From the NCBI RefSeq assembly GCF_022758885.1, contig NZ_JALEBH010000001.1, positions 2,318,501 to 2,382,500 of the forward strand: a DNA stretch of 64,000 bases, given 5' to 3'. Positions 1 to 64,000 of the stretch are shown piece after piece. The notes under the pieces are model-generated. The model saw only the letters and a program-made list of their open reading frames with translations. It searched no databases and was not told the DNA's origin. How positions within the stretch are numbered: position 1 is the first letter of the stretch; each line of letters opens with the position of its first letter. The position numbers and the translations under genes were made by a program. Source of the stretch: Sphingobium sp. BYY-5 (GTDB lineage Bacteria; Pseudomonadota; Alphaproteobacteria; Sphingomonadales; Sphingomonadaceae).

Positions 1-377
1 ATCGGCGCAACCGTCGTGCCTGCCAGATGCAGCACATGCCGATGCCCGTCCCGTGCGATGCGTGCGGCGATGGCGCTGCCGTCGCCCTTTCCCGTCACGA
101 CATCGACAAAGCCGGCATCTGCCAGTGCCCGCGCGGTCGCTCCCCCCACCGCATAAGCGGGCAGGCCGCGATACTGGTGCAGGGCCGGTCCTGCGAGCCG
201 CACGCCATTGGCGCTGGTCAGCAGCAGCGCGTCGAAATCCTTCGTCGGGGGGGGCGTCCAGTCGATCGCTTGCGGCGCGAACAGTGGATGCAGCCGGACC
301 TCCATCCCCAGCGCCGCCGCCTTGGCCGCGGTCCTGCCCGCCGCCGGTTCCGGGCGCAGGATGAGGATGCGCCTCAC
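1..377 (-). CDS. hemD: Uroporphyrinogen-III synthase, N-terminal part (runs off the window)
   Basis: HemD closes and isomerises hydroxymethylbilane to uroporphyrinogen III in cytosolic tetrapyrrole synthesis. The reading frame opens with GTG at 377 and reads VRRILILRPEPAAGRTA, the usual start of the family, followed by LLLTSANGVR and a YAVGGATARALADAGF segment, all typical of HemD. About 125 codons are visible; the C-terminal half lies beyond the left edge. The GTG start overlaps the hemC stop codon as GTGA, which indicates translational coupling and supports this start over internal ATGs. HemC makes the substrate of HemD, so the order hemC-hemD follows the pathway. Confidence 0.9.
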   Translation of the reverse strand, partial: MRRILILRPEPAAGRTAAKAAALGMEVRLHPLFAPQAIDWTPPPTKDFDALLLTSANGVRLAGPALHQYRGLPAYAVGGATARALADAGFVDVVTGKGDGSAIAARIARDGHRHVLHLAGTTVAP

Positions 378-1300
378 CCTTCGAACAGCGCCCGCAACGC
401 CGGGCTGGCCCGGTCGAGCAGCGCCCGGCCGATGGCTTGGGCTGTCGCTGCGTCACTGCGCGCCAGTCTTGCCTCCTCGCGCACCGTCTCCACCCCGTCG
501 GGACTGATGATCTCGGCACGCAGGACGATCTGCTCCCCTTCGATCACCGCCAGCGCCGCGATCGGCGAATGGCAGGTGCCGCCCAGGCCGCGCAGCACCG
601 CGCGTTCGGCCATCACGGCGTCATAAGTGTCCGGATCGTTGATGGCCGCCAGCGCCTCCAGCACCGGAGCATTGTCCGCCAGCGCCTCGATCCCCACCGC
701 GCCCTGCGACGGGGCGGGCAGCATCGTGTCGATCGGGATCAATGTTCCGACATCGCGCTGGTCCAGTCGATCGAGACCCGCCGCCGCCAGCAGGGTGGCA
801 TGGACTTCTCCCGCCGCCAGCTTGGCAAGCCGCGTCGCGACATTGCCCCGGAACAGGGTGATGGTCGCATCGGGCCGCAGCCTCTTCACCTGGGCGGCCC
901 GGCGCGGCGAACTGGTGCCGACCAGCGGACTGGCGGGCAGCGCCTCGAAACTTGCCGCCCCGACCAGCTTGTCGCGCACGTCGGCGCGCGGCAGCATGGC
1001 GGCGATGCGGAAGGCGGCGGGGCGCAGCGTCTCCACATCCTTCATACTATGGACCGCAAAGTCGATCTCGCCCGCCACCAGCGCCCGGTCCAGCTCCTTG
1101 GTCCACAGCGCCTTGCCGCCGATATCGGCCAGCGCCCGGTCCTGGATGCGGTCGCCGCTGGTCTGCACGGCGACGATCTCGATCGCGTCTTCGGCCCAGC
1201 CATGAATGGCCATCAGCGCCCTTGCGGTCATGCGTGCCTGAGCCAGCGCCAGCGGCGATCCCCTGGTGCCCAGGCGCAACGGTCGGTCGGTGAAAAGCAT
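374..1300 (-). CDS. hemC: Hydroxymethylbilane synthase (porphobilinogen deaminase)
   Basis: Polymerises four porphobilinogens into hydroxymethylbilane in heme, siroheme and B12 synthesis; cytosolic. The 308-residue length is normal. The N-terminus LRLGTRGSPLALAQA (about residues 8-22), the DFAVHSMKDV motif (80-89), the GTSSPRR motif (128-134) and the cofactor-binding cysteine in GGTCHSP (Cys243) are all present, so it should be active. It is divergent from tsaD with only 44 bp between the chosen start codons, so the two promoters must lie close together or inside coding sequence. hemD follows with a 4-base overlap. Confidence 0.96.
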   Translation of the reverse strand: MLFTDRPLRLGTRGSPLALAQARMTARALMAIHGWAEDAIEIVAVQTSGDRIQDRALADIGGKALWTKELDRALVAGEIDFAVHSMKDVETLRPAAFRIAAMLPRADVRDKLVGAASFEALPASPLVGTSSPRRAAQVKRLRPDATITLFRGNVATRLAKLAAGEVHATLLAAAGLDRLDQRDVGTLIPIDTMLPAPSQGAVGIEALADNAPVLEALAAINDPDTYDAVMAERAVLRGLGGTCHSPIAALAVIEGEQIVLRAEIISPDGVETVREEARLARSDAATAQAIGRALLDRASPALRALFEG

Positions 1301-1344
1301 ATCCGGCTTGCTCTAATGACCACGGGCATTAGATGGAAGCGACA

Positions 1345-2379
1345 ATGACGATCATTCTCGGCCTGGAATCGAGCTGCGACGAAACCGCGGCGGCGCTGGT
1401 GACGGCCGACGGTCGCATCCTGGCGCATCGGCTGGCGACGCAGGAAGAGGCGCATCGTCCCTATGGCGGCGTTGTTCCCGAAATCGCCGCCCGCGCTCAT
1501 GTCGAGGCGCTTGCTCCCCTGATCGAAGCCGCCCTCGCCGACGCTGAAATGACGCTTGCCGATGTCGATGTCATTGCGGCGACCGCCGGACCGGGGCTGA
1601 TCGGCGGCGTCATGGTCGGCCTCGTCACCGGCAAGGCGCTCGCCCATGCGGTGGGCAAGCCGCTGGTGGCGGTCAATCATCTGGAGGGCCACGCCCTTTC
1701 GCCGCGCCTGGCCGACCGCACGCTCGAATTTCCGTACATGCTGCTGCTGGTGTCGGGCGGCCATTGCCAGCTTCTCCATGTCCGGGGACCAGGCGACTAT
1801 GCCCGCCTCGCCACCACGATCGACGATGCGGCGGGCGAAGCCTTCGACAAGACGGCCAAGCTGTTGGGCCTGGGCTATCCCGGCGGCCCGCTGGTGGAAA
1901 AGGCGGCGGCGCAGGGCAATCCCAGGGCAGTTCCGCTGCCGCGCCCGCTGGTCGGCACGGCGGAACCGCATTTCTCCTTCGCCGGGCTGAAGAGCGCGGT
2001 GATGCGCGCCGTCCAGTCCGGCCAATATTCCACGGAAGACATTGCGGCCTCCTTCCAGCAGGCGGTGATCGACTGTCTGGTGGATCGCACGCGCCGCGCG
2101 CTGGGACAGGGCGAGGGCGTCACCGCCCTGGTCGTCGCAGGCGGTGTGGCGGCCAACCAGCCGATCCGTGCGGCGCTGGAAAAGCTAGCTGCCGACCATG
2201 AGCTGCCTTTCGTCGCGCCGCCGCTCTGGCTCTGCACCGACAATGCGGCGATGATCGCCTGGGCGGGTGCGGAGCGCTATGCGGTGGGGCTGGTCGACGA
2301 TCTCACCGTACCCGCCCGGCCGCGCTGGCCGCTCGACCCGGCGGCCGAAAAGGCGCGCGGCGCCGGAATTAAAGCATGA
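1345..2379 (+). CDS. tsaD: tRNA N6-threonylcarbamoyltransferase subunit TsaD
   Basis: Transfers the threonylcarbamoyl group to A37 of ANN-decoding tRNAs, with TsaB and TsaE. The N-terminus [15 protein letters not shown] and the metal-binding HLEGH motif (His112 and His116 from this start) are intact, as is the GGVAANQ nucleotide-binding segment near the C-terminus; length 344 aa is typical. ATG 1345 is preferred because GGAAG lies just upstream and the family normally starts a few residues before [11 protein letters not shown]; an ATG at 1333 would add four residues. gpsA follows after 13 bp, a common tsaD-gpsA pairing in alphaproteobacteria. Confidence 0.96.
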
Positions 2380-2392
2380 AGGGTGGGAAGGC

Positions 2393-3364
2393 ATGAAGGC
2401 GGGAGTCATCGGCGCGGGCGCATGGGGCACGGCGTTGGCGCAGTTGTTGGCCAGCGACGGCCAGCCGGTCGCCCTCTGGGCGCTGGAGCCGGACGTGGTC
2501 GACGCGATCAACAGGCGTCATGAAAACCCGCTCTACCTCGCCAATATCCCCCTTTCCTCCTCGATTGAGGCGACCGGCGCCATGGCCGACCTGGCCGCCT
2601 GCGACCTGTTGCTGGTGGTCAGCCCCGCCCAGCATCTGCGCAGCGTGGTGCGCCAAGCGCCCGCCGGTGTGCCGCTGGTCCTCTGCTCCAAGGGCATTGA
2701 GGCGGGCACCAGCCTGCTCATGTCGGAGGTTGCCGCGCAGGCGCAGCCCGCTTCCCCCATCGCCATCCTTTCTGGCCCCACCTTCGCGCATGAAGTGGCG
2801 AAGGGGCTACCGACCGCCATTACCCTGGCCTGCGAAGATCCGGTGTTGGGCGAACGGCTCGCCAGCCGCATCGCCCGGTCGACCTTCCGCCCCTATCTGT
2901 CCGACGACGTCATAGGCGCGGAGATTGGCGGCGCGGTCAAGAATGTGCTCGCCATCGCCTGCGGCGTGGCCGAAGGGGCAGGCTTGGGCCTCAACGCCCG
3001 CGCCGCGCTCATCAGCCGGGGTTTCGCCGAAATGACCCGTTTCGGCCTGGCGCGCGGCGCGCGGGCGGAAACGCTGGGTGGTCTGTCGGGCCTCGGTGAC
3101 CTCGTCCTGACCTGCTCGTCCACCAATTCGCGCAACTTCTCGCTCGGCAAGGGGTTGGGCGAGGGGCAGAGCGCCGCCGCGCTGCTTTCCAACCGCCGTA
3201 CCGTGGCCGAAGGCGCGCATACCGCGCCGGTGCTGCGTGACGCGGCGCGTGCGGCGGGCGTGGAAATGCCGGTGGTCGAGGCAGTATGCGCACTGTTGGC
3301 CGACGCCGCGCCGCTTGCCGCCGTTATCGACGCGCTGCTCGCGCGTCCGTTGCGTCCTGAATAA
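2393..3364 (+). CDS. gpsA: NAD(P)-dependent glycerol-3-phosphate dehydrogenase
   Basis: Reduces dihydroxyacetone phosphate to sn-glycerol 3-phosphate for phospholipid synthesis; cytosolic. The Rossmann motif GVIGAGAWGTALAQ is at the N-terminus, and the catalytic lysine sits in GGAVKNVLAIACG. The GGLSGLGDLVLTCSSTNSRN block is a family signature. The start at 2393 follows a GGGTGGGAAGGC ribosome-binding stretch; the open frame extends upstream into tsaD but has no family match there. Length is 323 aa. It is probably co-transcribed with tsaD. Confidence 0.96.
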   Translation: MKAGVIGAGAWGTALAQLLASDGQPVALWALEPDVVDAINRRHENPLYLANIPLSSSIEATGAMADLAACDLLLVVSPAQHLRSVVRQAPAGVPLVLCSKGIEAGTSLLMSEVAAQAQPASPIAILSGPTFAHEVAKGLPTAITLACEDPVLGERLASRIARSTFRPYLSDDVIGAEIGGAVKNVLAIACGVAEGAGLGLNARAALISRGFAEMTRFGLARGARAETLGGLSGLGDLVLTCSSTNSRNFSLGKGLGEGQSAAALLSNRRTVAEGAHTAPVLRDAARAAGVEMPVVEAVCALLADAAPLAAVIDALLARPLRPE

Positions 3365-3409
3365 GCCGTCGCGTTGCGACCATATAAGAATTAGAATCGA
3401 TACAAACAA

Positions 3410-4930
3410 ATGACGCAGGGAGAACAGGCTATTTTGGCGACGGAGGCAATCCCTCCCCAGGACCGTGATGATATCGCTGCCCTGGCAAAGGGCGGGCGGA
3501 CCAATGTCTTCGGCTTCCTGCTGCGCCTTGCCGCGCGTTTGCCCTTCCTGTTCATCGCGGGTCGCTGGTATGGCGCCGATGCGCTGGGCCGCTTCGCCTA
3601 TGCCGTGCTGGTGGTGGAGTTTGTCGCCCAGATCGCGACCCTGGGCCTCAAGCGCGGCCTGGCGGGCGCGCTGGCCCAGACCGAGCGGCCGCATAATCAT
3701 GTCGTGACCGACGCGATGGCCGTGACCCTCATCGCGTCGCTGGCCGGTTCTCTCCTCCTTATCATTGTTCCCCAGGCGATGTTTCCCAACAGCGGCATCA
3801 ACGGGTTGGACCGGTTGCTGGCGCTGGTGGTGATCGCGGTCGCGGGATCGGACGTGGCGCTGGCCGCCTGTGCCTACCGTTTCGATGTCGGCGCGACCGT
3901 GCGCGCCCGTTCGATCATCGAACCCTGGACGATCAGCATCGGCGCTTTCGTATTCGCCTTCTATTCGACCCGCGACGGCCTCATTCTCTCCTATGCCACG
4001 TCGATGATCGCCGCGCTGGTCGCCTCGATCATTCCGATGGCCCGGCATTATGGCCTGCCGCGCGGCTGGAAGCCTGATGCCGGGCGGCTCTGGCGTCTGG
4101 CGCGGCGCAACCTGCCGCTCGCCGCCGCCGACGGCGTGGAATGGGGTTCGCGCCGGCTCGACATGGCGATCCTTGGCCTGTTCGTCAGTCCGGCGGTGAT
4201 CGGCGTCTATTATGTCGCGCAGCAGGTCGCCTCGCTGCCGCAAAAGCTCAAGACCAGCTTCGACCCGATCCTGGGGCCGGTCATCACCCGCAACCTTGCC
4301 GAAAATAACCTTGCCGCCATCGCCCGGCAGGTCAGCCAGGTCGGCTTCTGGATCATCGCGGCGCAGGCAGGCATCGCGCTTGCCCTGGGTATCCCCGGCG
4401 AAGCGGTGATGGGTCTGGTCGGTCCGCATTTCGTCGGCGGAACGGGCGCGCTCGCCTTCCTGCTGCTGGCCGAAGTCGTTGCCGCCACCGCCGTGGTCAG
4501 CGAATCGGCGCTGGTCTATATCGCCCGGCACCGGAACCTGATGATCTCGCTCGTCATGATCGGGCTGCAAGCGGCCTTCAGCTTCGCCCTGATTTTCGCG
4601 GCGCGCGGTATGGAACTGCCGGTCATGTGGATCGCCGCCGCGCCCGCGCTGGCGCTCTGCCTGGCGCTGGGGGTCGGCGCCCTGGTCAAGGCGCGGCTGC
4701 TTTCGCGTCTGCTCGACGCGCCGATCAATGCCTGGCGCTGGCCGCTTTTGAGCGCGGCGGGCGTCGCTTGCATCGTCGGCGCCGCCTTCGTCGCCCTGCC
4801 GCCACGTTTCGAATGGGTCGAACTGGTGGTCGGCATATGGGCGATCCTGGGCGTCTATGGCGTGGTCATCTGGCGCTGGGGCTTCGGCCCGGAAGATCGC
4901 GCGCTTTTCCGCAAGCAGAAGGCGAGCTGA
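3410..4930 (+). CDS. Wzx-like lipopolysaccharide/oligosaccharide flippase family protein
   Basis: A 506-residue integral membrane protein with about a dozen hydrophobic segments spread over its length and a cytosolic N-terminal tail of about 30 residues. The pattern (early LLRLAARLPFLFIAGRWYGADALGRFAYAVLVVEFVAQIATLGLKRG, a later GVYYVAQQVASLPQKLKTSFDPILGPVI) is that of polysaccharide biosynthesis/MOP-superfamily flippases, which move lipid-linked sugars across the inner membrane. No glycan genes flank it, so the substrate is unknown. It stands alone between gpsA and a convergent kinase gene. The family call is from sequence recognition; the substrate role is inference. Confidence 0.8.
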   Translation: MTQGEQAILATEAIPPQDRDDIAALAKGGRTNVFGFLLRLAARLPFLFIAGRWYGADALGRFAYAVLVVEFVAQIATLGLKRGLAGALAQTERPHNHVVTDAMAVTLIASLAGSLLLIIVPQAMFPNSGINGLDRLLALVVIAVAGSDVALAACAYRFDVGATVRARSIIEPWTISIGAFVFAFYSTRDGLILSYATSMIAALVASIIPMARHYGLPRGWKPDAGRLWRLARRNLPLAAADGVEWGSRRLDMAILGLFVSPAVIGVYYVAQQVASLPQKLKTSFDPILGPVITRNLAENNLAAIARQVSQVGFWIIAAQAGIALALGIPGEAVMGLVGPHFVGGTGALAFLLLAEVVAATAVVSESALVYIARHRNLMISLVMIGLQAAFSFALIFAARGMELPVMWIAAAPALALCLALGVGALVKARLLSRLLDAPINAWRWPLLSAAGVACIVGAAFVALPPRFEWVELVVGIWAILGVYGVVIWRWGFGPEDRALFRKQKAS

Positions 4931-4939
4931 GGGACGGGA

Positions 4940-5953
4940 TCAGGCGAACAGCGCGTCGCGGATCACGCCCAGATCCTGCTCCGGCCGCGCCCCCCAGTGC
5001 GAGATCACCTCAGCCGCCGCCGCCGCGCCCAGCGCCAGCGCGTCTTCGACGCTGCGGCCCTCGATATGCGCGGCCAGGAAGCCGGATGCGAACAGGTCGC
5101 CCGCGCCCGTCGTGTCGACGATCTGCGTGACCGGGGCGGCTGGCGCTTCATGGCGCACGCCATCAACGATCGCCACCGCACCCTTTTCGCTGCGGGTCGA
5201 CACCAGCACCGGCACCTTGTCGGCAAAGCGGGCCAGCGCCGTGTCGAAATCGTCAACCTGCGCCAGCGATTGAATCTCACCCTCGTTGGAAAAGAGAATG
5301 TCGATCTGCCCCTGGTCGATCAGGTCCAGAAAGTCGGCGCGATGCCGGTCGATCACGAAATTGTCGGACAGGGTGAAGGCCACCTTGCGGCCCGCGCCGC
5401 GCGCCGCGTCGATCGCCGCCCGCATCGCCGCGCGCGGCTGCTCTGGGTCCCACAGATAACCTTCGAGATAGAGGACGCCTGCCGAACGGATCATGTCCAG
5501 GTCCAGCGCCGCTTCCGGCAGGAACTGCGATGCGCCCAGGAAAGTGTTCATCGTCCGCTGCGCGTCGGGCGTCACCAGGATCAGGCAGCGTGCGGTCGGC
5601 ACTTCGCCATGCATGACCGGCGTGTCGTACCGGATGCCCAGCGCCCGCACGTCATGCGTGAACACCGCGCCCAACTGATCCTCATTGACCTGGCCGATGA
5701 AGCCGCACTTCTTGCCCAGCGCGGCCAGGCCCGCCAGCGTATTTGCGGCCGATCCGCCGCTGATTTCCTTTGCCTGAGGCATGTCGGCATAAAGCGTTTC
5801 GGCCATTTCGGCGTCGATGAGCTGCATCCCGCCCTTGGTCAGCGCATGTTCGGCCAGAAAGGCGTCATCGCTGCGGGCGAGAACATCGACGATGGCGTTG
5901 CCGATCGCGACGACGTCCAGTGTAGTGGGCAGCGTAGGGGCGGATGCGGTCAC
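4940..5953 (-). CDS. Adenosine kinase-like PfkB-family carbohydrate kinase
   Basis: Predicted to phosphorylate a nucleoside or sugar with ATP; the best family fit is bacterial adenosine kinase. The protein has 337 aa, an N-terminal GNAIVDVLA segment, the substrate-side GGSAANTLAGLAALG motif (PfkB signature 1 region) and the catalytic DTTGAGDLFASGFL motif (signature 2) near the C-terminus, where the Asp of GAGD is the base. It starts with GTG, preceded by AAGGATATTGC as ribosome-binding site. It converges on the flippase gene. Substrate specificity cannot be settled from sequence by eye. Confidence 0.88.
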   Translation of the reverse strand: MTASAPTLPTTLDVVAIGNAIVDVLARSDDAFLAEHALTKGGMQLIDAEMAETLYADMPQAKEISGGSAANTLAGLAALGKKCGFIGQVNEDQLGAVFTHDVRALGIRYDTPVMHGEVPTARCLILVTPDAQRTMNTFLGASQFLPEAALDLDMIRSAGVLYLEGYLWDPEQPRAAMRAAIDAARGAGRKVAFTLSDNFVIDRHRADFLDLIDQGQIDILFSNEGEIQSLAQVDDFDTALARFADKVPVLVSTRSEKGAVAIVDGVRHEAPAAPVTQIVDTTGAGDLFASGFLAAHIEGRSVEDALALGAAAAAEVISHWGARPEQDLGVIRDALFA

Positions 5954-6081
5954 GCAATATCCTTAGTCTTGTGGTGGGAATAAAATTTTGCCGTCTCTAT
6001 CGGGCTGGCTCGCGCCATGCAACCTTGGCCCCTATAACCTCGCCGATTGACCTTGCCGCCGGGCGGTAGGATAGCAGGGCC

Positions 6082-6741
6082 ATGGTTCTGACCGCGGTCC
6101 TGCGTGCCTTTCCCTCCATTTTCCACGGCGCGGCCCTGCGCCTGATGGGCAAGACGCTGGTTCTGACCCTTTTGCTGTTCGCGCTGCTGGCCGCTGCTCT
6201 TTGGGCCGGATTTCATGGCGTCAGGCTGCATTTCGGCTGGGGCGGCGGCATGTATGCCGAAGCGACAGCGACCGTGCTGATCGTGATCGCGGCGGGCTGG
6301 CTGCTGTTCCGCGCCATGGCAATGGCGGTGATGGGCCTCTTCGCCGACGACATTGTCGAAGCGGTCGAGCGCAATGACTATCCCCACGCCGCCGCCCGGC
6401 CGGTGGGCTGGGCGCGCAGCCTGCGCTTTGCGCTCGCCTCGCTGGGACGGACGATCGGCTGGAACCTCATCGCATTGCCCGCCTATGTGCTGCTGCTGGT
6501 GACGGGGGTTGGGACGATCGGCCTGTTCCTTGCGATCAATGCCTATCTGCTTGGCCGCGACATGGCGGACATGGTGGAGCCGCGCCATCCCGCGCTGCCG
6601 CCCTTGTCGCGTGGCGGCCGGTGGCTCATGGGCCTCGTTTCGGCGCTTCTCTTCCTGGTTCCGCTGGTCAACCTGCTTGCGCCGATCTTCAGCGCGGCTA
6701 TGGCGGTTCACATGCTGCTCGGACGAAAGAAGACCATATGA
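6082..6741 (+). CDS. EI24-domain (CysZ-like) inner-membrane protein
   Basis: A 219-aa protein with four to five strongly hydrophobic segments (near residues 25-45, 63-83, 130-152 and 185-210). The segment ending INAYLLGRDMADMVEPRH is typical of the EI24/CysZ family. CysZ proteins import sulfate in some bacteria, but no cysteine genes are nearby, so the substrate is open. Its stop overlaps the start of the following lipoprotein gene as ATGA, so the two are probably made together. A short AT-rich stretch at about 5975-6000 lies between it and the divergent kinase gene. Confidence 0.82.
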   Translation: MVLTAVLRAFPSIFHGAALRLMGKTLVLTLLLFALLAAALWAGFHGVRLHFGWGGGMYAEATATVLIVIAAGWLLFRAMAMAVMGLFADDIVEAVERNDYPHAAARPVGWARSLRFALASLGRTIGWNLIALPAYVLLLVTGVGTIGLFLAINAYLLGRDMADMVEPRHPALPPLSRGGRWLMGLVSALLFLVPLVNLLAPIFSAAMAVHMLLGRKKTI

Positions 6742-7115
6742 AAATCCTCCGTTCGGGCCTGACCTTCCTCCTCGCCCTGCCGCTCGCCGCCTGCGGCGCG
6801 GGGGCCATCGTGCCGCCCCCCACGGCGGAGATATTGCCGCCGCCCGGTCCTCCGGCCAGCGCTTTCACGAAACAGGGGCCGCTGCTGGGATCTGACGCGA
6901 AGCATCTGACGCAGATGTTCGGCCAGCCCCGGCTCGACATTCGGGAAACCACGGTGCGCAAGCTGCAATTCGCCAATGGCCGCTGCGTGCTCGACGCCTA
7001 TCTCTACGCCCCCGCGCGCGGCAGGGAGCCGGTCGTGACCCATGTCGACGCGCGATCGTCGACGGGGACGGATGTCGATCCGGCGGCGTGCGTGACGGCG
7101 CTGCAAGCGAAATAA
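6738..7115 (+). CDS. Small lipoprotein of unknown function
   Basis: The 125-aa product starts at ATG 6738, overlapping the EI24 stop. It has a lipoprotein signal: a short charged start, a hydrophobic core and a lipobox LPLAAC (Cys20 or so would be lipidated). The rest is a proline-rich linker followed by a compact domain with HLTQMFGQPRLDIRET and CVLDAYLYAP, which looks like a small beta-rich periplasmic domain. No named family is recognised. The coupling to EI24 suggests a shared membrane or envelope role, which is inference only. Confidence 0.75.
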   Translation: MKILRSGLTFLLALPLAACGAGAIVPPPTAEILPPPGPPASAFTKQGPLLGSDAKHLTQMFGQPRLDIRETTVRKLQFANGRCVLDAYLYAPARGREPVVTHVDARSSTGTDVDPAACVTALQAK

Positions 7116-7127
7116 GCCGACCAACAG

Positions 7128-7397
7128 GGTCACAGGTCCAAAGTTCACACCGTTGCAGGCATCGGTTTTCCGGGCATTTCCGGGGGATTCGCGACAGGAA
7201 TGCGCCGCCGATGCGTCGCCGACGCGCCATTGGCGCGCCTGTAGGGTCACACCGACGCGCCGCCCGCGCGACAGGGACGCGACAGGCGGGTCACAGTTGC
7301 GCGCCGGTGCGGCGGTGATCGGCAGGGGAGGGCGGGTGCGGAGGGCGTGCTGGTCCATCGACAAGGATAGATCAGAAGAAATCCTACATTGGAAGGG
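7128..7397 (+). repeat. Array A: eleven phased 11-bp repeats in a 270-bp intergenic element
   Basis: From 7187 to 7307 the sequence divides into eleven consecutive 11-bp units with no gaps (121 bp). Column by column the consensus is NNRCGCGMCRS; the G at position 5 and the C at position 9 are present in all eleven. A leader block lies to the left (GGTCACAG at 7128-7135 and AAGTTCACACCGTT at 7141-7154), a G-rich tract to the right, and a closing 19-base block AAATCCTACATTGGAAGGG at 7379-7397. A second copy in the opposite orientation is at 33854-34128. No protein or CRISPR architecture fits. Function unknown. Confidence 0.85.
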
Positions 7398-7480
7398 AAT
7401 AGGATTGGGGAAGGCGGAGGAAGGGCGACTGCGGCCTGTCTTCGATGTCTTCCCGGCCTTGTGCCTAGGGCAATGGCGGG

Positions 7481-7511
7481 AGATGGGTTCCCGCCTGCGC
7501 GGGAACGACGG
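7481..7511. repeat. REP hairpin (same family as the repeats around the GIY-YIG gene)
   Basis: Reads AGATGGGTTCCCGC, then a short loop, then the complementary GCGGGAA and CGACG. It matches the 30-bp REP at 17268 and 17650 apart from loop and a few flanking bases. A looser palindromic repeat with a GCCGAACTTGTTT half and a GAAACAAGTTCAGGG half follows at about 7545-7660. Together they fill most of the gap before the next gene; no coding potential is supported between 7398 and 7690. Confidence 0.75.
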
Positions 7512-7690
7512 AGAGGGGTGGTTTCCTGCCATTTCCCATTCGTCATGCCGAACTTGTTTAGCTGCGCTGGCCTTACGGCTCAGCATCCATCAGGTCCAAC
7601 AAACCTTCGCTCAATCCGGCGAAATGGACCCTGAAACAAGTTCAGGGTGACGATGAAGGTTAGGTCCGCCTTTGGTCGTTCGTTGACCAA

Positions 7691-7969
7691 TTAACTGCTT
7701 GCTTCAATGCGCTTCCGATAAAGAGCGTCCGGCCCTTTTGCGGCCTCCAGCCTAATGCGGCGATGAAGCACGCCCCCAACGAGCGGAAGGCCAACCAATA
7801 CGGTGCCTACGATAGCTTCTACGATGCCCGGCTTCCAACCAGCCAACAAGGCACACCCATACACCAGCGCAAAGAAGGTAAACCATGTGAAGGCAGCTAT
7901 GTCAGTGAGAAGCGTAGGCTTGCGCCCTTGGTAACGCATGTGTGCGAAACGCCAGAATGCTGCTTTCAT
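7691..7969 (-). CDS. Small two-helix membrane protein, hypothetical
   Basis: A 92-aa product with a basic N-terminus and two hydrophobic segments (about residues 23-45 and 49-66) followed by a basic tail. The ATG at 7969 has a good ribosome-binding site (GAGGAAAG). No family is recognised. Base composition by eye is lower in GC than the surrounding housekeeping genes, and the gene sits in a patch of small unknown genes, so it may be acquired accessory DNA. Confidence reflects the ribosome-binding site and coherent membrane topology rather than homology. Confidence 0.55.
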   Translation of the reverse strand: MKAAFWRFAHMRYQGRKPTLLTDIAAFTWFTFFALVYGCALLAGWKPGIVEAIVGTVLVGLPLVGGVLHRRIRLEAAKGPDALYRKRIEASS

Positions 7970-8298
7970 CTTTCCTCACGCTGATTAGCGACGGTATATG
8001 TGTCTGCTTCTGGGGGGCTGCAAGCCGTATAAGCGGCAACAACTGGTCGCCTGCCGCTGGGCGGCTTTCCAAGCCTGAACCGGACCCTGGGTCCGGTGCA
8101 AGCCCCATCAGGGCGACCAAAACTAAGGGATCAGAGATTCCAGATAACCTGCGGTAAAAACGGTTTTCGAGAATATTGCCATCTTCTCTCTTCTCGATCT
8201 CTTTCGGAACGTAGCGGAGATAACGATAAACAGGCCATAACCGTCGCCCGACGCGTGCTACGGATGGATGGCCATCCTTCACGGTCGGCATGTGCGCC
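7970..8298. other. Intergenic stretch with no supported gene
   Basis: A frame on the minus strand runs through here (7902-8291) but overlaps the preceding gene and its protein has no domain-like pattern, so it is not called. The only structure seen is a perfect odd palindrome CCGGACCCTGGGTCCGG at about 8081-8097, which could be a short repeat or hairpin. Confidence 0.4.
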
Positions 8299-8658
8299 CT
8301 ATCGGGCTATCTTCTTGGATTGCCTACCGCAGGCAATTTTCAACATCACCGCGCTGTCGTTGTCGCCCCGCGCAGGGACCCAATCTTGGCCAGAAGGAAC
8401 AAGGCGGGGCTGATGCACGTCCGCAATGGTGAAGGTATCAACGAGCATAAGGCGCTTCCTGCAATCGAAATGTTCACGCCGCTTAATCACAGGCTTCATG
8501 CGCAGTTCTGTATCAACGGTAGCACGATGGCCATTCCGTAATACGGAGCGAAGATCGACGAAACGCGGACCTTGGTCGGTTTCCGACAGCCGAACCCACT
8601 CGTGCGCGTAAGCTGGTGTTGTGATGGCAAAAAACAGAAGCAGCAGGATTTGGCGCAT
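8299..8658 (-). CDS. Secreted small protein resembling surface-adhesin protein E domain
   Basis: The 119-aa product begins MRQILLLLFFAITTPAYAHEW, a clear signal peptide with cleavage after AYA. The mature part has W-VRLSETDQGPRFVDLRSVLRNG, a VDTELRMKP strand and a FDCRKRLMLVDTF block, the spacing seen in small periplasmic proteins of the surface-adhesin E type; this assignment is tentative. The start at 8658 is chosen over an upstream ATG at 8697 because it places the signal peptide at the N-terminus. It lies in the same lower-GC patch as the preceding gene. Confidence 0.6.
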   Translation of the reverse strand: MRQILLLLFFAITTPAYAHEWVRLSETDQGPRFVDLRSVLRNGHRATVDTELRMKPVIKRREHFDCRKRLMLVDTFTIADVHQPRLVPSGQDWVPARGDNDSAVMLKIACGRQSKKIAR

Positions 8659-8805
8659 TGCCAATCTTAGCAAGTAGCCAGTCCGCGATCCAGCCATCCT
8701 GCCACTTCCAACTTGATGAGCGACAATCAGGCGTTTTGCGTCAACGTCCGCTTAGAGGGACGATGCGAAGCCATTCAAATGACCAACATTGGTCGTTCCC
8801 AGTTC

Positions 8806-10134
8806 CTAGGACTGGAGGCGGGCCAGGGCCTGTTCCTGCCCGATCAGCGGCAGCAACTGCCCCATGTCCGGGCCGTGATCCAGCCCTGTCAGCGCCCGGC
8901 GCAGCGGCAGGAACAGCGTCTTGCCCTTGCGGCCCGTCTCATCCTTCAATGCGCCGGTCAGCGTGCGCCAGATGTCGGCGTCGAACGGGGCGGCGGTCAG
9001 GATGCGATGGGCGGCGGTCAGGAAATCCCGGTCTTCATCGGCCACGGCCGGCACGTCGATCGGGCCGGTGACGATGCGCCACCAGTCGGCCGCGCCCGCC
9101 ACCGTCTCCAGATTGGGGCGGATCGCATCCCAGGCGGCTTCGTCCATGCCGTCGGGCAGGCGGTCAGCCACATCCGCATAGGGCAGCATATGCACGATCT
9201 TCTGGTTGAGGGTCGCCAATTCCCCTTCATCGAAGCGCGCGGGCGCGCGGCCGAAATGGGCGAAGTCGAAACTGTCGATCAGCGGGGTCATGTCCGCAAA
9301 GGGTTCGACCGGCTGCGAACTGCCGAGACGCGCCATCAGCGAAGCAATGGCCATGGGTTCCAGGCCGATCTCGCGAAAATGGGCGACGCCCAGCGAACCC
9401 AGGCGCTTCGACAGCTTGCCTTCGCTGCCGGTCAGCAGCGCTTCATGGGCGAATTGCGGCAGCGAAGCGCCCAGCGCGGCGAACATCTGGATCTGCGTAG
9501 CGGTGTTGGACACATGATCCTCCCCGCGCAGGACATGGGTGACGCCCATGTCCACATCGTCGATCACCGACGGGAGCATGTAGAGCCAGGAGCCGTCAGC
9601 GCGGCGGATCACCGGGTCGGACAGCAGCCTGGGATCGAAACGCTGGTCGCCACGGATAAGGTCGGTCCAGACGATGGGCTGGTCGTGATCCAGCTTGAAG
9701 CGCCAATGGGGCTTGCGCCCTTCGGCTTCATGAGCTGCCACCTGCTCCGGGGTTAGGGACAGGGCAGCGCGATCATAGACCGGCGGCAGGCCGCGCCCCA
9801 ACAGCACCTTGCGGCGCAAGTCCAGTTCCTGGCTCGTTTCATAGGCCGGGTAAACATGGCCCGACGCCTTGAGCGCCGCGAACTGCGCCTCATAGAGGGC
9901 GAAGCGGTTGGACTGCTTCTCCTCCCCGTCCCAATGAAGGCCGAGCCAGGCCAGGTCCGCCCTGATCGAATCCGCATATTCCGGGCGCGAACGTTCCAGG
10001 TCGGTGTCGTCGAGGCGCAGCAGGAACTGGCCGCCCGACTTGCGCGCCCACAGCCAATTATGGAGCGCGGCACGGATATTGCCGACATGGAGATTGCCGG
10101 TCGGCGACGGGGCGAAGCGGGTGATGACGGTCAT
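8806..10134 (-). CDS. gltX: Glutamate--tRNA ligase
   Basis: Charges tRNA with glutamate using ATP; cytosolic class I synthetase. The HIGH-like motif is PSPTGNLHVGN (residues 9-19) and the KMSKS-like motif is GKLSKR (239-244); the LDDTDLERS segment is also diagnostic. It is 442 aa. Alphaproteobacteria often carry two GltX copies of differing tRNA specificity; the short length and LSKR motif leave open which paralog this is. The gene starts at ATG 10134 with a palindromic repeat just upstream. Confidence 0.94.
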   Translation of the reverse strand: MTVITRFAPSPTGNLHVGNIRAALHNWLWARKSGGQFLLRLDDTDLERSRPEYADSIRADLAWLGLHWDGEEKQSNRFALYEAQFAALKASGHVYPAYETSQELDLRRKVLLGRGLPPVYDRAALSLTPEQVAAHEAEGRKPHWRFKLDHDQPIVWTDLIRGDQRFDPRLLSDPVIRRADGSWLYMLPSVIDDVDMGVTHVLRGEDHVSNTATQIQMFAALGASLPQFAHEALLTGSEGKLSKRLGSLGVAHFREIGLEPMAIASLMARLGSSQPVEPFADMTPLIDSFDFAHFGRAPARFDEGELATLNQKIVHMLPYADVADRLPDGMDEAAWDAIRPNLETVAGAADWWRIVTGPIDVPAVADEDRDFLTAAHRILTAAPFDADIWRTLTGALKDETGRKGKTLFLPLRRALTGLDHGPDMGQLLPLIGQEQALARLQS

Positions 10135-10150
10135 GCGTCCGGTCCTAAAC

Positions 10151-10227
10151 CCGTTCGGTTCGAGCTTGTCGAGAACTGTTCTCGACGGACGTGTCTCAAC
10201 AAGCTCGACACTGCTCGAACCGAACGG
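10151..10227. repeat. Dispersed palindromic repeat (CCGTTCGG...CCGAACGG type)
   Basis: The ends CCGTTCGGTTCGAGC and GCTCGAACCGAACGG are exact inverted repeats enclosing about 47 bp with a second nested palindrome (CTTGTCGAGA and its partner). Related elements occur at 16524-16601, 21260-21310 and 22908-23004. Such repeats are widespread between genes in sphingomonads; they may act as terminators or mRNA stabilisers. Confidence 0.8.
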
Positions 10228-10238
10228 CTTGGGGTTGG

Positions 10239-11900
10239 TTATATCGTCCGAAATGCGTTGGTGATCGGATAGCGGCGGTCGCGCCCGAAATTGCGGGTGC
10301 CCAGTTTCACGCCCGGCGGCGATTGACGGCGCTTATATTCAGCGATGTAGAGCAGCCGCTCGATGCGGGCCACGGTGTCGCGGTCGAAACCGCGCGCGAC
10401 CAGTTGCTCGACCGACAATTCCTCCTCGACCAGGCCATAGAGGATCGGGTCCAGCACCTCATAGGGCGGCAGGCTGTCTTCATCCTTCTGATTGTCGCGC
10501 AGTTCGGCGCTGGGCGGCTTGGTGATAACGCGCTCAGGCATCACGGGGCCGCTAGGCCCCAACCCTTCGCCCAGCGAAGGGACATTCTCGTTGCGCCAGC
10601 GGCAGAGGTCGAACACCGTGGTCTTGTAGGCGTCCTTCAGCACCGAATATCCGCCCGCCATGTCGCCATAAATGGTGGCGTAGCCGACCGACATCTCGCT
10701 CTTGTTGCCGGTGGTGAGCAGCATGTGGCCGAACTTGTTGGACAGCGCCATCAGCGTCACGCCCCGGATGCGGGACTGGATATTCTCCTCGGCCAGGTCG
10801 CGCTGGCGCCCCGCGAAGGCCGGGGCAAGCATCGCGTCGAAGGCGCCGACCGCCGGCTCGATCGGGATGGTGTCGTAGCGGACACCCAGCAGGCGCGCAC
10901 ATTCCACCGCATCGTCCAGGCTGTCCTGGCTGGTGAAGCGCGACGGCATCATCACGCACCAGACCCGGTCGGCGCCAAGCGCATCGACGGCGACGGCGGC
11001 GGACAGCGCCGAATCGATACCGCCCGACAGGCCCAGCACCACGCCGGGGAAGCGATTCCTGTTCACATAGTCGCGCAGGCCCAGCACCATGGCATTGTAG
11101 ATGTCCGCCGGGCGCGGATCGAGATCATGCGCCTCTCCGGGCAGGCAGACCCATTGGCCGTCCCATTTCTCCCAGGTCGTCAGCGTCAGCGATTCTTCCC
11201 AGTCGGGCATCTGATGCGCCAGGCCGAGGTCGCCGTTCATCACGAAGGACGCACCGTCGAACACCAGCTCGTCCTGCCCGCCGACGCGGTTCAGATAGAC
11301 GAGCGGCAGGCCGGTTTCGCGCACGCGGGTGCCCCCGACGGCGTTCAGGCGGCGGTCGTCCTTGTCGATCTCATAGGGACTGCAATTCGGGCTGATGAGG
11401 ATTTCCGCACCTTCGGCCTTCAGATGCGCGGTGACGAAGGGGAACCAGATATCCTCGCAGATCGGCACGCCGATCTTCACGCCCTTGAAATCGATCGGCG
11501 CGGGGAGCGGGCCGGGCGCGAACAGGCGTTTTTCGTCGAACGTGCCGTAATTGGGCAGTTCGCGCTTCTGCCGGATCGCGGTGACCGCGCCATCTTCCAG
11601 CAGGGCGACCACGTTGAAGAGCACGCCCTGCGAGGCGACGACGGTGCCGACCAGCATCGCCGGGCCGCCGTCCGCGGTCGCCTGCGCCATGCGGTCCAGT
11701 TCATGATTGGCGCGATCGACCAGAGCGGGCTTCAGCACCAGATCCTCAGGCGGATAGCCGATGAGTTGGAGTTCGGGATAGACGATGAGGTCCGCGCCCT
11801 TCGCCCGGTCGCGCCAGGCGAGCATGGCGTCGGCATTGGCCTGAAGGTCGCCCACCGACTGAGTCATCTGGGCCAGGGCGATCACGAGTTTGTCGGTCAT
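10239..11900 (-). CDS. nadE: Glutamine-dependent NAD+ synthetase
   Basis: Amidates deamido-NAD to NAD using glutamine-derived ammonia. It is a two-domain protein of 553 aa. The N-terminal nitrilase-like glutaminase has the triad Glu43 (YPELQL), Lys112 (RQKREL) and Cys148 (PICEDIW). The C-terminal synthetase has the ATP pyrophosphatase loop LSGGIDSALSA (about 291-301). All are intact, so ammonia channelling from glutamine is expected. It is divergent from prs, which makes PRPP, a precursor used earlier in NAD synthesis; whether the pair is co-regulated is inference. Confidence 0.96.
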   Translation of the reverse strand: MTDKLVIALAQMTQSVGDLQANADAMLAWRDRAKGADLIVYPELQLIGYPPEDLVLKPALVDRANHELDRMAQATADGGPAMLVGTVVASQGVLFNVVALLEDGAVTAIRQKRELPNYGTFDEKRLFAPGPLPAPIDFKGVKIGVPICEDIWFPFVTAHLKAEGAEILISPNCSPYEIDKDDRRLNAVGGTRVRETGLPLVYLNRVGGQDELVFDGASFVMNGDLGLAHQMPDWEESLTLTTWEKWDGQWVCLPGEAHDLDPRPADIYNAMVLGLRDYVNRNRFPGVVLGLSGGIDSALSAAVAVDALGADRVWCVMMPSRFTSQDSLDDAVECARLLGVRYDTIPIEPAVGAFDAMLAPAFAGRQRDLAEENIQSRIRGVTLMALSNKFGHMLLTTGNKSEMSVGYATIYGDMAGGYSVLKDAYKTTVFDLCRWRNENVPSLGEGLGPSGPVMPERVITKPPSAELRDNQKDEDSLPPYEVLDPILYGLVEEELSVEQLVARGFDRDTVARIERLLYIAEYKRRQSPPGVKLGTRNFGRDRRYPITNAFRTI

Positions 11901-12031
11901 GGCCGCGCCCTAATGCATTTTGATGGCGGGCGCAAAAGCGCCTTTCCACATGGGGCAGGCCCCGCTAAAGGGGCCGCGTCTCGCGCATCGTCATCAATTC
12001 GTCACGCCATCTAGTTCTGGGGGTTTTGGCC

Positions 12032-12967
12032 ATGAAGCTCATGACCGGCAATTCCAACAAGCCGCTCGCGGCCGCTATCGCCGACTATATCGAAATCCCC
12101 CTGACCGACGTCAGCGTCCGCCGCTTCGCCGACGAAGAGGTTTTCGTGGAAATTCATGAGAATGTCCGCGGCGAAGACGTGTTCGTGATCCAGCCCACGG
12201 CTTATCCGACCAACGACAATCTGATGGAATTGCTCATCATGATCGATGCGCTGAAACGCGCGTCGGCCAAACGAATCACCGCCGTCATCCCCTATTTCGG
12301 CTATGCCCGGCAGGACCGGAAGCCCGGTCCCCGCACGCCCATCAGCGCGAAACTGGTCGCCAATCTCATCACCACCGCCGGCGCCGACCGCGTCCTGTCG
12401 GTCGACCTGCACGCAGGGCAGATCCAGGGCTTCTTCGACATCCCGACCGACAATCTGTTCGGTGCGCCGGTGATGTCGGCCGATATCCAGGCGCGCTTCG
12501 GCGACAAGAATATCATGGTCGTGTCGCCCGACGTGGGCGGCGTGGTGCGCGCCCGCGCACTCGCCAAGCGCCTCGACAACGCCCCGCTCGCCATCGTCGA
12601 CAAGCGCCGCGAGCGCGCGGGCGAATCGGAAGTGATGAACATCATCGGCGACGTGAAGGGCCGCTTCTGCATCCTGATCGACGATATCGTCGATTCGGCC
12701 GGAACCCTGTGCAACGCCGCCGCCGCCCTCAAGGCCGCGGGCGCCGAGGATGTGATCGCCTATGTCAGCCACGGCGTGCTGTCGGGCGGCGCGGTCGCGC
12801 GGGTCGAGGCGTCGGACCTGCTGGAACTGGTCATCACCGACTCGATCCAGGGCACCGACGCGGTCAACGCCGCCAGGCATATCCGCCACCTGCCCATCGC
12901 CCCGCTGCTGGGCGAAGCAATCAAGCGCATCGCTGACGAGAGTTCGGTTTCCAGCCTGTTCGACTGA
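12032..12967 (+). CDS. prs: Ribose-phosphate pyrophosphokinase (PRPP synthetase)
   Basis: Makes PRPP from ribose 5-phosphate and ATP for nucleotide, histidine, tryptophan and NAD synthesis. It is 311 aa from ATG 12032 ([13 protein letters not shown]). Visible motifs are GYARQDRK (ATP site), [13 protein letters not shown] (flexible loop region) and the PRPP loop [12 protein letters not shown]. The ATG follows TCTGGGGG as ribosome-binding site; a TTG two codons upstream is a weaker option. Two small hairpins (GCGCAAAAGCGC at about 11931 and GGCCCC/GGGGCC at 11958-11975) lie in the leader between nadE and prs. Confidence 0.97.
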
Positions 12968-12973
12968 GGCGGA

Positions 12974-13252
12974 TCATGCCGCCGGGAGCAGGACCAGCGG
13001 CACCGCGCAGATCAGGATGAGCGCGGCGACGATGCGTTGCCCGCGCGAGATGCCGAACGGCTTGCCCCGCCAGACCATCGGGCAGGCCAGGATGGCGAAG
13101 CCGATCAGCAGGATCGACAAGCTGGCCGACCCGCCGGTCGGCATATCCTGCCGCAGGGCAAGACCCGCGAACAGGCCGACGAAACTCAGAAACCAGCCGA
13201 TCAGCGCCATGCGCATCCCCTTTTCTGCCACAGCATAGGCCCGCCGCAGCAT
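12974..13252 (-). CDS. Small membrane protein, hypothetical
   Basis: A product of up to 92 aa with three hydrophobic segments (about 15-34, 43-60 and 72-90). The start could be as late as Met15 (MALIGWFLSF). No named family is recognised. It is convergent with prs, with six bases between the stops, and lies downstream of the VOC gene in the same direction. Length, topology and use of the whole gap support a real gene, but there is no functional evidence. Confidence 0.55.
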   Translation of the reverse strand: MLRRAYAVAEKGMRMALIGWFLSFVGLFAGLALRQDMPTGGSASLSILLIGFAILACPMVWRGKPFGISRGQRIVAALILICAVPLVLLPAA

Positions 13253-13275
13253 AAGAGGGCGGGGTTGCCGAAGGC

Positions 13276-13704
13276 TTAAGCCGGCCCTGCCCAGGGATCG
13301 TAGCTGCCGAAACTCCAGACATTGCCCTCCGGATCGAGCGCGGTGTAGCCGCGGCCGGGATAGCCGTCATTGTCCTTCGGCTCCTGCACCACCACCGCGC
13401 CTTCGTTGCGGGCGTGGAGGCAATGGGCGTCGGGATCGGGCACCACGATATAGAGGCAGCCGGTGACGCCGCCCAGGTCGCGCGCGGTGGACCAGGTGTA
13501 GAGCGATTCGCCCTCCACATCCTTGACGCTGCCCAGCATCACCATGCCATTTCCCAGCACCAGTTGGGCATGATGGATGATGGTCGGGTCCTGATCGTCC
13601 GGATAGACGGCGTGCCGGTCAAAACCGAAGGCGTCGCACAGGAAGGTGATGGCAGCGGGCGCGTTGGCGTAGCGCAGGCATGGAATGACAGGCGAACCGG
13701 ACAT
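13276..13704 (-). CDS. VOC-superfamily (glyoxalase/bleomycin-resistance-like) protein
   Basis: A 142-aa protein with two vicinal-oxygen-chelate half-modules: residues about 5-60 (VIPCLRYANAPAAITFLCDAFGF...HHAQLVLGNGMVMLG) and 75-135 (TGCLYIVVPDPDAHCLHARNEGAVVVQEPKDNDGYPGRGYTALDPEGNVWSFG). Metal-binding positions expected in such folds (His, Glu) are partly present, but the substrate is unknown. ATG 13704 is chosen because GGAGAGGAACT precedes it; six extra residues would come from an upstream ATG at 13722. Confidence 0.85.
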   Translation of the reverse strand: MSGSPVIPCLRYANAPAAITFLCDAFGFDRHAVYPDDQDPTIIHHAQLVLGNGMVMLGSVKDVEGESLYTWSTARDLGGVTGCLYIVVPDPDAHCLHARNEGAVVVQEPKDNDGYPGRGYTALDPEGNVWSFGSYDPWAGPA

Positions 13705-13773
13705 AGTTCCTCTCCTTCTCACATCTGCCGTTCAGTCTAGCGCAGCGGCGCCCTAACCGCTAGGCGAAGGGAC

Positions 13774-14592
13774 ATGACCACCCGCGACGACCTGACCCTT
13801 GCCAACCGCCTTGCCGACGCCGCCGGCGCGGCCATCCGTCCCTTTTTCCGCGCTCGTTACGATCTGGAGATCAAGGCGGATAAGTCCCCCGTAACGGAGG
13901 CCGACCGCGCCGCCGAAGCCGCGATCCGCGCGATCCTGGAGAAGGAGCGTCCTGGCGACGGCATCATCGGCGAGGAATATGGGTCAGTGCGGGAGGATGC
14001 GGAGCGGGTGTGGATTCTCGATCCGATCGACGGGACGCGCAGCTTCATCGCGGGGCGGCCGATCTTCGGCACGCTGATCGCGCTGACGCAAGGCGGCTGG
14101 CCGACCATCGGCATCATCGACCAGCCGATCGCGCAGGAACGCTGGGCGGGCATGGCCGGGCAGCCGACGACCTTCAACGGCCAGCCGGTCCGCACCCGCG
14201 CGTGCAAGGCGCTGGAAGGCGCAGGCATCGCCACGACCAGCCCGCACCTCTTCGACGATGGTGACGTGCCCCATTATATGGCGCTGGTTGCCGCCGTCTC
14301 CGGCGGGGCGCCGCGCCAGGGGCCGGTCTATGGCGGGGACTGTTATAATTACGGACTGCTGGCGTCCGGCTTCCTCGACATCGTCGTCGAATCGGGCCTG
14401 AAAAGCTATGACTTCGCCGCGCTGGTGCCGGTGGTAGAGGGCGCGGGCGGCCTGATGTGCGACTGGAATGGCGAACCGTTGACGGCGGAGAGCGAAGGCC
14501 ATGTGCTGGCGCTGGGCGATCCGGCGCGGCTGGAGGATGTGCTGGAGGCGCTGCACGACGCCGGGCATGACCACGACCACAGTCATCATTGA
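13774..14592 (+). CDS. hisN: Histidinol-phosphatase, inositol-monophosphatase family
   Basis: Predicted to dephosphorylate histidinol phosphate, the penultimate step of histidine synthesis, as in other alphaproteobacteria and actinobacteria that use an IMPase-type HisN. Metal-binding motifs are GEEYG (about residue 68), DPIDGTRSFIAGRP (86-99) and the C-terminal SYDFAALVPVVEGAGG. The length of 272 aa is slightly long because of a histidine-rich tail (HDAGHDHDHSHH). Other IMPase-family phosphatases (CysQ, SuhB) look similar, but the DGTRSF form and overall match favour HisN. No other his genes adjoin; hisC is 20 kb away. Confidence 0.85.
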   Translation: MTTRDDLTLANRLADAAGAAIRPFFRARYDLEIKADKSPVTEADRAAEAAIRAILEKERPGDGIIGEEYGSVREDAERVWILDPIDGTRSFIAGRPIFGTLIALTQGGWPTIGIIDQPIAQERWAGMAGQPTTFNGQPVRTRACKALEGAGIATTSPHLFDDGDVPHYMALVAAVSGGAPRQGPVYGGDCYNYGLLASGFLDIVVESGLKSYDFAALVPVVEGAGGLMCDWNGEPLTAESEGHVLALGDPARLEDVLEALHDAGHDHDHSHH

Positions 14593-14602
14593 TTCATTCT
14601 GA

Positions 14603-14630
14603 CGTCATCCCCGCGGAAGCGGGAATGACG
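14603..14630. repeat. REP hairpin
   Basis: A symmetric form of the REP family found at 17268: CGTCAT, then a CCCGC-GGAA-GCGGG hairpin with a GNRA-type loop, then ATGACG. It sits between the convergent hisN and macrodomain genes, where it could serve as a bidirectional terminator or mRNA end stabiliser. Confidence 0.75.
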
Positions 14631-14638
14631 AGACTATT

Positions 14639-15175
14639 TTATGAGTCTGAAGTTTCATCCCTGACGGCGGCGTCGAACAGCGCGGTGGTTGCTTCGTCGA
14701 AACAGACGAAGCGGATCTGGTCGAAGGCTTCGGGATCGCGGCGCAGCGCGGACGCCACGGCGGCGGCGGCGATGCGCGCCGCCTGATCCTTCGGGAAACC
14801 ATAGACGCCGGTCGAGATCGCCGGGAAAGCGATGCTGCGCAGCCCATGATGCCGCGCCAGGGCCAACGAATGGGCATAGCAGCTTGCCAGCAGGTCGCGC
14901 TCGCCCCGGCTGCCGCCGCTCCAGACCGGCCCGACCGTGTGGATGACATAGCGGGCGGGCAGGCCATAGCCGCGCGTGATCCGCGCCTCGCCCGTCGGGC
15001 ATCCGCCGATGGCGCGACATTCGGCCAGCAGTTCAGGCCCGGCGACGCGATGGATCGCCCCATCGACGCCGCCCCCGCCGAGCAGGCTGTTGTTGGCGGC
15101 ATTGACGATGGCGTCGGTGGCGCAGCGAGTGATGTCGCCAGTCACGACATCCCATCGGGTCGCGCCGACGATCAT
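14639..15175 (-). CDS. Macrodomain O-acetyl-ADP-ribose deacetylase
   Basis: A single-domain macro protein of 178 aa. The ADP-ribose-binding motifs are clear: [30 protein letters not shown] (from about residue 13) with the Asn/Asp catalytic pair region, and [19 protein letters not shown] (from about 118). The family removes acetyl or ADP-ribose groups from O-acetyl-ADP-ribose or modified proteins; YmdB is the E. coli relative. It starts four bases after the stop of the upstream VOC gene, so the two likely form an operon. Confidence 0.93.
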
Positions 15176-15179
15176 CCGC

Positions 15180-15593
15180 TTACGCCTTTACCGGGCCACC
15201 GATCGACCAGACATGGCCGAACGGATCGATCAACTGGCCGTAGCGCGCGCCCCAGAACTGGTTGTCGATCGGGAAACGGACGCTGGCGCCGGCTTCCAGG
15301 GCGCGGTTCCACCAGCGATCGGCGTCGTCCACTTCCAGATGGAGCGTGACGCTGGCCGGCGGCGGCGCGGGATTGCCGTCGGCCATCTCATGGAAATGGT
15401 CGTTCAGCATCAGCGGGCCGTCATTGACGATGAGGTGCGCGTGCATGATGCGGGCGCCGTCATCGGCCAGATGGCGCGTCTGCTCGGTCGCGCCGAAGGC
15501 CGCCTTGTAGAAGCCGATCGCATCGGCCGCCTTGCCGTCGGCGATAGTCAAATGCGCGGTGACGCCCGGCATGACGAAGGGTGTCTCGCTCAT
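15180..15593 (-). CDS. VOC-family PhnB-like protein
   Basis: A 137-aa VOC protein of the PhnB/YCII-like type: [55 protein letters not shown] then [50 protein letters not shown]. The ligand or reaction is unknown. The ribosome-binding site GAAGGAGAGGATC before ATG 15593 is nearly identical to the one before the VOC gene at 13704. It is the first gene of a probable operon with the macrodomain hydrolase. Confidence 0.88.
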
Positions 15594-15649
15594 GATCCTC
15601 TCCTTCTCGAGTCGTTGATGGCCAAAGATAGACCCTGCCCGTGACGATC

Positions 15650-15706
15650 AGAAGAGACTGGCAGAAGAGACTGGCAGAAGAGACTGGCAGAAGAGACTGG
15701 CAGAAG
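15650..15706. repeat. 13-bp tandem repeat, four perfect copies
   Basis: AGAAGAGACTGGC is repeated four times without a mismatch at 15650-15701, then begins a fifth copy (AGAAG). The period is not a multiple of three and the array is not in a gene. It lies about 160 bp upstream of rpmI, in the gap that must hold the promoter of the rpmI-rplT operon, so copy number could vary the spacing or leader there. Confidence 0.9.
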
Positions 15707-15862
15707 GGGCCGGACGCGCCGCACCGGGATTTCCGCTCCGAATCGCTTGCTTTTGCGAGCGCGCCCGACTATGCGCGCCCTTCGCGATATTCGGAAGAAC
15801 CGCCCGGCTAACTAGGGCTGCCGTGGCCGTTCGTAATCGTCGCGCTCAAAAAGGAGACGAAA

Positions 15863-16066
15863 ATGCCCAAGATGAAGACCAAGAGCGGTGTGAAGAAGCG
15901 CTTCAAGTTCACCGCCACCGGCAAGGTCAAGCACGGCGTCGCTGGCAAGCGTCACCGCCTGATCTCGCATAACGCCAAATATATTCGCCAGAACCGCGGC
16001 ACGTCCGTCCTGTCGGATTCGGATGTTGCCCATGTGCGCCTCTGGGCGCCCTACGGCCTGAAGTAA
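15863..16066 (+). CDS. rpmI: 50S ribosomal protein L35
   Basis: A 67-aa basic ribosomal protein beginning [33 protein letters not shown], the full L35 pattern. It has a strong AAAAAGGAGACGAAA ribosome-binding site. rplT follows after 13 bp, the usual order. infC, which often precedes rpmI, is not adjacent, so this pair must have its own promoter in the 270-bp gap that also holds the 13-bp tandem repeat. Confidence 0.97.
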
Positions 16067-16079
16067 GGAGTAGAGGCAC

Positions 16080-16442
16080 ATGGCACGCGTCAAACGGGGT
16101 GTAACCACCCGCGCCAAGCATAAGCGGATTCTGGATCAGGCGAAGGGCTATTATGGCCGTCGCAAGAATACGATCCGTATCGCCCGCCAGGCCGTCGAAA
16201 AGGCCGGCCAGTACGCTTACCGCGACCGTAAGGTCAAGAAGCGCACTTTCCGTGGCCTGTGGATCCAGCGCATCAACGCCGGCGTCCGCGCCGAAGGCCT
16301 GACCTATTCGCAGTTCATGCACGGCCTGAAGCTGGCCGGCGTGGAGCTGGACCGCAAGGTTCTGGCCGACATCGCGATGCACGAAGGCGAGGCGTTTAGC
16401 GCCATCATCGCCCAGGCGAAGGCTGCGCTGCCCGCAGCCTGA
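16080..16442 (+). CDS. rplT: 50S ribosomal protein L20
   Basis: A 120-aa RNA-binding protein of the large subunit, needed in early 50S assembly. The sequence [55 protein letters not shown] is a near-textbook L20. It is co-transcribed with rpmI and is followed by a strong intrinsic terminator. Confidence 0.97.
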
Positions 16443-16467
16443 ACCAGTCGATCGCAAGATCGTCAAA

Positions 16468-16503
16468 GGGGCGCCGGGGCAGATGCTTCCGGCGCCCTTT
16501 TTG
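16468..16503 (+). terminator. Intrinsic terminator of rpmI-rplT
   Basis: A nine-base-pair stem GGGCGCCGG (16469-16477) and CCGGCGCCC (16489-16497) with an 11-nt loop is followed directly by a run of Ts. It ends the ribosomal-protein operon. Confidence 0.92.
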
Positions 16504-16523
16504 TTTTCCGACTACCCCAATCC

Positions 16524-16601
16524 CCGTTCGGGCTGAGCTTGTCGAAGCCCTGCACTTTCTTGAAGAGAGGAGCGGCCCTTCGACAGGCTCAGGGCGAACG
16601 G
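16524..16601. repeat. Dispersed palindromic repeat
   Basis: Outer arms CCGTTCGGGCTGAGC and GCTCAGGGCGAACGG, inner arms CTTGTCGAAG and CTTCGACAG. Same family as 10151-10227 and 22908-23004. It separates the rplT terminator from the LysE gene. Confidence 0.8.
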
Positions 16602-16640
16602 ATTTCATAATGAGCCTGCGGCCTTGAGGAGACCAATCCC

Positions 16641-17258
16641 ATGTCGCTGCATCTCTGGTGGTTGTACGTTACGGCGGTTTTCCTGATCTCGGCCACGCCG
16701 GGTCCGAACATGCTGCATGTGATGACGCAGAGCATCGCCCATGGCCCGCGCAAGGCGCTGGCCACGATGGCGGGCTTGATGAGCGCGGTGCTGCTGTGCC
16801 TGATAGCGTCGGCGCTGGGCCTTGGCGCGCTGCTGAAGGCGTCGCCGGGGCTGTTCGACATATTGCGCTATGCCGGCGTCGTCTATCTGGTCTGGCTGGG
16901 CGTCAAGGCGTGGCGCGCGCCGGTCGGCGGCAGCGCGAACAGCGCCACCAACGCCCGCTCGCCCCGCGTGCTTTATGGGACCGGCCTGCTGACCGGCCTC
17001 GCCAATCCCAAGCTCATCATCTTCGCGGCGGCGCTCTTCCCCCAGTTCATCGACCTCAATCGCCCCTTCTGGCTGCAACTGGGCATCCTGATCGTCAGCT
17101 TCGTGGCGATCGAGAGCTTCTGGTATTCGGTCTATGCGCTGGGCGGCCTGCGCCTCGCCCGCTGGCTGGAACCGATCAACCGGCAGAAGCTGTTCAATCG
17201 CGGCACCGGGCTGCTGTTCATCGGCTTTGGCGGGGCGCTGCTGGGAGCACGGGCGTAA
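16641..17258 (+). CDS. LysE/RhtB-family amino-acid exporter
   Basis: A 205-aa inner-membrane protein with six hydrophobic helices. The N-terminus WWLYVTAVFLISATPGPNMLHVMTQSIAHGPRKALATMAGLMSAVLL has the family motif (S/T)PGPN, and TGLLTGLANPKLIIFAAALFPQFID is the second conserved block. These proteins export amino acids, homoserine lactones or related compounds; the substrate is not known here. A GAGGA ribosome-binding site precedes ATG 16641. It is a single-gene unit flanked by repeats. Confidence 0.9.
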   Translation: MSLHLWWLYVTAVFLISATPGPNMLHVMTQSIAHGPRKALATMAGLMSAVLLCLIASALGLGALLKASPGLFDILRYAGVVYLVWLGVKAWRAPVGGSANSATNARSPRVLYGTGLLTGLANPKLIIFAAALFPQFIDLNRPFWLQLGILIVSFVAIESFWYSVYALGGLRLARWLEPINRQKLFNRGTGLLFIGFGGALLGARA

Positions 17259-17267
17259 CCCCAAGTC

Positions 17268-17679
17268 CGTCATCCCCGCGAAAGCGGGGACCCATCTCCG
17301 GGGATGTGAATGAAGCGCGAGATCAGCCCAACCGTCTATATCCTTGCCAGCCGACGCAACGGCACGCTCTACACTGGCGTCACGGCTGACCTGATAAAGC
17401 GGCTATACGAGCACCGAAACGGCTTGATCGAAGGCTTCACCAAAGACTACGGCGTCAGGCGCCTGGTCTGGTTCGAACCGCATGACAGCATGGACAGCGC
17501 CATCCTGCGAGAGAAACGGATCAAGGAATGGAACAGGCAGTGGAAGATTGAGCTGATCGAAGCCGGCAATCCCGATTGGGACGATCTGGCACTAGGCTTT
17601 GGCTTTGAGCCTTTGTCCTCTTTACGTGGCGATTGACCGACAGGTCGGAAGATGGGTTCCCGCTTTCGCGGGAATGACG
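17268..17679 (+). mobile_element. Candidate REP-GIY-YIG-REP element
   Basis: Two 30-bp REPs in inverted orientation (17268-17297 and 17650-17679, 28 of 30 bases alike) bracket the GIY-YIG nuclease gene. Each REP forms a hairpin with a CCCGC/GCGGG stem and a GAAA tetraloop. The two differences are a C-G pair in one copy and a T-A pair in the other at the base of the stem. The layout is like that of RAYT transposase genes flanked by REPs. That the unit is or was mobile is inference. Confidence 0.55.
17310..17636 (+). CDS. GIY-YIG nuclease family protein
   Basis: A stand-alone 108-aa GIY-YIG domain: the two beta strands TVYILAS and TLYTGVT supply the GIY-YIG tyrosines, LIKRLYEHRNG holds the catalytic arginine, and REKRIKEWNRQWKIELIE is the conserved C-terminal helix with the metal-binding glutamate nearby. 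The family includes homing endonucleases and UvrC-type nucleases; small stand-alone members have no settled role. It is enclosed by inverted REPs 12 bp upstream and 13 bp downstream, suggesting a link between nuclease and repeat. It begins at ATG 17310 just after the left REP. Confidence 0.9.
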   Translation: MKREISPTVYILASRRNGTLYTGVTADLIKRLYEHRNGLIEGFTKDYGVRRLVWFEPHDSMDSAILREKRIKEWNRQWKIELIEAGNPDWDDLALGFGFEPLSSLRGD

Positions 17680-17692
17680 AAGGTTTGAAAAG

Positions 17693-18784
17693 ATGACTGA
17701 GATTGCCAATCTGAAAGCCGGCCTGATCGCCGACATCGCCGCCGCCGGCACGCTCGACGCGCTGGAAGGCCTGCGCGTGGGCGCCTTGGGGAAGAGCGGC
17801 GTCGTGACCGGCCTGCTCAAGACGCTGGGCGCGATGTCGCCTGAAGAGCGGCTGGCGAAAGGCCCGCCGATCCAGGATTTGCGCGAAGCCGTCACCGCCG
17901 CGATCGCGGACAGGAAGGCCGCACTGGAGCAGGCCGCGCTCGACGCCCGCCTCGCGTCGGAAAAGATCGACATGACCCTGCCCGCCGATCTCGGTGCGCA
18001 AGGGTCCGTCCATGCCGTCAGCCAGGTGATGGACGAGCTGGCGGAAATCTTCGCGGACCTGGGCTTCTCGGTCGCCACCGGTCCGGAGATCGAGGACGAC
18101 TGGCATAATTTCACCGCGCTCAACATCCCCGAAACGCACCCGGCGCGCGCCATGCACGACACCTTCTACTTCCCGGACGAGGACGGGCAAAAGAAGATGC
18201 TGCTGCGCACCCATACCTCACCGGTGCAGATCCGCACGATGATGACGACGCCCCCGCCGATCCGCATCATCGCGCCCGGCCGCGTCTATCGCAGCGACAG
18301 CGACGCGACGCACACGCCGATGTTCCATCAGATCGAGGGGCTGGTGATCGACAAGGGGATCACGCTCGGCCACCTCAAATGGACGCTGGAAACCTTCCTC
18401 AAGGCCTTTTTCGAGCGCGAGGATATCGTCCTGCGCCTGCGCCCCAGTTACTTCCCCTTCACCGAACCCTCAGTCGAGGTCGATGTCGGCTATACCCTGA
18501 CCAATGGCCAGCGCGTGATCGGCGGCGACGGCGATGCGCCCGACGGCGGCTGGCTGGAAGTGCTGGGCAGCGGCATGGTCAACAGGCGGGTGATCGAGGC
18601 GTGCGGCCTGGACCCCGACGAGTGGCAGGGCTTCGCCTTCGGCACCGGGGTCGATCGCCTCGCCATGCTCAAATATGGAATGAACGACTTGCGCGCTTTC
18701 TTCGACGGCGACCTGCGCTGGCTCAAACACTATGGCTTCTCAGGCCTCGACGTCCCCACGCTGAGCGGAGGAGTGGGCGCATGA
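17693..18784 (+). CDS. pheS: Phenylalanine--tRNA ligase alpha subunit
   Basis: Catalytic subunit of the (alpha-beta)2 class II synthetase that charges tRNA-Phe. It is 363 aa: an N-terminal coiled-coil arm (residues 1-85), then the catalytic core with [26 protein letters not shown], the motif 2 region [20 protein letters not shown] and the motif 3 region [17 protein letters not shown]. It starts at ATG 17693, 13 bp after the right REP of the GIY-YIG element. Its stop overlaps the pheT start as ATGA, the usual coupling that keeps the subunits in equal amounts. Confidence 0.97.
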
Positions 18785-21198
18785 AGTTCACCCTCTCCTG
18801 GCTCAAGACGCATCTCAACACCGATGCTGACCTTGCGACGATCCTCAAGACGCTGAACGCCATCGGGCTGGAGGTCGAGGGTGTCGAGAATCCGGCGGAG
18901 AAGCTGGGCGCGTTCAAGATCGCGAAGGTGCTGACCGCCGAGCGTCATCCGCAGGCCGACAAGTTGCAGGTGCTGACCGTCGATCATGGCGACGGTACGC
19001 CTCTTCAGGTCGTCTGCGGCGCGCCCAATGCACGTGCCGGGCTGATCGGCGTGTTCGGGGTCGAGGGCGCGGTGGTGCCGGTCAATGGCATGGTCCTGAA
19101 GAAGACCGCGATCCGTGGCGTCGAATCCAACGGCATGATGTGCTCCACGCGCGAGCTGGAACTGGGCGAGGATCATGACGGCATCATCGAGCTTCCCGCC
19201 GACGCGCCGGTGGGACAGGTCTATGCGCAATGGGCGGGTCTCGACGATCCGGTCATCGACGTGTCGATCACCCCCAACCGTCAGGATTGCATGGGCGTGC
19301 GCGGCATCGCCCGCGATCTGGCGGCGGCGGGCCTGGGCACACTCAACGCCATCATCGTGCCGACCATCGAAGGCGCGGGTCCGGGACCAGACGTGCGTAC
19401 GGACGACACGGACGGCTGCCCCGCCTTCTTCGCGCGCACCGTGCGCGGCGTCACCAATGGCGCGTCGCCCGAATGGATGAGCAAGCGCCTGAAGGCGATC
19501 GGGCAGAAGCCGATCAGCACCCTGGTCGACATCACCAACTATATCATGATCGACCTCGGCCGCCCGCTCCACGTCTATGACATGGCGCCCCTCAAAGGGG
19601 GTCTCGTCGCGCGCAAAGGCAAGCCGGGCGAAGAGGTGCTGGCGCTCAACGGCAAGAGCTACACCGTCGACGAGACGATGACCGTCATCGCCGATGATGA
19701 GGCTGTGCATGATATCGGCGGCATCATGGGCGGCGAACATTCGGGCGCGCAGGACGGCACGACCGACGTGCTGATCGAATGCGCCTATTTCACGCCGGAG
19801 CGGATCGCCGTGACCGGACAGAAACTCGCCCTCACCAGCGACGCGCGCGGCCGGTTCGAGCGCGGAGTCGATCCCGCTTTCCTGGATGACGGCCTGTCGA
19901 TCGCGACCAGCCTGGTCGTCAGCCTGTGCGGCGGCACGCCCAGCGAAGCGACCCGCGCCGGCACCCCGCCCGCGACACAGAAGACCGTCCTCTATACGCC
20001 CGACCAGTGCCTGGCGCTGGCCGGGGTGGACGTGCCCGCCGACGAACAGAAAAGCATCCTGCAAAGCCTGGGCTTCGGGGTCGAGGGCGACGCATCCTAT
20101 GTCGACTATCAGGACGGCGTGCCCGTCACCATGCCCGAACGCTGGACGATCAGTGTCCCGACCTGGCGCCGCGACGTCGATAGCTGGCCCGATATCGTCG
20201 AGGAAGTGGTGCGCATCGTCGGCCTCGACCAGGTGCCTTCCACCCCGTTGCCGCGCGTGCCGGGCGTCGCCCGCCCGACCGCCACGCCGGAACAACTGGT
20301 GGAACGCCGCGTGCGCCGCACCGCCGCCGCGCGGGGCCTGGCGGAAGCGATCAACTGGTCCTTCATCTCGGACAAGGAAGCCGCCGCCGTGGGCGGGGGC
20401 GACTGGACGCTGGCCAATCCGATTTCCGAAGACCTCAAGGTCATGCGGCCCTCGCTGCTGCCCGGCCTGCTGTCGGCGACCAAGCGCAATATCGATCGCA
20501 GCGCCACGAGCGTCCGCCTGTTCGAACTGGGCCGCCGCTATTTCAAACAGGGCGAGCGCGCGACCGTCGGCTTCGTGCTGGCGGGCGAAAAGACCGCGCG
20601 CGGCTGGCAGTCGGGCAAGGCACAGTCGTTCGAGGCCTTTGACGCCAAGGCGGAAGTGATCGCCCTGCTCGCCGCCGCCGGTGCGCCGGTCGGCAATCTC
20701 CAGAGCTTCGGCGAAGCTTCGGCCGCCTATCATCCCGGCCAGTCGGGCACGCTGCGCCTCGGCCCCAAGGTGGCGCTCGCCGAATATGGCGTGCTGCACC
20801 CCAGCCTCGCCAAGCAGTTCGGCCTGACCGGCACCGTCGTCGCGGGCGAGATTTTCCTCGACGTCATCCCGGCCAAGCGCAAGTCGGGCTTCATGCGCGC
20901 GCCCTATGCGCCGCCCGCCTTGCAGGCGGTGAAGCGCGACTTCGCCTTCCTGGTGCCGAAGGCTGTCGAGGCCGATGCGCTCGTGCGCGCGGTCAGGGGC
21001 GCGGACAAGAAGAGCATCGTCGACGCCCGCTTGTTCGACGTCTTCGTCGGACCGGGCGTGGACGACGGCAGCAAGTCGCTCGCCATCGAGGTCACGCTCC
21101 AGCCGGGCGAGAAGAGCTTTTCCCAGGAAGAGCTGGAAGCGATCAGCGCCGCCGTGGTCAAGGCCGCGCAGAAGCTGGGCGGTTCCTTGCGGGGATAA
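18781..21198 (+). CDS. pheT: Phenylalanine--tRNA ligase beta subunit
   Basis: Beta subunit (805 aa) with the tRNA-binding and editing functions. The N-terminus [37 protein letters not shown] is followed by the OB-fold tRNA-binding domain (about 40-150, [20 protein letters not shown]), the B3/B4 editing domain (around 210-390, [23 protein letters not shown]), the B5 domain and the C-terminal anticodon-binding domain ending in [22 protein letters not shown]. The frame is open further upstream inside pheS, but the ATG at 18781 is set by the overlap and by family length. Confidence 0.97.
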
Positions 21199-21210
21199 TC
21201 CACATCGGGA

Positions 21211-21310
21211 CTGGACCCCGGCCTGCGCCGGGGAACAAGGCGTCATGGTATAACCCCCTTCGTTTCGAGCGAAGTCGAGAAACGCATCTCGACACGTGCG
21301 AAGCGAACGG
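21211..21310. repeat. Two adjacent dispersed repeats
   Basis: The first (21211-21240) contains ACCCCGGCCTGCGCCGGGG, a hairpin family also seen at 26028 and 32818. The second (21260-21310) has arms CGTTTCGAGCGAAGTCGAGA and CTCGAC...GCGAACG, a degenerate member of the family at 10151. They fill the gap between pheT and the convergent secreted-protein gene. Confidence 0.65.
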
Positions 21311-21317
21311 ACGATAG

Positions 21318-21866
21318 TTACTTCTTCTCGCCTTCTTGCTTCTCCGCCGCCACCGGCCTGGGCGGCGCGATCGGCGCGATCTTGCAGCCTTTGGCGCTCG
21401 CCAGCCCGCGCAGATAGCCGCGCCGCGCGATGCCGGCCGTCACCGCCGCCTGCAACCGGCGCTCGGCCGGCGCCGCGCCGCTGATCTCACGCACCAGGCC
21501 GCGGAAGGGGATCACCGAATTGACGATGGTCTTGCCCACCGCCTCGGCGATCTTGCCGGTGCGATTCTCATTGGCTTCCTTGCCGACGGTGAAATCCTCG
21601 CCCAGCACGGCGTTCAGTTCGCCCAGCCCGGCATTCAGCCCCTTGCAGGTCCGGCTGGCGGGCGCGGCATAGGGATTTTCCACGGCCTTTAGCAGCACCG
21701 GCGGAATCTGGTCCTTGTCGATGCCCACGTCGCGCGCAGGCTGGGTCGCGATCTTGCCGGCCTTGTCCAGCGTCTGGTCCCTGGGCCTGTCCTGCTCCTG
21801 TGCCAGCGCCATGGCAGGCAGCAGCAGCGACAGGGTGATGGCGGTCATGATCCGTTGCATTTGCAT
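21318..21866 (-). CDS. Secreted protein of unknown function
   Basis: A 182-aa product with a signal peptide (MQMQRIMTAITLSLLLPAMALAQ, cleavage after ALA). The mature part contains a VENPYAAPASRTCKGLNAGLGELNAVLGEDFTVG segment and a GRRGYLRGLASAKGCK-like end with two cysteines that could pair. It ends in a charged AEKQEGEKK tail. No family name is recognised, though similar small secreted proteins recur in sphingomonads. ATG 21866 follows AGGAGGATC, a strong ribosome-binding site; longer upstream frames lack one. It is divergent from the mutarotase-like gene. Confidence 0.75.
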   Translation of the reverse strand: MQMQRIMTAITLSLLLPAMALAQEQDRPRDQTLDKAGKIATQPARDVGIDKDQIPPVLLKAVENPYAAPASRTCKGLNAGLGELNAVLGEDFTVGKEANENRTGKIAEAVGKTIVNSVIPFRGLVREISGAAPAERRLQAAVTAGIARRGYLRGLASAKGCKIAPIAPPRPVAAEKQEGEKK

Positions 21867-22005
21867 TCTGATCCTCCTGTCCCCCCAACCTGTGGCGGCA
21901 TCGATCGGTTCCCCTGCCGAAACGATCACGCTCCTGAAACGATTCCAGGACAAGACTCTTGTCCGACGCAACGCTATGCGAAACCGCACCCCGCAGGAGG
22001 CCCCA

Positions 22006-22890
22006 TTGTCCGACACCCGCATCGCCATCGCTTCATCCGCCCTGTCCGCGCAGATCGACCCGCTGGGCGCGGAACTCTGGTCGTTGAAGGACGCGCAGGG
22101 GCGCGACCTGATGACCGATGCCGATCCGCGCTGGTGGACCGGCCATGCGCCCCTGCTCTTCCCCTTCGTCGGCCGGTCGCGCGGCGATATCTATCGCTTC
22201 GACGGACGCGACTATCCGATGCCGCAGCATGGCTTCGCCCGCCACCATGCATTCGCGCTGGTCGAACGCAGCGACGACAGGGTGCTGTTCCGGCTGGACG
22301 CGGATGGCGAGACCCGCGCCGCCTATCCCTTCGACTTCCGGCTCGACATGGGCTTTGCGCTGGAGGAAGCGACGCTGCGGATGACCGCCACCGTGACCAA
22401 CCGGGGTGAGGCGGACATGCCCTTCTCCTTCGGCTATCATCCCGCCTTCGCCTGGCCCCTACCCTATGGCGGCGCGGCGGAGGCGCATCGCATCGTCTTC
22501 GAACAGCCCGAACCCGCCCCGATCCGCAAGGTCGGCAGCGAACCCGGCCTGATCGCGCGCGAGTCCGTTCCCTCCCTGGTCGAGGGCGCTACGCTCGCGC
22601 CGACCCATGCCATGTTCGAAGGCGACGCGCTGATCTGGGACGATCTCGCCAGCCGGTCGCTGACCTGGGGCGTACCGGGCAGGCCGCATCTCAAGATCGA
22701 TTTCCCCGACACGCCCTGGCTCGGCCTGTGGCAGAAGCCGGGCGCCCATTATCTGTGCGTCGAACCCTGGGCCGGCATGGCCGATCCGGTCGGGTTCGAG
22801 GGCGATGTCTGGGACAAGCCGGGCATCATGCGGCTGGAACCTGGCGATTCACGATCCTTCCGCATGGACGTGAGCCTCGTGGACGTGTAA
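22006..22890 (+). CDS. Aldose 1-epimerase (galactose mutarotase-like) family protein
   Basis: Predicted to interconvert sugar anomers or bind a hexose phosphate; 294 aa with the galactose-mutarotase-like beta-sandwich pattern. Key segments are LGAELWSLKDAQGRDLM, LLFPFVGRSRGDIYRFDGRDYPMPQHGFARHHAF (conserved HGFAR with a catalytic-type His) and FSFGYHPAFAWPLP (second His). A TTG at 22006, five bases after GCAGGAGG, is the best start; an in-frame ATG at 21976 would add ten residues without a ribosome-binding site. Substrate unknown. Confidence 0.82.
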   Translation: MSDTRIAIASSALSAQIDPLGAELWSLKDAQGRDLMTDADPRWWTGHAPLLFPFVGRSRGDIYRFDGRDYPMPQHGFARHHAFALVERSDDRVLFRLDADGETRAAYPFDFRLDMGFALEEATLRMTATVTNRGEADMPFSFGYHPAFAWPLPYGGAAEAHRIVFEQPEPAPIRKVGSEPGLIARESVPSLVEGATLAPTHAMFEGDALIWDDLASRSLTWGVPGRPHLKIDFPDTPWLGLWQKPGAHYLCVEPWAGMADPVGFEGDVWDKPGIMRLEPGDSRSFRMDVSLVDV

Positions 22891-22907
22891 CGGGCGCACC
22901 CAAGGTT

Positions 22908-23004
22908 CCGTTCGGGCTGAGCGAAGTCGAAGCCCCCCACTGAGCGCAGCGAAGTGCCTCGCCTCCGCTCGGCATGGCCCTTCGACTTCGCTCAGGGCGA
23001 ACGG
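22908..23004. repeat. Dispersed palindromic repeat upstream of prfC
   Basis: Arms CCGTTCGGGCTGAGCGAAGT and ACTTCGCTCAGGGCGAACGG enclose a second short inverted repeat (GAGCGCAGCGAAG region). It is a member of the family at 16524 and ends only 30 bp before the prfC start, so it is likely in the 5' leader of that gene. Confidence 0.8.
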
Positions 23005-23034
23005 GTTTTGTTACTCGCGACCCAGAAAATCATC

Positions 23035-24612
23035 ATGACCATCCCATCCCGCCGCACCTTCGCGATCATTTCCCACCCGGATGCGGGCAAGACCACGCTC
23101 ACCGAAAAGCTGCTGCTGGAAGGCGGCGCGATCCATCTGGCAGGGGAAGTCAAGGCGCGCGGGCAGAACCGCCGCGCCCGGTCGGACTGGATGAAGATCG
23201 AGCAGCAGCGCGGCATTTCCGTCACCTCCTCCGTCATGACGTTCGAACGGACGCGCGATGGGGAGACAATCACCTTCAACCTGCTCGACACGCCGGGGCA
23301 TGAGGATTTCAGCGAGGATACCTATCGCACCCTGACCGCCGTCGACAGCGCCGTCATGGTGATCGACGCCGCCAAGGGCATCGAGCCGCAGACGCGCAAA
23401 TTGTTCGAGGTCTGCCGCCTGCGCAACGTCCCCATCATCACCTTCGTCAACAAGGTGGACCGAGAGGGCCGCGAAACCTTCGGCCTGCTGGACGAGGTGG
23501 CGGACCAGCTCCAGCTCGACGTCTGTCCGATGAGCTGGCCGGTCGGCATGGGCGGCGAGTTCGAGGGGATTTACGACTTCGCGACCAACCGGCTGATGCA
23601 GCCCACGGGGCCATCCAAGGAGTTTGACGGCACCCGCCACCAGTTCACCGGCCTCGATGATCCGAAGCTGGCCGATTTTCTTTCGCCGCAAGGGCTGGCG
23701 AAGCTGCGCGAGGAAGCGGAACTTTCCCAGGGCGGCTATGCCCATTTCGACCTCGCCCGCTATCGTCATGGCGACCTGACGCCGGTCTATTTCGGCTCAG
23801 CCTTGAAGCTGTTCGGCGTCACCGAACTGATCGACGCGCTCTCCGCCCACGCCCCGCCGCCGCGCGCCCAGCCCGCCGAACCTGCGGCCGTGGAGCCGGA
23901 GCAGAGCGAAGTCACTGGCTTCATCTTCAAGGTGCAGGCCAATATGGACCCGATGCACCGCGACCGCATCGCCTTCATGCGGCTGGTGTCGGGCAAGTTC
24001 AAACGCGGCATGAAGCTGACGCCGAGCGGATCGGGCAAGCCGCTCGCCGTCCATTCGCCCATCCTTTTCTTCGCGCAGGATCGCGAACTGGCGGACGAGG
24101 CCTTCCCCGGCGACATCATCGGCATCCCCAACCATGGCGCGCTGCGCGTGGGCGACACGCTGAGCGAAAAGCCGGGCCTGCGCTTCACCGGCCTGCCCAA
24201 TTTCGCGCCCGAAATATTGCGCCGCGTGGCGCTGAAAGACCCGACCAAGACCAAGCAGTTGCGCAAGGCGCTGGACGACCTCAGCGAAGAGGGTGTGATC
24301 CAGGTCTTCTACCCCGAAATCGGCAGCAACTGGATCGTCGGCGTGGTCGGCCAGCTCCAGCTCGAAGTGCTGATCTCGCGCCTTGAGGCGGAATATAAGG
24401 TCGCGGCGGGGCTGGAACAGTCGCCCTTCGACACCGCCCGCTGGATCAGCGGCGACGATGCGGCGGTCAAGGATCTCGTCTCCTATAACGGCGCCAACAT
24501 GGCCAAGGACCGCGACGGCAACCTCGTCTTCATGGCCAAGAGCACCTGGGACATCGGCTACCAGCAGGAACGCCACCCCAAGGTGAAGTTCAGCGCGACG
24601 AAAGAGCGCTAG
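23035..24612 (+). CDS. prfC: Peptide chain release factor 3
   Basis: A translational GTPase of 525 aa that recycles release factors RF1/RF2 after termination. Motifs: G1 ISHPDAGKTTLTEK (residues 14-27), G3 DTPGHEDFSEDTYR, G4 FVNKVDREGR and the RF3-type C-terminal domains (IQVFYPEIGSNWIVGVVGQLQLEVL). The frame extends 27 codons upstream but this part is the dispersed repeat, so ATG 23035 is chosen. Confidence 0.96.
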   Translation: MTIPSRRTFAIISHPDAGKTTLTEKLLLEGGAIHLAGEVKARGQNRRARSDWMKIEQQRGISVTSSVMTFERTRDGETITFNLLDTPGHEDFSEDTYRTLTAVDSAVMVIDAAKGIEPQTRKLFEVCRLRNVPIITFVNKVDREGRETFGLLDEVADQLQLDVCPMSWPVGMGGEFEGIYDFATNRLMQPTGPSKEFDGTRHQFTGLDDPKLADFLSPQGLAKLREEAELSQGGYAHFDLARYRHGDLTPVYFGSALKLFGVTELIDALSAHAPPPRAQPAEPAAVEPEQSEVTGFIFKVQANMDPMHRDRIAFMRLVSGKFKRGMKLTPSGSGKPLAVHSPILFFAQDRELADEAFPGDIIGIPNHGALRVGDTLSEKPGLRFTGLPNFAPEILRRVALKDPTKTKQLRKALDDLSEEGVIQVFYPEIGSNWIVGVVGQLQLEVLISRLEAEYKVAAGLEQSPFDTARWISGDDAAVKDLVSYNGANMAKDRDGNLVFMAKSTWDIGYQQERHPKVKFSATKER

Positions 24613-24616
24613 GACC

Positions 24617-24735
24617 AGTCATCCTCCCCTGGCAGGGGAGGTGGCTGGCCGCAGGCCAGACGGAGGGGTGTCCCGCTATCGATAGGGTGACACCCCACCA
24701 CTTCGTGGTCCCCCTCCCCTTACAGGGGAGGATTT
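24617..24735. repeat. Long imperfect palindromic repeat between prfC and MFS gene
   Basis: The stretch starts with ATCCTCCCCTGGCAGGGGAGG and ends with CTCCCCTTACAGGGGAGGAT, each itself a hairpin, with GGCTGGCCGCAGGCCAG and GGGTGTCCC...GGGTGACACCCC hairpins between. On either strand it could terminate transcription of the convergent genes. It looks like a dispersed intergenic repeat. Confidence 0.75.
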
Positions 24736-25986
24736 TCAGGCCGCCACCCAATCCTTGCGCAACGCCCTGCCCGCCAGCGCCATGAACAGCCCCGCGAGCA
24801 GATAGAAGCCAAGCGCCGCAACAATGGCGTAGCGCAGCGCCTCCACCCCATAGGCCGGCGTCAATGCATCGGACAGCGCGCCCACGCTCCACGAGCCAAG
24901 CCCCAGCCCGACCAGATTGTTGATGAGCAGGAAGCTCGCCGCCGCGCTCGCGCGCATATGGGCGGGGACGAGATGCTGCACGGCGGTCAGCACCGGGCCG
25001 AGCCAGACATAGACCAAAGCCTGCGGGATCAGGAACAGAGCGAAGGCCAGGCCCACGCTGTTCGACAGCACGCCGACCACGAACAGCGGCATCCCCACCA
25101 CATAGCTGACCGCCGGCACCCAGGCGTAGAAGGCCTTGTCCCGGCCGCCCATCGCATCGCCCAGCCAGCCGCCCAGCAGCACGCCCGCCACCCCGCCGAT
25201 CAGCAGCAGCGCGCCCAGAAACTGCCCTGCCCCAAGGATGTCGAGGCCGAAGCTGCGCATCAGCAGGCTGGGCAGCCAGAAGGCGACGCCATAGCCGCAC
25301 ATCGAACTGCATGCCGCACCCAGCGCCAGGAACCAGAAACTGCGCTTGGCCGCGAGGATGCCGAACACCGCCGATACCGGCACCGCATCCGCCGCCTGCA
25401 TCGGCCGCGCAGGCTCCCGCACCACCAGGCGGAAGACGGGGGCGATCAGCAGCCCCATGACGCCAACCGCGATGAAGGCGGTGCGCCACTCGACGGTCTG
25501 CGCGATATAGCCGCCCAGCAGCACGCCCCCCGCCGATCCCAAAGGGATGCCGAGCGAATAGATGGACAGCGCCCGCGCCCGCTGATGCGCCGGGAAATAG
25601 TCGGAGATCACCGCATAGGAGGGGGCGACGCCGCCCGCCTCCCCCACGCCCACGCCGATGCGGAACAGGAACATCTGCGCGAAACTGCCCGCCATGCCGC
25701 AAAGCGCGGTAAAGCCGCTCCAGACGGCGAGGCTGACGGTGATGACCCAGGTCCGGCTGGTCCGGTCGGCCAGCAGCGCCAGCGGGATCGCCAGCGTCGA
25801 ATAGAGAAGCGCGAAGGCTATGCCGCCCAGTGCGCCAAGCTGCGTATCGGTCAGATGCAACTCCGCCTTGATCGGCCCGGCCAGGATGCCGAGGATCTGC
25901 CGGTCGAGGAAATTGAACGTATAGACCAGCAACAGCATCGCCAGCACGACGCCACGATAGGCGGGGGAAGAGGTTCGGTCGGTCAT
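24736..25986 (-). CDS. MFS transporter (Spinster/phthalate-permease-like)
   Basis: A 416-aa 12-helix transporter. The first helix region VVLAMLLLVYTFNFLDRQILGILAGPIKAEL, the loop ADRTSRTW and FRIGVGVGEAGGVAPSYAVISDYFPAHQRARALSIY are typical of MFS members sold as Spinster-like or aromatic acid permeases in sphingomonads. It lies downstream of a TonB-dependent receptor in the same direction, 97 bp apart with a REP between, which suggests outer- and inner-membrane steps of one uptake path. The substrate is unknown. A GTG one codon earlier (25989) is an alternative start. Confidence 0.88.
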   Translation of the reverse strand: MTDRTSSPAYRGVVLAMLLLVYTFNFLDRQILGILAGPIKAELHLTDTQLGALGGIAFALLYSTLAIPLALLADRTSRTWVITVSLAVWSGFTALCGMAGSFAQMFLFRIGVGVGEAGGVAPSYAVISDYFPAHQRARALSIYSLGIPLGSAGGVLLGGYIAQTVEWRTAFIAVGVMGLLIAPVFRLVVREPARPMQAADAVPVSAVFGILAAKRSFWFLALGAACSSMCGYGVAFWLPSLLMRSFGLDILGAGQFLGALLLIGGVAGVLLGGWLGDAMGGRDKAFYAWVPAVSYVVGMPLFVVGVLSNSVGLAFALFLIPQALVYVWLGPVLTAVQHLVPAHMRASAAASFLLINNLVGLGLGSWSVGALSDALTPAYGVEALRYAIVAALGFYLLAGLFMALAGRALRKDWVAA

Positions 25987-26027
25987 CACGCCTGCTTTAT
26001 TCCTTGATAGCCGATCATGCCACCCGG

Positions 26028-26058
26028 CCGTTCCCCGGCGAAGGCCGGGGAACGATCC
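26028..26058. repeat. Dispersed hairpin repeat
   Basis: CCGTTCCCCGGCGAAGGCCGGGGAACG type: stem TTCCCCGGC/GCCGGGGAA with a short loop. It separates the TonB receptor from the MFS gene and could attenuate transcription between them. Relatives are at 21211 and 32818. Confidence 0.75.
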
Positions 26059-26083
26059 CTGTCATCGGGCACCGTGAACCGCC

Positions 26084-28441
26084 CTAAAACTTCACCGTCC
26101 CGGTCACGAACACCTGCCGGGGATTGCCGTAAAAGGCAGTCAGCGTGCCTTCGCGGCCCAGCGAGGGGGTCGGGAAACCGGCAGCATTGTTGATGATCGC
26201 CCCCGTCACCGGATTGGCCGCGACGAAGGTGTAGCCCGACGTCTTATATTCCTTGTCCAGGATATTCTTGCCATGGACGCCCAGCGTCCAGCGGTCATTG
26301 GGCGCGGTATAGACGATGCTCGCGTCCCACAGCGCGTAGCCCTTCTGATCGATATAGGGGTTGGGAATCTCGAACTGATAGGTCTTGGACCGCCAGGACA
26401 GGGTGCTGCCGAGATAGACGCTGCCGTCGCCCACCGGCGCGGTGTAGCTCAGCGTCCCGCTGGCGGTCCATTTGGGCGTGTTCTGCACGCGCCGATATTG
26501 CGCCACGTCGGTCGGCACGCTGGCGATATTGGCGATATATTCGCGATATTCCGCATCGATATAACCGATCGCGGTCGACAGGTTCAGCCGGTCGCCGCTG
26601 GACAGGATATCCCGGCCCAAACGCGCATTGCTTTCAAACTCCAGCCCCTTGAAGCGCGCCTTGCCGGCATTGGACACGATGCCGCAGAAGGAAGGCGTCG
26701 CCACGCCGCCGACATTGACGGAGCAGGCGACGGACCCCGGAATCTGCACATCCTTGTAATCGGCATAGAAGCCGGCGACTGCCACAAAGAGCGCGCCGTC
26801 CATGAAATTGCCCTTGTAGCCGACCTCATAGCTGTCCACCTGTTCCGGGCGGAAGCTGAGGAAGGACGCGATCTCGCTCTCCTGCCTTATGCCGTCGCCA
26901 TTCAGGTCCGGCGCGTTGGTGCCCACCCCGCGCGGGTCGAAGCCCCCGCCCTTGAAGCCCTTGGAATAGCTGGCGTAGAGATTATGATCCGGGGTCGGCT
27001 TGTAGCTGACCGAGAAGCGCGGCGTGAATTTCTTATATTTGGCCGATCCGCGGAAGTCGGTGCTGGGCGCGCCGAAGGGCAGGCCAGCCCCGCCGAAGAT
27101 AGGCGATCCGCCACCGACATAGCTTTGCCGCAAAATGTCCGCCCGCCGCTCGTCCCACGTATAGCGGCCGCCCGCCGACACGCTGAACCGGTCGCTGAAA
27201 TCATAGGTGAAGTCGCCGAAGACCGCATAGGTTTCAGTGTCGACATTGGCCTGGGTGAAGGCGGTCAATCCCGCTACGGTCGTGAAGATGCGCGTATCGA
27301 ACGAGGTGTCGGCGCTGGCGTCCAGATAATAGAAGCCGACCATGCCCTTGAGCGGTCCGGCGTCGAGCAATAGCTGGAATTCCTGGCTGAGCTGTTCGTT
27401 GAAATAATAGGCCGGCACATCGACATCGACGGCAGGCAAGGCATCGAAGTCGATCGGCGACGCGCTGTCATCCTTGCGCCAGGCGCTGATCGACCGCAGC
27501 GTCACCGCGTCGCTCAATTCCGCCGTGACGTTCATCGAAAGCCCGTAGGATTTCACATATTGCTTCGGGTCGATAAGACCGCCGCGCGTGTCGAACACAT
27601 TGTCCAGCACCGGCGCGCCCGACAATTGGCCGGGGATCAGGCGATGGCCGCCGCGCGGATTGCTGTTGTCCTTGGTATAGTCGCCGGTGATGCGCATCAA
27701 CACCGGCTGGCCATAGCCGCCCATTTCGAACGTGGCGCGCCCGGCCCAGATATCCTTGTTGTAATTCTCCTCCCCGGTGGTGAGGTTCTTGCCGAAGCCG
27801 CCGCGCGACAGGCGAGCGAAGGCGCCACCGACGCGGATCAGGTCGCCGATCGGGGCCGAAGCCGTGATGATGCCGTCAGCCTGGTCATAGGTGCCATAGG
27901 TGCCCTTGATCTTCAGCGAGAAGTCCTGCGGCAGCATCCTGGTCACATATTTGACCGCGCCGCCGATGGTGTTGCGGCCATAGAGCGTCCCCTGCGGCCC
28001 GCGCAAAATCTCGATCCGCTCGACATCGTAAATGTCCAGGATCGCGCCCTGCGGCCGGTTCAGATAGACATCGTCCAGATAGATGCCGACGCCCTGTTCG
28101 AAACCCGACACCGGGTCCTGCTGGCCGACGCCGCGGATGAAAGCGGTCAGCGTCGAATTGGTGCCGCGCGACGCCTCCAGCGTGGTGTTGGGGGTTACAT
28201 TGGCCAGATCGGTGATGTCGATCGCGCCGCCCCGCTCCAGCGCTTCGCCGGAAAAGGCGCTGACCGCGATCGGCACGCTGACCAGTGTCTCCTCGCGCCG
28301 GCGGGCGGTGACGACGATCGCGGCCTCGTCGTCCGACGCGGCCTGCGGCGCGCCTTGCTGCGCCAGCGCGGGAAGGACGGTCGCCCCGCCCCAGGCGGCG
28401 GAGGCAAGGGCAAGAGCGCGAATGGTCTGATGAGCCTTCAT
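26084..28441 (-). CDS. TonB-dependent outer-membrane receptor
   Basis: A 785-aa TonB-dependent receptor. It has a signal peptide (MKAHQTIRALALASAAWGGATVLPALAQ), a TonB-box-like EAAIVVTARRREE segment, a plug domain (about residues 45-165: VPIAVSAFSGEALERGG, FIRGVGQQDPVSGFEQGVGIYLDDVYLNR, IEILRGPQGTLYGRNTIGGAVKYVT) and a 22-strand barrel that ends in a terminal phenylalanine (VTGTVKF). ATG 28441 is preferred to 28522 because it follows CAGGAGAGGATC and starts the signal peptide. The divergent TetR gene and a palindrome between them suggest ligand-responsive control. Ligand unknown; many sphingomonad members import plant or aromatic compounds. Confidence 0.92.
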   Translation of the reverse strand: MKAHQTIRALALASAAWGGATVLPALAQQGAPQAASDDEAAIVVTARRREETLVSVPIAVSAFSGEALERGGAIDITDLANVTPNTTLEASRGTNSTLTAFIRGVGQQDPVSGFEQGVGIYLDDVYLNRPQGAILDIYDVERIEILRGPQGTLYGRNTIGGAVKYVTRMLPQDFSLKIKGTYGTYDQADGIITASAPIGDLIRVGGAFARLSRGGFGKNLTTGEENYNKDIWAGRATFEMGGYGQPVLMRITGDYTKDNSNPRGGHRLIPGQLSGAPVLDNVFDTRGGLIDPKQYVKSYGLSMNVTAELSDAVTLRSISAWRKDDSASPIDFDALPAVDVDVPAYYFNEQLSQEFQLLLDAGPLKGMVGFYYLDASADTSFDTRIFTTVAGLTAFTQANVDTETYAVFGDFTYDFSDRFSVSAGGRYTWDERRADILRQSYVGGGSPIFGGAGLPFGAPSTDFRGSAKYKKFTPRFSVSYKPTPDHNLYASYSKGFKGGGFDPRGVGTNAPDLNGDGIRQESEIASFLSFRPEQVDSYEVGYKGNFMDGALFVAVAGFYADYKDVQIPGSVACSVNVGGVATPSFCGIVSNAGKARFKGLEFESNARLGRDILSSGDRLNLSTAIGYIDAEYREYIANIASVPTDVAQYRRVQNTPKWTASGTLSYTAPVGDGSVYLGSTLSWRSKTYQFEIPNPYIDQKGYALWDASIVYTAPNDRWTLGVHGKNILDKEYKTSGYTFVAANPVTGAIINNAAGFPTPSLGREGTLTAFYGNPRQVFVTGTVKF

Positions 28442-28510
28442 CGGGTCGATCCTCTCCTGAAAACGGCGCCCGGTCTGCCGGATCGCTTGCGTTGCCTGAT
28501 TCGATAATGA

Positions 28511-28532
28511 AAGTTGAACCATCTTTCAACTT
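28511..28532. promoter_or_regulatory. Probable TetR operator (AAGTTGAA-N6-TTCAACTT)
   Basis: A perfect 8-bp inverted repeat with a 6-bp spacer lies in the 158-bp gap between the divergent TonB receptor and TetR genes. Its length (22 bp) and symmetry suit a TetR-family dimer, and its place lets it control both promoters. Binding by the adjacent regulator is inference. Confidence 0.7.
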
Positions 28533-28599
28533 GAAATAAGAGGCAGGTGACGGAACCCTATCGTTGCGGCAAAAACAACACAGGATGGCAGGAGTAGAG

Positions 28600-29226
28600 A
28601 TGACCGACGAAGGCAAGGCGTTGGAGGGCGCGAAGGACGACAAGACCCCGCGCACCCCCAGGGGCGAACGCACCCGCCGCGCATTGCTGTCGGCGGCGGC
28701 GGCGGAGTTTGGCGAGAAGGGATTCCACGACGGGTCGATCAGCGGCATTACCCGCCGCGCCGGCTGCGCGCTGGGCAGTTTCTACACCTATTTCGATACC
28801 AAGGACGACATCTTCCGCGCGCTCGTCGCCGACATGTCGGGCCAGGTGCGCGACTATGTGGGACCGCGCATCGCGCAGGCGCGCGACGGCATCGACGCCG
28901 AACGCATCGGCCTGCTCAGCTTCCTGGAGTTCGCCCGCACGCACAAGGAAATCTACCGCATCATCGACGAAGCCGAGTTCGTCGATCAGGCCGCCTACCG
29001 CGCCCATTATGAAAATACGGCGACCCGCATGGCCGCGCGCCTGGCGAAGGCGGCGGAGCATGGCGACATGCGCGCGGACGTGGAGGAAGTCCATGCCTGG
29101 GCGATCATGGGCATGAACGTCTTCCTGGGCCTGCGCTACGGCGTCTGGGACGACAGCCGCCCGGCCGAGGAGATAGCGGCGATCGCCAACGCGCTGATCG
29201 AACGGGGGATCGGGAAGCGGGGATAG
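28600..29226 (+). CDS. TetR/AcrR-family transcriptional regulator
   Basis: A 208-aa regulator. The N-terminal helix-turn-helix is RGERTRRALLSAAAAEFGEKGFHDGSISGITRRAGCALGSFYTYFDTKDDIFRALV (about residues 18-73), the standard TetR DNA-binding domain; the C-terminal part is the ligand-binding and dimer domain. ATG 28600 follows GGCAGGAGTAGAG. It is divergent from the TonB receptor/MFS pair and probably represses it until a ligand binds; effector unknown. Confidence 0.92.
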   Translation: MTDEGKALEGAKDDKTPRTPRGERTRRALLSAAAAEFGEKGFHDGSISGITRRAGCALGSFYTYFDTKDDIFRALVADMSGQVRDYVGPRIAQARDGIDAERIGLLSFLEFARTHKEIYRIIDEAEFVDQAAYRAHYENTATRMAARLAKAAEHGDMRADVEEVHAWAIMGMNVFLGLRYGVWDDSRPAEEIAAIANALIERGIGKRG

Positions 29227-29237
29227 GGTCCGCCCCC

Positions 29238-29942
29238 TTATCGGACGTTCAGGCCCAGCTCGCCAAGCAATTGTCCGGCCTGATTGCGCGAAATGGTCGC
29301 GCCCCTGAACAGCCCCGCATCGACCAGTCGCAGGCCGCCCAGATCCGCATTGCGCAAATCCGCGCCCTCGAACCGCGATCCGGCCACATTGGCATCACGC
29401 AGGCTGCAATCATCCAGGATCGTGTGCCGGAAATCGCATTTGCGCAGATCGGCCTGCGAGAAATCGACCTTGCTCACCGCCTGTTTGAGGAAGGAAAAGC
29501 CGACAAGTTTGGCGTTGATAAGCAGGCTCTCCTCGAACCGCAGGTCCAGCGCCCTGGCGTCGGTGAAATCGGCGCCCGTCAATTTCGATCCCGCAAATGC
29601 GGCGGAGGTCAGGACCGTCCGGCGAAAGCTGGCATTGTTGAAATCGCTGCTCACGAATCGCGCTTCGCTCGCGTCGGCCCCGGTGAAATTCGCAAAGGCG
29701 CCCCGGCAGGACTTCCAGACGCTTTCCGAAAGCCTTGCCCCGCTCAGGTCGCTCTTGCGAAGATTGCACCGTTCAAAGACCCATCCCGTCAGGTCCAGGC
29801 CGGACAAATCCGCTTCCTCAAAATCGCAGTCGACCAGCCGGTGCGAGGCGCCGGACAGCCCTTCAACATCGGCACGCGACAGCGTTTTGCCTTCGACCGC
29901 ACGTTCGGAAAACAGATCGTCCATTCCCGGCTGGTAGCGCAT
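29238..29942 (-). CDS. Pentapeptide-repeat protein
   Basis: A protein of about 234 aa built almost wholly of A(D/N)LXX-type pentapeptides (for example FEEADLSGLDLTG, CNLRKSDLSGARLSE, ADLRKCDFRHTILDDCSLRDANVAGSRFEGADLRNADLGG), which fold as a right-handed quadrilateral beta helix. Qnr and MfpA members mimic DNA and protect gyrase from quinolones; this protein has the single-domain size of that group, but no function can be assigned. The start is uncertain: ATG 29942 is used, ATG 29924 (MDDLFSERA) is equally possible. It lies downstream of metW in the same direction. Confidence 0.82.
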   Translation of the reverse strand: MRYQPGMDDLFSERAVEGKTLSRADVEGLSGASHRLVDCDFEEADLSGLDLTGWVFERCNLRKSDLSGARLSESVWKSCRGAFANFTGADASEARFVSSDFNNASFRRTVLTSAAFAGSKLTGADFTDARALDLRFEESLLINAKLVGFSFLKQAVSKVDFSQADLRKCDFRHTILDDCSLRDANVAGSRFEGADLRNADLGGLRLVDAGLFRGATISRNQAGQLLGELGLNVR

Positions 29943-29988
29943 GTTCGGGGACCGGGCCAGCGCCGCCGATCGGGAAGGGAAGCCGGCT

Positions 29989-30582
29989 CTATTTCCGCAG
30001 CAGGAACACCGCATGTTCGGCGAACAGGTTCGCGTTGGCGTGGGTGGTTTCCCGGTCGCCCTTCAGGAACCATTGGCCCTCGATATGCCAGCCGCGTTCC
30101 TTCACCAGCGCGCGGAAATCGTCGACCGTGACATGGTGGATGTTGAGCGTGTCGTACCAGGTGTCGGGCAACAGCCGCGTCACCGGCATCCGCCCGCCCA
30201 GCATCAGGGACAACCGCCCGCGCCAATGCGCGAAATTGGGGAAGGAGACGAAGGCCTGCCGCCCGATGCGCAGCAATTCCTCCATCACCTGGTCGGGCCG
30301 GCGCGTGGTCTGCAGCGTCTGGCTGAGGATCGCATAGTCGAAGCTGGCGTCGGGATAATAGCTGAGGTCGGTGTCGGCATCACCCTGCACGATGGACAGG
30401 CCGCGCCCGACGGCGGCGGCCACGTTGGACCCGTCAATCTCCAGCCCGCGCGCATCGACCTGCTTGGCGTCGCGCAATGCCGCCATCAGCGCGCCGTCGC
30501 CGCAACCCACGTCCAGCACGCGCGCGCCCTGCCGCACCGTGCGTGCGATCAGGGCCAGGTCCGGCCGCAACGCCTCTCTCAT
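29989..30582 (-). CDS. metW: Methionine biosynthesis protein MetW
   Basis: A 197-aa SAM-dependent methyltransferase-fold protein paired with MetX. Motif I is [15 protein letters not shown] (about residues 17-31); [20 protein letters not shown] and [11 protein letters not shown] are MetW signatures. In several proteobacteria MetW is needed with MetX for homoserine acylation. ATG 30582 overlaps the metX stop as ATGA, which fixes the start against a longer upstream frame. Confidence 0.94.
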
Positions 30583-31715
30583 GCCCGGCCGCCCCGCAGG
30601 AAGCCGTCCACCACCCGGTTGAGTTCGGGGCATTCGAGCAGGAAGGCGTCATGGCCGAAGGGGCTGGACAATTCGACGAAGCTCGCCTGCGCGCCGCTGG
30701 CGTTCAGCGCATGGACGATCACCCGCGATTCCGCCGTGGGATAGAGCCAGTCCGTATCGAAGCTCACCAGGCAGAAGCGCGCGCTGGTCGGGGCGAAGGC
30801 CTTGGCCAGCAATCCGCCATGATCCTCGGCAATGTCGTAATAGTCCATGGCGCGGGTGATATAGAGATAGGAGTTGGCGTCGAACCGCTCGACAAAGCTC
30901 AACCCCTGGTGGCGCAGATAGCTCTCCACCTGGAAATCAGCGTCGAAGCCGAAGGTCTTGGCGTCACGCCCCTGCAACCGCCGCCCGAATTTCTCGGTCA
31001 GCCCCGCTTCGGACAGATAGGTGATGTGCGCCGCCATGCGCGCCACCGCCAGCCCCGCGCTCGGCACCTGCCCATCGGCATAATAATCGCCGCCGCGCCA
31101 GTTGGGATCGGCCATGATCGCCTGCCGCCCGACCTCGTGGAAGGCGATATTCTGCGCGCTGTGCCGCGCCGTAGAAGCGATGACGATGCAGCTTTCGACC
31201 CGATCGGGGAACAGCGTCGGCCAGGTCAGCGCCTGCATCCCGCCCATCGACCCGCCGATGACGGCGCTCAACCGGTCCACGCCCAGATGGTCGAGCAACA
31301 GCGCCTGCGCCCGCACCATGTCGGCGATGGTGAGGACCGGGAAGCGCATGGCGTGCGGCTCTCCGGTGGCGGGATCGATGCTCGCCGGGCCGGAAGAGCC
31401 CATGCAGCTCCCGATGACATTGGAGCAGATGATGAAATGCCGCGCCGGATCGACCGGCTTGCCCTCGCCCACCAGCCGCCACCACCAGCCGGGCTTGCCG
31501 GTGACGGGATGGTCCGACGCGACATATTGGTCGCCGGTCAGCGCATGGCAGATCAGGATGACATTGGATTTGTCCGCATTCATCGCGCCATAGGTTTCAT
31601 AGGCGATGTCGACCGACGCCAGGCTGGCGCCGCTGGACAGGCGCAGCGGGCTGGCGAGGCGGGCCTGACGGCGCAGGCCGAAACGGCTGTCTTCGCTGAT
31701 GGGGACGCTGGCCAT
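30579..31715 (-). CDS. metX: Homoserine O-acyltransferase
   Basis: An alpha/beta-hydrolase enzyme of 378 aa that acylates homoserine in methionine synthesis. The nucleophile elbow is [10 protein letters not shown], the catalytic Asp lies in [10 protein letters not shown] and the catalytic His in [11 protein letters not shown]. MetX enzymes may use acetyl- or succinyl-CoA; the sequence does not decide by eye. metW follows with an overlap, forming the usual metXW operon. Confidence 0.95.
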
Positions 31716-31750
31716 GATCGAGTGGGGCTAGGACCATGGCCCCTCCCTGT

Positions 31751-31792
31751 CAATCTGGCCCCGGCAATCTGGCCCCTTCAATCTGGCACAGT
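31751..31792. repeat. 14-bp tandem repeat, three copies
   Basis: CAATCTGGCCCC followed by two variable bases occurs three times in a row (third copy CAATCTGGCACA). It sits in the 103-bp gap between divergent metX and the 2-hydroxyacid dehydrogenase gene and so lies among their promoters. Confidence 0.8.
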
Positions 31793-31818
31793 GGCGACAA
31801 AGCCCCTAGAGGAACCGC

Positions 31819-32769
31819 ATGACCGATGCCCAACGCCCCCCGATCGTCGCCTATGGCCCGCTCTACCCCTATCTGACGCAACAACTGGAGCGGCGTTTCA
31901 CCGTCCATGCCGTGGCGGCCGACGCCGACCTGGCCGCCCTGCCGCCGCCGGTGCGGGAAGCACGGGCGTTGGTGAGCTTCGGATCGGTGGGCGCATCGGC
32001 GGCGGCCATGGACGCGCTGCCCAGGCTGGAGATGATCGGGCTGTTCTCGGTCGGCTATGACAAGGTCGATGTCGACCATGCCCGCGCGAACGGCATTCGC
32101 GTCACCAACACGCCCGACGTACTGACCGACGATGTCGCCGACCTCGCCGTCGGCCTGCTCTACGCCACGATACGCAACATCGCCGCCAACGACCGGATGG
32201 TGCGATCGGGCGCCTGGGCGCGGGGCGGGAAGCCACCCCTGTCCGGCCGGGTCACGGGATCGCGCATCGGCATATTGGGGCTGGGCCGTATCGGCCGGGC
32301 GATCGCGAAGCGGCTGGAGCCGGTGGCGGGCGAAATCCTCTACCACAACCGGCGGGAGGCGGTGGACACGCCCTATCGCTATGTCGCCGACCCGATCGAC
32401 TTCGCGCGGGCCAGCGACGTCCTGATCGTCGCCACATCGGGCGGGCCGGAAGCCGCAAAGCTGGTCGATACGGCGATGCTCGACGCGCTGGGGCCGGAGG
32501 GGGTGATCGTCAACATCAGCCGGGGCGGCGTGATCGACGAAGAGGCGATGGTGGCGGCGCTGGCGGACAAGCGCATCGCCGGCGCGGGGCTGGACGTATT
32601 CGCCCACGAACCGCATGTGCCGGAAGCGCTGCTCACCATGGACCATGTCGTGCTGCAACCCCATCAGGGCAGCGCCACGGTCCACACCCGCAAGGCCATG
32701 GCCGACCTGGTCCTCGCCAATCTGGACGCATGGTTTGCGGGCGAGAAGCTGCTGACGCCGGTGGTGTAG
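31819..32769 (+). CDS. D-isomer-specific 2-hydroxyacid dehydrogenase
   Basis: A 316-aa NAD(P)-dependent reductase of 2-oxoacids, most like glyoxylate/hydroxypyruvate reductases. It has the GIRVTNTPDVLTDDVADLAVGLL block, the nucleotide-binding GILGLGRIGRAIAKRL motif (about 152-167), the catalytic Arg in VATSGGPEAAKLVD-N-SRGGVIDE context, and the Glu/His pair in GLDVFAHEPHVPE and QPHQGSAT. It is a single gene divergent from metX. Substrate not fixed by sequence. Confidence 0.9.
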   Translation: MTDAQRPPIVAYGPLYPYLTQQLERRFTVHAVAADADLAALPPPVREARALVSFGSVGASAAAMDALPRLEMIGLFSVGYDKVDVDHARANGIRVTNTPDVLTDDVADLAVGLLYATIRNIAANDRMVRSGAWARGGKPPLSGRVTGSRIGILGLGRIGRAIAKRLEPVAGEILYHNRREAVDTPYRYVADPIDFARASDVLIVATSGGPEAAKLVDTAMLDALGPEGVIVNISRGGVIDEEAMVAALADKRIAGAGLDVFAHEPHVPEALLTMDHVVLQPHQGSATVHTRKAMADLVLANLDAWFAGEKLLTPVV

Positions 32770-32817
32770 GGCGTGGGCAGGTAAATACCGGGTTGTATTG
32801 ATTGGAACCATGCCGAT

Positions 32818-33115
32818 CCGTTCCCCGACGCAGGCCGGGGTCCAGCTCCAGCGTCAGAACTGGACCCCGGCCTGCGCCGGGGAACAAGCAACCGAAGTTG
32901 ATGAGTCATTCTCTACGCAGCTCGGTATAAGTCGCATCACAGAAGAGGGGGGCGGCAGGCCTGCGAGAGCATAAGCTAAACGGCTGTGACTGACCGATTG
33001 TTGCCATTTTTCCCACGTCATGCCGAGTTTAACCCGGCATCCCACTTCTTTCTCAAGCAAAAGCGGGACCCCGGATCAAGCCTGTCCTGAGCCTGTCGAA
33101 GGGTCCGGGGTGACG
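32818..33115. repeat. Cluster of palindromic repeats
   Basis: 32818-32887 is a large dyad made of two hairpin repeats facing each other (TTCCCCGACGCAGGCCGGGG and ACCCCGGCCTGCGCCGGGGAA). 33018-33115 carries another composite repeat (GTCATGCCGAGTTTAACCCG... and CCTGTCCTGAGCCTGTCGAA followed by GGTCCGGGGTGACGG). The gap 32770-33139 holds no supported gene. Confidence 0.7.
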
Positions 33116-33139
33116 GTCGTATAAATGGCTGAAGTGTCG

Positions 33140-33619
33140 TTATCGAAACCGTAATTGCTTCAAATGATCTAACGTCCAGCCGTTCAATTCCATCATTCCT
33201 TCAAGGTAACTGGCGAACTGTTCAACGTCGGTGAAAAATTGCGACTCCCGTATCCGTGGCGAACTGGATCCACGTTTGAAAGCGGCGTCGCTCCAATTGG
33301 TCACGAACGCAACTGCGTGAGCATCGGATAACAGGAACGCTGCCAACGCCCGCGCCATGATGTGTTGCACAGCGGGCGGGTATCGCTTGAAGATTGCTTC
33401 AGAGCACAGCCGGGCATATTCACGGCATGACAGGAGTGCGTGGGCTTGGCTGTGACGCAACTCTCCGAAGTCAGTTTGGTAAAACAGTTTCACGGATTCG
33501 GCTTGGCGTTCGGTCGCTGGCATTTCACATGTTGCGTCGGGCAGTGTGAAATTTAGGTGCATACCGAAGTCGTGGCGTTCTGGACTGCCCACGGGCAGGG
33601 CGATTTCGCTCCAATCCAT
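33140..33619 (-). CDS. Hypothetical protein in a lower-GC patch
   Basis: A 159-aa product starting MDWSEIALPVGSPERHDFGMHLNFTLPDATCEMP from ATG 33619; the frame is open 19 codons further. It looks mainly helical in the centre (LSCREYARLCSEAIFKRYPPAVQHIMARALAAFLLSDAHAVAFVTNWSD) and ends in a basic tail. No family is recognised. Base use is visibly less GC-rich than neighbours, suggesting recent acquisition. Array B and its conserved 19-bp end lie upstream. Confidence 0.55.
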   Translation of the reverse strand: MDWSEIALPVGSPERHDFGMHLNFTLPDATCEMPATERQAESVKLFYQTDFGELRHSQAHALLSCREYARLCSEAIFKRYPPAVQHIMARALAAFLLSDAHAVAFVTNWSDAAFKRGSSSPRIRESQFFTDVEQFASYLEGMMELNGWTLDHLKQLRFR

Positions 33620-33853
33620 TATTGCAACTTTCGTCGTTGGAGGGCCGCAGCGTCCGTCGCTGACGGCTTGAACCATTCGCCGTTAGTGCGCCGGTTATCG
33701 TTCCATGCGGCCGAACCCGCCGATATGAACAAATTATACATGCATCCTTGCTCCCATTTTCATGGCCTAACCTACGTGAACAAGGGCAGCAACCGTGCTG
33801 TATGCCTATAACCTACCCGCGCCTGCCACCCTTAGCTATCCATCCGCACATCC
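33620..33853. other. Intergenic end of the lower-GC patch
   Basis: No supported gene. The sequence loses its bias toward G and C until about 33850, where array B starts. Short frames here lack ribosome-binding sites and family resemblance. Confidence 0.4.
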
Positions 33854-34128
33854 CCCTTCCAATGTAGGATTTCCTCTGGTTTATCCTGTCGGATGGAACA
33901 GCCTTCTCCCGCTCCCGCCATCCCCCTCTCCCCCAGCCGCGCGTCCGCCCAACTGTCGCGCAGGTGGCGCGTGCGTGGCGCGCTACTGGCGCGTCGGTGT
34001 CGCCCATTCGTCGCGCTGCTGGCGCGTCGCGGTAGCGTTCCTGGCGCGTCCCCGGCGCATTCCTGTCCCGATTTCCGCGAATCGCGCCAAAAAATTTCCC
34101 GGAACGGTGTGAACTTCTGGCTGTGACC
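33854..34128 (-). repeat. Array B: second copy of the phased 11-bp repeat element
   Basis: On the minus strand this repeats the plan of array A: GGTCACAG (34121-34128) and AAGTTCACACCGTT (34103-34116), then eleven gapless 11-bp units at 33953-34073 with G at position 5 and C at position 9 in every unit, then a G-rich tract, then the same 19-base block AAATCCTACATTGGAAGGG (33854-33872). Total 275 bp against 270 for array A. The first two units are alike in both copies; later units have diverged while keeping phase. It ends 63 bp before hisC. Confidence 0.85.
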
Positions 34129-34191
34129 TTCGCGAAACCCGGTCGGTCTGGTGCTTTGCCTTTGGCGCGGAAGCCGCTAAAGCCCGCGTCC

Positions 34192-35289
34192 ATGACAAAA
34201 CCTGCTCCCAAGGACTGGATCCTCGGCATTTCGCCTTATGTGCCGGGCAAGTCGGCGGCCGACGATGGCCGTCCTCTCATCAAGCTCAGCGCCAACGAAA
34301 ATCCGCTCGGCACCGGCGCAGCCGCCCGCGCGGCGCTAGTCGCGGCCACCGCCGACCTCGCCACCTATCCCGATCCGGGCGCGGCGAAGCTGCGCGAAGC
34401 GATCGGCGCGGCGCACGGGCTGGACCCGGCGCGGATCATCTACGGCACCGGGTCGGACGAACTGCTGCACATCGCCGCCAGCGCCTATGCCGGGCCGGGC
34501 GATGAGGTGCTCTTCGTCCGCTACGGCTTTTCGGTCTACGACATCGCCGCGCGGCGCGTGGGCGCAACGCCGGTGGAAGCACCGGACAAGGATTATGCGA
34601 CCGATGTGGACGCGCTGCTGGCGGCGGTGACGGAGCGGACCAAGGTCGTTTTCCTCGCCAACCCCAACAACCCGACCGGCACCATGACCAGCCGTGAAGA
34701 GATTGCCCGGCTCCACGCGGGGCTGCGCCCCGACATATTGTTCGTGCTGGATCAGGCCTATGCCGAATATCTAGATGCAGACGAGGATGATGGTGGGCTG
34801 GAACTGGCGAAGACCGCCGCCAACATCTTCGTCACGCGCACCTTCTCGAAAATCTACGGGCTGGCCGCCGAACGGATCGGCTGGGGCTATGCCTGTCAGG
34901 ATGTGATCGACATCCTGCACCGCATCCGCGCGCCGTTCAATGTGACGACGGCGGGCCAGGCGGCGGCGATAGCGGCGATCGGCGACACCGCCTGGGTCGA
35001 ACAGAGCCGGACGCACAATGCCCGCTGGCGCGAATGGCTGGCGGGGGAGATCGCCTCGCTCTCCAATTACGGCCTGCGCGTGGTGCCCAGCAAGACCAAC
35101 TTCCTGCTGATCCTGTTCGACGGCAAGCTGACTGCGGAGGCCGCGATGAAAGGGCTGTGGGACGAAGGCTATGCCACGCGCTGGCTGCCGGGGCAGGGCC
35201 TGCCCAACGGCCTGCGCATCACCATCGGCACCAAGGCGCAGACCCGCGCGGTCGCGAACAAGCTGCGCGCCATGGCGGAGGCGGCCTGA
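34192..35289 (+). CDS. hisC: Histidinol-phosphate aminotransferase
   Basis: A PLP-dependent class I/II aminotransferase of 365 aa. Typical features are [35 protein letters not shown] (cofactor Asn), DQAYAEY (Asp/Tyr) and the Schiff-base lysine in [17 protein letters not shown]. HisC acts in histidine synthesis, and homologs next to tyrA often also transaminate aromatic precursors. tyrA starts four bases after its stop, so aromatic amino-acid synthesis is a likely second role. ATG 34192 is chosen from the family start ([16 protein letters not shown]). Confidence 0.93.
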
Positions 35290-35293
35290 ACCG

Positions 35294-36199
35294 ATGCTGC
35301 CTTTCGCCCGCATCACCATCATCGGCCTGGGGCTGATCGGTTCCTCGCTCGCCCGCGCGATCCGGGCGGAGATGCCGACCGTGCGCGTGACCGGCCATGA
35401 TGCCGATCCGGCGGTGCGGGACATCGCCCGGCGCATCGACCTGTGCGACGATGTGACCGACACGGCGGGCACATCCGTCACGGACGCCGATCTGGTGATA
35501 TTGTGCGTGCCCGTGCGCGCCATGGGCGCGGCGGCAGCGGAGATTGCCGACGACCTGCCGGCCGACGCCATCGTCAGCGATGTCGGATCGTGCAAGGTGG
35601 ATGTGCTGGCGCAGCTCAACGCCGCCCTGCCGGGGCGGACGATCATCCCGGCCCATCCGGTGGCGGGGACGGAGAATAGCGGGCCGGAAGCAGGCTTTGC
35701 CACCCTGTTCAAGGGCCGCTGGTCGATCGTCACCCCGCCCGCCGACGCCGATCCGGTCGCCGTCGAGCGGGTCGCCGAACTGTGGCGGCGCGTGGGCGCC
35801 AATGTCGAGATGATGGACCCGGCGCATCACGACCTGGTGCTGGCGGTGACGAGCCATCTGCCGCACCTCATCGCCTACACCATCGTCGGCACGGCCAGCG
35901 ATCTGGAGAATGTGACCCAGTCCGAAGTCATCAAATATTCGGCGGGCGGCTTTCGCGACTTTACCCGCATCGCCGCGTCGGACCCGACCATGTGGCGCGA
36001 TGTGTTCCTGGCGAACAAGGATGCGGTGCTGGAAATGCTCCAGCGCTTTTCGGAAGATCTGTCCGCGCTCCAGCGGGCGATCCGCTGGAATGACGGCGAC
36101 GCTTTGTTCAACCTCTTCACCCGCACCCGCGCGATCCGCCGGTCGATCATCGAACAGGGGCAGGACGACGCCAAGCCGGACTTCGGCCGGTCGCACTGA
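35294..36199 (+). CDS. tyrA: Prephenate/arogenate dehydrogenase
   Basis: A 301-aa NAD(P)-dependent dehydrogenase of tyrosine synthesis. The Rossmann motif ITIIGLGLIGSSLARAIR is at residues 7-24; VSDVGSCKVDV, PGRTIIPAHPVAGTENSG and HHDLVLAVTSHLPHLIAYT carry conserved substrate-site residues, including the His of the catalytic region. No chorismate mutase or ACT domain is attached. It forms an operon with hisC, which may supply the transaminase step. Confidence 0.94.
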   Translation: MLPFARITIIGLGLIGSSLARAIRAEMPTVRVTGHDADPAVRDIARRIDLCDDVTDTAGTSVTDADLVILCVPVRAMGAAAAEIADDLPADAIVSDVGSCKVDVLAQLNAALPGRTIIPAHPVAGTENSGPEAGFATLFKGRWSIVTPPADADPVAVERVAELWRRVGANVEMMDPAHHDLVLAVTSHLPHLIAYTIVGTASDLENVTQSEVIKYSAGGFRDFTRIAASDPTMWRDVFLANKDAVLEMLQRFSEDLSALQRAIRWNDGDALFNLFTRTRAIRRSIIEQGQDDAKPDFGRSH

Positions 36200-36202
36200 G
36201 CG

Positions 36203-36889
36203 TCAGTTCAGGGCGTTGATCGCGGCATGAACCCGCGCCTCGGCATCCTTGCGGTCGAGGCCGACGGGGACGATCTCCCCCACCTTGTAGGTGATGACGC
36301 CGGCGTGCTTCAGGAACTTGCCGCGCGGCGAGACACGGCCGCTGTCCACCGCGATCGGCACCACCGGCAGGCCCAGCAAGCTGTAAAGTCCGGCGAACCC
36401 GGCCTTGAGCGGCGGTGCCTCACCATGCGGCACGCGGGTGCCTTCGGGGAAAAGGCAGACGGCGCGTCCCTGCGCGGACGCCGCCTTGGCCGACACACGC
36501 AGCGCCCGCAATGCGCTGGCCCCTGCGGTGCGCTCGATCGGGATCAGGCCGTAGCGCCGGGCGATCTCCCCCCAGAGCGGAATATCGAGCAATTCGCGCT
36601 TAGCACCGATCGCCGGTCGATCGAACAGGCAAAGCAGATCGATCGTCTCGAACATCGATTCATGTTTGAGGATGTAGAGATATGGTCCCTGCGGCAGGTC
36701 GCCTTCCACCACCACCTTCTGCCCCAGCAGCCAGCGCGCGCTGGCGCGATGGAAGCGGCTCCAGCCGGTGGCGATCCGTTGCACCGACGTGGGCGCGATC
36801 CAGGCGAACAGCAGCGCCGACAGGACGAAGAGCAGGCTGCCGCTGTAGAAGACCAGCATGAACAGAAGGGAGCGGATGGCGGTAATCAT
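36203..36889 (-). CDS. plsC: 1-acyl-sn-glycerol-3-phosphate acyltransferase
   Basis: A 228-aa inner-membrane acyltransferase that makes phosphatidic acid. It has an N-terminal hydrophobic helix, the catalytic KHESMFETIDLL (H-X4-D type block), the LFPEGTRVPHGE motif and a VVPIAVDSG block. It is the last gene of the ftsE-ftsX-ydcF-plsC run on the minus strand, 12 bp after ydcF. Confidence 0.93.
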   Translation of the reverse strand: MITAIRSLLFMLVFYSGSLLFVLSALLFAWIAPTSVQRIATGWSRFHRASARWLLGQKVVVEGDLPQGPYLYILKHESMFETIDLLCLFDRPAIGAKRELLDIPLWGEIARRYGLIPIERTAGASALRALRVSAKAASAQGRAVCLFPEGTRVPHGEAPPLKAGFAGLYSLLGLPVVPIAVDSGRVSPRGKFLKHAGVITYKVGEIVPVGLDRKDAEARVHAAINALN

Positions 36890-36901
36890 AAGAAAAAGCC
36901 G

Positions 36902-37432
36902 TCAGATGCCGATCAGCGCCGCGCCGCGCCGCAGCAGATATTTATTATATTCGCGCAGCAGCATGGTCAGGCTTGGGCGGCTGGGAACGGCGTCATAAAC
37001 CAGCGTGACACGGCCGGGAAGCGCCTGCCGCAGTTCCAGCGCGGAACGGCGCATATGCCAGTCGGTAGTGATGAGCCGCACGGTCTTATAATCGCGCCGC
37101 TCCAGCCAGCGCGCCGTCTCGATCGCATTGGAACGGGTGTCGATCGCCTCGCGGCCCAGCGTGATGCAGCAGGTGAAGAGCTGCTCCGGCGCCTTATATT
37201 GCGCCGCCAGCTCGACCGGACGAACCGCGCGGTCGACGCCCGATATCAGCATCCGCTTGGCCGCGCCGTCCCGCAACAGGGCAATACCGCGGTCGATCCG
37301 CCCCGCCCCGCCGGTCAGCACGACGATGGCGTCGGTCCGGCGACCGTCGAGCGGCTGGGGCAGGAAAATGGCGAACCAGGCAAAACCCAGCATCCAGGCC
37401 AGCAAAGTGACGGCGGCAAAACGGACGATCAT
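36902..37432 (-). CDS. YdcF-family (DUF218) protein
   Basis: A 176-aa protein with one N-terminal membrane helix followed by a DUF218 domain: DAIVVLTGGAGRIDRGIALLRDGAAKRMLISG, then EAIDTRSNAIETARWLERRDYKTVRLITTDWHMRRSALELR. Members (SanA, YdcF, ElyC) are linked to envelope maintenance. ATG 37432 overlaps the ftsX stop (ATGA), which fixes the start. Confidence 0.9.
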   Translation of the reverse strand: MIVRFAAVTLLAWMLGFAWFAIFLPQPLDGRRTDAIVVLTGGAGRIDRGIALLRDGAAKRMLISGVDRAVRPVELAAQYKAPEQLFTCCITLGREAIDTRSNAIETARWLERRDYKTVRLITTDWHMRRSALELRQALPGRVTLVYDAVPSRPSLTMLLREYNKYLLRRGAALIGI

Positions 37433-38334
37433 AGCGATCGTCCCAGCGCACGCAGCACCGTCCAACGTGCGGTGAGCATGGCAAGAACCACCCCCAACAC
37501 CGGCAGCAACGCCAGCAACACCCAGCTCAGCATGTCGAGCGTGACGGCGCCCAGCAGGTCCGATCCCATCGCCGACAGGCGCAGGCCGATCACCATGATG
37601 ACCAGAATGGCGAAGGCGAAGCCCAGCGCGCTGCCCAGAAAGGCGTCGAGGCCGATGCGCCGCTGGAACAGGCGGGCGATCTGCACATCGGTCGATCCCA
37701 TCAGGTGCAATACGTCGATCGTCCCGCGATGGCTGTCATGCGCGCCGCGCGCCGCCAGCACCGTCACCGCACCGGTGGCGAGGATCATCAGCGCAACCAC
37801 TCCCGCGGCCAGCCAGCCCAACGCGCTGAGCAGGCCAGCGAGCGGCTGCAAGAAGGTGGCGTGCGGCTCGATCCGCAGCTTGGGCGACAGGCCGACCAGC
37901 AGGCGGCGCACGCGATCGACCTTCGCATCCGCCTCACCCGGCGTCAGCGTCACGTCGATCAGCGCCGGCACGGGCAGATCACCACTGGTCGCCGCATCGC
38001 CCAGCCAGGGACGAAGCTGGTCGGCCAGTAATGCCGGATCAACCGGATCGGCAGACCGCACGCCCTGCGCCCCGCGCAACAATTGCAGTGTGCGGGCCGC
38101 CAGCCCGTCGCGCGCTTCCGCATTGGCCTCCACCACCTGCACGCTGGCGCGCCCGGCCAGGTCGGCGCTCATCGACCGAACCGCCGCGCCCAGGCCCAGG
38201 CCAGCGGCAGCGGACAATATCGTCAGGAACATCATGATTGCGATGATCCAGGGCATCGGTCCCGCCACCCGGCCCGCAGGCAGCAGGCGATGACGCGCGG
38301 CGGCGGCAGCCCTGCGGTTGGCGCCGCTTGCCAT
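37429..38334 (-). CDS. ftsX: FtsX-like cell-division permease
   Basis: A 301-aa permease with four membrane helices (near residues 30-50, 175-198, 225-250 and 265-290) and a periplasmic domain between helices 1 and 2, the FtsX plan. With FtsE it transmits ATP hydrolysis to peptidoglycan hydrolases at the septum. Its start overlaps the ftsE stop by one base (TGATG). The open frame extends far upstream inside ftsE, but this part is the wrong frame of that gene. Confidence 0.92.
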   Translation of the reverse strand: MASGANRRAAAAARHRLLPAGRVAGPMPWIIAIMMFLTILSAAAGLGLGAAVRSMSADLAGRASVQVVEANAEARDGLAARTLQLLRGAQGVRSADPVDPALLADQLRPWLGDAATSGDLPVPALIDVTLTPGEADAKVDRVRRLLVGLSPKLRIEPHATFLQPLAGLLSALGWLAAGVVALMILATGAVTVLAARGAHDSHRGTIDVLHLMGSTDVQIARLFQRRIGLDAFLGSALGFAFAILVIMVIGLRLSAMGSDLLGAVTLDMLSWVLLALLPVLGVVLAMLTARWTVLRALGRSL

Positions 38335-39044
38335 CAGGTCCGCTCCTGCGGACGCGGCGGATAGCGCAACATGCCGGTGGGATCGGCCAGCCTGCCCCTG
38401 TCCAGCTTCATCATCTGCGCGCCCTTGACCTGTGCGATCAATGGCAGGTCGTGGGTGGCGACCACGATGGTCGTCCCCAGGCGATTGAGCGCTTCGAACA
38501 GGCTCATGAGGCGGCGGGCCATGTCGGCGTCGACATTGCCGGTCGGTTCGTCCGCGACCAATATTTCCGGACGGCCGATCACCGCGCGAGCGATGGCGAC
38601 GCGCTGCTGTTCCCCGCCCGACAGGGTGGCGGGCCGCGCTTGCCCGCGATCGCCCAGCCCTACCCAATTCAGCATTTCGACGACCGGTGCGTCGATCGCG
38701 CTTTCCTCCATCCCCGCGACGCGGAGCGGCAGGGCGATATTATCATAGGCCGACAAATGCGGGACCAGCCGAAAATCCTGGAAGACGACACCAATGCGAC
38801 GGCGGAAGCCGGGCAGGCGCTTGCGGGGCAGCGTCACCACATCTTCTCCGAACAGCCGGATGACGCCGCGACTGGGGCGCTGGGCGAGATAGAGGAGCTT
38901 GAACAGCGAGGTCTTGCCCGCGCCCGAAGCACCGGTCAGGAAGTAAAAGCCGCCACTGGCGAGGGTGAAGCTGACGTCGGATAGCGTCTCGCTGTCCAGA
39001 CCATAGCGCAGACCGACATTTTCGAACTGGACGATGGCCGACAT
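38334..39044 (-). CDS. ftsE: FtsE-like cell-division ABC ATPase
   Basis: A 236-aa ABC ATPase: Walker A LTGASGAGKTSLFKLL, Q-loop VVFQDFRLVPHLSAYDNIALPL, signature LSGGEQQRVAIARA, Walker B ILVADEPTGNVD and switch His in VVATHD. It begins at MSAIVQFENVGLRYG (ATG 39044), matching family length. It forms an operon with ftsX, ydcF and plsC and is divergent from the zinc-ribbon protein gene. Confidence 0.95.
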   Translation of the reverse strand: MSAIVQFENVGLRYGLDSETLSDVSFTLASGGFYFLTGASGAGKTSLFKLLYLAQRPSRGVIRLFGEDVVTLPRKRLPGFRRRIGVVFQDFRLVPHLSAYDNIALPLRVAGMEESAIDAPVVEMLNWVGLGDRGQARPATLSGGEQQRVAIARAVIGRPEILVADEPTGNVDADMARRLMSLFEALNRLGTTIVVATHDLPLIAQVKGAQMMKLDRGRLADPTGMLRYPPRPQERT

Positions 39045-39200
39045 ATGCTGCGATGTGGCGCTGGTGCGCTCCCTGCTTCCCGAAGGTGCAGCCATGGCAC
39101 AGGCAACGGGCTGCCGTAAAGCCCGCGCCGCGCGATCTCGCGAGTCGCGCCTATGTTGTTGGCGCTTGCGCGCGAGTCCCTGCCATGCCTATGAAGCGAC

Positions 39201-40034
39201 ATGATCCTGGTGTGTCCCAATTGCGCGACGCGATATGTCGTGCCCGATAGCGCCGTAGGCCCCAATGGTCGCCAGGTCCGCTGCGCGGCGTGCAAGCATA
39301 GCTGGTTCCAGGAGCCGGTTGCCCTGCCGGTGCGCGAGGAAGCGCCTGTCGCGCCGTTGCCCGTGCCTGCTCCGGTCGAAACAGTTGCCCCTCCGCCGCC
39401 ACCTCCTGCCGCGCCGGAAACGCCCGTGGCCGAGCGGGAGCCGGAAGTCCCGGCCGTCACCGAACCTGTCGCGCCTGAACCGACGTCACCGGAAGAGGTC
39501 GCGCCGCCCAGCGCCGCGCCGGCCGATCATCGTTTCGATGACATTTATGCCGGAGTCCGGGTCGACCCGGCGGAAGAGGATTCCTTCGCACCGCTCGCGC
39601 CGATCAGGCCCCGTCGCAACATGCTCAAATTCTGGACCTGGGCTGCCGCCGGTTTCTTTCTGCTCGTGGCCGCGGCGGGCGGGGCGCTCTATTATTTCGG
39701 ACCGCCCGCCTGGATGGTGGCCATGGGCATCGTTCCCGATGAAGGCGATCCCGACCTGCTCTTCTACCTGTCCAAGCCGGCCGAGCGACGCAAACTGCCG
39801 ACGGGCGAGGAATATTTCGCCTTCGGCGCGCGGATCGTGAACAGCGGCGCCCAGGCGCTGCCTGTCCCCCCGGTGCTGGTGCAGTTGCGTGACCGGCAGA
39901 ACCGGTTGGTCTTTAGCTGGACCACCAAGGCCGACAAGACCAGCCTCAAGCCCGGCGAGGAAGCCTCCATCAATGAGAGCCGGATCGACATTCCCAAAAA
40001 TGCCGAAAATCTCTCACTGACCTTCGTGCAGTAA
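39201..40034 (+). CDS. MJ0042-type zinc-ribbon membrane protein with C-terminal DUF3426-like domain
   Basis: The 277-aa product begins [35 protein letters not shown], a four-cysteine zinc ribbon (CPNC...CAAC) of the MJ0042 type. A long Pro/Glu/Val-rich linker (40-125) is followed by a membrane helix (about 143-165, [26 protein letters not shown]) and an extracytoplasmic domain (about 180-277) with a [36 protein letters not shown] pattern. It is divergent from ftsE; a link to division or envelope sensing is speculative. Confidence 0.85.
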
Positions 40035-40088
40035 TGTCCCGACCGGACGGGGCTGTTCCCGATCCGGATCGAAACGAACGGCGGTCGA

Positions 40089-40994
40089 TCAGGGATAGCT
40101 GACCGTCTTGGGCCGTCCCTGCGGGATGGGGATGAACTCCTGATCGTCGCCGGGGATGAGGGGGAAGCGCATCGCGTCCCAATCCTCGCGCGCCTGCATC
40201 AGCCGGTCCTGGGTCGAGGCGACGAAATTCCACCAGACGTGACGGGGCGAGGTGAAGGCTTCGCCGCCGCACAGGACGACCCGGCCGCCATCGACGCTCA
40301 TCAGCGTGGCGGAGACGCCGGGACGCAGGACATAGAGCATCTGGGGCGCCAGCATCTGCCCGTCGAGCGCCGCGTCGCCGCCCGATACATACAGAGCACG
40401 CTCGTCCGCCGACGGATCTATGGCGATGCGTCCGCCGGGGGCCAACTGGATGTCGGCATAGATGGTGTGGGCATAGGTGGTGACAGGCGACGTCTCACCC
40501 CAGAGCGACCCCATGATGACACGGGCGCGGACGCCCCCATCCTCGATCACGGGCAGGCCGCCCTCCCCCACATGCTCGAAGGCGGGGTCCATTTCCTCGA
40601 ACCGGTCGGGCAAAGCGAGCCAGGTCTGGATGGCGGAGAGCTTGGACGCCTTCGCGCGGTCCTCGTCCGGGGAACGCTCCGAATGGACGATGCCCTTGCC
40701 CGCCGTCATCAGGTTGACCGCGCCCGGCTCGATCAACTGCTCGGTGCCGAGCGAGTCGCGGTGCATGAAGGCGCCTTCATACATATAGGTGACGGTGGAG
40801 AGGTTGATGTGCGGATGCGGGCGCACGTCGATGCCCTGCCCCGGCGCGATCCGCGCCGGTCCCGCCTGGTCGAAGAAGATGAATGGGCCGACCATGGTGC
40901 GCCCCTTGACCGGCAGCGAGCGGTGAACCTTGAAATCGCCCAGGTCATGTGTGGTCGGCGTGATCGTCTGGATGATGCTGTCGATGTCGGTCAT
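40089..40994 (-). CDS. Pirin-family protein
   Basis: A 301-aa bicupin. The N-terminal cupin has the metal-binding set typical of pirins: PHPHINLSTVTYMYEGAFMHRDSLG and GIVHSERSP, plus LSAIQTWLALP, and ends with a C-terminal cupin. Pirins have reported quercetinase or regulatory roles; which applies here is unknown. ATG 40994 overlaps the nudix stop (ATGA), making it the third gene of a bolA-nudix-pirin run. Confidence 0.92.
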   Translation of the reverse strand: MTDIDSIIQTITPTTHDLGDFKVHRSLPVKGRTMVGPFIFFDQAGPARIAPGQGIDVRPHPHINLSTVTYMYEGAFMHRDSLGTEQLIEPGAVNLMTAGKGIVHSERSPDEDRAKASKLSAIQTWLALPDRFEEMDPAFEHVGEGGLPVIEDGGVRARVIMGSLWGETSPVTTYAHTIYADIQLAPGGRIAIDPSADERALYVSGGDAALDGQMLAPQMLYVLRPGVSATLMSVDGGRVVLCGGEAFTSPRHVWWNFVASTQDRLMQAREDWDAMRFPLIPGDDQEFIPIPQGRPKTVSYP

Positions 40995-41455
40995 AAGGCG
41001 TCCTCTTGCGTCTGCGCACGCGGAAGCTGGGTCCAGAGCGCGATCAGGTCTAGCGGGAAATAGGGTTCGGGGCAGGCAACCAGCTCCTCCGGCGTCCACC
41101 AGCGATGGCTGGTCATGACTCGTTGCTCCAGCGCGGTGTGGCCGATGAGGGACAGGGTATAGTCCTGCGGATAGACGGGGTAATAGCGTTCCTCCGCATC
41201 GACTTCGACACCCTCGATCGTGACGAAGCGGACATGGCGGACCGCGACCTGCGGGCCGATGGGGCAGGTAAAGCCGGTTTCCTCGAACAATTCACGCCGC
41301 GCCGCCTGCTCGAAACTTTCGCCCGGATCGAGCGCGCCGCCGGGCGTCACCCAGAAGGGCGCACGGTCGTCGGGCGTAAAGCGGAAGAGCAGCAGCCGAT
41401 GCCGCTCATCCAGCACCAGCAGCCGCGCAGCGGGACGTTGCGGCCGGGCGCTCAT
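40991..41455 (-). CDS. NUDIX hydrolase
   Basis: A 154-aa NUDIX protein. The nudix box is GGALDPGESFEQAARRELFEETGF (about 40-63), with all catalytic Glu residues present, so a nucleoside diphosphate derivative or similar is likely hydrolysed. Substrate unknown. It overlaps bolA upstream and pirin downstream by ATGA, so the three proteins are probably co-translated. Confidence 0.93.
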   Translation of the reverse strand: MSARPQRPAARLLVLDERHRLLLFRFTPDDRAPFWVTPGGALDPGESFEQAARRELFEETGFTCPIGPQVAVRHVRFVTIEGVEVDAEERYYPVYPQDYTLSLIGHTALEQRVMTSHRWWTPEELVACPEPYFPLDLIALWTQLPRAQTQEDAL

Positions 41456-41736
41456 TCGCCGGGCGCGCGCGCCTTGATGGCGAGGGCATGAACCTTGTCG
41501 CGCAGCAGGTCGGCGAGCGCGGCATTGACCAGGCGTTGACGGCCAACGCGGCTCTGGCCGGTGAAGCGATCGGACACGACCTCTACCGTGAAATGGCTTT
41601 CGCCCGAACCGTCATGACCGGCATGACCGCGATGCTTTTCGCTGTCGTCGATGACGGCGAGATGGTCGGGCGATAGGGCGGCGCGCAGCCGCGCCTCGAT
41701 TTCGGTGGCAACGGGGCCTTTGAGGTCGGTGGTCAT
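41452..41736 (-). CDS. BolA-family protein
   Basis: A 94-aa BolA-type protein: KGPVATEIEARLRAALSPDHLAVIDDSEKH, then SHFTVEVVSDRFTGQSRVGRQRLVNAALADLLRDKVHALAIKARAP. BolA proteins act with monothiol glutaredoxins in iron-sulfur handling and stress morphology. The frame is open far upstream, but ATG 41736 matches the family start and leaves a 45-bp divergent gap with the J-domain gene. Confidence 0.93.
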   Translation of the reverse strand: MTTDLKGPVATEIEARLRAALSPDHLAVIDDSEKHRGHAGHDGSGESHFTVEVVSDRFTGQSRVGRQRLVNAALADLLRDKVHALAIKARAPGE

Positions 41737-41781
41737 ATCGCCTATATAAGCTGCTTTGCCAGTCATTCCATCAGGACAATC

Positions 41782-42399
41782 TTGAGCAGCGAATCCTTCT
41801 CGACCCGTCGTTTCAATCGTTTCCATGGCCGCGTCGACGGCGAACGCCCCTGCGCGGTGGAAGGCTGCCCGGAACCGGGCGAGTTTCGCGCGCCGCCGTT
41901 GGAAGGCGGCCAGCCAGGCCAGGAGGGGCCGCGCTGGCGCTGGCTGTGCTTGGACCATGTGCGCGCGTTCAACCAGGGCTATAATTTCTTCACCGGCATG
42001 AGTCCGGAAGAGATCGCCGCCGCCCAGCGCCCCTATGCGGGGTGGGAACGGGAGACGCGCGCCTTTTCCTCCAACGCCACCAGTCCGCCACCCAAATGGT
42101 CGGATTTCCAGGACCCGCTCGATGCGATCGGGGCCAGGTTCAAGGAGCGCGTCGCCAAGGCGTGGGCCGACAGCCAGATGCGGCAGGACGGGAAATTCCT
42201 GTCCAACGAGGACCGCAGGCAGCTTATGGTCATGGGCCTGCCGATCGACGCGGATCGCAAGGCGTTGCGGGCGCGCTATACCGAATTGCTGCGCCGCTAT
42301 CATCCCGACCATAATGGTGGCGACCGCAGCCATGAAGGCGCGTTGCAGGGTGTGATCGAGGCCTATGGGCATTTGCGCAAGGCGGCGGCTTTCGCTTAA
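41782..42399 (+). CDS. J-domain (DnaJ-like) protein
   Basis: A 205-aa protein with a C-terminal J domain (about 145-205) carrying the HPD motif in LLRRYHPDHNGGDRSHEGALQGVIEAYGHLR. The N-terminal part has a CAVEGCPEPGEFR...WLCLDHVRAFNQGYNFF segment with CX4C and CxxH groups that may bind zinc. It presumably stimulates DnaK ATPase for a special client. It starts with TTG 41782, six bases after AGGA; an early ATG is absent. Divergent from bolA. Confidence 0.87.
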   Translation: MSSESFSTRRFNRFHGRVDGERPCAVEGCPEPGEFRAPPLEGGQPGQEGPRWRWLCLDHVRAFNQGYNFFTGMSPEEIAAAQRPYAGWERETRAFSSNATSPPPKWSDFQDPLDAIGARFKERVAKAWADSQMRQDGKFLSNEDRRQLMVMGLPIDADRKALRARYTELLRRYHPDHNGGDRSHEGALQGVIEAYGHLRKAAAFA

Positions 42400-42686
42400 C
42401 TTCGCACATTTCCCGTAAAATTTGAAATTTTCATGCTGAAGTTGGAAATTTCGTTACAAGCCAGAGGTGGGTGAAGGCGTCGGGCACATATATTGCCATG
42501 GCCAGGGACTGTAGGACAGGCTGAACCATGCCACGGCCCATCGTCCGCGGGTTTCGTCCTGATAGGCAAGGAGGCCAATTTGGCGAAAAGGGCCGCTTGA
42601 TCGTCACGGAACGAGGCTCCACTCTATCGACATGCCCTTTGGATATGGGTTAGGGCGAGAAGGAATCGCAGAAAGATGACGACCCG
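42400..42686. other. Gap before cobS
   Basis: No gene is supported in this 287-bp gap. The first 60 bases are AT-rich with two GAAATTT half-sites that could hold a promoter. The usual cobalamin riboswitch B12-box was looked for and not seen. Confidence 0.4.
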
Positions 42687-43694
42687 ATGACCGATATTTC
42701 GAACGTCCAGCCCGACACCCGCGCCGACACGCTGCTGGAAGCGCCCGACCGTGAGGTGGACGCACGCGAGGTCTTCGGCATCGACGTCGACATGAAGATC
42801 CCGGCCTTTTCCCAGGCCGACGAGCGCGTGCCGGACCTGGACCCCGCCTATGTGTTCGATCCGGACACCACGCTCGCGATCCTGGCGGGCTTTGCCTATA
42901 ATCGCCGCGTCATGGTGCAGGGCTATCATGGCACCGGCAAGTCGAGCCATATCGAACAGGTCGCCGCGCGCCTGAAATGGCCGTGCATCCGCATCAACCT
43001 GGACGCGCATATCAGCCGTATCGACCTGGTGGGCCGCGACGCCATCGTCCTCAAGGACGGGCAGCAGGTGACGGAATTCCGGGAAGGCCTGCTTCCCTGG
43101 TCATTGCAGCGCCCCGTCGCTCTGGTGTTCGACGAATATGACGCCGGCCGCCCGGACGTGATGTTCGTGATCCAGCGCGTGCTGGAGACGGACGGCAAGA
43201 TGACGCTGCTGGACCAGAATCGCGTGATCCGCCCGAACCCGCATTTCCGCCTGTTCGCGACCGCCAACACCGTTGGCCTGGGCGACACGACCGGCCTCTA
43301 TCATGGCACGCAGCAGATCAACCAGGGCCAGATGGACCGGTGGAACCTGGTGGTGGCATTGAACTATCTGCCCGCCGCGACCGAGGCGCAGGTGGTGCTG
43401 GCCAAGTCGGGCGAATATGATCATGAGGGCGGCCGCAAGGAAGTCGAGAATATGATCAAGGTGGCGGAACTGACCCGCCAGGGCTTCATCAACGGCGATA
43501 TCTCGACCGTCATGTCGCCCCGCACCGTCATTAGCTGGGCACAGAATGCGCTGATCTTCAAGAATGTCGGCTTCGCCTTCCGCCTGAGCTTCCTCAACAA
43601 ATGCGATGAAGCCGAGCGGGCGCTGGTCGCCGAATATTATCAGCGCGTGTTCGGGAAGGATCTTCCCGAGAGCGTGGCGAGCCGGGCGAACTGA
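42687..43694 (+). CDS. cobS: Cobaltochelatase subunit CobS
   Basis: An AAA+ ATPase of 335 aa (MoxR clade) that with CobT drives insertion of cobalt by CobN in aerobic B12 synthesis. Walker A is [15 protein letters not shown], Walker [11 protein letters not shown], and the sensor region [33 protein letters not shown] is typical of CobS. cobT lies downstream with an osmC gene between them. No cobN is in this window, and many alphaproteobacteria keep cobST apart from other B12 genes, so another metal or client cannot be excluded. Confidence 0.93.
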
Positions 43695-43729
43695 AGGTTC
43701 GCCCTGCGCCGACGGCAGGGAGACAAAGC

Positions 43730-44149
43730 ATGATCGTCGTCGAACGAATCGACCCGAACGGCACCGCGCACCGGATCAGCATCCGCGGGCACGAGATCGT
43801 CGCCGACATGTCGGCGCCCGATGGCCATGACGCCGGGCCGGATCCACACGACCTGTATGATTCGGCGCTGGGCGCGTGCAAGGCGATGACCATGCTCTGG
43901 TATGCGCAGCGCAACGGCATCCCGGTGGAGGATATCCATGTCGGCGTCGTCCGCGACGCCAGCCAGGAACGGCAGGGCGTCTACAAGCTGACCACCCGCA
44001 TCGCCATCACCGGCCCCATGACTGACGAACAGCATAACAAGCTGATCGCCGTCGCCGCCAAATGCCCGGTCCACAAGCTGATGAGCGAAGTCGAGACGCA
44101 GATCGAGACGATCGCCGTCCCCCGTGTGGGTGAAGCGGAGCGGCCGTGA
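43730..44149 (+). CDS. OsmC/Ohr-family peroxide-reducing protein
   Basis: A 139-aa OsmC-like protein. It has the two redox cysteines expected of thiol peroxidases of this family: [16 protein letters not shown] (Cys49 or so) and [11 protein letters not shown] (Cys112 or so). They would reduce organic hydroperoxides. It sits between cobS and cobT and overlaps the GTG start of cobT, so it is part of the same transcript and translationally coupled to cobT. Confidence 0.92.
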
Positions 44150-45972
44150 CCGAACGTTCGCCCATCGACGCCTTCAAGGACGTGCTGTCCGGCGCCGCCC
44201 GCGCGATCACGCGCGATGCGGAGGTTGAGGTCGGCTTCACCGCCGATACGCCCCACGCCGCCGGCAAGGCGATCAAGGTGCCGACGCCCGGCCGCGCCCT
44301 GCCCGCCGATCAGGTGGCGCTGGCGCGCGGTTTTGCCGACGCCTCTGCGCTGAAGATGCGCCATCATAATGCGAAGGTCCATGCGTCCTCCGCCCCCACC
44401 GAAGCGGTGGCGCGCGCGGTGTTCGACGCGGTCGAGCAGGCGCGGGTCGAGGCGATCGGCGCGCGGGCGATGGAGGGCGTACGCGCCAACCTCAACCATG
44501 CGCTGGACCTGCGGCTGAAATCCGATGCGATCCGCCGGGCGCGATCGGCTGATGAAGTGCCCTTGTCGACCGCGCTGGCGCTGAAGGTGCGTGAACGGTT
44601 GACCGGGCAGCCCATTCCCACGGATGCCGCGCCGGGCGTCGCCATGGTCGATCAGTGGATCGAGGACAAGGCCGGGACTGATCTCGACGCGCTCGGCATG
44701 GCGATCGACGACCAGCGCGCCTTCCAGAAGCTGGCAACCGCCATGCTGGAGCATCTCCAGCTCATCGACGCCGACGTGCCGCCGGATACGGACGAAACTG
44801 AATCGCAGGACGAGAGCGAGGATCAGGAAGACCAGCAGGAGGAAGGCGACAGCGGCCAGGACGAGGCCGGCGACAGCGACATGAACGCCGAGGCGCGCGC
44901 CGAAGATCAGGGCGGTGAGACCGAGGAAGGCGAGACCGACTATAGCGACGAGTTCGACGCCGACAGCGACGAGGGCGCCGACGACATGGGTGAGGAAGGC
45001 ATGATGCCGGTCCGGCCCAACCGGCCGATGTCCGACCTGCCGCCCGGCTTCGACTATAAGGCCTATACCACCAAGTTCGACGAGATCGTCGCGCCTGAGG
45101 ACCTGTGCGACGAAGATGAGCTGGTGCGGCTGCGCGGCTTTCTCGACCAGCAGCTCGTCAGTTTGCAGGGCGCCGTCACCAAGCTCGCCAACCGGTTGCA
45201 GCGGCGCTTGATGGCGCAGCAGTCGCGATCCTGGGACTTCGACCAGGAAGAAGGGATGCTGGACGCGGCGCGGCTGGCGCGGATCGTGATCGATCCGACC
45301 CGATCGCTCAGCTACAAGATCGAGCGGGATACCGAGTTCCGCGATACGGTAGTCACGCTGCTGATCGACAATAGCGGTTCGATGCGCGGGCGACCGATCA
45401 GCATTGCCGCGATCAGCGCCGACATCATGGCGCGCACGCTGGAACGCTGCGGCGTCAAGACCGAGATATTGGGCTTCACGACGCGCGCGTGGAAGGGCGG
45501 ACAGGCGCGCGAGGAATGGCTCGCCGCCGGACGGCCGCCGATGCCGGGGCGTTTGAACGATCTGCGCCATATCATCTACAAAAAGGCCGATGATCCCTGG
45601 CGCCGGGCGCGCAAGAATCTGGGCCTGATGATGCGCGAGGGACTGCTCAAGGAGAATATCGACGGCGAGGCGCTGCTCTGGGCACATGCGCGGCTGATCG
45701 CGCGGCCGGAGGAACGGCGTATCCTGATGGTGATCTCCGATGGCGCGCCGGTCGATGATTCCACCCTGTCGGTCAACAGCGGCACCTATCTGGAGCGGCA
45801 TTTGCGACAGGTGATCGACTGGATCGAGAACCGGTCGCCAGTGCAACTGGTGGCGATCGGCATCGGCCATGACGTCACCCGCTATTACCACCGCGCCGTC
45901 ACCATCATGGACGCCGAGCAATTGGGCGGGACGATGGTGGAGCAGCTAGCCGGGCTGTTCGACGAAGACTGA
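44146..45972 (+). CDS. cobT: Cobaltochelatase subunit CobT
   Basis: A 608-aa partner of CobS. Residues 1-205 form an N-terminal domain, about 210-285 are an extremely acidic Asp/Glu/Gln-rich linker, and the C-terminal third is a von Willebrand A domain with a MIDAS site ([15 protein letters not shown], and [10 protein letters not shown]). It starts with GTG overlapping the osmC stop (GTGA). The acidic linker is normal for CobT and may contact metal or CobN. CobN itself is not in the window. Confidence 0.94.
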
Positions 45973-46023
45973 CCGGCCGCCGAGGCCGTTGTCCTGCATG
46001 ATCGATTTTTCAGGAGAGGCAAG

Positions 46024-46494
46024 ATGAGTGTCGCCTTTCGTCGCGAGAGCGACGATGAGCATATGGAGCCGAAGTTCGAGCTGCCCATTCCGCCCGGTCC
46101 CAATTGGGTGACGACGCGCGGGCTGCGGCTGACGCGCGAGAAAGTGGCGGTGCTAGAGGGCGTCGATACCGAGGCGATGGACGAAGAAGCGGCCAAGAAG
46201 CACAAGCGCGAGCTACGCTACTGGCGCACGCGGCTGGCGACGGCGGAACTGCGGCCGATGGCGAACAGCGATGCCGTCGTCTTCGGCACGCGCGTGACTT
46301 ACCGGCTGAACGGCCGCGAAAAGACAGTAGCGATCGTCGGTGATGACGAGGCTGATCCGAACGAGGGGCGGATCAGCTTCTCCTCTCCACTCGCCCGCGC
46401 GATGATGGACGCGGAGGTCGGCGAGAAGGTTGATTTTGCCGGGAAGGCCGAAGCGGTGGAGATTATCGGGATCGCTGTCGTGGACGAAGCATGA
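46024..46494 (+). CDS. GreA/GreB-family elongation-factor-like protein
   Basis: A 156-aa protein: residues 30-80 form a helical region (REKVAVLEGVDTEAMDEEAAKKHKRELRYWRTRLATAEL), and 85-156 match the C-terminal GreA/GreB/Rnk FKBP-like domain (FGTRVTYRLNGREKTVAIVGDDEADPNEGRISFSSPLARAMMDAEVGEKVDF). It may act on RNA polymerase in the secondary channel. The coiled coil is shorter than in true GreA. It follows cobT by 51 bp and is ended by a strong terminator. Confidence 0.88.
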   Translation: MSVAFRRESDDEHMEPKFELPIPPGPNWVTTRGLRLTREKVAVLEGVDTEAMDEEAAKKHKRELRYWRTRLATAELRPMANSDAVVFGTRVTYRLNGREKTVAIVGDDEADPNEGRISFSSPLARAMMDAEVGEKVDFAGKAEAVEIIGIAVVDEA

Positions 46495-46514
46495 ACCTTA
46501 TCGACTGCGTCACG

Positions 46515-46550
46515 AAAAAGGCCCTCCGGTGGCGAACCGGAGGGCCTTTT
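46515..46550. terminator. Bidirectional intrinsic terminator
   Basis: AAAAGGCCCTCCGGT and ACCGGAGGGCCTTTT are perfect inverted repeats around a short loop, with A and T runs on the two sides. It ends the cobS-to-GreA-like run from the left and dps from the right. Confidence 0.94.
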
Positions 46551-46567
46551 CGCTGCTATCGTTCGGC

Positions 46568-47059
46568 TTACGCCCCGCGCGCCGCCTCGAACAGGAACCA
46601 GGCGCGCTGTTCGGCCTGGTCGGTCCAGTCGTCGGCAATGCCTTCGGTCGCATTGTCGCCCGCATCAGCGGCAGCTTTCTTCACCGCGCGAAAGGTTTCG
46701 ACCAGCGCGAGATTGTCGTCGCGCAGCTCCTTGAGCATGTCGGCCGGGTTGACGAAATCGGCGTCATTATCCTTGACGCTCTGGTGCCGGGCGACGTCGC
46801 CGATCGAACGCAGCGTGGTGTTACCGGTCTTGCGCACGCGCTCCGCGATCAGGTCGGTCACGGTCAGAATCTCGGTCGCCTGCTCGTCGAACATCAAATG
46901 ATAGTCGCGGAAATGCGGGCCGGAGACGTGCCAGTGGAAATTCTTGGTCTTGAGGTACAACGCAAAACTGTCCGCAAGCGCACCGTTCAGTGCGTCAGCG
47001 ACGGACTTGGTGGCGTTGCTCTTCAGGTCGGTCGGCGTCTTCAGATCGGGGGCGGTCAT
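46568..47059 (-). CDS. dps: Dps-family DNA-binding/ferritin-like protein
   Basis: A 163-aa mini-ferritin that oxidises and stores iron and shields DNA under stress. The ferroxidase segment LKTKNFHWHVSGPHFRDYHLMFDEQATEILTVTDLIAERVRK holds the conserved His/Asp/Glu residues of the intersubunit site. The N-terminus is short with Lys residues (LKTPTDLKSNATKS). ATG 47059 follows AGGAGAATATTGG; an upstream ATG at 47125 lacks such a site. It ends at the shared terminator. Confidence 0.94.
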   Translation of the reverse strand: MTAPDLKTPTDLKSNATKSVADALNGALADSFALYLKTKNFHWHVSGPHFRDYHLMFDEQATEILTVTDLIAERVRKTGNTTLRSIGDVARHQSVKDNDADFVNPADMLKELRDDNLALVETFRAVKKAAADAGDNATEGIADDWTDQAEQRAWFLFEAARGA

Positions 47060-47168
47060 CCAATATTCTCCTGTCCGCGGAATTGATTTCGAACATATAA
47101 TGATCTCGCGCCGATTAGGTGCCATTTTTTCCTGCGGGAAATCCGATCAGGCTGACAAAGCCGTTCGA

Positions 47169-47735
47169 TCAGAGCAGGCCGGTGGCGCCCAGCCCCATGA
47201 TCGCGCCGGAGAGGAGCAATAAAGCCCCGCCGGTCCAGCGTATCGCGCGCAGCGGCAGGATAGCGAGCAACTGGCCGCGCACCACCACCACCGGGACCAG
47301 AGCCACGATCATGCCGATCGCACCACCGATCCCCGCGAGTATCGGATCGGCGGTGCGGGTCGCGATCCCCAGGATCAGGAATTGCGGGCCGTCGCCGAAG
47401 CCCAGGATGAAGAGGCCAAGCATGGTGGTGAGGAAGGGGCCGGTCGGCCAGCCGTCGAGCGTGTCGGGTGGCGAGACGCGCCAGAGCAAGCCGACGCCAA
47501 GGAAGAGGATGGCGAGCGCCATGAAGAGCAACCGCGCGTCCGCGCCCAGCATCGGGCCGATCCAGGCCCCGGCGATTGCGGAGATGGCGGCATTGGCCGC
47601 AGCGGCGACGACGATGCCGGCGATCACCGCACCGTCGCGATCATAACGGGTGGCGAGCGCGAGCACGAGCAACTGACTTTTGTCGCCCATCTCGCCCAGC
47701 AGGCAACCGAGCAACGCGATCAGCAAGGCGTCCAT
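47169..47735 (-). CDS. TMEM165/GDT1-family membrane cation transporter
   Basis: A 188-aa inner-membrane protein with six hydrophobic helices. The first E-x-G-D-(K/R)-(S/T) motif is LGEMGDKSQ (residues 15-20); the second, which is usually a similar motif, is LGFGDGPQF (112-118) and lacks the Glu and Lys/Thr. Family members export Mn2+ or exchange Ca2+/Mn2+ for H+. The altered second motif may change ion choice. ATG 47735 lies directly after CCCGCAG. Confidence 0.88.
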   Translation of the reverse strand: MDALLIALLGCLLGEMGDKSQLLVLALATRYDRDGAVIAGIVVAAAANAAISAIAGAWIGPMLGADARLLFMALAILFLGVGLLWRVSPPDTLDGWPTGPFLTTMLGLFILGFGDGPQFLILGIATRTADPILAGIGGAIGMIVALVPVVVVRGQLLAILPLRAIRWTGGALLLLSGAIMGLGATGLL

Positions 47736-48010
47736 CTGCGGGCAGGGACCTCAGGCGCGCGGCGGAGTGAGACAGGCGCGAATCTGCGGGCAGGAGCCAC
47801 CGCGCGCCCGCGCCGATTCGAGCGGACCTGCCAATCCGCCGGCACGATGCAGAAGGCCCATCAAAATGGCCGAAGCCCGGTCATGCCGCACGGAAAATCC
47901 TCCCAATCATTGCCGGGTCATGCTAGGCGCAGCCCGGTTAAAGGCGCGTAAAGCCTGGGCCAAGCCTTGACATCGGGCCGAATCTGGCTCATGGGCCACC
48001 GCTGAAACGG
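47736..48010. other. Gap between GDT1 gene and rpmG leader
   Basis: No gene is supported. A 13-base string CCTGCCCGCAGAT occurs twice on the minus strand, once over the GDT1 start codon (47733-47745) and once 47 bp upstream, as if a start region had been duplicated. A TTGACA hexamer at 47967-47972 on the plus strand could be a -35 box for rpmG. Confidence 0.45.
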
Positions 48011-48050
48011 GCGGTCCGCCACTCACTTATGGCGAGCCGCTTTTCTTTTT
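48011..48050 (+). terminator. Terminator-like hairpin in the rpmG leader (attenuator or sRNA end)
   Basis: GCGGTCCGCC (48011-48020), loop of ten, GGCGAGCCGC (48031-48040), then TTTTCTTTTT. The stem has one two-base internal mismatch. It points toward rpmG and ends 28 bp before its ATG. No plus-strand gene lies upstream, so it must end either a short leader of rpmG or a small RNA. Confidence 0.7.
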
Positions 48051-48078
48051 ACGTTATTTACGACCAGGGAATAGGGCC

Positions 48079-48246
48079 ATGGCCAAGCCGGCAACCGTCA
48101 AGATCCGTCTCGTCAGCTCGGCTGACACTGGCTTCTTCTACGTCACGAAGAAGAATCCGCGCACCAAGACCGAGAAGCTGAGCTTCCGTAAATATGACCC
48201 GGTCGCGCGCAAGCATGTCGAGTTCAAGGAAGCCAAGATCAAGTAA
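48079..48246 (+). CDS. rpmG: 50S ribosomal protein L33
   Basis: A 55-aa ribosomal protein: [26 protein letters not shown] then [29 protein letters not shown], a complete L33 of the cysteine-free type (no CxxC zinc site), which does not need zinc. It stands alone, with its own leader and terminator. Confidence 0.97.
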
Positions 48247-48300
48247 GCCGCTGCGGGCCTTTCGCCCGCGCGCCTGATCTTTCGGCTTTCGAAAGAACAT

Positions 48301-48330
48301 AAGCCCGCCCCTTATGGGAGCGGGCTTTTT
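48301..48330 (+). terminator. Intrinsic terminator of rpmG
   Basis: AGCCCGC (48302-48308) pairs with GCGGGCT (48320-48326), followed by a T run. A second perfect hairpin CCCCTCCCC-TGAC-GGGGAGGGG follows at 48365-48386 and may back it up between the convergent rpmG and PhoX-like genes. Confidence 0.9.
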
Positions 48331-48404
48331 GTCGTTGGCTTGTCCGGGTGCCTATCGGACGTCCCCCCTCCCCTGACGGGGAGGGGCTTTTCACTATGCT
48401 GCAA

Positions 48405-50264
48405 TCAGTTGCCGACCGGCTTGGCGTCGGTGCGGCGCACGACGATGGTCGAGGAACGCGGCTCCTGGCCCGATACCGGCCAGTTACCGGTCGGGTGCTG
48501 GATGTTGATGAAGAAATTAATGAGGTCCGGCGTGTAGGCGATGCCAGTGATCTCACAGCCTTCCGGACCGACCAAGAAGCGCATCGACTTCTTGGTCGAC
48601 TGGTCGATATAGAACATCGCGTTCTGACCGAATATCTGTTCGATCGTGCGCGACGAGTCGCCCGATGAACCAGGGATCGAATGGTCGGTCTGGACCCAGA
48701 GGCGACCCTTGGGGTCGATGCGGATGCCATCGGGGCTGGAGAAGGTGTCGCCGTTGATATTGCCTTCCAGCTTGTCGCCGAAGCCGACGAGCTTCGGATC
48801 GCCCGCCAGCAGGAAGATTTCCCATGTGAACTTCATGGCGAGCGGCGAATTGCCTTCTTCCTTGAACTTGATGATATGGCCGTGGCGGTTGACGGTGCGC
48901 GGGTTCGCGGCGTCGGTCGAGCGGCGGCCGCTATTGTTGGTCAGCGTCACGAAGATGGCGCTGTTGTCGGGCGCGACCGTGATCCATTCCGGACGGTCCA
49001 TGACGGTGCCGCCGGCGACGCGCGCGGCCGAGATGGTGTTGACCATGACATCAGCCTGATTGGCGAAATCGACTGTCGTCGGCGCAGGTCGCGTCGCGCT
49101 CTGGCTGACATCGCCCGGATCGGAGGCCTTGAGGGTCAGTCCATTCTGGCCATGGACGAGTGCACGCCATTCGCCGGTGCCGTCCCCGTTGAACCGGGCG
49201 ACATAGAGGGTGCCATGGTCGAGCATGTCACGATTGGCGGCGCGATTGCTGCTGCTGAACGCACGGTCGCAGACGAATTTATAGATGCAGCCCGGCGTGC
49301 CGTCATGCCCCATGTAGAAGGCGACACGGCTATTGCTGTCGACCATATGCGCGACATTTTCATGGTCGAAGCGACCGAGCGCGGTGCGCTTGGTCGGCGC
49401 GTCCAGTTCCTGATAAGGGTCGATTTCGACCACCCAGCCGTAATCTTCCTCCGCCTGCGTCGGATCGAGATAGTTGTCGGTCGATTCTTCGCAGGTCAGA
49501 TAGGTGCCCCAGGGGGTGCGCCCCGACGAGCAGTTGTTCAACATGCCCTTGATCGTGCCCGACAGCAGACCCGAAGCCGGACCGCTCGCCCTGTAACTGC
49601 TGTTGCCGGTGTAGCGCTTGTTATATTTGGAACCCGGCTTGACGGCCCATTTGCCATCGGTGCCCTTCGCGATCTCGACCACGCCGATGCCGACGGCGGA
49701 CAGAGCGAGCGCCTTCTGATCCGCCGTCGCCTTGGCGGCGTCATAGCTGCCCGACATCAGGATGTTGAAGTCGGGATATTCGAAGTTGATCGCCAGCAGG
49801 CCGCCATTGTTGGGATCGGTGCCGGACAGTTCGAAATATTCCATGCCGTCATGGTTGCCGCCAGCCCATTTTTCGGCATTGGCCGGGGTCGGATAGCTGC
49901 CCGAATAGGGTGTGCCGGTCTCGATCGAATCGCCAGCCTTCAGCAGAATGTCGACCGTGTAGCCCGTGGGCACCGTGACGGTATCGTTCATGTTCGCGGC
50001 GACCGGCGCGAAGCTGATGCCGTAGCTAGGCGCGGGTGTGGGTGTCGGGGTCGGCGTTGGGCTGCTTGAATCATCATCGTCATCGTCGCACGCCGCCAAC
50101 GCGCCCAGCATCGGCAGAATCGACAGGCCGAGCAGGCCGTTCTTCAATATGGTGCGGCGCGCGGGATTGGCGGCAACGATCGCCTCCAGGCTGTTGTCGC
50201 CCAATTCGATGATGGGCTGCGCGTCGCGATAGGGCGCGCGCGCCTCGTCGGTCAGATGAGACAT
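48405..50264 (-). CDS. PhoX-family (DUF839) phosphatase-like secreted protein
   Basis: A 619-aa member of the PhoX/DUF839 family of Ca/Fe-dependent alkaline phosphatases. Residues 1-35 precede a twin-arginine segment (NPARRTILKNGLLGLSILPMLGALAAC) that ends in a lipobox cysteine; six Asp and a (TP)n linker follow. Conserved blocks of the beta-propeller are KWAGGNHDGMEYF, NNCSSGRTPWGTYLTCEES, ALGRFDHENV, AFYMGHDG and DRPEWITVAP, and end PDGIRIDPKGRLWVQTDH. The Cys and Glu of TCEE are those expected as metal ligands. Export by Tat is likely. ATG 50264 is chosen from family extent. Confidence 0.88.
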   Translation of the reverse strand: MSHLTDEARAPYRDAQPIIELGDNSLEAIVAANPARRTILKNGLLGLSILPMLGALAACDDDDDDSSSPTPTPTPTPAPSYGISFAPVAANMNDTVTVPTGYTVDILLKAGDSIETGTPYSGSYPTPANAEKWAGGNHDGMEYFELSGTDPNNGGLLAINFEYPDFNILMSGSYDAAKATADQKALALSAVGIGVVEIAKGTDGKWAVKPGSKYNKRYTGNSSYRASGPASGLLSGTIKGMLNNCSSGRTPWGTYLTCEESTDNYLDPTQAEEDYGWVVEIDPYQELDAPTKRTALGRFDHENVAHMVDSNSRVAFYMGHDGTPGCIYKFVCDRAFSSSNRAANRDMLDHGTLYVARFNGDGTGEWRALVHGQNGLTLKASDPGDVSQSATRPAPTTVDFANQADVMVNTISAARVAGGTVMDRPEWITVAPDNSAIFVTLTNNSGRRSTDAANPRTVNRHGHIIKFKEEGNSPLAMKFTWEIFLLAGDPKLVGFGDKLEGNINGDTFSSPDGIRIDPKGRLWVQTDHSIPGSSGDSSRTIEQIFGQNAMFYIDQSTKKSMRFLVGPEGCEITGIAYTPDLINFFINIQHPTGNWPVSGQEPRSSTIVVRRTDAKPVGN

Positions 50265-50408
50265 GGATACTACCCCTGTAATCAGGCTGTCGGCAGAGCG
50301 CCGCGCCATGGCGCAGGGGGGTGGCAGAGGGGAATGACGCCAACACTTCCGAATGAAGGCGTTGCGATGAAAGACGCATGACAATGTGGTGACGAACGGC
50401 CGTAACCG

Positions 50409-50771
50409 TTACAGCAATGCGTTCACCTGTTCGATGAAGCGCAATACCGAGATCGGTTTCGACACATAGGCATCCGCGCCGGCACCACGGATCCGTTCCT
50501 CATCCCCCTTCCCCGCATAGGCAGTGACCGCCATGATCGGCACGGACAACAACCGGTCGTCGGCCTTGAGGGAAAGGATGAGGTCATAGCCACTGACATG
50601 GGGCAGATAGATGTCGGTGATGACGAGGTCAGGCAGGAAGTCCCGCGCCTGGGCCAACACATCCCGCCCGTCGCGCAGCGGCAGCACGTCATGCCCATGG
50701 GCGCGCAGCAGGTCGCAAAAAAGTTTGAGATTAAGTTCGTTGTCCTCGACAACGAGCACGCGCTTTGCCAC
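50409..50771 (-). CDS. divK: DivK-like single-domain response regulator
   Basis: A 120-aa receiver domain, no output domain. The phospho-acceptor is Asp53 in LVITDIYLPHVSGYD; acidic residues Glu9-Asp10 (VVEDNELNLKLF), Thr (MAVTAYAGKGDEERI) and Lys (YVSKPISV) complete the receiver set. The whole sequence aligns well with Caulobacter DivK, which controls polarity and the cell cycle through DivJ and PleC. It is divergent from the DUF3572 gene. Confidence 0.94.
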   Translation of the reverse strand: MAKRVLVVEDNELNLKLFCDLLRAHGHDVLPLRDGRDVLAQARDFLPDLVITDIYLPHVSGYDLILSLKADDRLLSVPIMAVTAYAGKGDEERIRGAGADAYVSKPISVLRFIEQVNALL

Positions 50772-50834
50772 CAGTCACCCGCAATTCACCTCGTGAAGCG
50801 AGCCCCTCGATCGCTTCCCCGCCAAAGGCCCATC

Positions 50835-51122
50835 ATGCGACCCGACAGTCCGAATCGCAAGTCAGATAGCAGCAAAGATCCCGCCATGCTGGCGTTGCTG
50901 GCGCTGGGATGGACGCTGGCCGACCCCGCACGGGCGGATCGGCTGCTGGCGTTGACGGGACTGGACGCGGACGCATTGCGCATGGGGATCGACAACCCCG
51001 GCGTATTGGGCGCGGTGCTCGGCTTCCTGGCGGACCATGAGCCTGATCTGATTGCCTGCGCCGAAGCGACCGACACCACGCCCGCCGCCCTGATCGCCGC
51101 GCAGGAGAGTCTGAGCCGATGA
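50835..51122 (+). CDS. DUF3572-family protein
   Basis: A 95-aa mostly helical protein of the DUF3572 family, common next to divK in alphaproteobacteria: LLALGWTLADPARADRLLALTGLDADALRMGIDNPGVLGAVLGFLADHEPDLIACAEATD. Function unknown. ATG 50835 is chosen because the upstream frame lacks family match. Its stop overlaps the next gene (ATGA), starting a five-gene coupled run. Confidence 0.85.
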   Translation: MRPDSPNRKSDSSKDPAMLALLALGWTLADPARADRLLALTGLDADALRMGIDNPGVLGAVLGFLADHEPDLIACAEATDTTPAALIAAQESLSR

Positions 51123-51775
51123 CACGCCCCCTCATCATCACCGACTGCGACGAGGTGCTGCTGCACATGGTCGTGCCGTTCCGCCAATGGCTGGACGAGA
51201 CGCATGATGTGCATTTCAACATGTATGACCGCCATTTCGGTGAGGCATTGCGCCACAAGGACAGCGGCATCGTGCTGGAACGCGAGCTGGTCTGGGCGCT
51301 GCTGGTCGAATTTTTCGATACGGAAATGCACCGGCAGGCGCCGATCGCCGGCGCGGTCGAGACGCTGGGGCGGCTTTCCCGGATCGCCGACATCGTCGTG
51401 CTGACCAATATCGGCGAGCGGCATCATGGCGCGCGGGTGGAGCAGCTTGCCAGCCATGGCCTGGAGCTGCCGGTGCAATGGAACCATGGCGGCAAAGGTC
51501 CGCCACTGGCGCGCATCGCCGCCGAACGGCAACCGTGCGTCACCCTATTCATCGACGACCTGGCCGAACATCATGCGTCAGTCGCAACCCATGCACCGGA
51601 TGTGTGGCGGCTGCACATGGTAGGCGAGCCGGAGATCGCGCCCGGCGTGTTCGCCGCCGTCCATGCTCATGCCCGGATCGACGATTGGGCGCAGGCCGAA
51701 CGCTGGATCGAGGCACGCCTGGCCGACGGTCCCGCCCCTTCCCCTCTTCTTCCCCATGATGGAGCCACAGCATGA
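51119..51775 (+). CDS. HAD-superfamily hydrolase
   Basis: A 218-aa HAD-type phosphatase-like protein. The nucleophile motif is IITDCDEVLLHM (Asp8 and Asp10), motif II is VVLTNIGERHH, and the Asp pair LFIDDLAEHHASV is motif IV. Substrate unknown. Starts overlap with DUF3572 (upstream) and RidA (downstream) as ATGA. Confidence 0.88.
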   Translation: MTRPLIITDCDEVLLHMVVPFRQWLDETHDVHFNMYDRHFGEALRHKDSGIVLERELVWALLVEFFDTEMHRQAPIAGAVETLGRLSRIADIVVLTNIGERHHGARVEQLASHGLELPVQWNHGGKGPPLARIAAERQPCVTLFIDDLAEHHASVATHAPDVWRLHMVGEPEIAPGVFAAVHAHARIDDWAQAERWIEARLADGPAPSPLLPHDGATA

Positions 51776-52236
51776 GCATTGACGCCCGCCTCGCCGAACT
51801 CGGCATCACCCTGCCCCAGCCCGCCGCCCCGGTCGCCGCCTATGTGCCGGCGGTGGAAGCCAATGGCCTGCTGCATATCAGCGGACAGATCGCGCTGGCC
51901 CCGGACGGCCTGATGACCGGCCGCCTGGGCGAGGACAAGGACCTGGACTATGGCGTGGCCGCCGCCCGCATCTGCGGTCTCAACCTGATCGCGCAGATGA
52001 AGGCGGCGCTGGGCAGCCTGGACCGGGTAGAACGGATCGTGAAGCTGGGCGCCTTCATATCCAGCGCGCCGTCGTTCGCCGACCAGCCCAAGGTCGCCAA
52101 CGGCGCATCCGAACTGATGGTCGATGTGTTCGGCGAAGCCGGCAAACATGCCCGCAGCGCGGTGGGCGTGCCGGTGCTGCCGCTCAACAGCGTCGTCGAA
52201 GTGGATGCGATCGTCCTTGTCCGGCCGGCGGCCTGA
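51772..52236 (+). CDS. RidA-family reactive-intermediate deaminase
   Basis: A 154-aa RidA/YjgF protein of the longer form: YVPAVEANGLLHISGQIALAPDGLMTGRLGEDKDLDYGVAAARICGLNLIAQMKAALGSLDRVERIVKLGAFISSAPSFADQPKVANGASELMVDVFGEAGKHARSAVGVPVLPLNSVVEVDAIV. The Arg in KHARSAVGV is the conserved substrate residue. RidA hydrolyses enamine/imine intermediates. Start overlaps the HAD stop. Confidence 0.93.
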   Translation: MSIDARLAELGITLPQPAAPVAAYVPAVEANGLLHISGQIALAPDGLMTGRLGEDKDLDYGVAAARICGLNLIAQMKAALGSLDRVERIVKLGAFISSAPSFADQPKVANGASELMVDVFGEAGKHARSAVGVPVLPLNSVVEVDAIVLVRPAA

Positions 52237-52942
52237 CCCGGCCTTCCTGACGGCCCGCCCCTTCGCGCATCGTGGGCTGCACGGGGCGGAGGCGAGCGAG
52301 AATGGCATGGCGGCGTTCGACGCCGCCATCGCTGGAGGCTTCGGCATCGAATGCGATGTGCGGGCGAGCCGGGACGGCACCGCTTTCGTCTTTCATGACG
52401 CCACCCTGGCGCGGATGACGGAGCACAGCGAGGCGATCGCTTCGCTGGAAAGCACCACGCTGGACGGAATCGCGCTGCCCGACGGCGGCATGATCCCCCG
52501 ACTTTCAACCCTGCTGGCACGTTGCGACGGCGCGGTGCCGCTGCTCATCGAGATCAAGTCGGACGACCGGCATGTCGCGGGCCTGTGCAGCGCGGTTGCG
52601 GGGAAGCTGGGTGGCCGGGACGCAGCGCCGGTAGCGGTCATGTCCTTCCACCCCTATGCGATGCGCTGGTTCGCGCGCTACCGGCCGGAGGTGATGCGCG
52701 GACTGGTGATGACGCAGCAGGGCAAGGGGTGGCTGCGCGGAAGAATCGAGCGCAACCTTGCGCTTTGGCTGGCGAGACCCGATTTTCTCGCCTGTGACAT
52801 TCGCGACCTGCCATCCCGCTTCGCGGCCCATGCCCGCCGACGGGGTCTGCCCGTGCTGAGCTGGACCGTGCGCAGCGACGAAGAGCGCGCCCGTGCCGCG
52901 CGTCACGCCGACCAAATCATCTTCGAGCGGTCGCATGACTGA
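52205..52942 (+). CDS. Glycerophosphodiester phosphodiesterase
   Basis: A 245-aa GDPD-family TIM barrel. The catalytic His in FAHRGLHGAEASENGMAAFDAAI and the metal residues in FGIECDVRASRDGTAFVFHDATLARMT (Glu, Asp, His) are in place, and LLIEIKSD supplies a later Glu. It cleaves glycerophosphodiesters to sn-glycerol 3-phosphate and alcohol. The start is uncertain: ATG 52205 overlaps ridA by 32 bases; TTG 52217 is an alternative. It overlaps the next gene by eight bases. Confidence 0.9.
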   Translation: MRSSLSGRRPDPAFLTARPFAHRGLHGAEASENGMAAFDAAIAGGFGIECDVRASRDGTAFVFHDATLARMTEHSEAIASLESTTLDGIALPDGGMIPRLSTLLARCDGAVPLLIEIKSDDRHVAGLCSAVAGKLGGRDAAPVAVMSFHPYAMRWFARYRPEVMRGLVMTQQGKGWLRGRIERNLALWLARPDFLACDIRDLPSRFAAHARRRGLPVLSWTVRSDEERARAARHADQIIFERSHD

Positions 52943-54068
52943 GGTCATCGCGCGAATCGCCGCCGGCGTGGCCGACCTGCCCAGGGAGGAATGGGACGCC
53001 TGCGCCGGGACGGCCAATCCCTTCGTCAGTTGGGATTTCCTGGTGGCGCTGGAACGATCGGGCAGCGTCGGGGACGCAAGCGGCTGGCAACCGCTGCCGC
53101 TGGTGATCGACGGGCCGGACGGGCGGATCGCCGCCGCCGCGCCGCTCTATGCCAAGAGCCATAGCCAGGGCGAATATGTGTTCGATCATGGCTGGGCCGA
53201 CGCCTGGGAACGGGCGGGCGGGCGCTATTATCCCAAGATCCAGATCGCCGCGCCCTTTTCCCCGGTGCCTGGTCCCCGGCTGCTGCTGCGCGATCCCGAT
53301 GCGGCGCCAGCGCTGATCGCGGGGATCGAGACGCTGGTGGAGCGCAACGGGCTATCGTCGGCCCATGCGACCTTCATCGCGCAGAACCAGGTGCCGTTGT
53401 TCGAGGCAGCGGGCTGGCTGATTCGCGAGGACAGCCAGTTCCACTGGACCAACCGGGGCTATGGTGACTTTGAGGATTTCCTGGCGGACCTCTCCAGCGA
53501 GAAGCGCAAGAATATCCGCAAGGAACGGCAGCGCGCGGTCAGGGGGCTGGAGATCGTCCATCTGAGCGGCGGCGACCTGACCGAAGCGCATTGGGACATA
53601 TTCTGGGACTTCTACCAGGATACCGGCGCGCGCAAATGGGGACAGCCCTATCTTACCCGCCACTTCTTCTCGATCCTGGGGGAGATGATGGCCGACCGGG
53701 TGCTGCTGATGCTGGCGCTGCGCGATGGGCGGGCGATCGCAGGGGCGCTTAATCTGGTGGGAGCGGATACGCTCTATGGCCGCTATTGGGGCTGTAACGA
53801 GGACGTTCCCAACCTGCATTTCGAACTATGCTATTATCAGGCGATCGACGTCGCGATCGCGAAGGGCCTCCGCAAGGTGGAGGCAGGCGCGCAAGGCGGC
53901 CACAAGTTGGCGCGGGGCTATGCGCCCGAACCGACCTGGTCCGCGCATTATATTCCCAATTCCGGCTTCAGGCGCGCGGTGGCTGAATATCTGGCCGTCG
54001 AGCGGAGTGACGTTCAGCACGACCGGCTTCGGCTGGCCGAACGAACCCCGTTCCGGAAAGACGATTAG
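52935..54068 (+). CDS. GNAT/FemAB-like peptidogalycan biosynthesis protein (DUF482)
   Basis: A 377-aa protein of the DUF482 family with a FemAB/GNAT fold. The N-terminal half has ANPFVSWDFLVALERSGSVG and YVFDHGWADAWERAGGRYYPKIQIAAPFSPVPGPRLL; the C-terminal half has RKNIRKERQRAVRGL and GRYWGCNEDVPNLHFELCYYQAIDVAIAKGLRKVEAGAQGGHKLARGY, the family signature. The role is unproven. ATG 52935 overlaps GDPD by eight bases and closes the coupled run. Confidence 0.88.
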   Translation: MTEVIARIAAGVADLPREEWDACAGTANPFVSWDFLVALERSGSVGDASGWQPLPLVIDGPDGRIAAAAPLYAKSHSQGEYVFDHGWADAWERAGGRYYPKIQIAAPFSPVPGPRLLLRDPDAAPALIAGIETLVERNGLSSAHATFIAQNQVPLFEAAGWLIREDSQFHWTNRGYGDFEDFLADLSSEKRKNIRKERQRAVRGLEIVHLSGGDLTEAHWDIFWDFYQDTGARKWGQPYLTRHFFSILGEMMADRVLLMLALRDGRAIAGALNLVGADTLYGRYWGCNEDVPNLHFELCYYQAIDVAIAKGLRKVEAGAQGGHKLARGYAPEPTWSAHYIPNSGFRRAVAEYLAVERSDVQHDRLRLAERTPFRKDD

Positions 54069-54069
54069 C

Positions 54070-54366
54070 TCAGGCAGCGCGCAATTGCGTCGCGGCGATG
54101 ATGGCCCTGGCCTGACGCTGTGCCTCGGCAATCTCGCGCGCAGTCATCTCCCCGGCGATTTCCGCGCGCATCGACTGGCCCTCTCCGCTGCCGCGCAGGG
54201 CTGCCAAGTTGAACCATTTATGCGCCTCAACGAGGTCGACCGACAGACCGCCGGTGCCACAGCTATAGGCGACACCCAGGTCGAAACACTCATCCGCCGA
54301 TCCGCCCGCTGCCCGCAATTGACGGGCCTCCATCAGAAATTGCGCGCTTTTGATGCTGTTGCCCAT
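54070..54366 (-). CDS. Sel1-repeat-like protein
   Basis: A 98-aa protein with one or two Sel1/TPR-like helical pairs (SADECFDLGVAYSCGTGGLSVDLVEAHKWFNLAALRGSGEG, then helices AEIAGEMTAREIAEAQRQARAII). Such repeats bind partners, and small members occur in the cytosol as adaptors. The start is preceded by few clear signals. It converges with the DUF482 gene with one base between the stops. Confidence 0.82.
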   Translation of the reverse strand: MGNSIKSAQFLMEARQLRAAGGSADECFDLGVAYSCGTGGLSVDLVEAHKWFNLAALRGSGEGQSMRAEIAGEMTAREIAEAQRQARAIIAATQLRAA

Positions 54367-54573
54367 GATACCGATCCCCTGTTCCAGACTAACGCAACGC
54401 TCGACCCTTTGGTTTTTTCATGGGATGCAGTCTGGTCCGGCAGCCGATAAAAAATGGTTAACGGAATGACAGCTATGTTCTGGAGGGCCTGCCGACATCG
54501 ATCCACCTATTGTCTGCTAGACTGGAGGCGATAAGGGCTGGTGTCGGCGCGCCGGAGTCCGCATAGGCTCCCC

Positions 54574-55848
54574 ATGTCCCAAACCCCTCCCCCCGGCACG
54601 ACGCAACGGAGCAAAAATATCGGATTCCGTGAATTCGTGCTGCTGTGCGCCTGCCTGATGGCGATGAACGCACTGTCGACCGATCCGATGCTGCCCGCGC
54701 TGCCCGCAATCAGCCAGGACTTGGCGATCCCGCATCCCAACGACCGGCAGCTCATCATCAGCCTTTATTTTCTGGGGCTGGGGCTAGGCTCGCTGCTGTT
54801 CGGGGTCCTTTCCGACCGGTTCGGGCGCAAGCAGGTGCTGGGCGTCTCGATGGTGTTCTTCATCCTTTCCTCGGCATCCTGCGCAGCAGCCTCCAGCTTC
54901 TCCATGCTGCTGGTCAGCCGCGTCTGCGCGGGATTCTTCGCCGGGGCGAGCCGCGTCGTCACCGTCGGCATCGTGCGCGACCAGTTCAAGGGCGACGCCA
55001 TGGCGCGCGTGATGTCGCTCATCTTCGCCGTCTTCATGCTGATCCCGGTGATGGCGCCCAGCTTTGGCCAGGCGATCCTGTGGGTCGGGCCGTGGCGCTG
55101 GATCTTCTGGGCGCTCGCCCTCCAGGCGAGCCTGATCCTGCTGTGGATGCTGCTGCGGATGCCCGAAACGCTGAAGCCGGAGAACCGGATGCGGATCACA
55201 CCGGGCACGTTGCTGGGCACGATCGGGACAGTCATCCGCACGCGCAGTTCGATCGGCTATATGCTGGCAAGCGGCGTCGTGATGAGCGGCCTCGTCGGTT
55301 TCATCCTGTCGATTCAGCAGATCTTCTACGACGTTTTCAAGGCGCAGACCTTTTTCCCGATCGGCTTTGCCCTGATCGCCGGATCGATGGGCGTGGGCAG
55401 CCTGGTCAACAGCCGCCTGGTGTCACGTTTCGGCGCACGGCGGCTGAGCCAGAGCGCGCTGCTGGCCTTCATCGCCATCGCACTGATCCACCTGGCGGTG
55501 ATCCTGTCCGGCCTGGAAACGCTCGCCACCTTCCTGGTGCTGCAGGGGATGACGATGCTGACCATTTCCTTCACCGGGTCCAATTTCAGTGCCATCTCGA
55601 TGGAGCCTTTTTCCAAGGGCGCCGGCATCGCCTCCTCTTTTCAGGCGTTCCTCACCACTGCCTTGTCGAGCGCGCTCGGCAGCATTGTCGGTCGCGCCTT
55701 CAACGGTACGACCTTGCCGCTGACGCTGGGACTGCTGGTGTTCGGATCATTCGCTTTCCTGATCGTGATCTGGGCCGAACACGGCAAGCTCTTCACCCGG
55801 CCCCATCACAACGCGCTGCGGGAAGCGGAGTTCGACGCGGTACACTGA
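54574..55848 (+). CDS. Bcr/CflA-type MFS multidrug exporter
   Basis: A 424-aa transporter with 12 hydrophobic helices. Signature parts are MNALSTDPMLPALPAISQDL (helix 1 loop), LGSLLFGVLSDRFGRKQVLGVSM (MFS motif A) and CAGFFAGASRVVTVGIVRDQF. The family exports drugs or metabolites. ATG 54574 is chosen over a GTG at 54541. The 200-bp gap before it holds no further gene. A bidirectional terminator follows. Confidence 0.9.
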   Translation: MSQTPPPGTTQRSKNIGFREFVLLCACLMAMNALSTDPMLPALPAISQDLAIPHPNDRQLIISLYFLGLGLGSLLFGVLSDRFGRKQVLGVSMVFFILSSASCAAASSFSMLLVSRVCAGFFAGASRVVTVGIVRDQFKGDAMARVMSLIFAVFMLIPVMAPSFGQAILWVGPWRWIFWALALQASLILLWMLLRMPETLKPENRMRITPGTLLGTIGTVIRTRSSIGYMLASGVVMSGLVGFILSIQQIFYDVFKAQTFFPIGFALIAGSMGVGSLVNSRLVSRFGARRLSQSALLAFIAIALIHLAVILSGLETLATFLVLQGMTMLTISFTGSNFSAISMEPFSKGAGIASSFQAFLTTALSSALGSIVGRAFNGTTLPLTLGLLVFGSFAFLIVIWAEHGKLFTRPHHNALREAEFDAVH

Positions 55849-55856
55849 TGAAGGGA

Positions 55857-55889
55857 CAAAAAAAGGGGCGGTTTCCCGCCCCTTTTTAT
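55857..55889. terminator. Bidirectional intrinsic terminator
   Basis: AAAAAGGGGCGG and CCGCCCCTTTTT form a hairpin with a four-base loop between the convergent exporter and permease genes; T runs are present on both strands. Confidence 0.93.
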
Positions 55890-55895
55890 TCTGGA

Positions 55896-57476
55896 TCAGG
55901 CGTCCTGCCCACCCGGCGTAGGCGCGCCGGGCAGCGGCGGCACCGGCTGCGGCGGAATGCCCGGCTGGTCCTCCGCCACATCCACCACACCGCGGCCGAC
56001 ATGGCTGCGGTTACGGCTGTAGCCAAAATAGACCAGCAGGCCGACCGCTGCCCAGCCAACGAACATCAGCTTGGTTTCCACCCCCAGGCTCCAGAAGAGA
56101 TAGGCGCAGCCCGCTATCGCGATCGGCGCGGTGACATTGACGATCGGCGTCCGGAACGGACGGGCGCGTCCGGCATCGGTCCTGCGCAGCACCATCACCG
56201 CGATCGAAACGGCGGCAAAAGCGAACAAGGTGCCCGAATTGGAAATGTCCGCCAAAATGCCAACCGGGAAGAAGGCCGCAAACAGCGCAACGAAGATGCC
56301 GGTCAGGATGGTGATGACATAGGGCGTCTTATAGGTCGGATGGACCTTTGAGAACATCGCCGGCAGCAGGCCGTCGCGGCTCATGACGAAGAAGATGCGG
56401 GTCTGGCCGAACATCATCATCAGGATAACCGACGGCAGGGCCAGGCCGGCTGCGAGGCCGAGCAGGTTGCCGATCTGTGGCCAGCCGATTTCACGCAGCG
56501 TCCAGGCCAGCGCTTCCTTCGAGCAAGTGACCGCTTCGGTGCCGGCGGCGGCCAGCGCGGCGCACTGCTGCGACAGGGCGGTCGAGCCGGGAGCCAGCGC
56601 AACACCGCCTTGTGCGATCGGGATACCGCCCGCCGTCACCGGCTGCGCGCCGACGGTGCCGATGACGCCGGCCGCGACCAGCATGTAGAAGAGGGTGCAG
56701 ATGCCGAGCGAGCCGATCAGGCCGATCGGCATGTTGCGTTGCGGATTCTTGGTTTCCTCCGCCGCGGTGGAGACGGCGTCGAAACCGACATAGGCGAAGA
56801 AGATCGAAGCTGCGGCCGCTGAAACACCCGAGAAGCCGAGCGGCGCGAACGGGGTGAACTTGTCCATGTTGATGACCGGCAGCGCCAGGACGATGAACAG
56901 GGTCAGCGCCGACACCTTGATGGCGACCAGCACGGCGTTGACCGTGGCGCTTTCCTTGGTGCCGATGACCAGCAGCCAGGTGACGAGCGACGCGATCAGC
57001 ATCGCAGGCAGGTTGATCATACCCCCGTCGAACGGCCCGCGCGTCAGCAGATCGGGGATATCGATATGGAATGTATGTTCGATGAGGCCCACGACATATC
57101 CGGACCAGCCGACCGACACCGCACCGGCGGCCACGGCATATTCCAGGATAAGCGCCCATCCCACCATCCAGGCGATGAGTTCGCCCATCACCGCATAGCT
57201 GTATGTGTAGGCAGACCCCGACACCGGGACCATGGCGGCCATTTCGGCATAGCAAAGCGCCGCCACGGCGCAGACGAAGCCAGCGATGATGAAGGAGAGC
57301 ATCATGCCCGGCCCCGCCTTTTGGGCGGCTTCAGCCGTCAGCACGAAAATGCCGGTGCCGATGACGGCGCCGATGCCCAACATGGTGAGCTGGAATCCCC
57401 CCAGCGAACGATGCAGCGATTTCTTCTCTGCCGTCGCCAGAATGGCGTCGAGAGGCTTAACGCGCCCGAATATCAT
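55896..57476 (-). CDS. APC-superfamily amino-acid permease (cationic amino-acid transporter type)
   Basis: A 526-aa permease with 12-14 membrane helices. The N-terminal GGFQLTMLGIGAVIGTGIFVLTAEAAQKAGPGMMLSF contains the APC GIGxxIGTGIF substrate-binding motif, and SIFFAYVGFDAVSTAAEETKNPQRNMP is the second family block. An extra-cytoplasmic loop (about 280-325) carries three Cys that may form a disulfide. It ends in a long Pro/Gly/Gln-rich cytosolic tail. It is divergent from pgeF. Confidence 0.92.
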   Translation of the reverse strand: MIFGRVKPLDAILATAEKKSLHRSLGGFQLTMLGIGAVIGTGIFVLTAEAAQKAGPGMMLSFIIAGFVCAVAALCYAEMAAMVPVSGSAYTYSYAVMGELIAWMVGWALILEYAVAAGAVSVGWSGYVVGLIEHTFHIDIPDLLTRGPFDGGMINLPAMLIASLVTWLLVIGTKESATVNAVLVAIKVSALTLFIVLALPVINMDKFTPFAPLGFSGVSAAAASIFFAYVGFDAVSTAAEETKNPQRNMPIGLIGSLGICTLFYMLVAAGVIGTVGAQPVTAGGIPIAQGGVALAPGSTALSQQCAALAAAGTEAVTCSKEALAWTLREIGWPQIGNLLGLAAGLALPSVILMMMFGQTRIFFVMSRDGLLPAMFSKVHPTYKTPYVITILTGIFVALFAAFFPVGILADISNSGTLFAFAAVSIAVMVLRRTDAGRARPFRTPIVNVTAPIAIAGCAYLFWSLGVETKLMFVGWAAVGLLVYFGYSRNRSHVGRGVVDVAEDQPGIPPQPVPPLPGAPTPGGQDA

Positions 57477-57562
57477 GAAGACCTCTTATTCCCTTAGCCC
57501 GGCACGCCACCGGACGTACCCCTTTTGCTTATGGGAGGAGGAGACTATCGCCTAATCCGGCG

Positions 57563-57581
57563 CGCGCAAGTATGTTGCGCG
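57563..57581. promoter_or_regulatory. Palindrome in the permease/pgeF divergent gap
   Basis: CGCGCAA, spacer GTATG, TTGCGCG: a perfect 7-bp inverted repeat between the two divergent genes, 31 bp before the GTG start of pgeF. It may be an operator or a simple hairpin; no regulator gene is adjacent. Confidence 0.45.
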
Positions 57582-57611
57582 ACCATGACATGAAAGTTGG
57601 GAAGGGCCGGC

Positions 57612-58373
57612 GTGATCGAACTGCTGAAGGCACGGGTGCTTGGGGATATGCCGCATGGTTTTGCCGGGCGGAAAGGCGGGGTATCGACCGGGCTTTATGC
57701 CGGGCTCAATGTAGGATTGGGATCGGATGACGATCGCACGGCGATTTTACGCAACCGAGAGTTAGCGCTCGATGCGGTGCTGCCGGGCGGACAGCTTGTC
57801 ACCGTGCGGCAGGTACATTCGCCGGACGTGGTGACAGCGACGCAGGTCTTCGCCGATGATGCGCGACCCGAAGCGGACGCGCTGGTGACGGATCGTCCTG
57901 GGCTGTTGCTGGGCATATTGACGGCGGACTGCGTGCCGGTGCTGTTTGTCGATGCGACGGCGGGGGTGATAGGGGCCGCCCATGCAGGCTGGAAGGGTGC
58001 GATTGGCGGCGTGACCGATGCAACATTGACGGCCATGGTTGCTCTGGGCGCACGGCGGGATCGGATCTCGTGCGCGATCGGTCCATGCATTGGGCGCTCC
58101 TTCTATGAGGTGACGGAGGATTTCGCGCATCGCTTCGAGGAAGCGGATGCGGAAAATGGCCGCTTCTTTTTGGAAGGACGCGCGGGGCATATGCAGTTCG
58201 ACATTGGCGGCTATGTCGCGTCGCGCCTTGCGGCGGCCGGCGTTGGCTGGGTGGAGATGCTGGACGAAGACACATATAGCCAGCCGGAACGGTTTTTCAG
58301 CTATCGTCGGTCCTGTCATCTGGGCGAACCCGGCTATGGGCGCCAGATCTCGATGATTGGCTTACCGGGCTGA
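57612..58373 (+). CDS. pgeF: Peptidoglycan editing factor PgeF (laccase-domain, YfiH family)
   Basis: A 253-aa protein of the multicopper-like YfiH family that edits peptidoglycan precursors or acts on nucleosides. The motifs are GFAGRKGGVSTGLYAGLNVG, RQVHSPDV (His), GILTADCVPVLFVD (Cys), GAAHAGWKGAIGGV (His) and SCAIGPCIG, the usual metal-binding set of His/Cys. GTG 57612 is chosen after GGGAAGGGCCGGC; TTG 57597 is an alternative. It is divergent from the permease, and the IS21 region starts 30 bp after its end. Confidence 0.92.
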   Translation: MIELLKARVLGDMPHGFAGRKGGVSTGLYAGLNVGLGSDDDRTAILRNRELALDAVLPGGQLVTVRQVHSPDVVTATQVFADDARPEADALVTDRPGLLLGILTADCVPVLFVDATAGVIGAAHAGWKGAIGGVTDATLTAMVALGARRDRISCAIGPCIGRSFYEVTEDFAHRFEEADAENGRFFLEGRAGHMQFDIGGYVASRLAAAGVGWVEMLDEDTYSQPERFFSYRRSCHLGEPGYGRQISMIGLPG

Positions 58374-58404
58374 GCGTCTGCTGCAGGCTGAGGCGCGGGA
58401 GAAG

Positions 58405-58473
58405 GGCAAAGAAACACCCCAGGAGATCGTTGATTTCCTGGGGTTATCTAACTTGGTTTCGATGGTTGCGGGG
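58405..58473 (-). repeat. Left copy of the tRNA-fMet 3' end plus terminator
   Basis: This 69-bp stretch matches 61429-61495: GGCAAAGAAA, the ACCCCAGG/CCTGGGGT terminator hairpin, TTATCTAA and, on the tRNA side, TGGTTGCGGGG (the CCA end and the acceptor strand of tRNA-fMet). Over the first 50 bases it differs only by three C/T changes. After 58473 it diverges. It looks like one half of an attachment-site pair or a relic of a second rrn-linked tRNA. Confidence 0.8.
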
Positions 58474-58652
58474 CTCGCAACTACTGGAACCGACACTCTC
58501 TCAAAGTGGCAGTTTGAGAACGTCATTCTAAACGATGGTTAGGGTCATCACATAAAAGTGCGAATCCCTCCCTCGCCATCATTCAATAGGCTTATCATAC
58601 TTATTTTAAACGATAAACTTATTGCCTCCTTCAAACAAGAACCTCATCTATT
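58474..58652. other. AT-rich unassigned sequence left of the IS
   Basis: No gene is supported here. It is markedly AT-rich (for example TTATTTTAAACGATAAACTT) compared with everything around it and has no match to the VOC gene fragment on the other side of the IS, so it is not the missing part of that gene. Confidence 0.5.
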
Positions 58653-58755
58653 TGTTGATTTCCACTGAGAAGTGACCCGGGTAGGGCGTAAATTTCCACT
58701 GAGAATTGACCCATGTTGAACTCGTCCCTGGCTTTGACAAGCGAGGGTATATGGA

Positions 58756-60288
58756 GTGTTGGACATGGCGTTATTAAGCGTTATCCGGCGCTGGCATTTT
58801 CGCGATCATCTACCGATCCGGGAGATAGCGCGGCGCACCGGACTATCACGCAACACGATCCGCAAATATTTGCGGTCCGAGACGATCGATCCGCGGTTCA
58901 AGGTGCCCGATCGACCAAGCAAACTGGACCCATTTGCTGAGCATCTGGCGGCCTGGCTGCGGCGCGAGATGGGCCGATCGCGCAAGCAGAAGCGCACGAT
59001 CAAGCAGTTTCACGCCGATCTGGTGAGCCTGGGCTATGAAGGATCCTACAACCGGGTTGCCGCTTTTGCTCGGGACTGGCGCGAAGATTATCGGCGCCAG
59101 CAACAGATTGGCGGGCGTGGGACATTCGTGCCCCTATCGTTCGCGCCGGGGGAAGCTTTTCAGTTTGATTGGAGCGAGGACTGGGCAATCATCGCCGGGG
59201 TTCGGACCAAGCTGCAGGTCGCGCATTTCAAGCTCAGTTACAGCCGGGCATTCATCGTGCGTGCCTACCTTCTGCAAACCCATGAGATGCTGTTCGACGC
59301 CCATAATCACGCCTTCCGCGTGCTGGGCGGCGTGCCGCGCCGGGGTATCTATGACAATATGCGCACTGCCGTCGACAAGGTCGGGCGTGGCAAGAAACGC
59401 ACCGTCAACGCACGCTTCCTGACGATGGTCAGCCACTATCTGTTCGAAGCTGAGTTCTGTAACCCGGCTGCGGGATGGGAAAAGGGGCAGGTCGAGAAGA
59501 ATGTCCAGGATGCGCGGCACCGTCTGTGGCAACCAACGCCGCAGGCCGAGAGCCTTGATGCGCTGAACCTGTGGCTGGAGGAGCGCTGCAAGGCGTTATG
59601 GGAGGACATCCCTCACGGGATCGAACCCGGATCGGTTGCCAATGCCTGGGCCGATGAATCTGAGTGTCTGATGGTTGCGGGCAGGCCCTTCGATGGTTTT
59701 GTGGAATATCGCAAACGGGTATCGCCGACCTGCCTCATCCACTTTGAGCGCAATCGCTACAGCGTACCGGCCTCTTTCGCCAATCGCACTGTCAGCCTGC
59801 GCGTCTATCCTGATCGCTTCCAGGTCGTCGCCGAGGGACAGCCAATCTGCACGCATCAGCGCATCATCAACCGCTCTCACGACGGTCCAGGTCATACGGT
59901 TTATGACTGGCGCCATTATCTGGCGGTCGTGCAGCGCAAGCCCGGCGCCCTGCGCAACGGTGCGCCCTTCCTTGAGCTACCCGATGCGTTCCAGCGTCTG
60001 CAGCGACATCTGTTGCGCAATCCTGGCGGCGACAGGGAAATGGTCGAAATACTGGCGCTGGTTCTTCATCATAATGAGCAACTGGTGTTGACGGCGGTCA
60101 CCATGGCGCTGGAGGCTGGCGTTCCGACCAAGACCCATATCCTCAATCTGCTCTACAGGCTGGTCGACGGAAAACCGATCTCCACGCCGCCGGTGACGGC
60201 GCCCCAGGCGCTCAAGCTGGTCAGCGAGCCGATGGCCAATGTCGAACGCTATGATGATCTGCGCAAGGAGAAGCGTCATGCGTCATGA
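58756..60288 (+). CDS. istA: IS21 transposase IstA
   Basis: A 510-aa DDE transposase. An N-terminal helix-turn-helix ([27 protein letters not shown], about 15-41) is followed by the integrase core with Asp138 (FQFDWSED), Asp200 (GIYDNMRTA) and Glu247 (KGQVEKNV), the DDE triad, all intact. The start is GTG 58756 (ATG 58765 is possible). It overlaps istB by 11 bases. Likely active. Confidence 0.96.
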
Positions 60289-61084
60289 CCCTGCCAGCGG
60301 CGCCATCGTCGTCATGCTCCGCAGCCTCAAGATGCATGGCATGGCGCAGGCCGTCACCGATCTCATGGAACAGGGATCTCCAGCCTTCGAAGCCGCCATT
60401 CCGATCCTCTCCCAGTTGCTCAAAGCCGAGACAGCAGAACGGGAGGTTCGATCTGTGGCCTATCAGCTTAAGATCGCGCGCTTCCCTGTCTATCGCGATC
60501 TGGCCGGCTTCGACTTTACCAGTAGCGAGGTCAATGAAGCTCTGGTGCGTCAGTTGCATCGCTGCGACTTCATCGACATCGCCGACAATATCGTGCTGGT
60601 CGGCGGTCCTGGCACCGGCAAGAGCCATGTGGCAACGGCGCTGGGCATCCAGGCCATCGAACATCATCGAAAGCGCGTCCGCTTCTTCTCGACGGTCGAA
60701 CTGGTCAATGCGCTCGAGCAGGAAAAAGCACAGGGCAAGGCCGGTCAGATCGCCAATCGCCTCCTGCACTCTGATCTCGTTATCCTGGATGAGCTTGGAT
60801 ATCTGCCGTTCAGTGCTTCAGGGGGCGCGCTGCTCTTCCATCTGCTGAGCAAACTCTACGAGCGCACCAGCGTCATCATCACCACAAACCTCAGCTTCAG
60901 CGAATGGGCCACCGTGTTCGGCGACGCCAAAATGACCACGGCGCTTCTCGATCGGCTTACCCATCATTGCCACATCCTGGAGACCGGCAACGATAGCTTC
61001 CGCTTCAAAAACAGCTCTGCCAAGCAGATCAGAACCGAAAGGAGAAAACCACGGGTTGACCCGCCCATGACACCCGAAACATAA
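60278..61084 (+). CDS. istB: IS21 helper ATPase IstB
   Basis: A 268-aa AAA+ ATPase that helps IstA choose and capture target DNA. Walker A is [16 protein letters not shown], Walker [13 protein letters not shown], and sensor I is [15 protein letters not shown] 60278 follows AAGGAG. The end lies 30 bp before the right terminal repeat. Confidence 0.96.
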
Positions 61085-61143
61085 TCCGCAGACGGGTCAC
61101 TTCTCGATGGAAAACCCGGGTCACTTCTCAGTGGAAATCAACA

Positions 61144-61428
61144 GATCGACGGCTATGAGATGGCGTTGCTTCCCTGGAGCGACGATGCGCCGGGCGCGAG
61201 CGGGGCCTTGGCCAAAGGCGATGTCTATGTGCCCTCGAAGTCCGGGAGCATCCTCTATTTTTCCGTTGAGGATATTGATGGCGCCTTGGAAAGAGCGGAA
61301 GCAGCGGGGGGATGCGTGCTCTATCCCAGGAAGGCGCTCGGTCAGGCCGGTTTTGTAGCGGAGATTGAGGATAGCGAGGGCAATCGCATTGCTCTTCATG
61401 CCAAGCTGCTCTGCGGCGTGGAAGCATA

Positions 61429-61429
<1 letters not shown>
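61144..61429 (+). pseudogene. VOC-family gene, 5' end lost at the IS21 boundary
   Basis: From 61145 the frame reads IDGYEMALLPWSDDAPGASGALAKGDVYVPSKSG then SILYFSVEDIDGALERAEAAGGCVLYPR and EDSEGNRIALHA, the last two thirds of a VOC-family protein (usual length about 125 aa). About 30-35 N-terminal residues are missing and do not occur on the other side of the IS, so this is a fragment. It may still start at the internal ATG 61160 but would lack the first metal-site strand. Confidence 0.85.
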
Positions 61430-61561
<132 letters not shown>

Positions 61562-61649
61562 ACACCGAAGCAAAAAGGGCGGCCGTATTTTACGGGCCGC
61601 CCTTTTAGGATGTGAATGGGTTTTGTTTGAACAAAGCGCGAGCTTCAAT

Positions 61650-61764
61650 GCCTGGCGACGCCCTACTCTTCCGGGGCTTGAGCCACAGTACCATCGGCGC
61701 AGTCAGGTTTCACGGCCGAGTTCGGGATGGGATCGGGTGGGTCACTGACGCTATGGTCACCAAG
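61650..61764 (-). rRNA. rrf: 5S ribosomal RNA
   Basis: Minus-strand 5S of about 115 nt. It starts CTTGGTGACCATAGCGTCAG, contains CCCGATCCCATCCCGAACTC and GTACTGTGGC, and ends GGGCGTCGCCAGGC. Ends are set by pairing of the first and last bases and could be off by a few bases. Confidence 0.94.
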
Positions 61765-61914
61765 CAATGGAGCTGGCGCTTTGTTTTGGGTTTAATCGAT
61801 GTCCGTGCACGTTTGTATGTGTGTGTTGATATCTGGGCTGGCTTAACAAGCCGCCATGTTTCGACAGTTTCAAGGCTGTCGTTGATGGTGGGACTCTATG
61901 ATCCATATGGATCA

Positions 61915-64000
<2,086 letters not shown>

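Follow-up and report, generated by a model that had tools for sequence, protein, structure and literature searches.

A dispersed chromosomal element of Sphingobium with phased 11-bp units and a linked small helix-turn-helix protein as a candidate operator system

A 270-bp intergenic segment at positions 7128-7397 of the window (a 64,000-nucleotide stretch of the Sphingobium sp. BYY-5 genome, contig NZ_JALEBH010000001.1, positions 2,318,501-2,382,500) is, judged by its sequence, a gene-less, minus-strand copy of an element that is dispersed over the chromosome. Alignment shows two kinds of copy in the same genomes, with both ends in common, one of which contains a gene for a helix-turn-helix (HTH) protein of about 100 amino acids. 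The preferred reading, to which a probability of roughly 0.6 is given, is that the arrays of 11-bp units in these elements are operators arranged on one face of the helix, which would be bound cooperatively by the cognate HTH protein acting in trans. The small protein probably sits on the repeats, and the two would then make up a new module, pairing repeat and protein, in Sphingobium and several related bacteria.

The array of the window copy occupies positions 7187-7307 and divides, as the sequence-only reading had described, into eleven gapless 11-bp units without a phase slip, with G in column 5 and C in column 9 of all eleven. Dinucleotide shuffling of the array, repeated 20,000 times, never reached its summed column information of 10.25 bits and never gave two invariant columns; when the entire 270 bp was shuffled, 0 of 1,000 sequences matched either the information or the two invariant columns at any offset. 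It had been considered at that stage that shuffled sequence might give equally long arrays with two invariant columns, or that the plan might be absent from other genomes; shuffles yield no such arrays, and elements of the same plan are present elsewhere. In a scan of periods from 7 to 18, only 11 stands out. When 352 kb of sampled sequence from this genome was scanned on each strand, in-phase chains of at least seven units turned up four times, always at a known copy, and control steps of 10, 12 and 13 bp produced in this sample a single chain of at least five units, which has five. Within the window the chain detector picked out the 7187-7307 array together with that of another copy, at about 33955-34058. 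A CRISPR array is ruled out, in agreement with the earlier view, by units that are gapless, degenerate and 11 bp long and come without unique spacers of constant length. No named family was found for the element here either, and no published description of it was found in the open-access full-text literature, a search to which subscription papers were mostly outside scope.

Read on the minus strand, the element consists of a promoter-like block, an ATG located 5 nt after the hexamer TATCCT, the array, and an end block. In the window copy the promoter-like block (CCCTTCCAATGTAGGATTTCTTCTGATCTATCCT) lies at 7364-7397, with its -10-like TATCCT at 7364-7369; on the minus strand the block is CTTCCAATGTAGGATTT..TCTGATCTATCCT, then 5 nt, then ATG. 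The conserved ATG (7356-7358) is followed by a variable segment (7308-7355), the place taken by the HTH gene in gene-bearing copies elsewhere, and then by the array, whose minus-strand unit core is mostly G[TG]CGC or GTGAC. A spacer (7156-7186) separates the array from the 17-bp end block, CAACGGTGTGAACTTTG on the minus strand (7139-7155; G000:C1:2325639-2325655), which is conserved among copies. Beyond it, at 7127-7136, a lone minus-strand site resembles a unit (of GTCAC type when read on the plus strand), and trailing unit-like sites are found in other copies. The claim that the array lies between conserved ends is upheld with two refinements: the ends differ in kind, and the minus strand is the better one on which to read the element. 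A second gene-less copy is present in the window on the plus strand (33859-34118), with the promoter-like block at 33859-33887, the ATG at 33893-33895, the array at about 33955-34058 and the end block at 34102-34118.

The ATG follows TATCCT by 5 nt in all 69 distinct elements with both ends recognisable, of which 43 are gene-less and 26 gene-bearing (copies with worn ends left out, and the 43 including orthologues from several genomes). A hexamer at this distance would place the start of transcription at or next to the ATG, which suggests a leaderless transcript from the element's own promoter-like block. The array has no fixed phase with respect to the end block.

A BLAST search of the 270 bp against its own genome (4.70 Mb, two contigs) gave 21 matches, and a 3'-block pattern with up to three mismatches was found at 16 places, with none for the reversed control. 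Counted by either end, copies with an array number about 20, with gene-less and gene-bearing copies in a ratio of roughly 9 to 1. When aligned, the copies follow a single plan, with trailing units in many of them, then the end block, spacer, array, variable stretch and a block of about 30 bp. Among the 30 own-genome loci listed for the end block at up to one mismatch, an array is present at 16 and missing at 14; for exact end blocks the figure is 13 of 17, the array-less ones being L166, L167, L169 and L179. Because arrays are missing at many end blocks, end-block counts overstate the number of copies, and the per-genome counts given below are of end blocks, not of elements. Several array-less loci appear by eye to be coding sequence. 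The elements occur, again by eye, in two settings, past the stop codon of a gene running towards them or upstream of a gene of the same direction, so no single neighbour relation explains them.

Two copies in this genome contain the HTH gene between the ATG and the array, with products of 91-100 amino acids. One is located at G000:C1:1961431-1961730 on the minus strand, and the match of the other at C1:2753066-2753299 on the plus strand. In a first set of 31 HTH loci the promoter-like block precedes the ATG in all 31, and 30 have a downstream end block 62-339 bp past the stop codon, the value of 339 belonging to L101, a locus broken by a TGA; L117 is the one without an end block. The array of gene-bearing copies lies mostly past the stop codon. 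In a larger set, unit-like sites were found at 70 of 71 loci (all except L204; the single unit listed for L101 is not from its array), and these 70 include 69 with a promoter-like match, loosely defined by up to five mismatches, and 62 with an end block. The HTH frame of L101 (genome G046) is interrupted by the TGA, for which the locus was omitted from one set, and its array and end block are still there.

The HTH domain resembles the DNA-binding domains of phage small terminases, over positions 14-81 of 180, with protein residues 18-82 matching positions 19-81. Membership in the terminase small subunit family was rejected on domain content, the match ending near position 81 and the protein itself at about residue 100; Pfam Terminase_2 remained below the cut-off. 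A Pfam scan of two members matched other HTH families, MerR not among them, and HTH domains are the sole matches of the protein, with no catalytic domain. A structure model (mean pLDDT 72) contains four helices (25-38, 41-48, 52-62 and 66-83) and no strand, and a Foldseek search gave no significant match (best E 0.96).

An exact 3'-block scan of GTDB genomes returned 17 stretches, 16 titled Sphingobium and one MAG. The HTH gene was identified (E 1e-15) in 39 of 94 genomes of the genus, in which the median number of exact end blocks is 13 (0-26), compared with 0 (0-8) in the 55 genomes without it. At least four exact end blocks occur in 35 of the 39 HTH-bearing genomes versus 2 of the 55, and the reversed pattern gave none in all 94. 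Departures from this pattern are G067, with 8, and G064, with 5 at 60% completeness, which both lack the gene, and G019, G033, G070 and G088, which have it with 0-1 end blocks. The one to three end blocks of HTH-less genomes may be lone array-less sites. The link between the HTH gene and copy number is confounded by descent.

The locus of the window copy, located after the same lipoprotein gene, was surveyed in the closest 30 of 89 genomes with a match, and an element is recognisable there in 20 of 22 HTH-bearing genomes and in 0 of 8 without the gene. It is absent in G015 and G054, G014 has no promoter block, and G041 and G029 have no standard chain. The tree of the upstream DNA contains only three changes of HTH status, which leaves the independent-pair test without power and makes the association at this locus suggestive rather than an independent proof. 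At a second locus, in the closest 30 of 92 genomes with a match, the element was found in 7 of the 21 HTH-bearing genomes and in none of the nine that lack the gene (one of these partly N); occupancy is thus patchy and turns over. Two observations by eye concern the window's locus. G057 retains what appears to be a decayed promoter block, and in L135 and L137 (G041 and G029), behind the lipoprotein gene, the motif is now of AAGCGCTCGCA / AGGCTTCCGCC type with the 11-bp step kept, a shift on which the standard motif search fails.

Across the Sphingomonadaceae, an HTH profile matched at least 244 of 397 genomes, with up to 12 candidates scored in each. Fifteen loci from other genera were examined. 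Three short closest homologues, from two genera, have arrays with chains of 9, 8 and 7 units and a similar start region, and all 12 longer HTH paralogues have chains of 1-2 only. The arrays at the short homologues indicate that the pairing of a short HTH gene with an array after it predates the genus. The combination of end block and array and the many gene-less copies were found only within the genus, the outside search covering the exact end block only; it gave one exact end block in each of 6 of 386 genomes, with 2 matches for the control, and the four of these six that were inspected by eye showed no array. At L131, L287 and L288, from other genera, TGTCCTAC or TTTCCTAC is seen by eye in the start region some 20 nt upstream of a hexamer similar to TATCCT, possibly a wider sphingomonad promoter form.

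The 11-bp register is maintained across copies. A unit profile applied to the 43 gene-less elements identified 408 sites with 365 intervals, among which 194 measure 11 bp, 34 measure 22 bp, 8 measure 33 bp and 2 measure 12 bp, with no interval of 10 bp; intervals of 8 (23) and 14 (17) are, we think, mostly secondary matches inside units. Shuffled controls had 63 unit sites and no excess at 11 among the intervals listed. Gaps between eight pairs of related copies measure 11 bp in two pairs and 1, 3, 9, 10, 12 and 20 bp in others. Substitutions were counted in seven of these pairs, L135/L137 being left out for gaps, L001/L003 lying within one genome and L158 being used twice. Unit columns 4, 6, 7 and 8 have 11 substitutions in 224 positions compared with 69 in 392 for the other seven columns (odds ratio 0.24), a comparison with some circularity since the profile was trained on sequences including the tested copies. 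The promoter block has 10 in 231, the end block 6 in 119, and the rest outside the array 91 in 568. On these counts, the unit cores, promoter block and end block are shown to evolve three to four times slower than the rest. Changes are spread evenly over codon positions 1, 2 and 3 (61:57:57, eight pairs), indicating that the constraint acts on nucleic acid and not on a peptide.

The type of unit varies with the protein. The third helix, the recognition helix, begins at residue 52, which may be Arg, Pro or Ala, and GTCGC units account for 116 of 217 units in Arg-52 elements, 20 of 218 in Pro and 1 of 21 in Ala; five of the 70 rows, without a residue call, are outside the Arg and Pro counts, and the tree reads three of them as Pro and two as Arg. 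Twelve genomes contain both Arg and Pro types, and the Arg element is richer in GTCGC in 11 of them (the exception is G039), several of these comparisons resting on 1-3 units. A domain tree with residue 52 masked has five switches between Arg and other residues, poorly resolved, and one on supported branches. It included 63 of the 70 rows, without L101, L202, L213, L215, L216, L232 and L233 (three units or fewer each) and with L125, L127, L195 and L205 kept despite 2-3 units. The three arrays from other genera, all Arg, contain GTCGC units. The pattern suggests that unit type tracks residue 52, as direct recognition would predict; near relatives share both traits, and independent switches are few.

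In the mechanism proposed, each 11-bp unit would take one protomer of the HTH protein made from gene-bearing copies. The protomers would line up head to tail along one face of the helix and bind cooperatively, both in cis and in trans at gene-less arrays. The complex, located just downstream of the element's promoter, would most likely hold this promoter and passing RNA polymerase in check; repression or a block of polymerase is the natural consequence of an array in this position, and this step is the least certain. Gene-bearing copies would thereby repress themselves, and gene-less copies would act as local transcription blocks. Cooperative binding on one face had been put forward in the sequence-only reading and stays as the best supported view of the repeats; the HTH gene, the promoter-like block with its ATG, and the link between motif and recognition helix had been missed. 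If correct, the proposal ties an abundant, unnamed intergenic repeat of Sphingobium to one specific small DNA-binding protein. The arrays would then form a natural series that runs from a few units up to about 12, keeps the exact 11-bp register and comes with variants of the recognition helix, in which cooperative recognition of direct repeats becomes testable. It also raises the question of why about 20 copies keep a promoter-like block and a start codon but no preserved protein. A bolder version, which we consider unlikely, is that the terminase-like HTH polymerises in the 11-bp register on the approximately 20 satellite arrays, giving chromosome-wide filaments that mark, insulate or organise the chromosome. 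A phage-type DNA-recognition module would in that case have turned into a host chromosomal one, with many arrays at conserved chromosomal sites and a short leaderless promoter for every array.

The main competing explanation is that of a mobile or selfish element, in which the HTH gene with its ends would be the full-length form and the gene-less copies internally deleted derivatives, spread in trans and without host function. The two versions do have the same ends, gene-less copies outnumber gene-bearing ones about nine to one, copy number follows the presence of the HTH gene, and occupancy of the second locus differs between the close relatives G029 (occupied) and G041 (empty). The protein, however, matches HTH domains only and no catalytic one, no inverted repeat joins the two ends in the window copy, where this was inspected, and the window's locus is filled in 20 of 22 HTH-bearing genomes examined. 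The HTH match is also absent from plasmid and phage collections, which argues against spread by those carriers. In gene-less copies the core letters and the two ends are much better preserved than other parts, and such column-specific constraint argues against a purely inert passenger, not against past mobility. Loci without the element were seen at both surveyed sites and are too diverged to define insertion points. Taken together, a selfish origin of this kind appears possible, if doubtful.

Other explanations concern what is made from, or done to, the element. The promoter-like block and ATG, kept in 43 of 43 gene-less copies, would suit a small RNA whose 11-nt repeats fold or bind an RNA-binding protein; no Rfam family was found in the element (two sub-threshold matches lie outside it), the linked protein has an HTH of the DNA-binding type, and the strict 11-bp phase together with a motif that follows the recognition helix fits DNA, so that an RNA element seems rather improbable. 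Three units make 33 bp or 11 codons, and the array, translated from the conserved ATG, could in principle encode a peptide with an 11-residue repeat. The ATG frame of the 43 gene-less copies is indeed poorer in stops up to the end block (21 versus 47 and 47 in the other frames), with any stop before the end block in 10 of 43 copies versus 33 and 33, and 7 versus 13 and 14 stops in 15 own-genome copies, a deficit that operator arrays do not predict. Against a peptide stand the even codon-position changes, the varying reading frame of the end block among copies, the 11 of 43 copies that reach a stop within 37 codons, and the position of the array mostly after the stop codon in gene-bearing copies; this is the least probable of the explanations. 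Scarcely more credible is a relic of a small-terminase or pac-like module, in which the HTH protein would mark the arrays for packaging by a phage or gene transfer agent. The terminase match is partial (about positions 14-81 of 180, with Terminase_2 below the Pfam cut-off), tblastn at E 0.01 against 50,697 phage records found no match, and the SF6 domain, in the passages cited from PMC4737164, has little specificity for pac repeats.

Among known systems, ParR of plasmid R1 binds 11-bp direct repeats of parC cooperatively, and is a ribbon-helix-helix protein that works with an actin-like motor. The present element shares the 11-bp direct repeats, but its linked protein is all-helical in the model and matches HTH families, and it has about 20 chromosomal sites and is not on a plasmid. 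In RAYT-REP systems a gene family is accompanied by many gene-less intergenic satellites, as here; RAYT proteins are transposase-like and REPs are hairpins, whereas the linked protein in Sphingobium matches HTH families only. Terminal inverted repeats, as expected of a MITE or insertion element, were not found in the window copy. Full terminases possess, in addition to the DNA-binding domain, oligomerisation and C-terminal domains and a large-subunit partner. For a phage small terminase, the passages cited from PMC4737164 describe a pac site with direct repeats at the gene, and similar domains and direct repeats adjoining the gene are seen here; the difference is a chromosomal protein of about 100 amino acids with many satellites. 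The Streptomyces BldC protein, as described in the passages cited from PMC5859096, is a small, single-domain, MerR-like winged-HTH protein that binds cooperatively and head to tail on 9-bp direct repeats of varying number. It resembles the present case in its small DNA-binding protein and in direct repeats of constant orientation and register, but its sites are 9-bp repeats with an AT-rich core in promoters, rather than 11-bp units, and those passages do not describe dispersed satellites that carry the promoter of the gene. Winged-HTH directionality factors such as RdfS are also small and oligomerise head to tail along DNA; they serve excision by a tyrosine recombinase at attP, and no long phased downstream array appears in the passages cited (PMC11963761).

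Some further observations concern individual loci of the window's genome. L178 has an array and an end block (G000:C1:3248425-3248441) in which no promoter-like block was found, possibly a decaying copy. L186 and L187 form an array-less pair of end-block-like sites 46 bp apart, and the array-less end-block-like site L189 lies between groES-like and groEL-like genes, as read from translated ends. The segment 7026-7521 of the window and a segment at about 2316 kb of G000:C1 (L010, 1453-1948), inverted and about 9 kb away, are 99.8% identical over 496 bp, including the element and its flanks. Diverged elements are present by eye at both loci in other species (for example L045 and L043), which makes a recent gene conversion or duplication likely. 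L011 and the window copy have 291 bp in common at 87% identity. A short palindrome-like sequence, gggttcccgcctgcgcgggaacgacgg, is located at about 7485-7524 of the window, near the point where the identities of L010, L011 and L013 stop.
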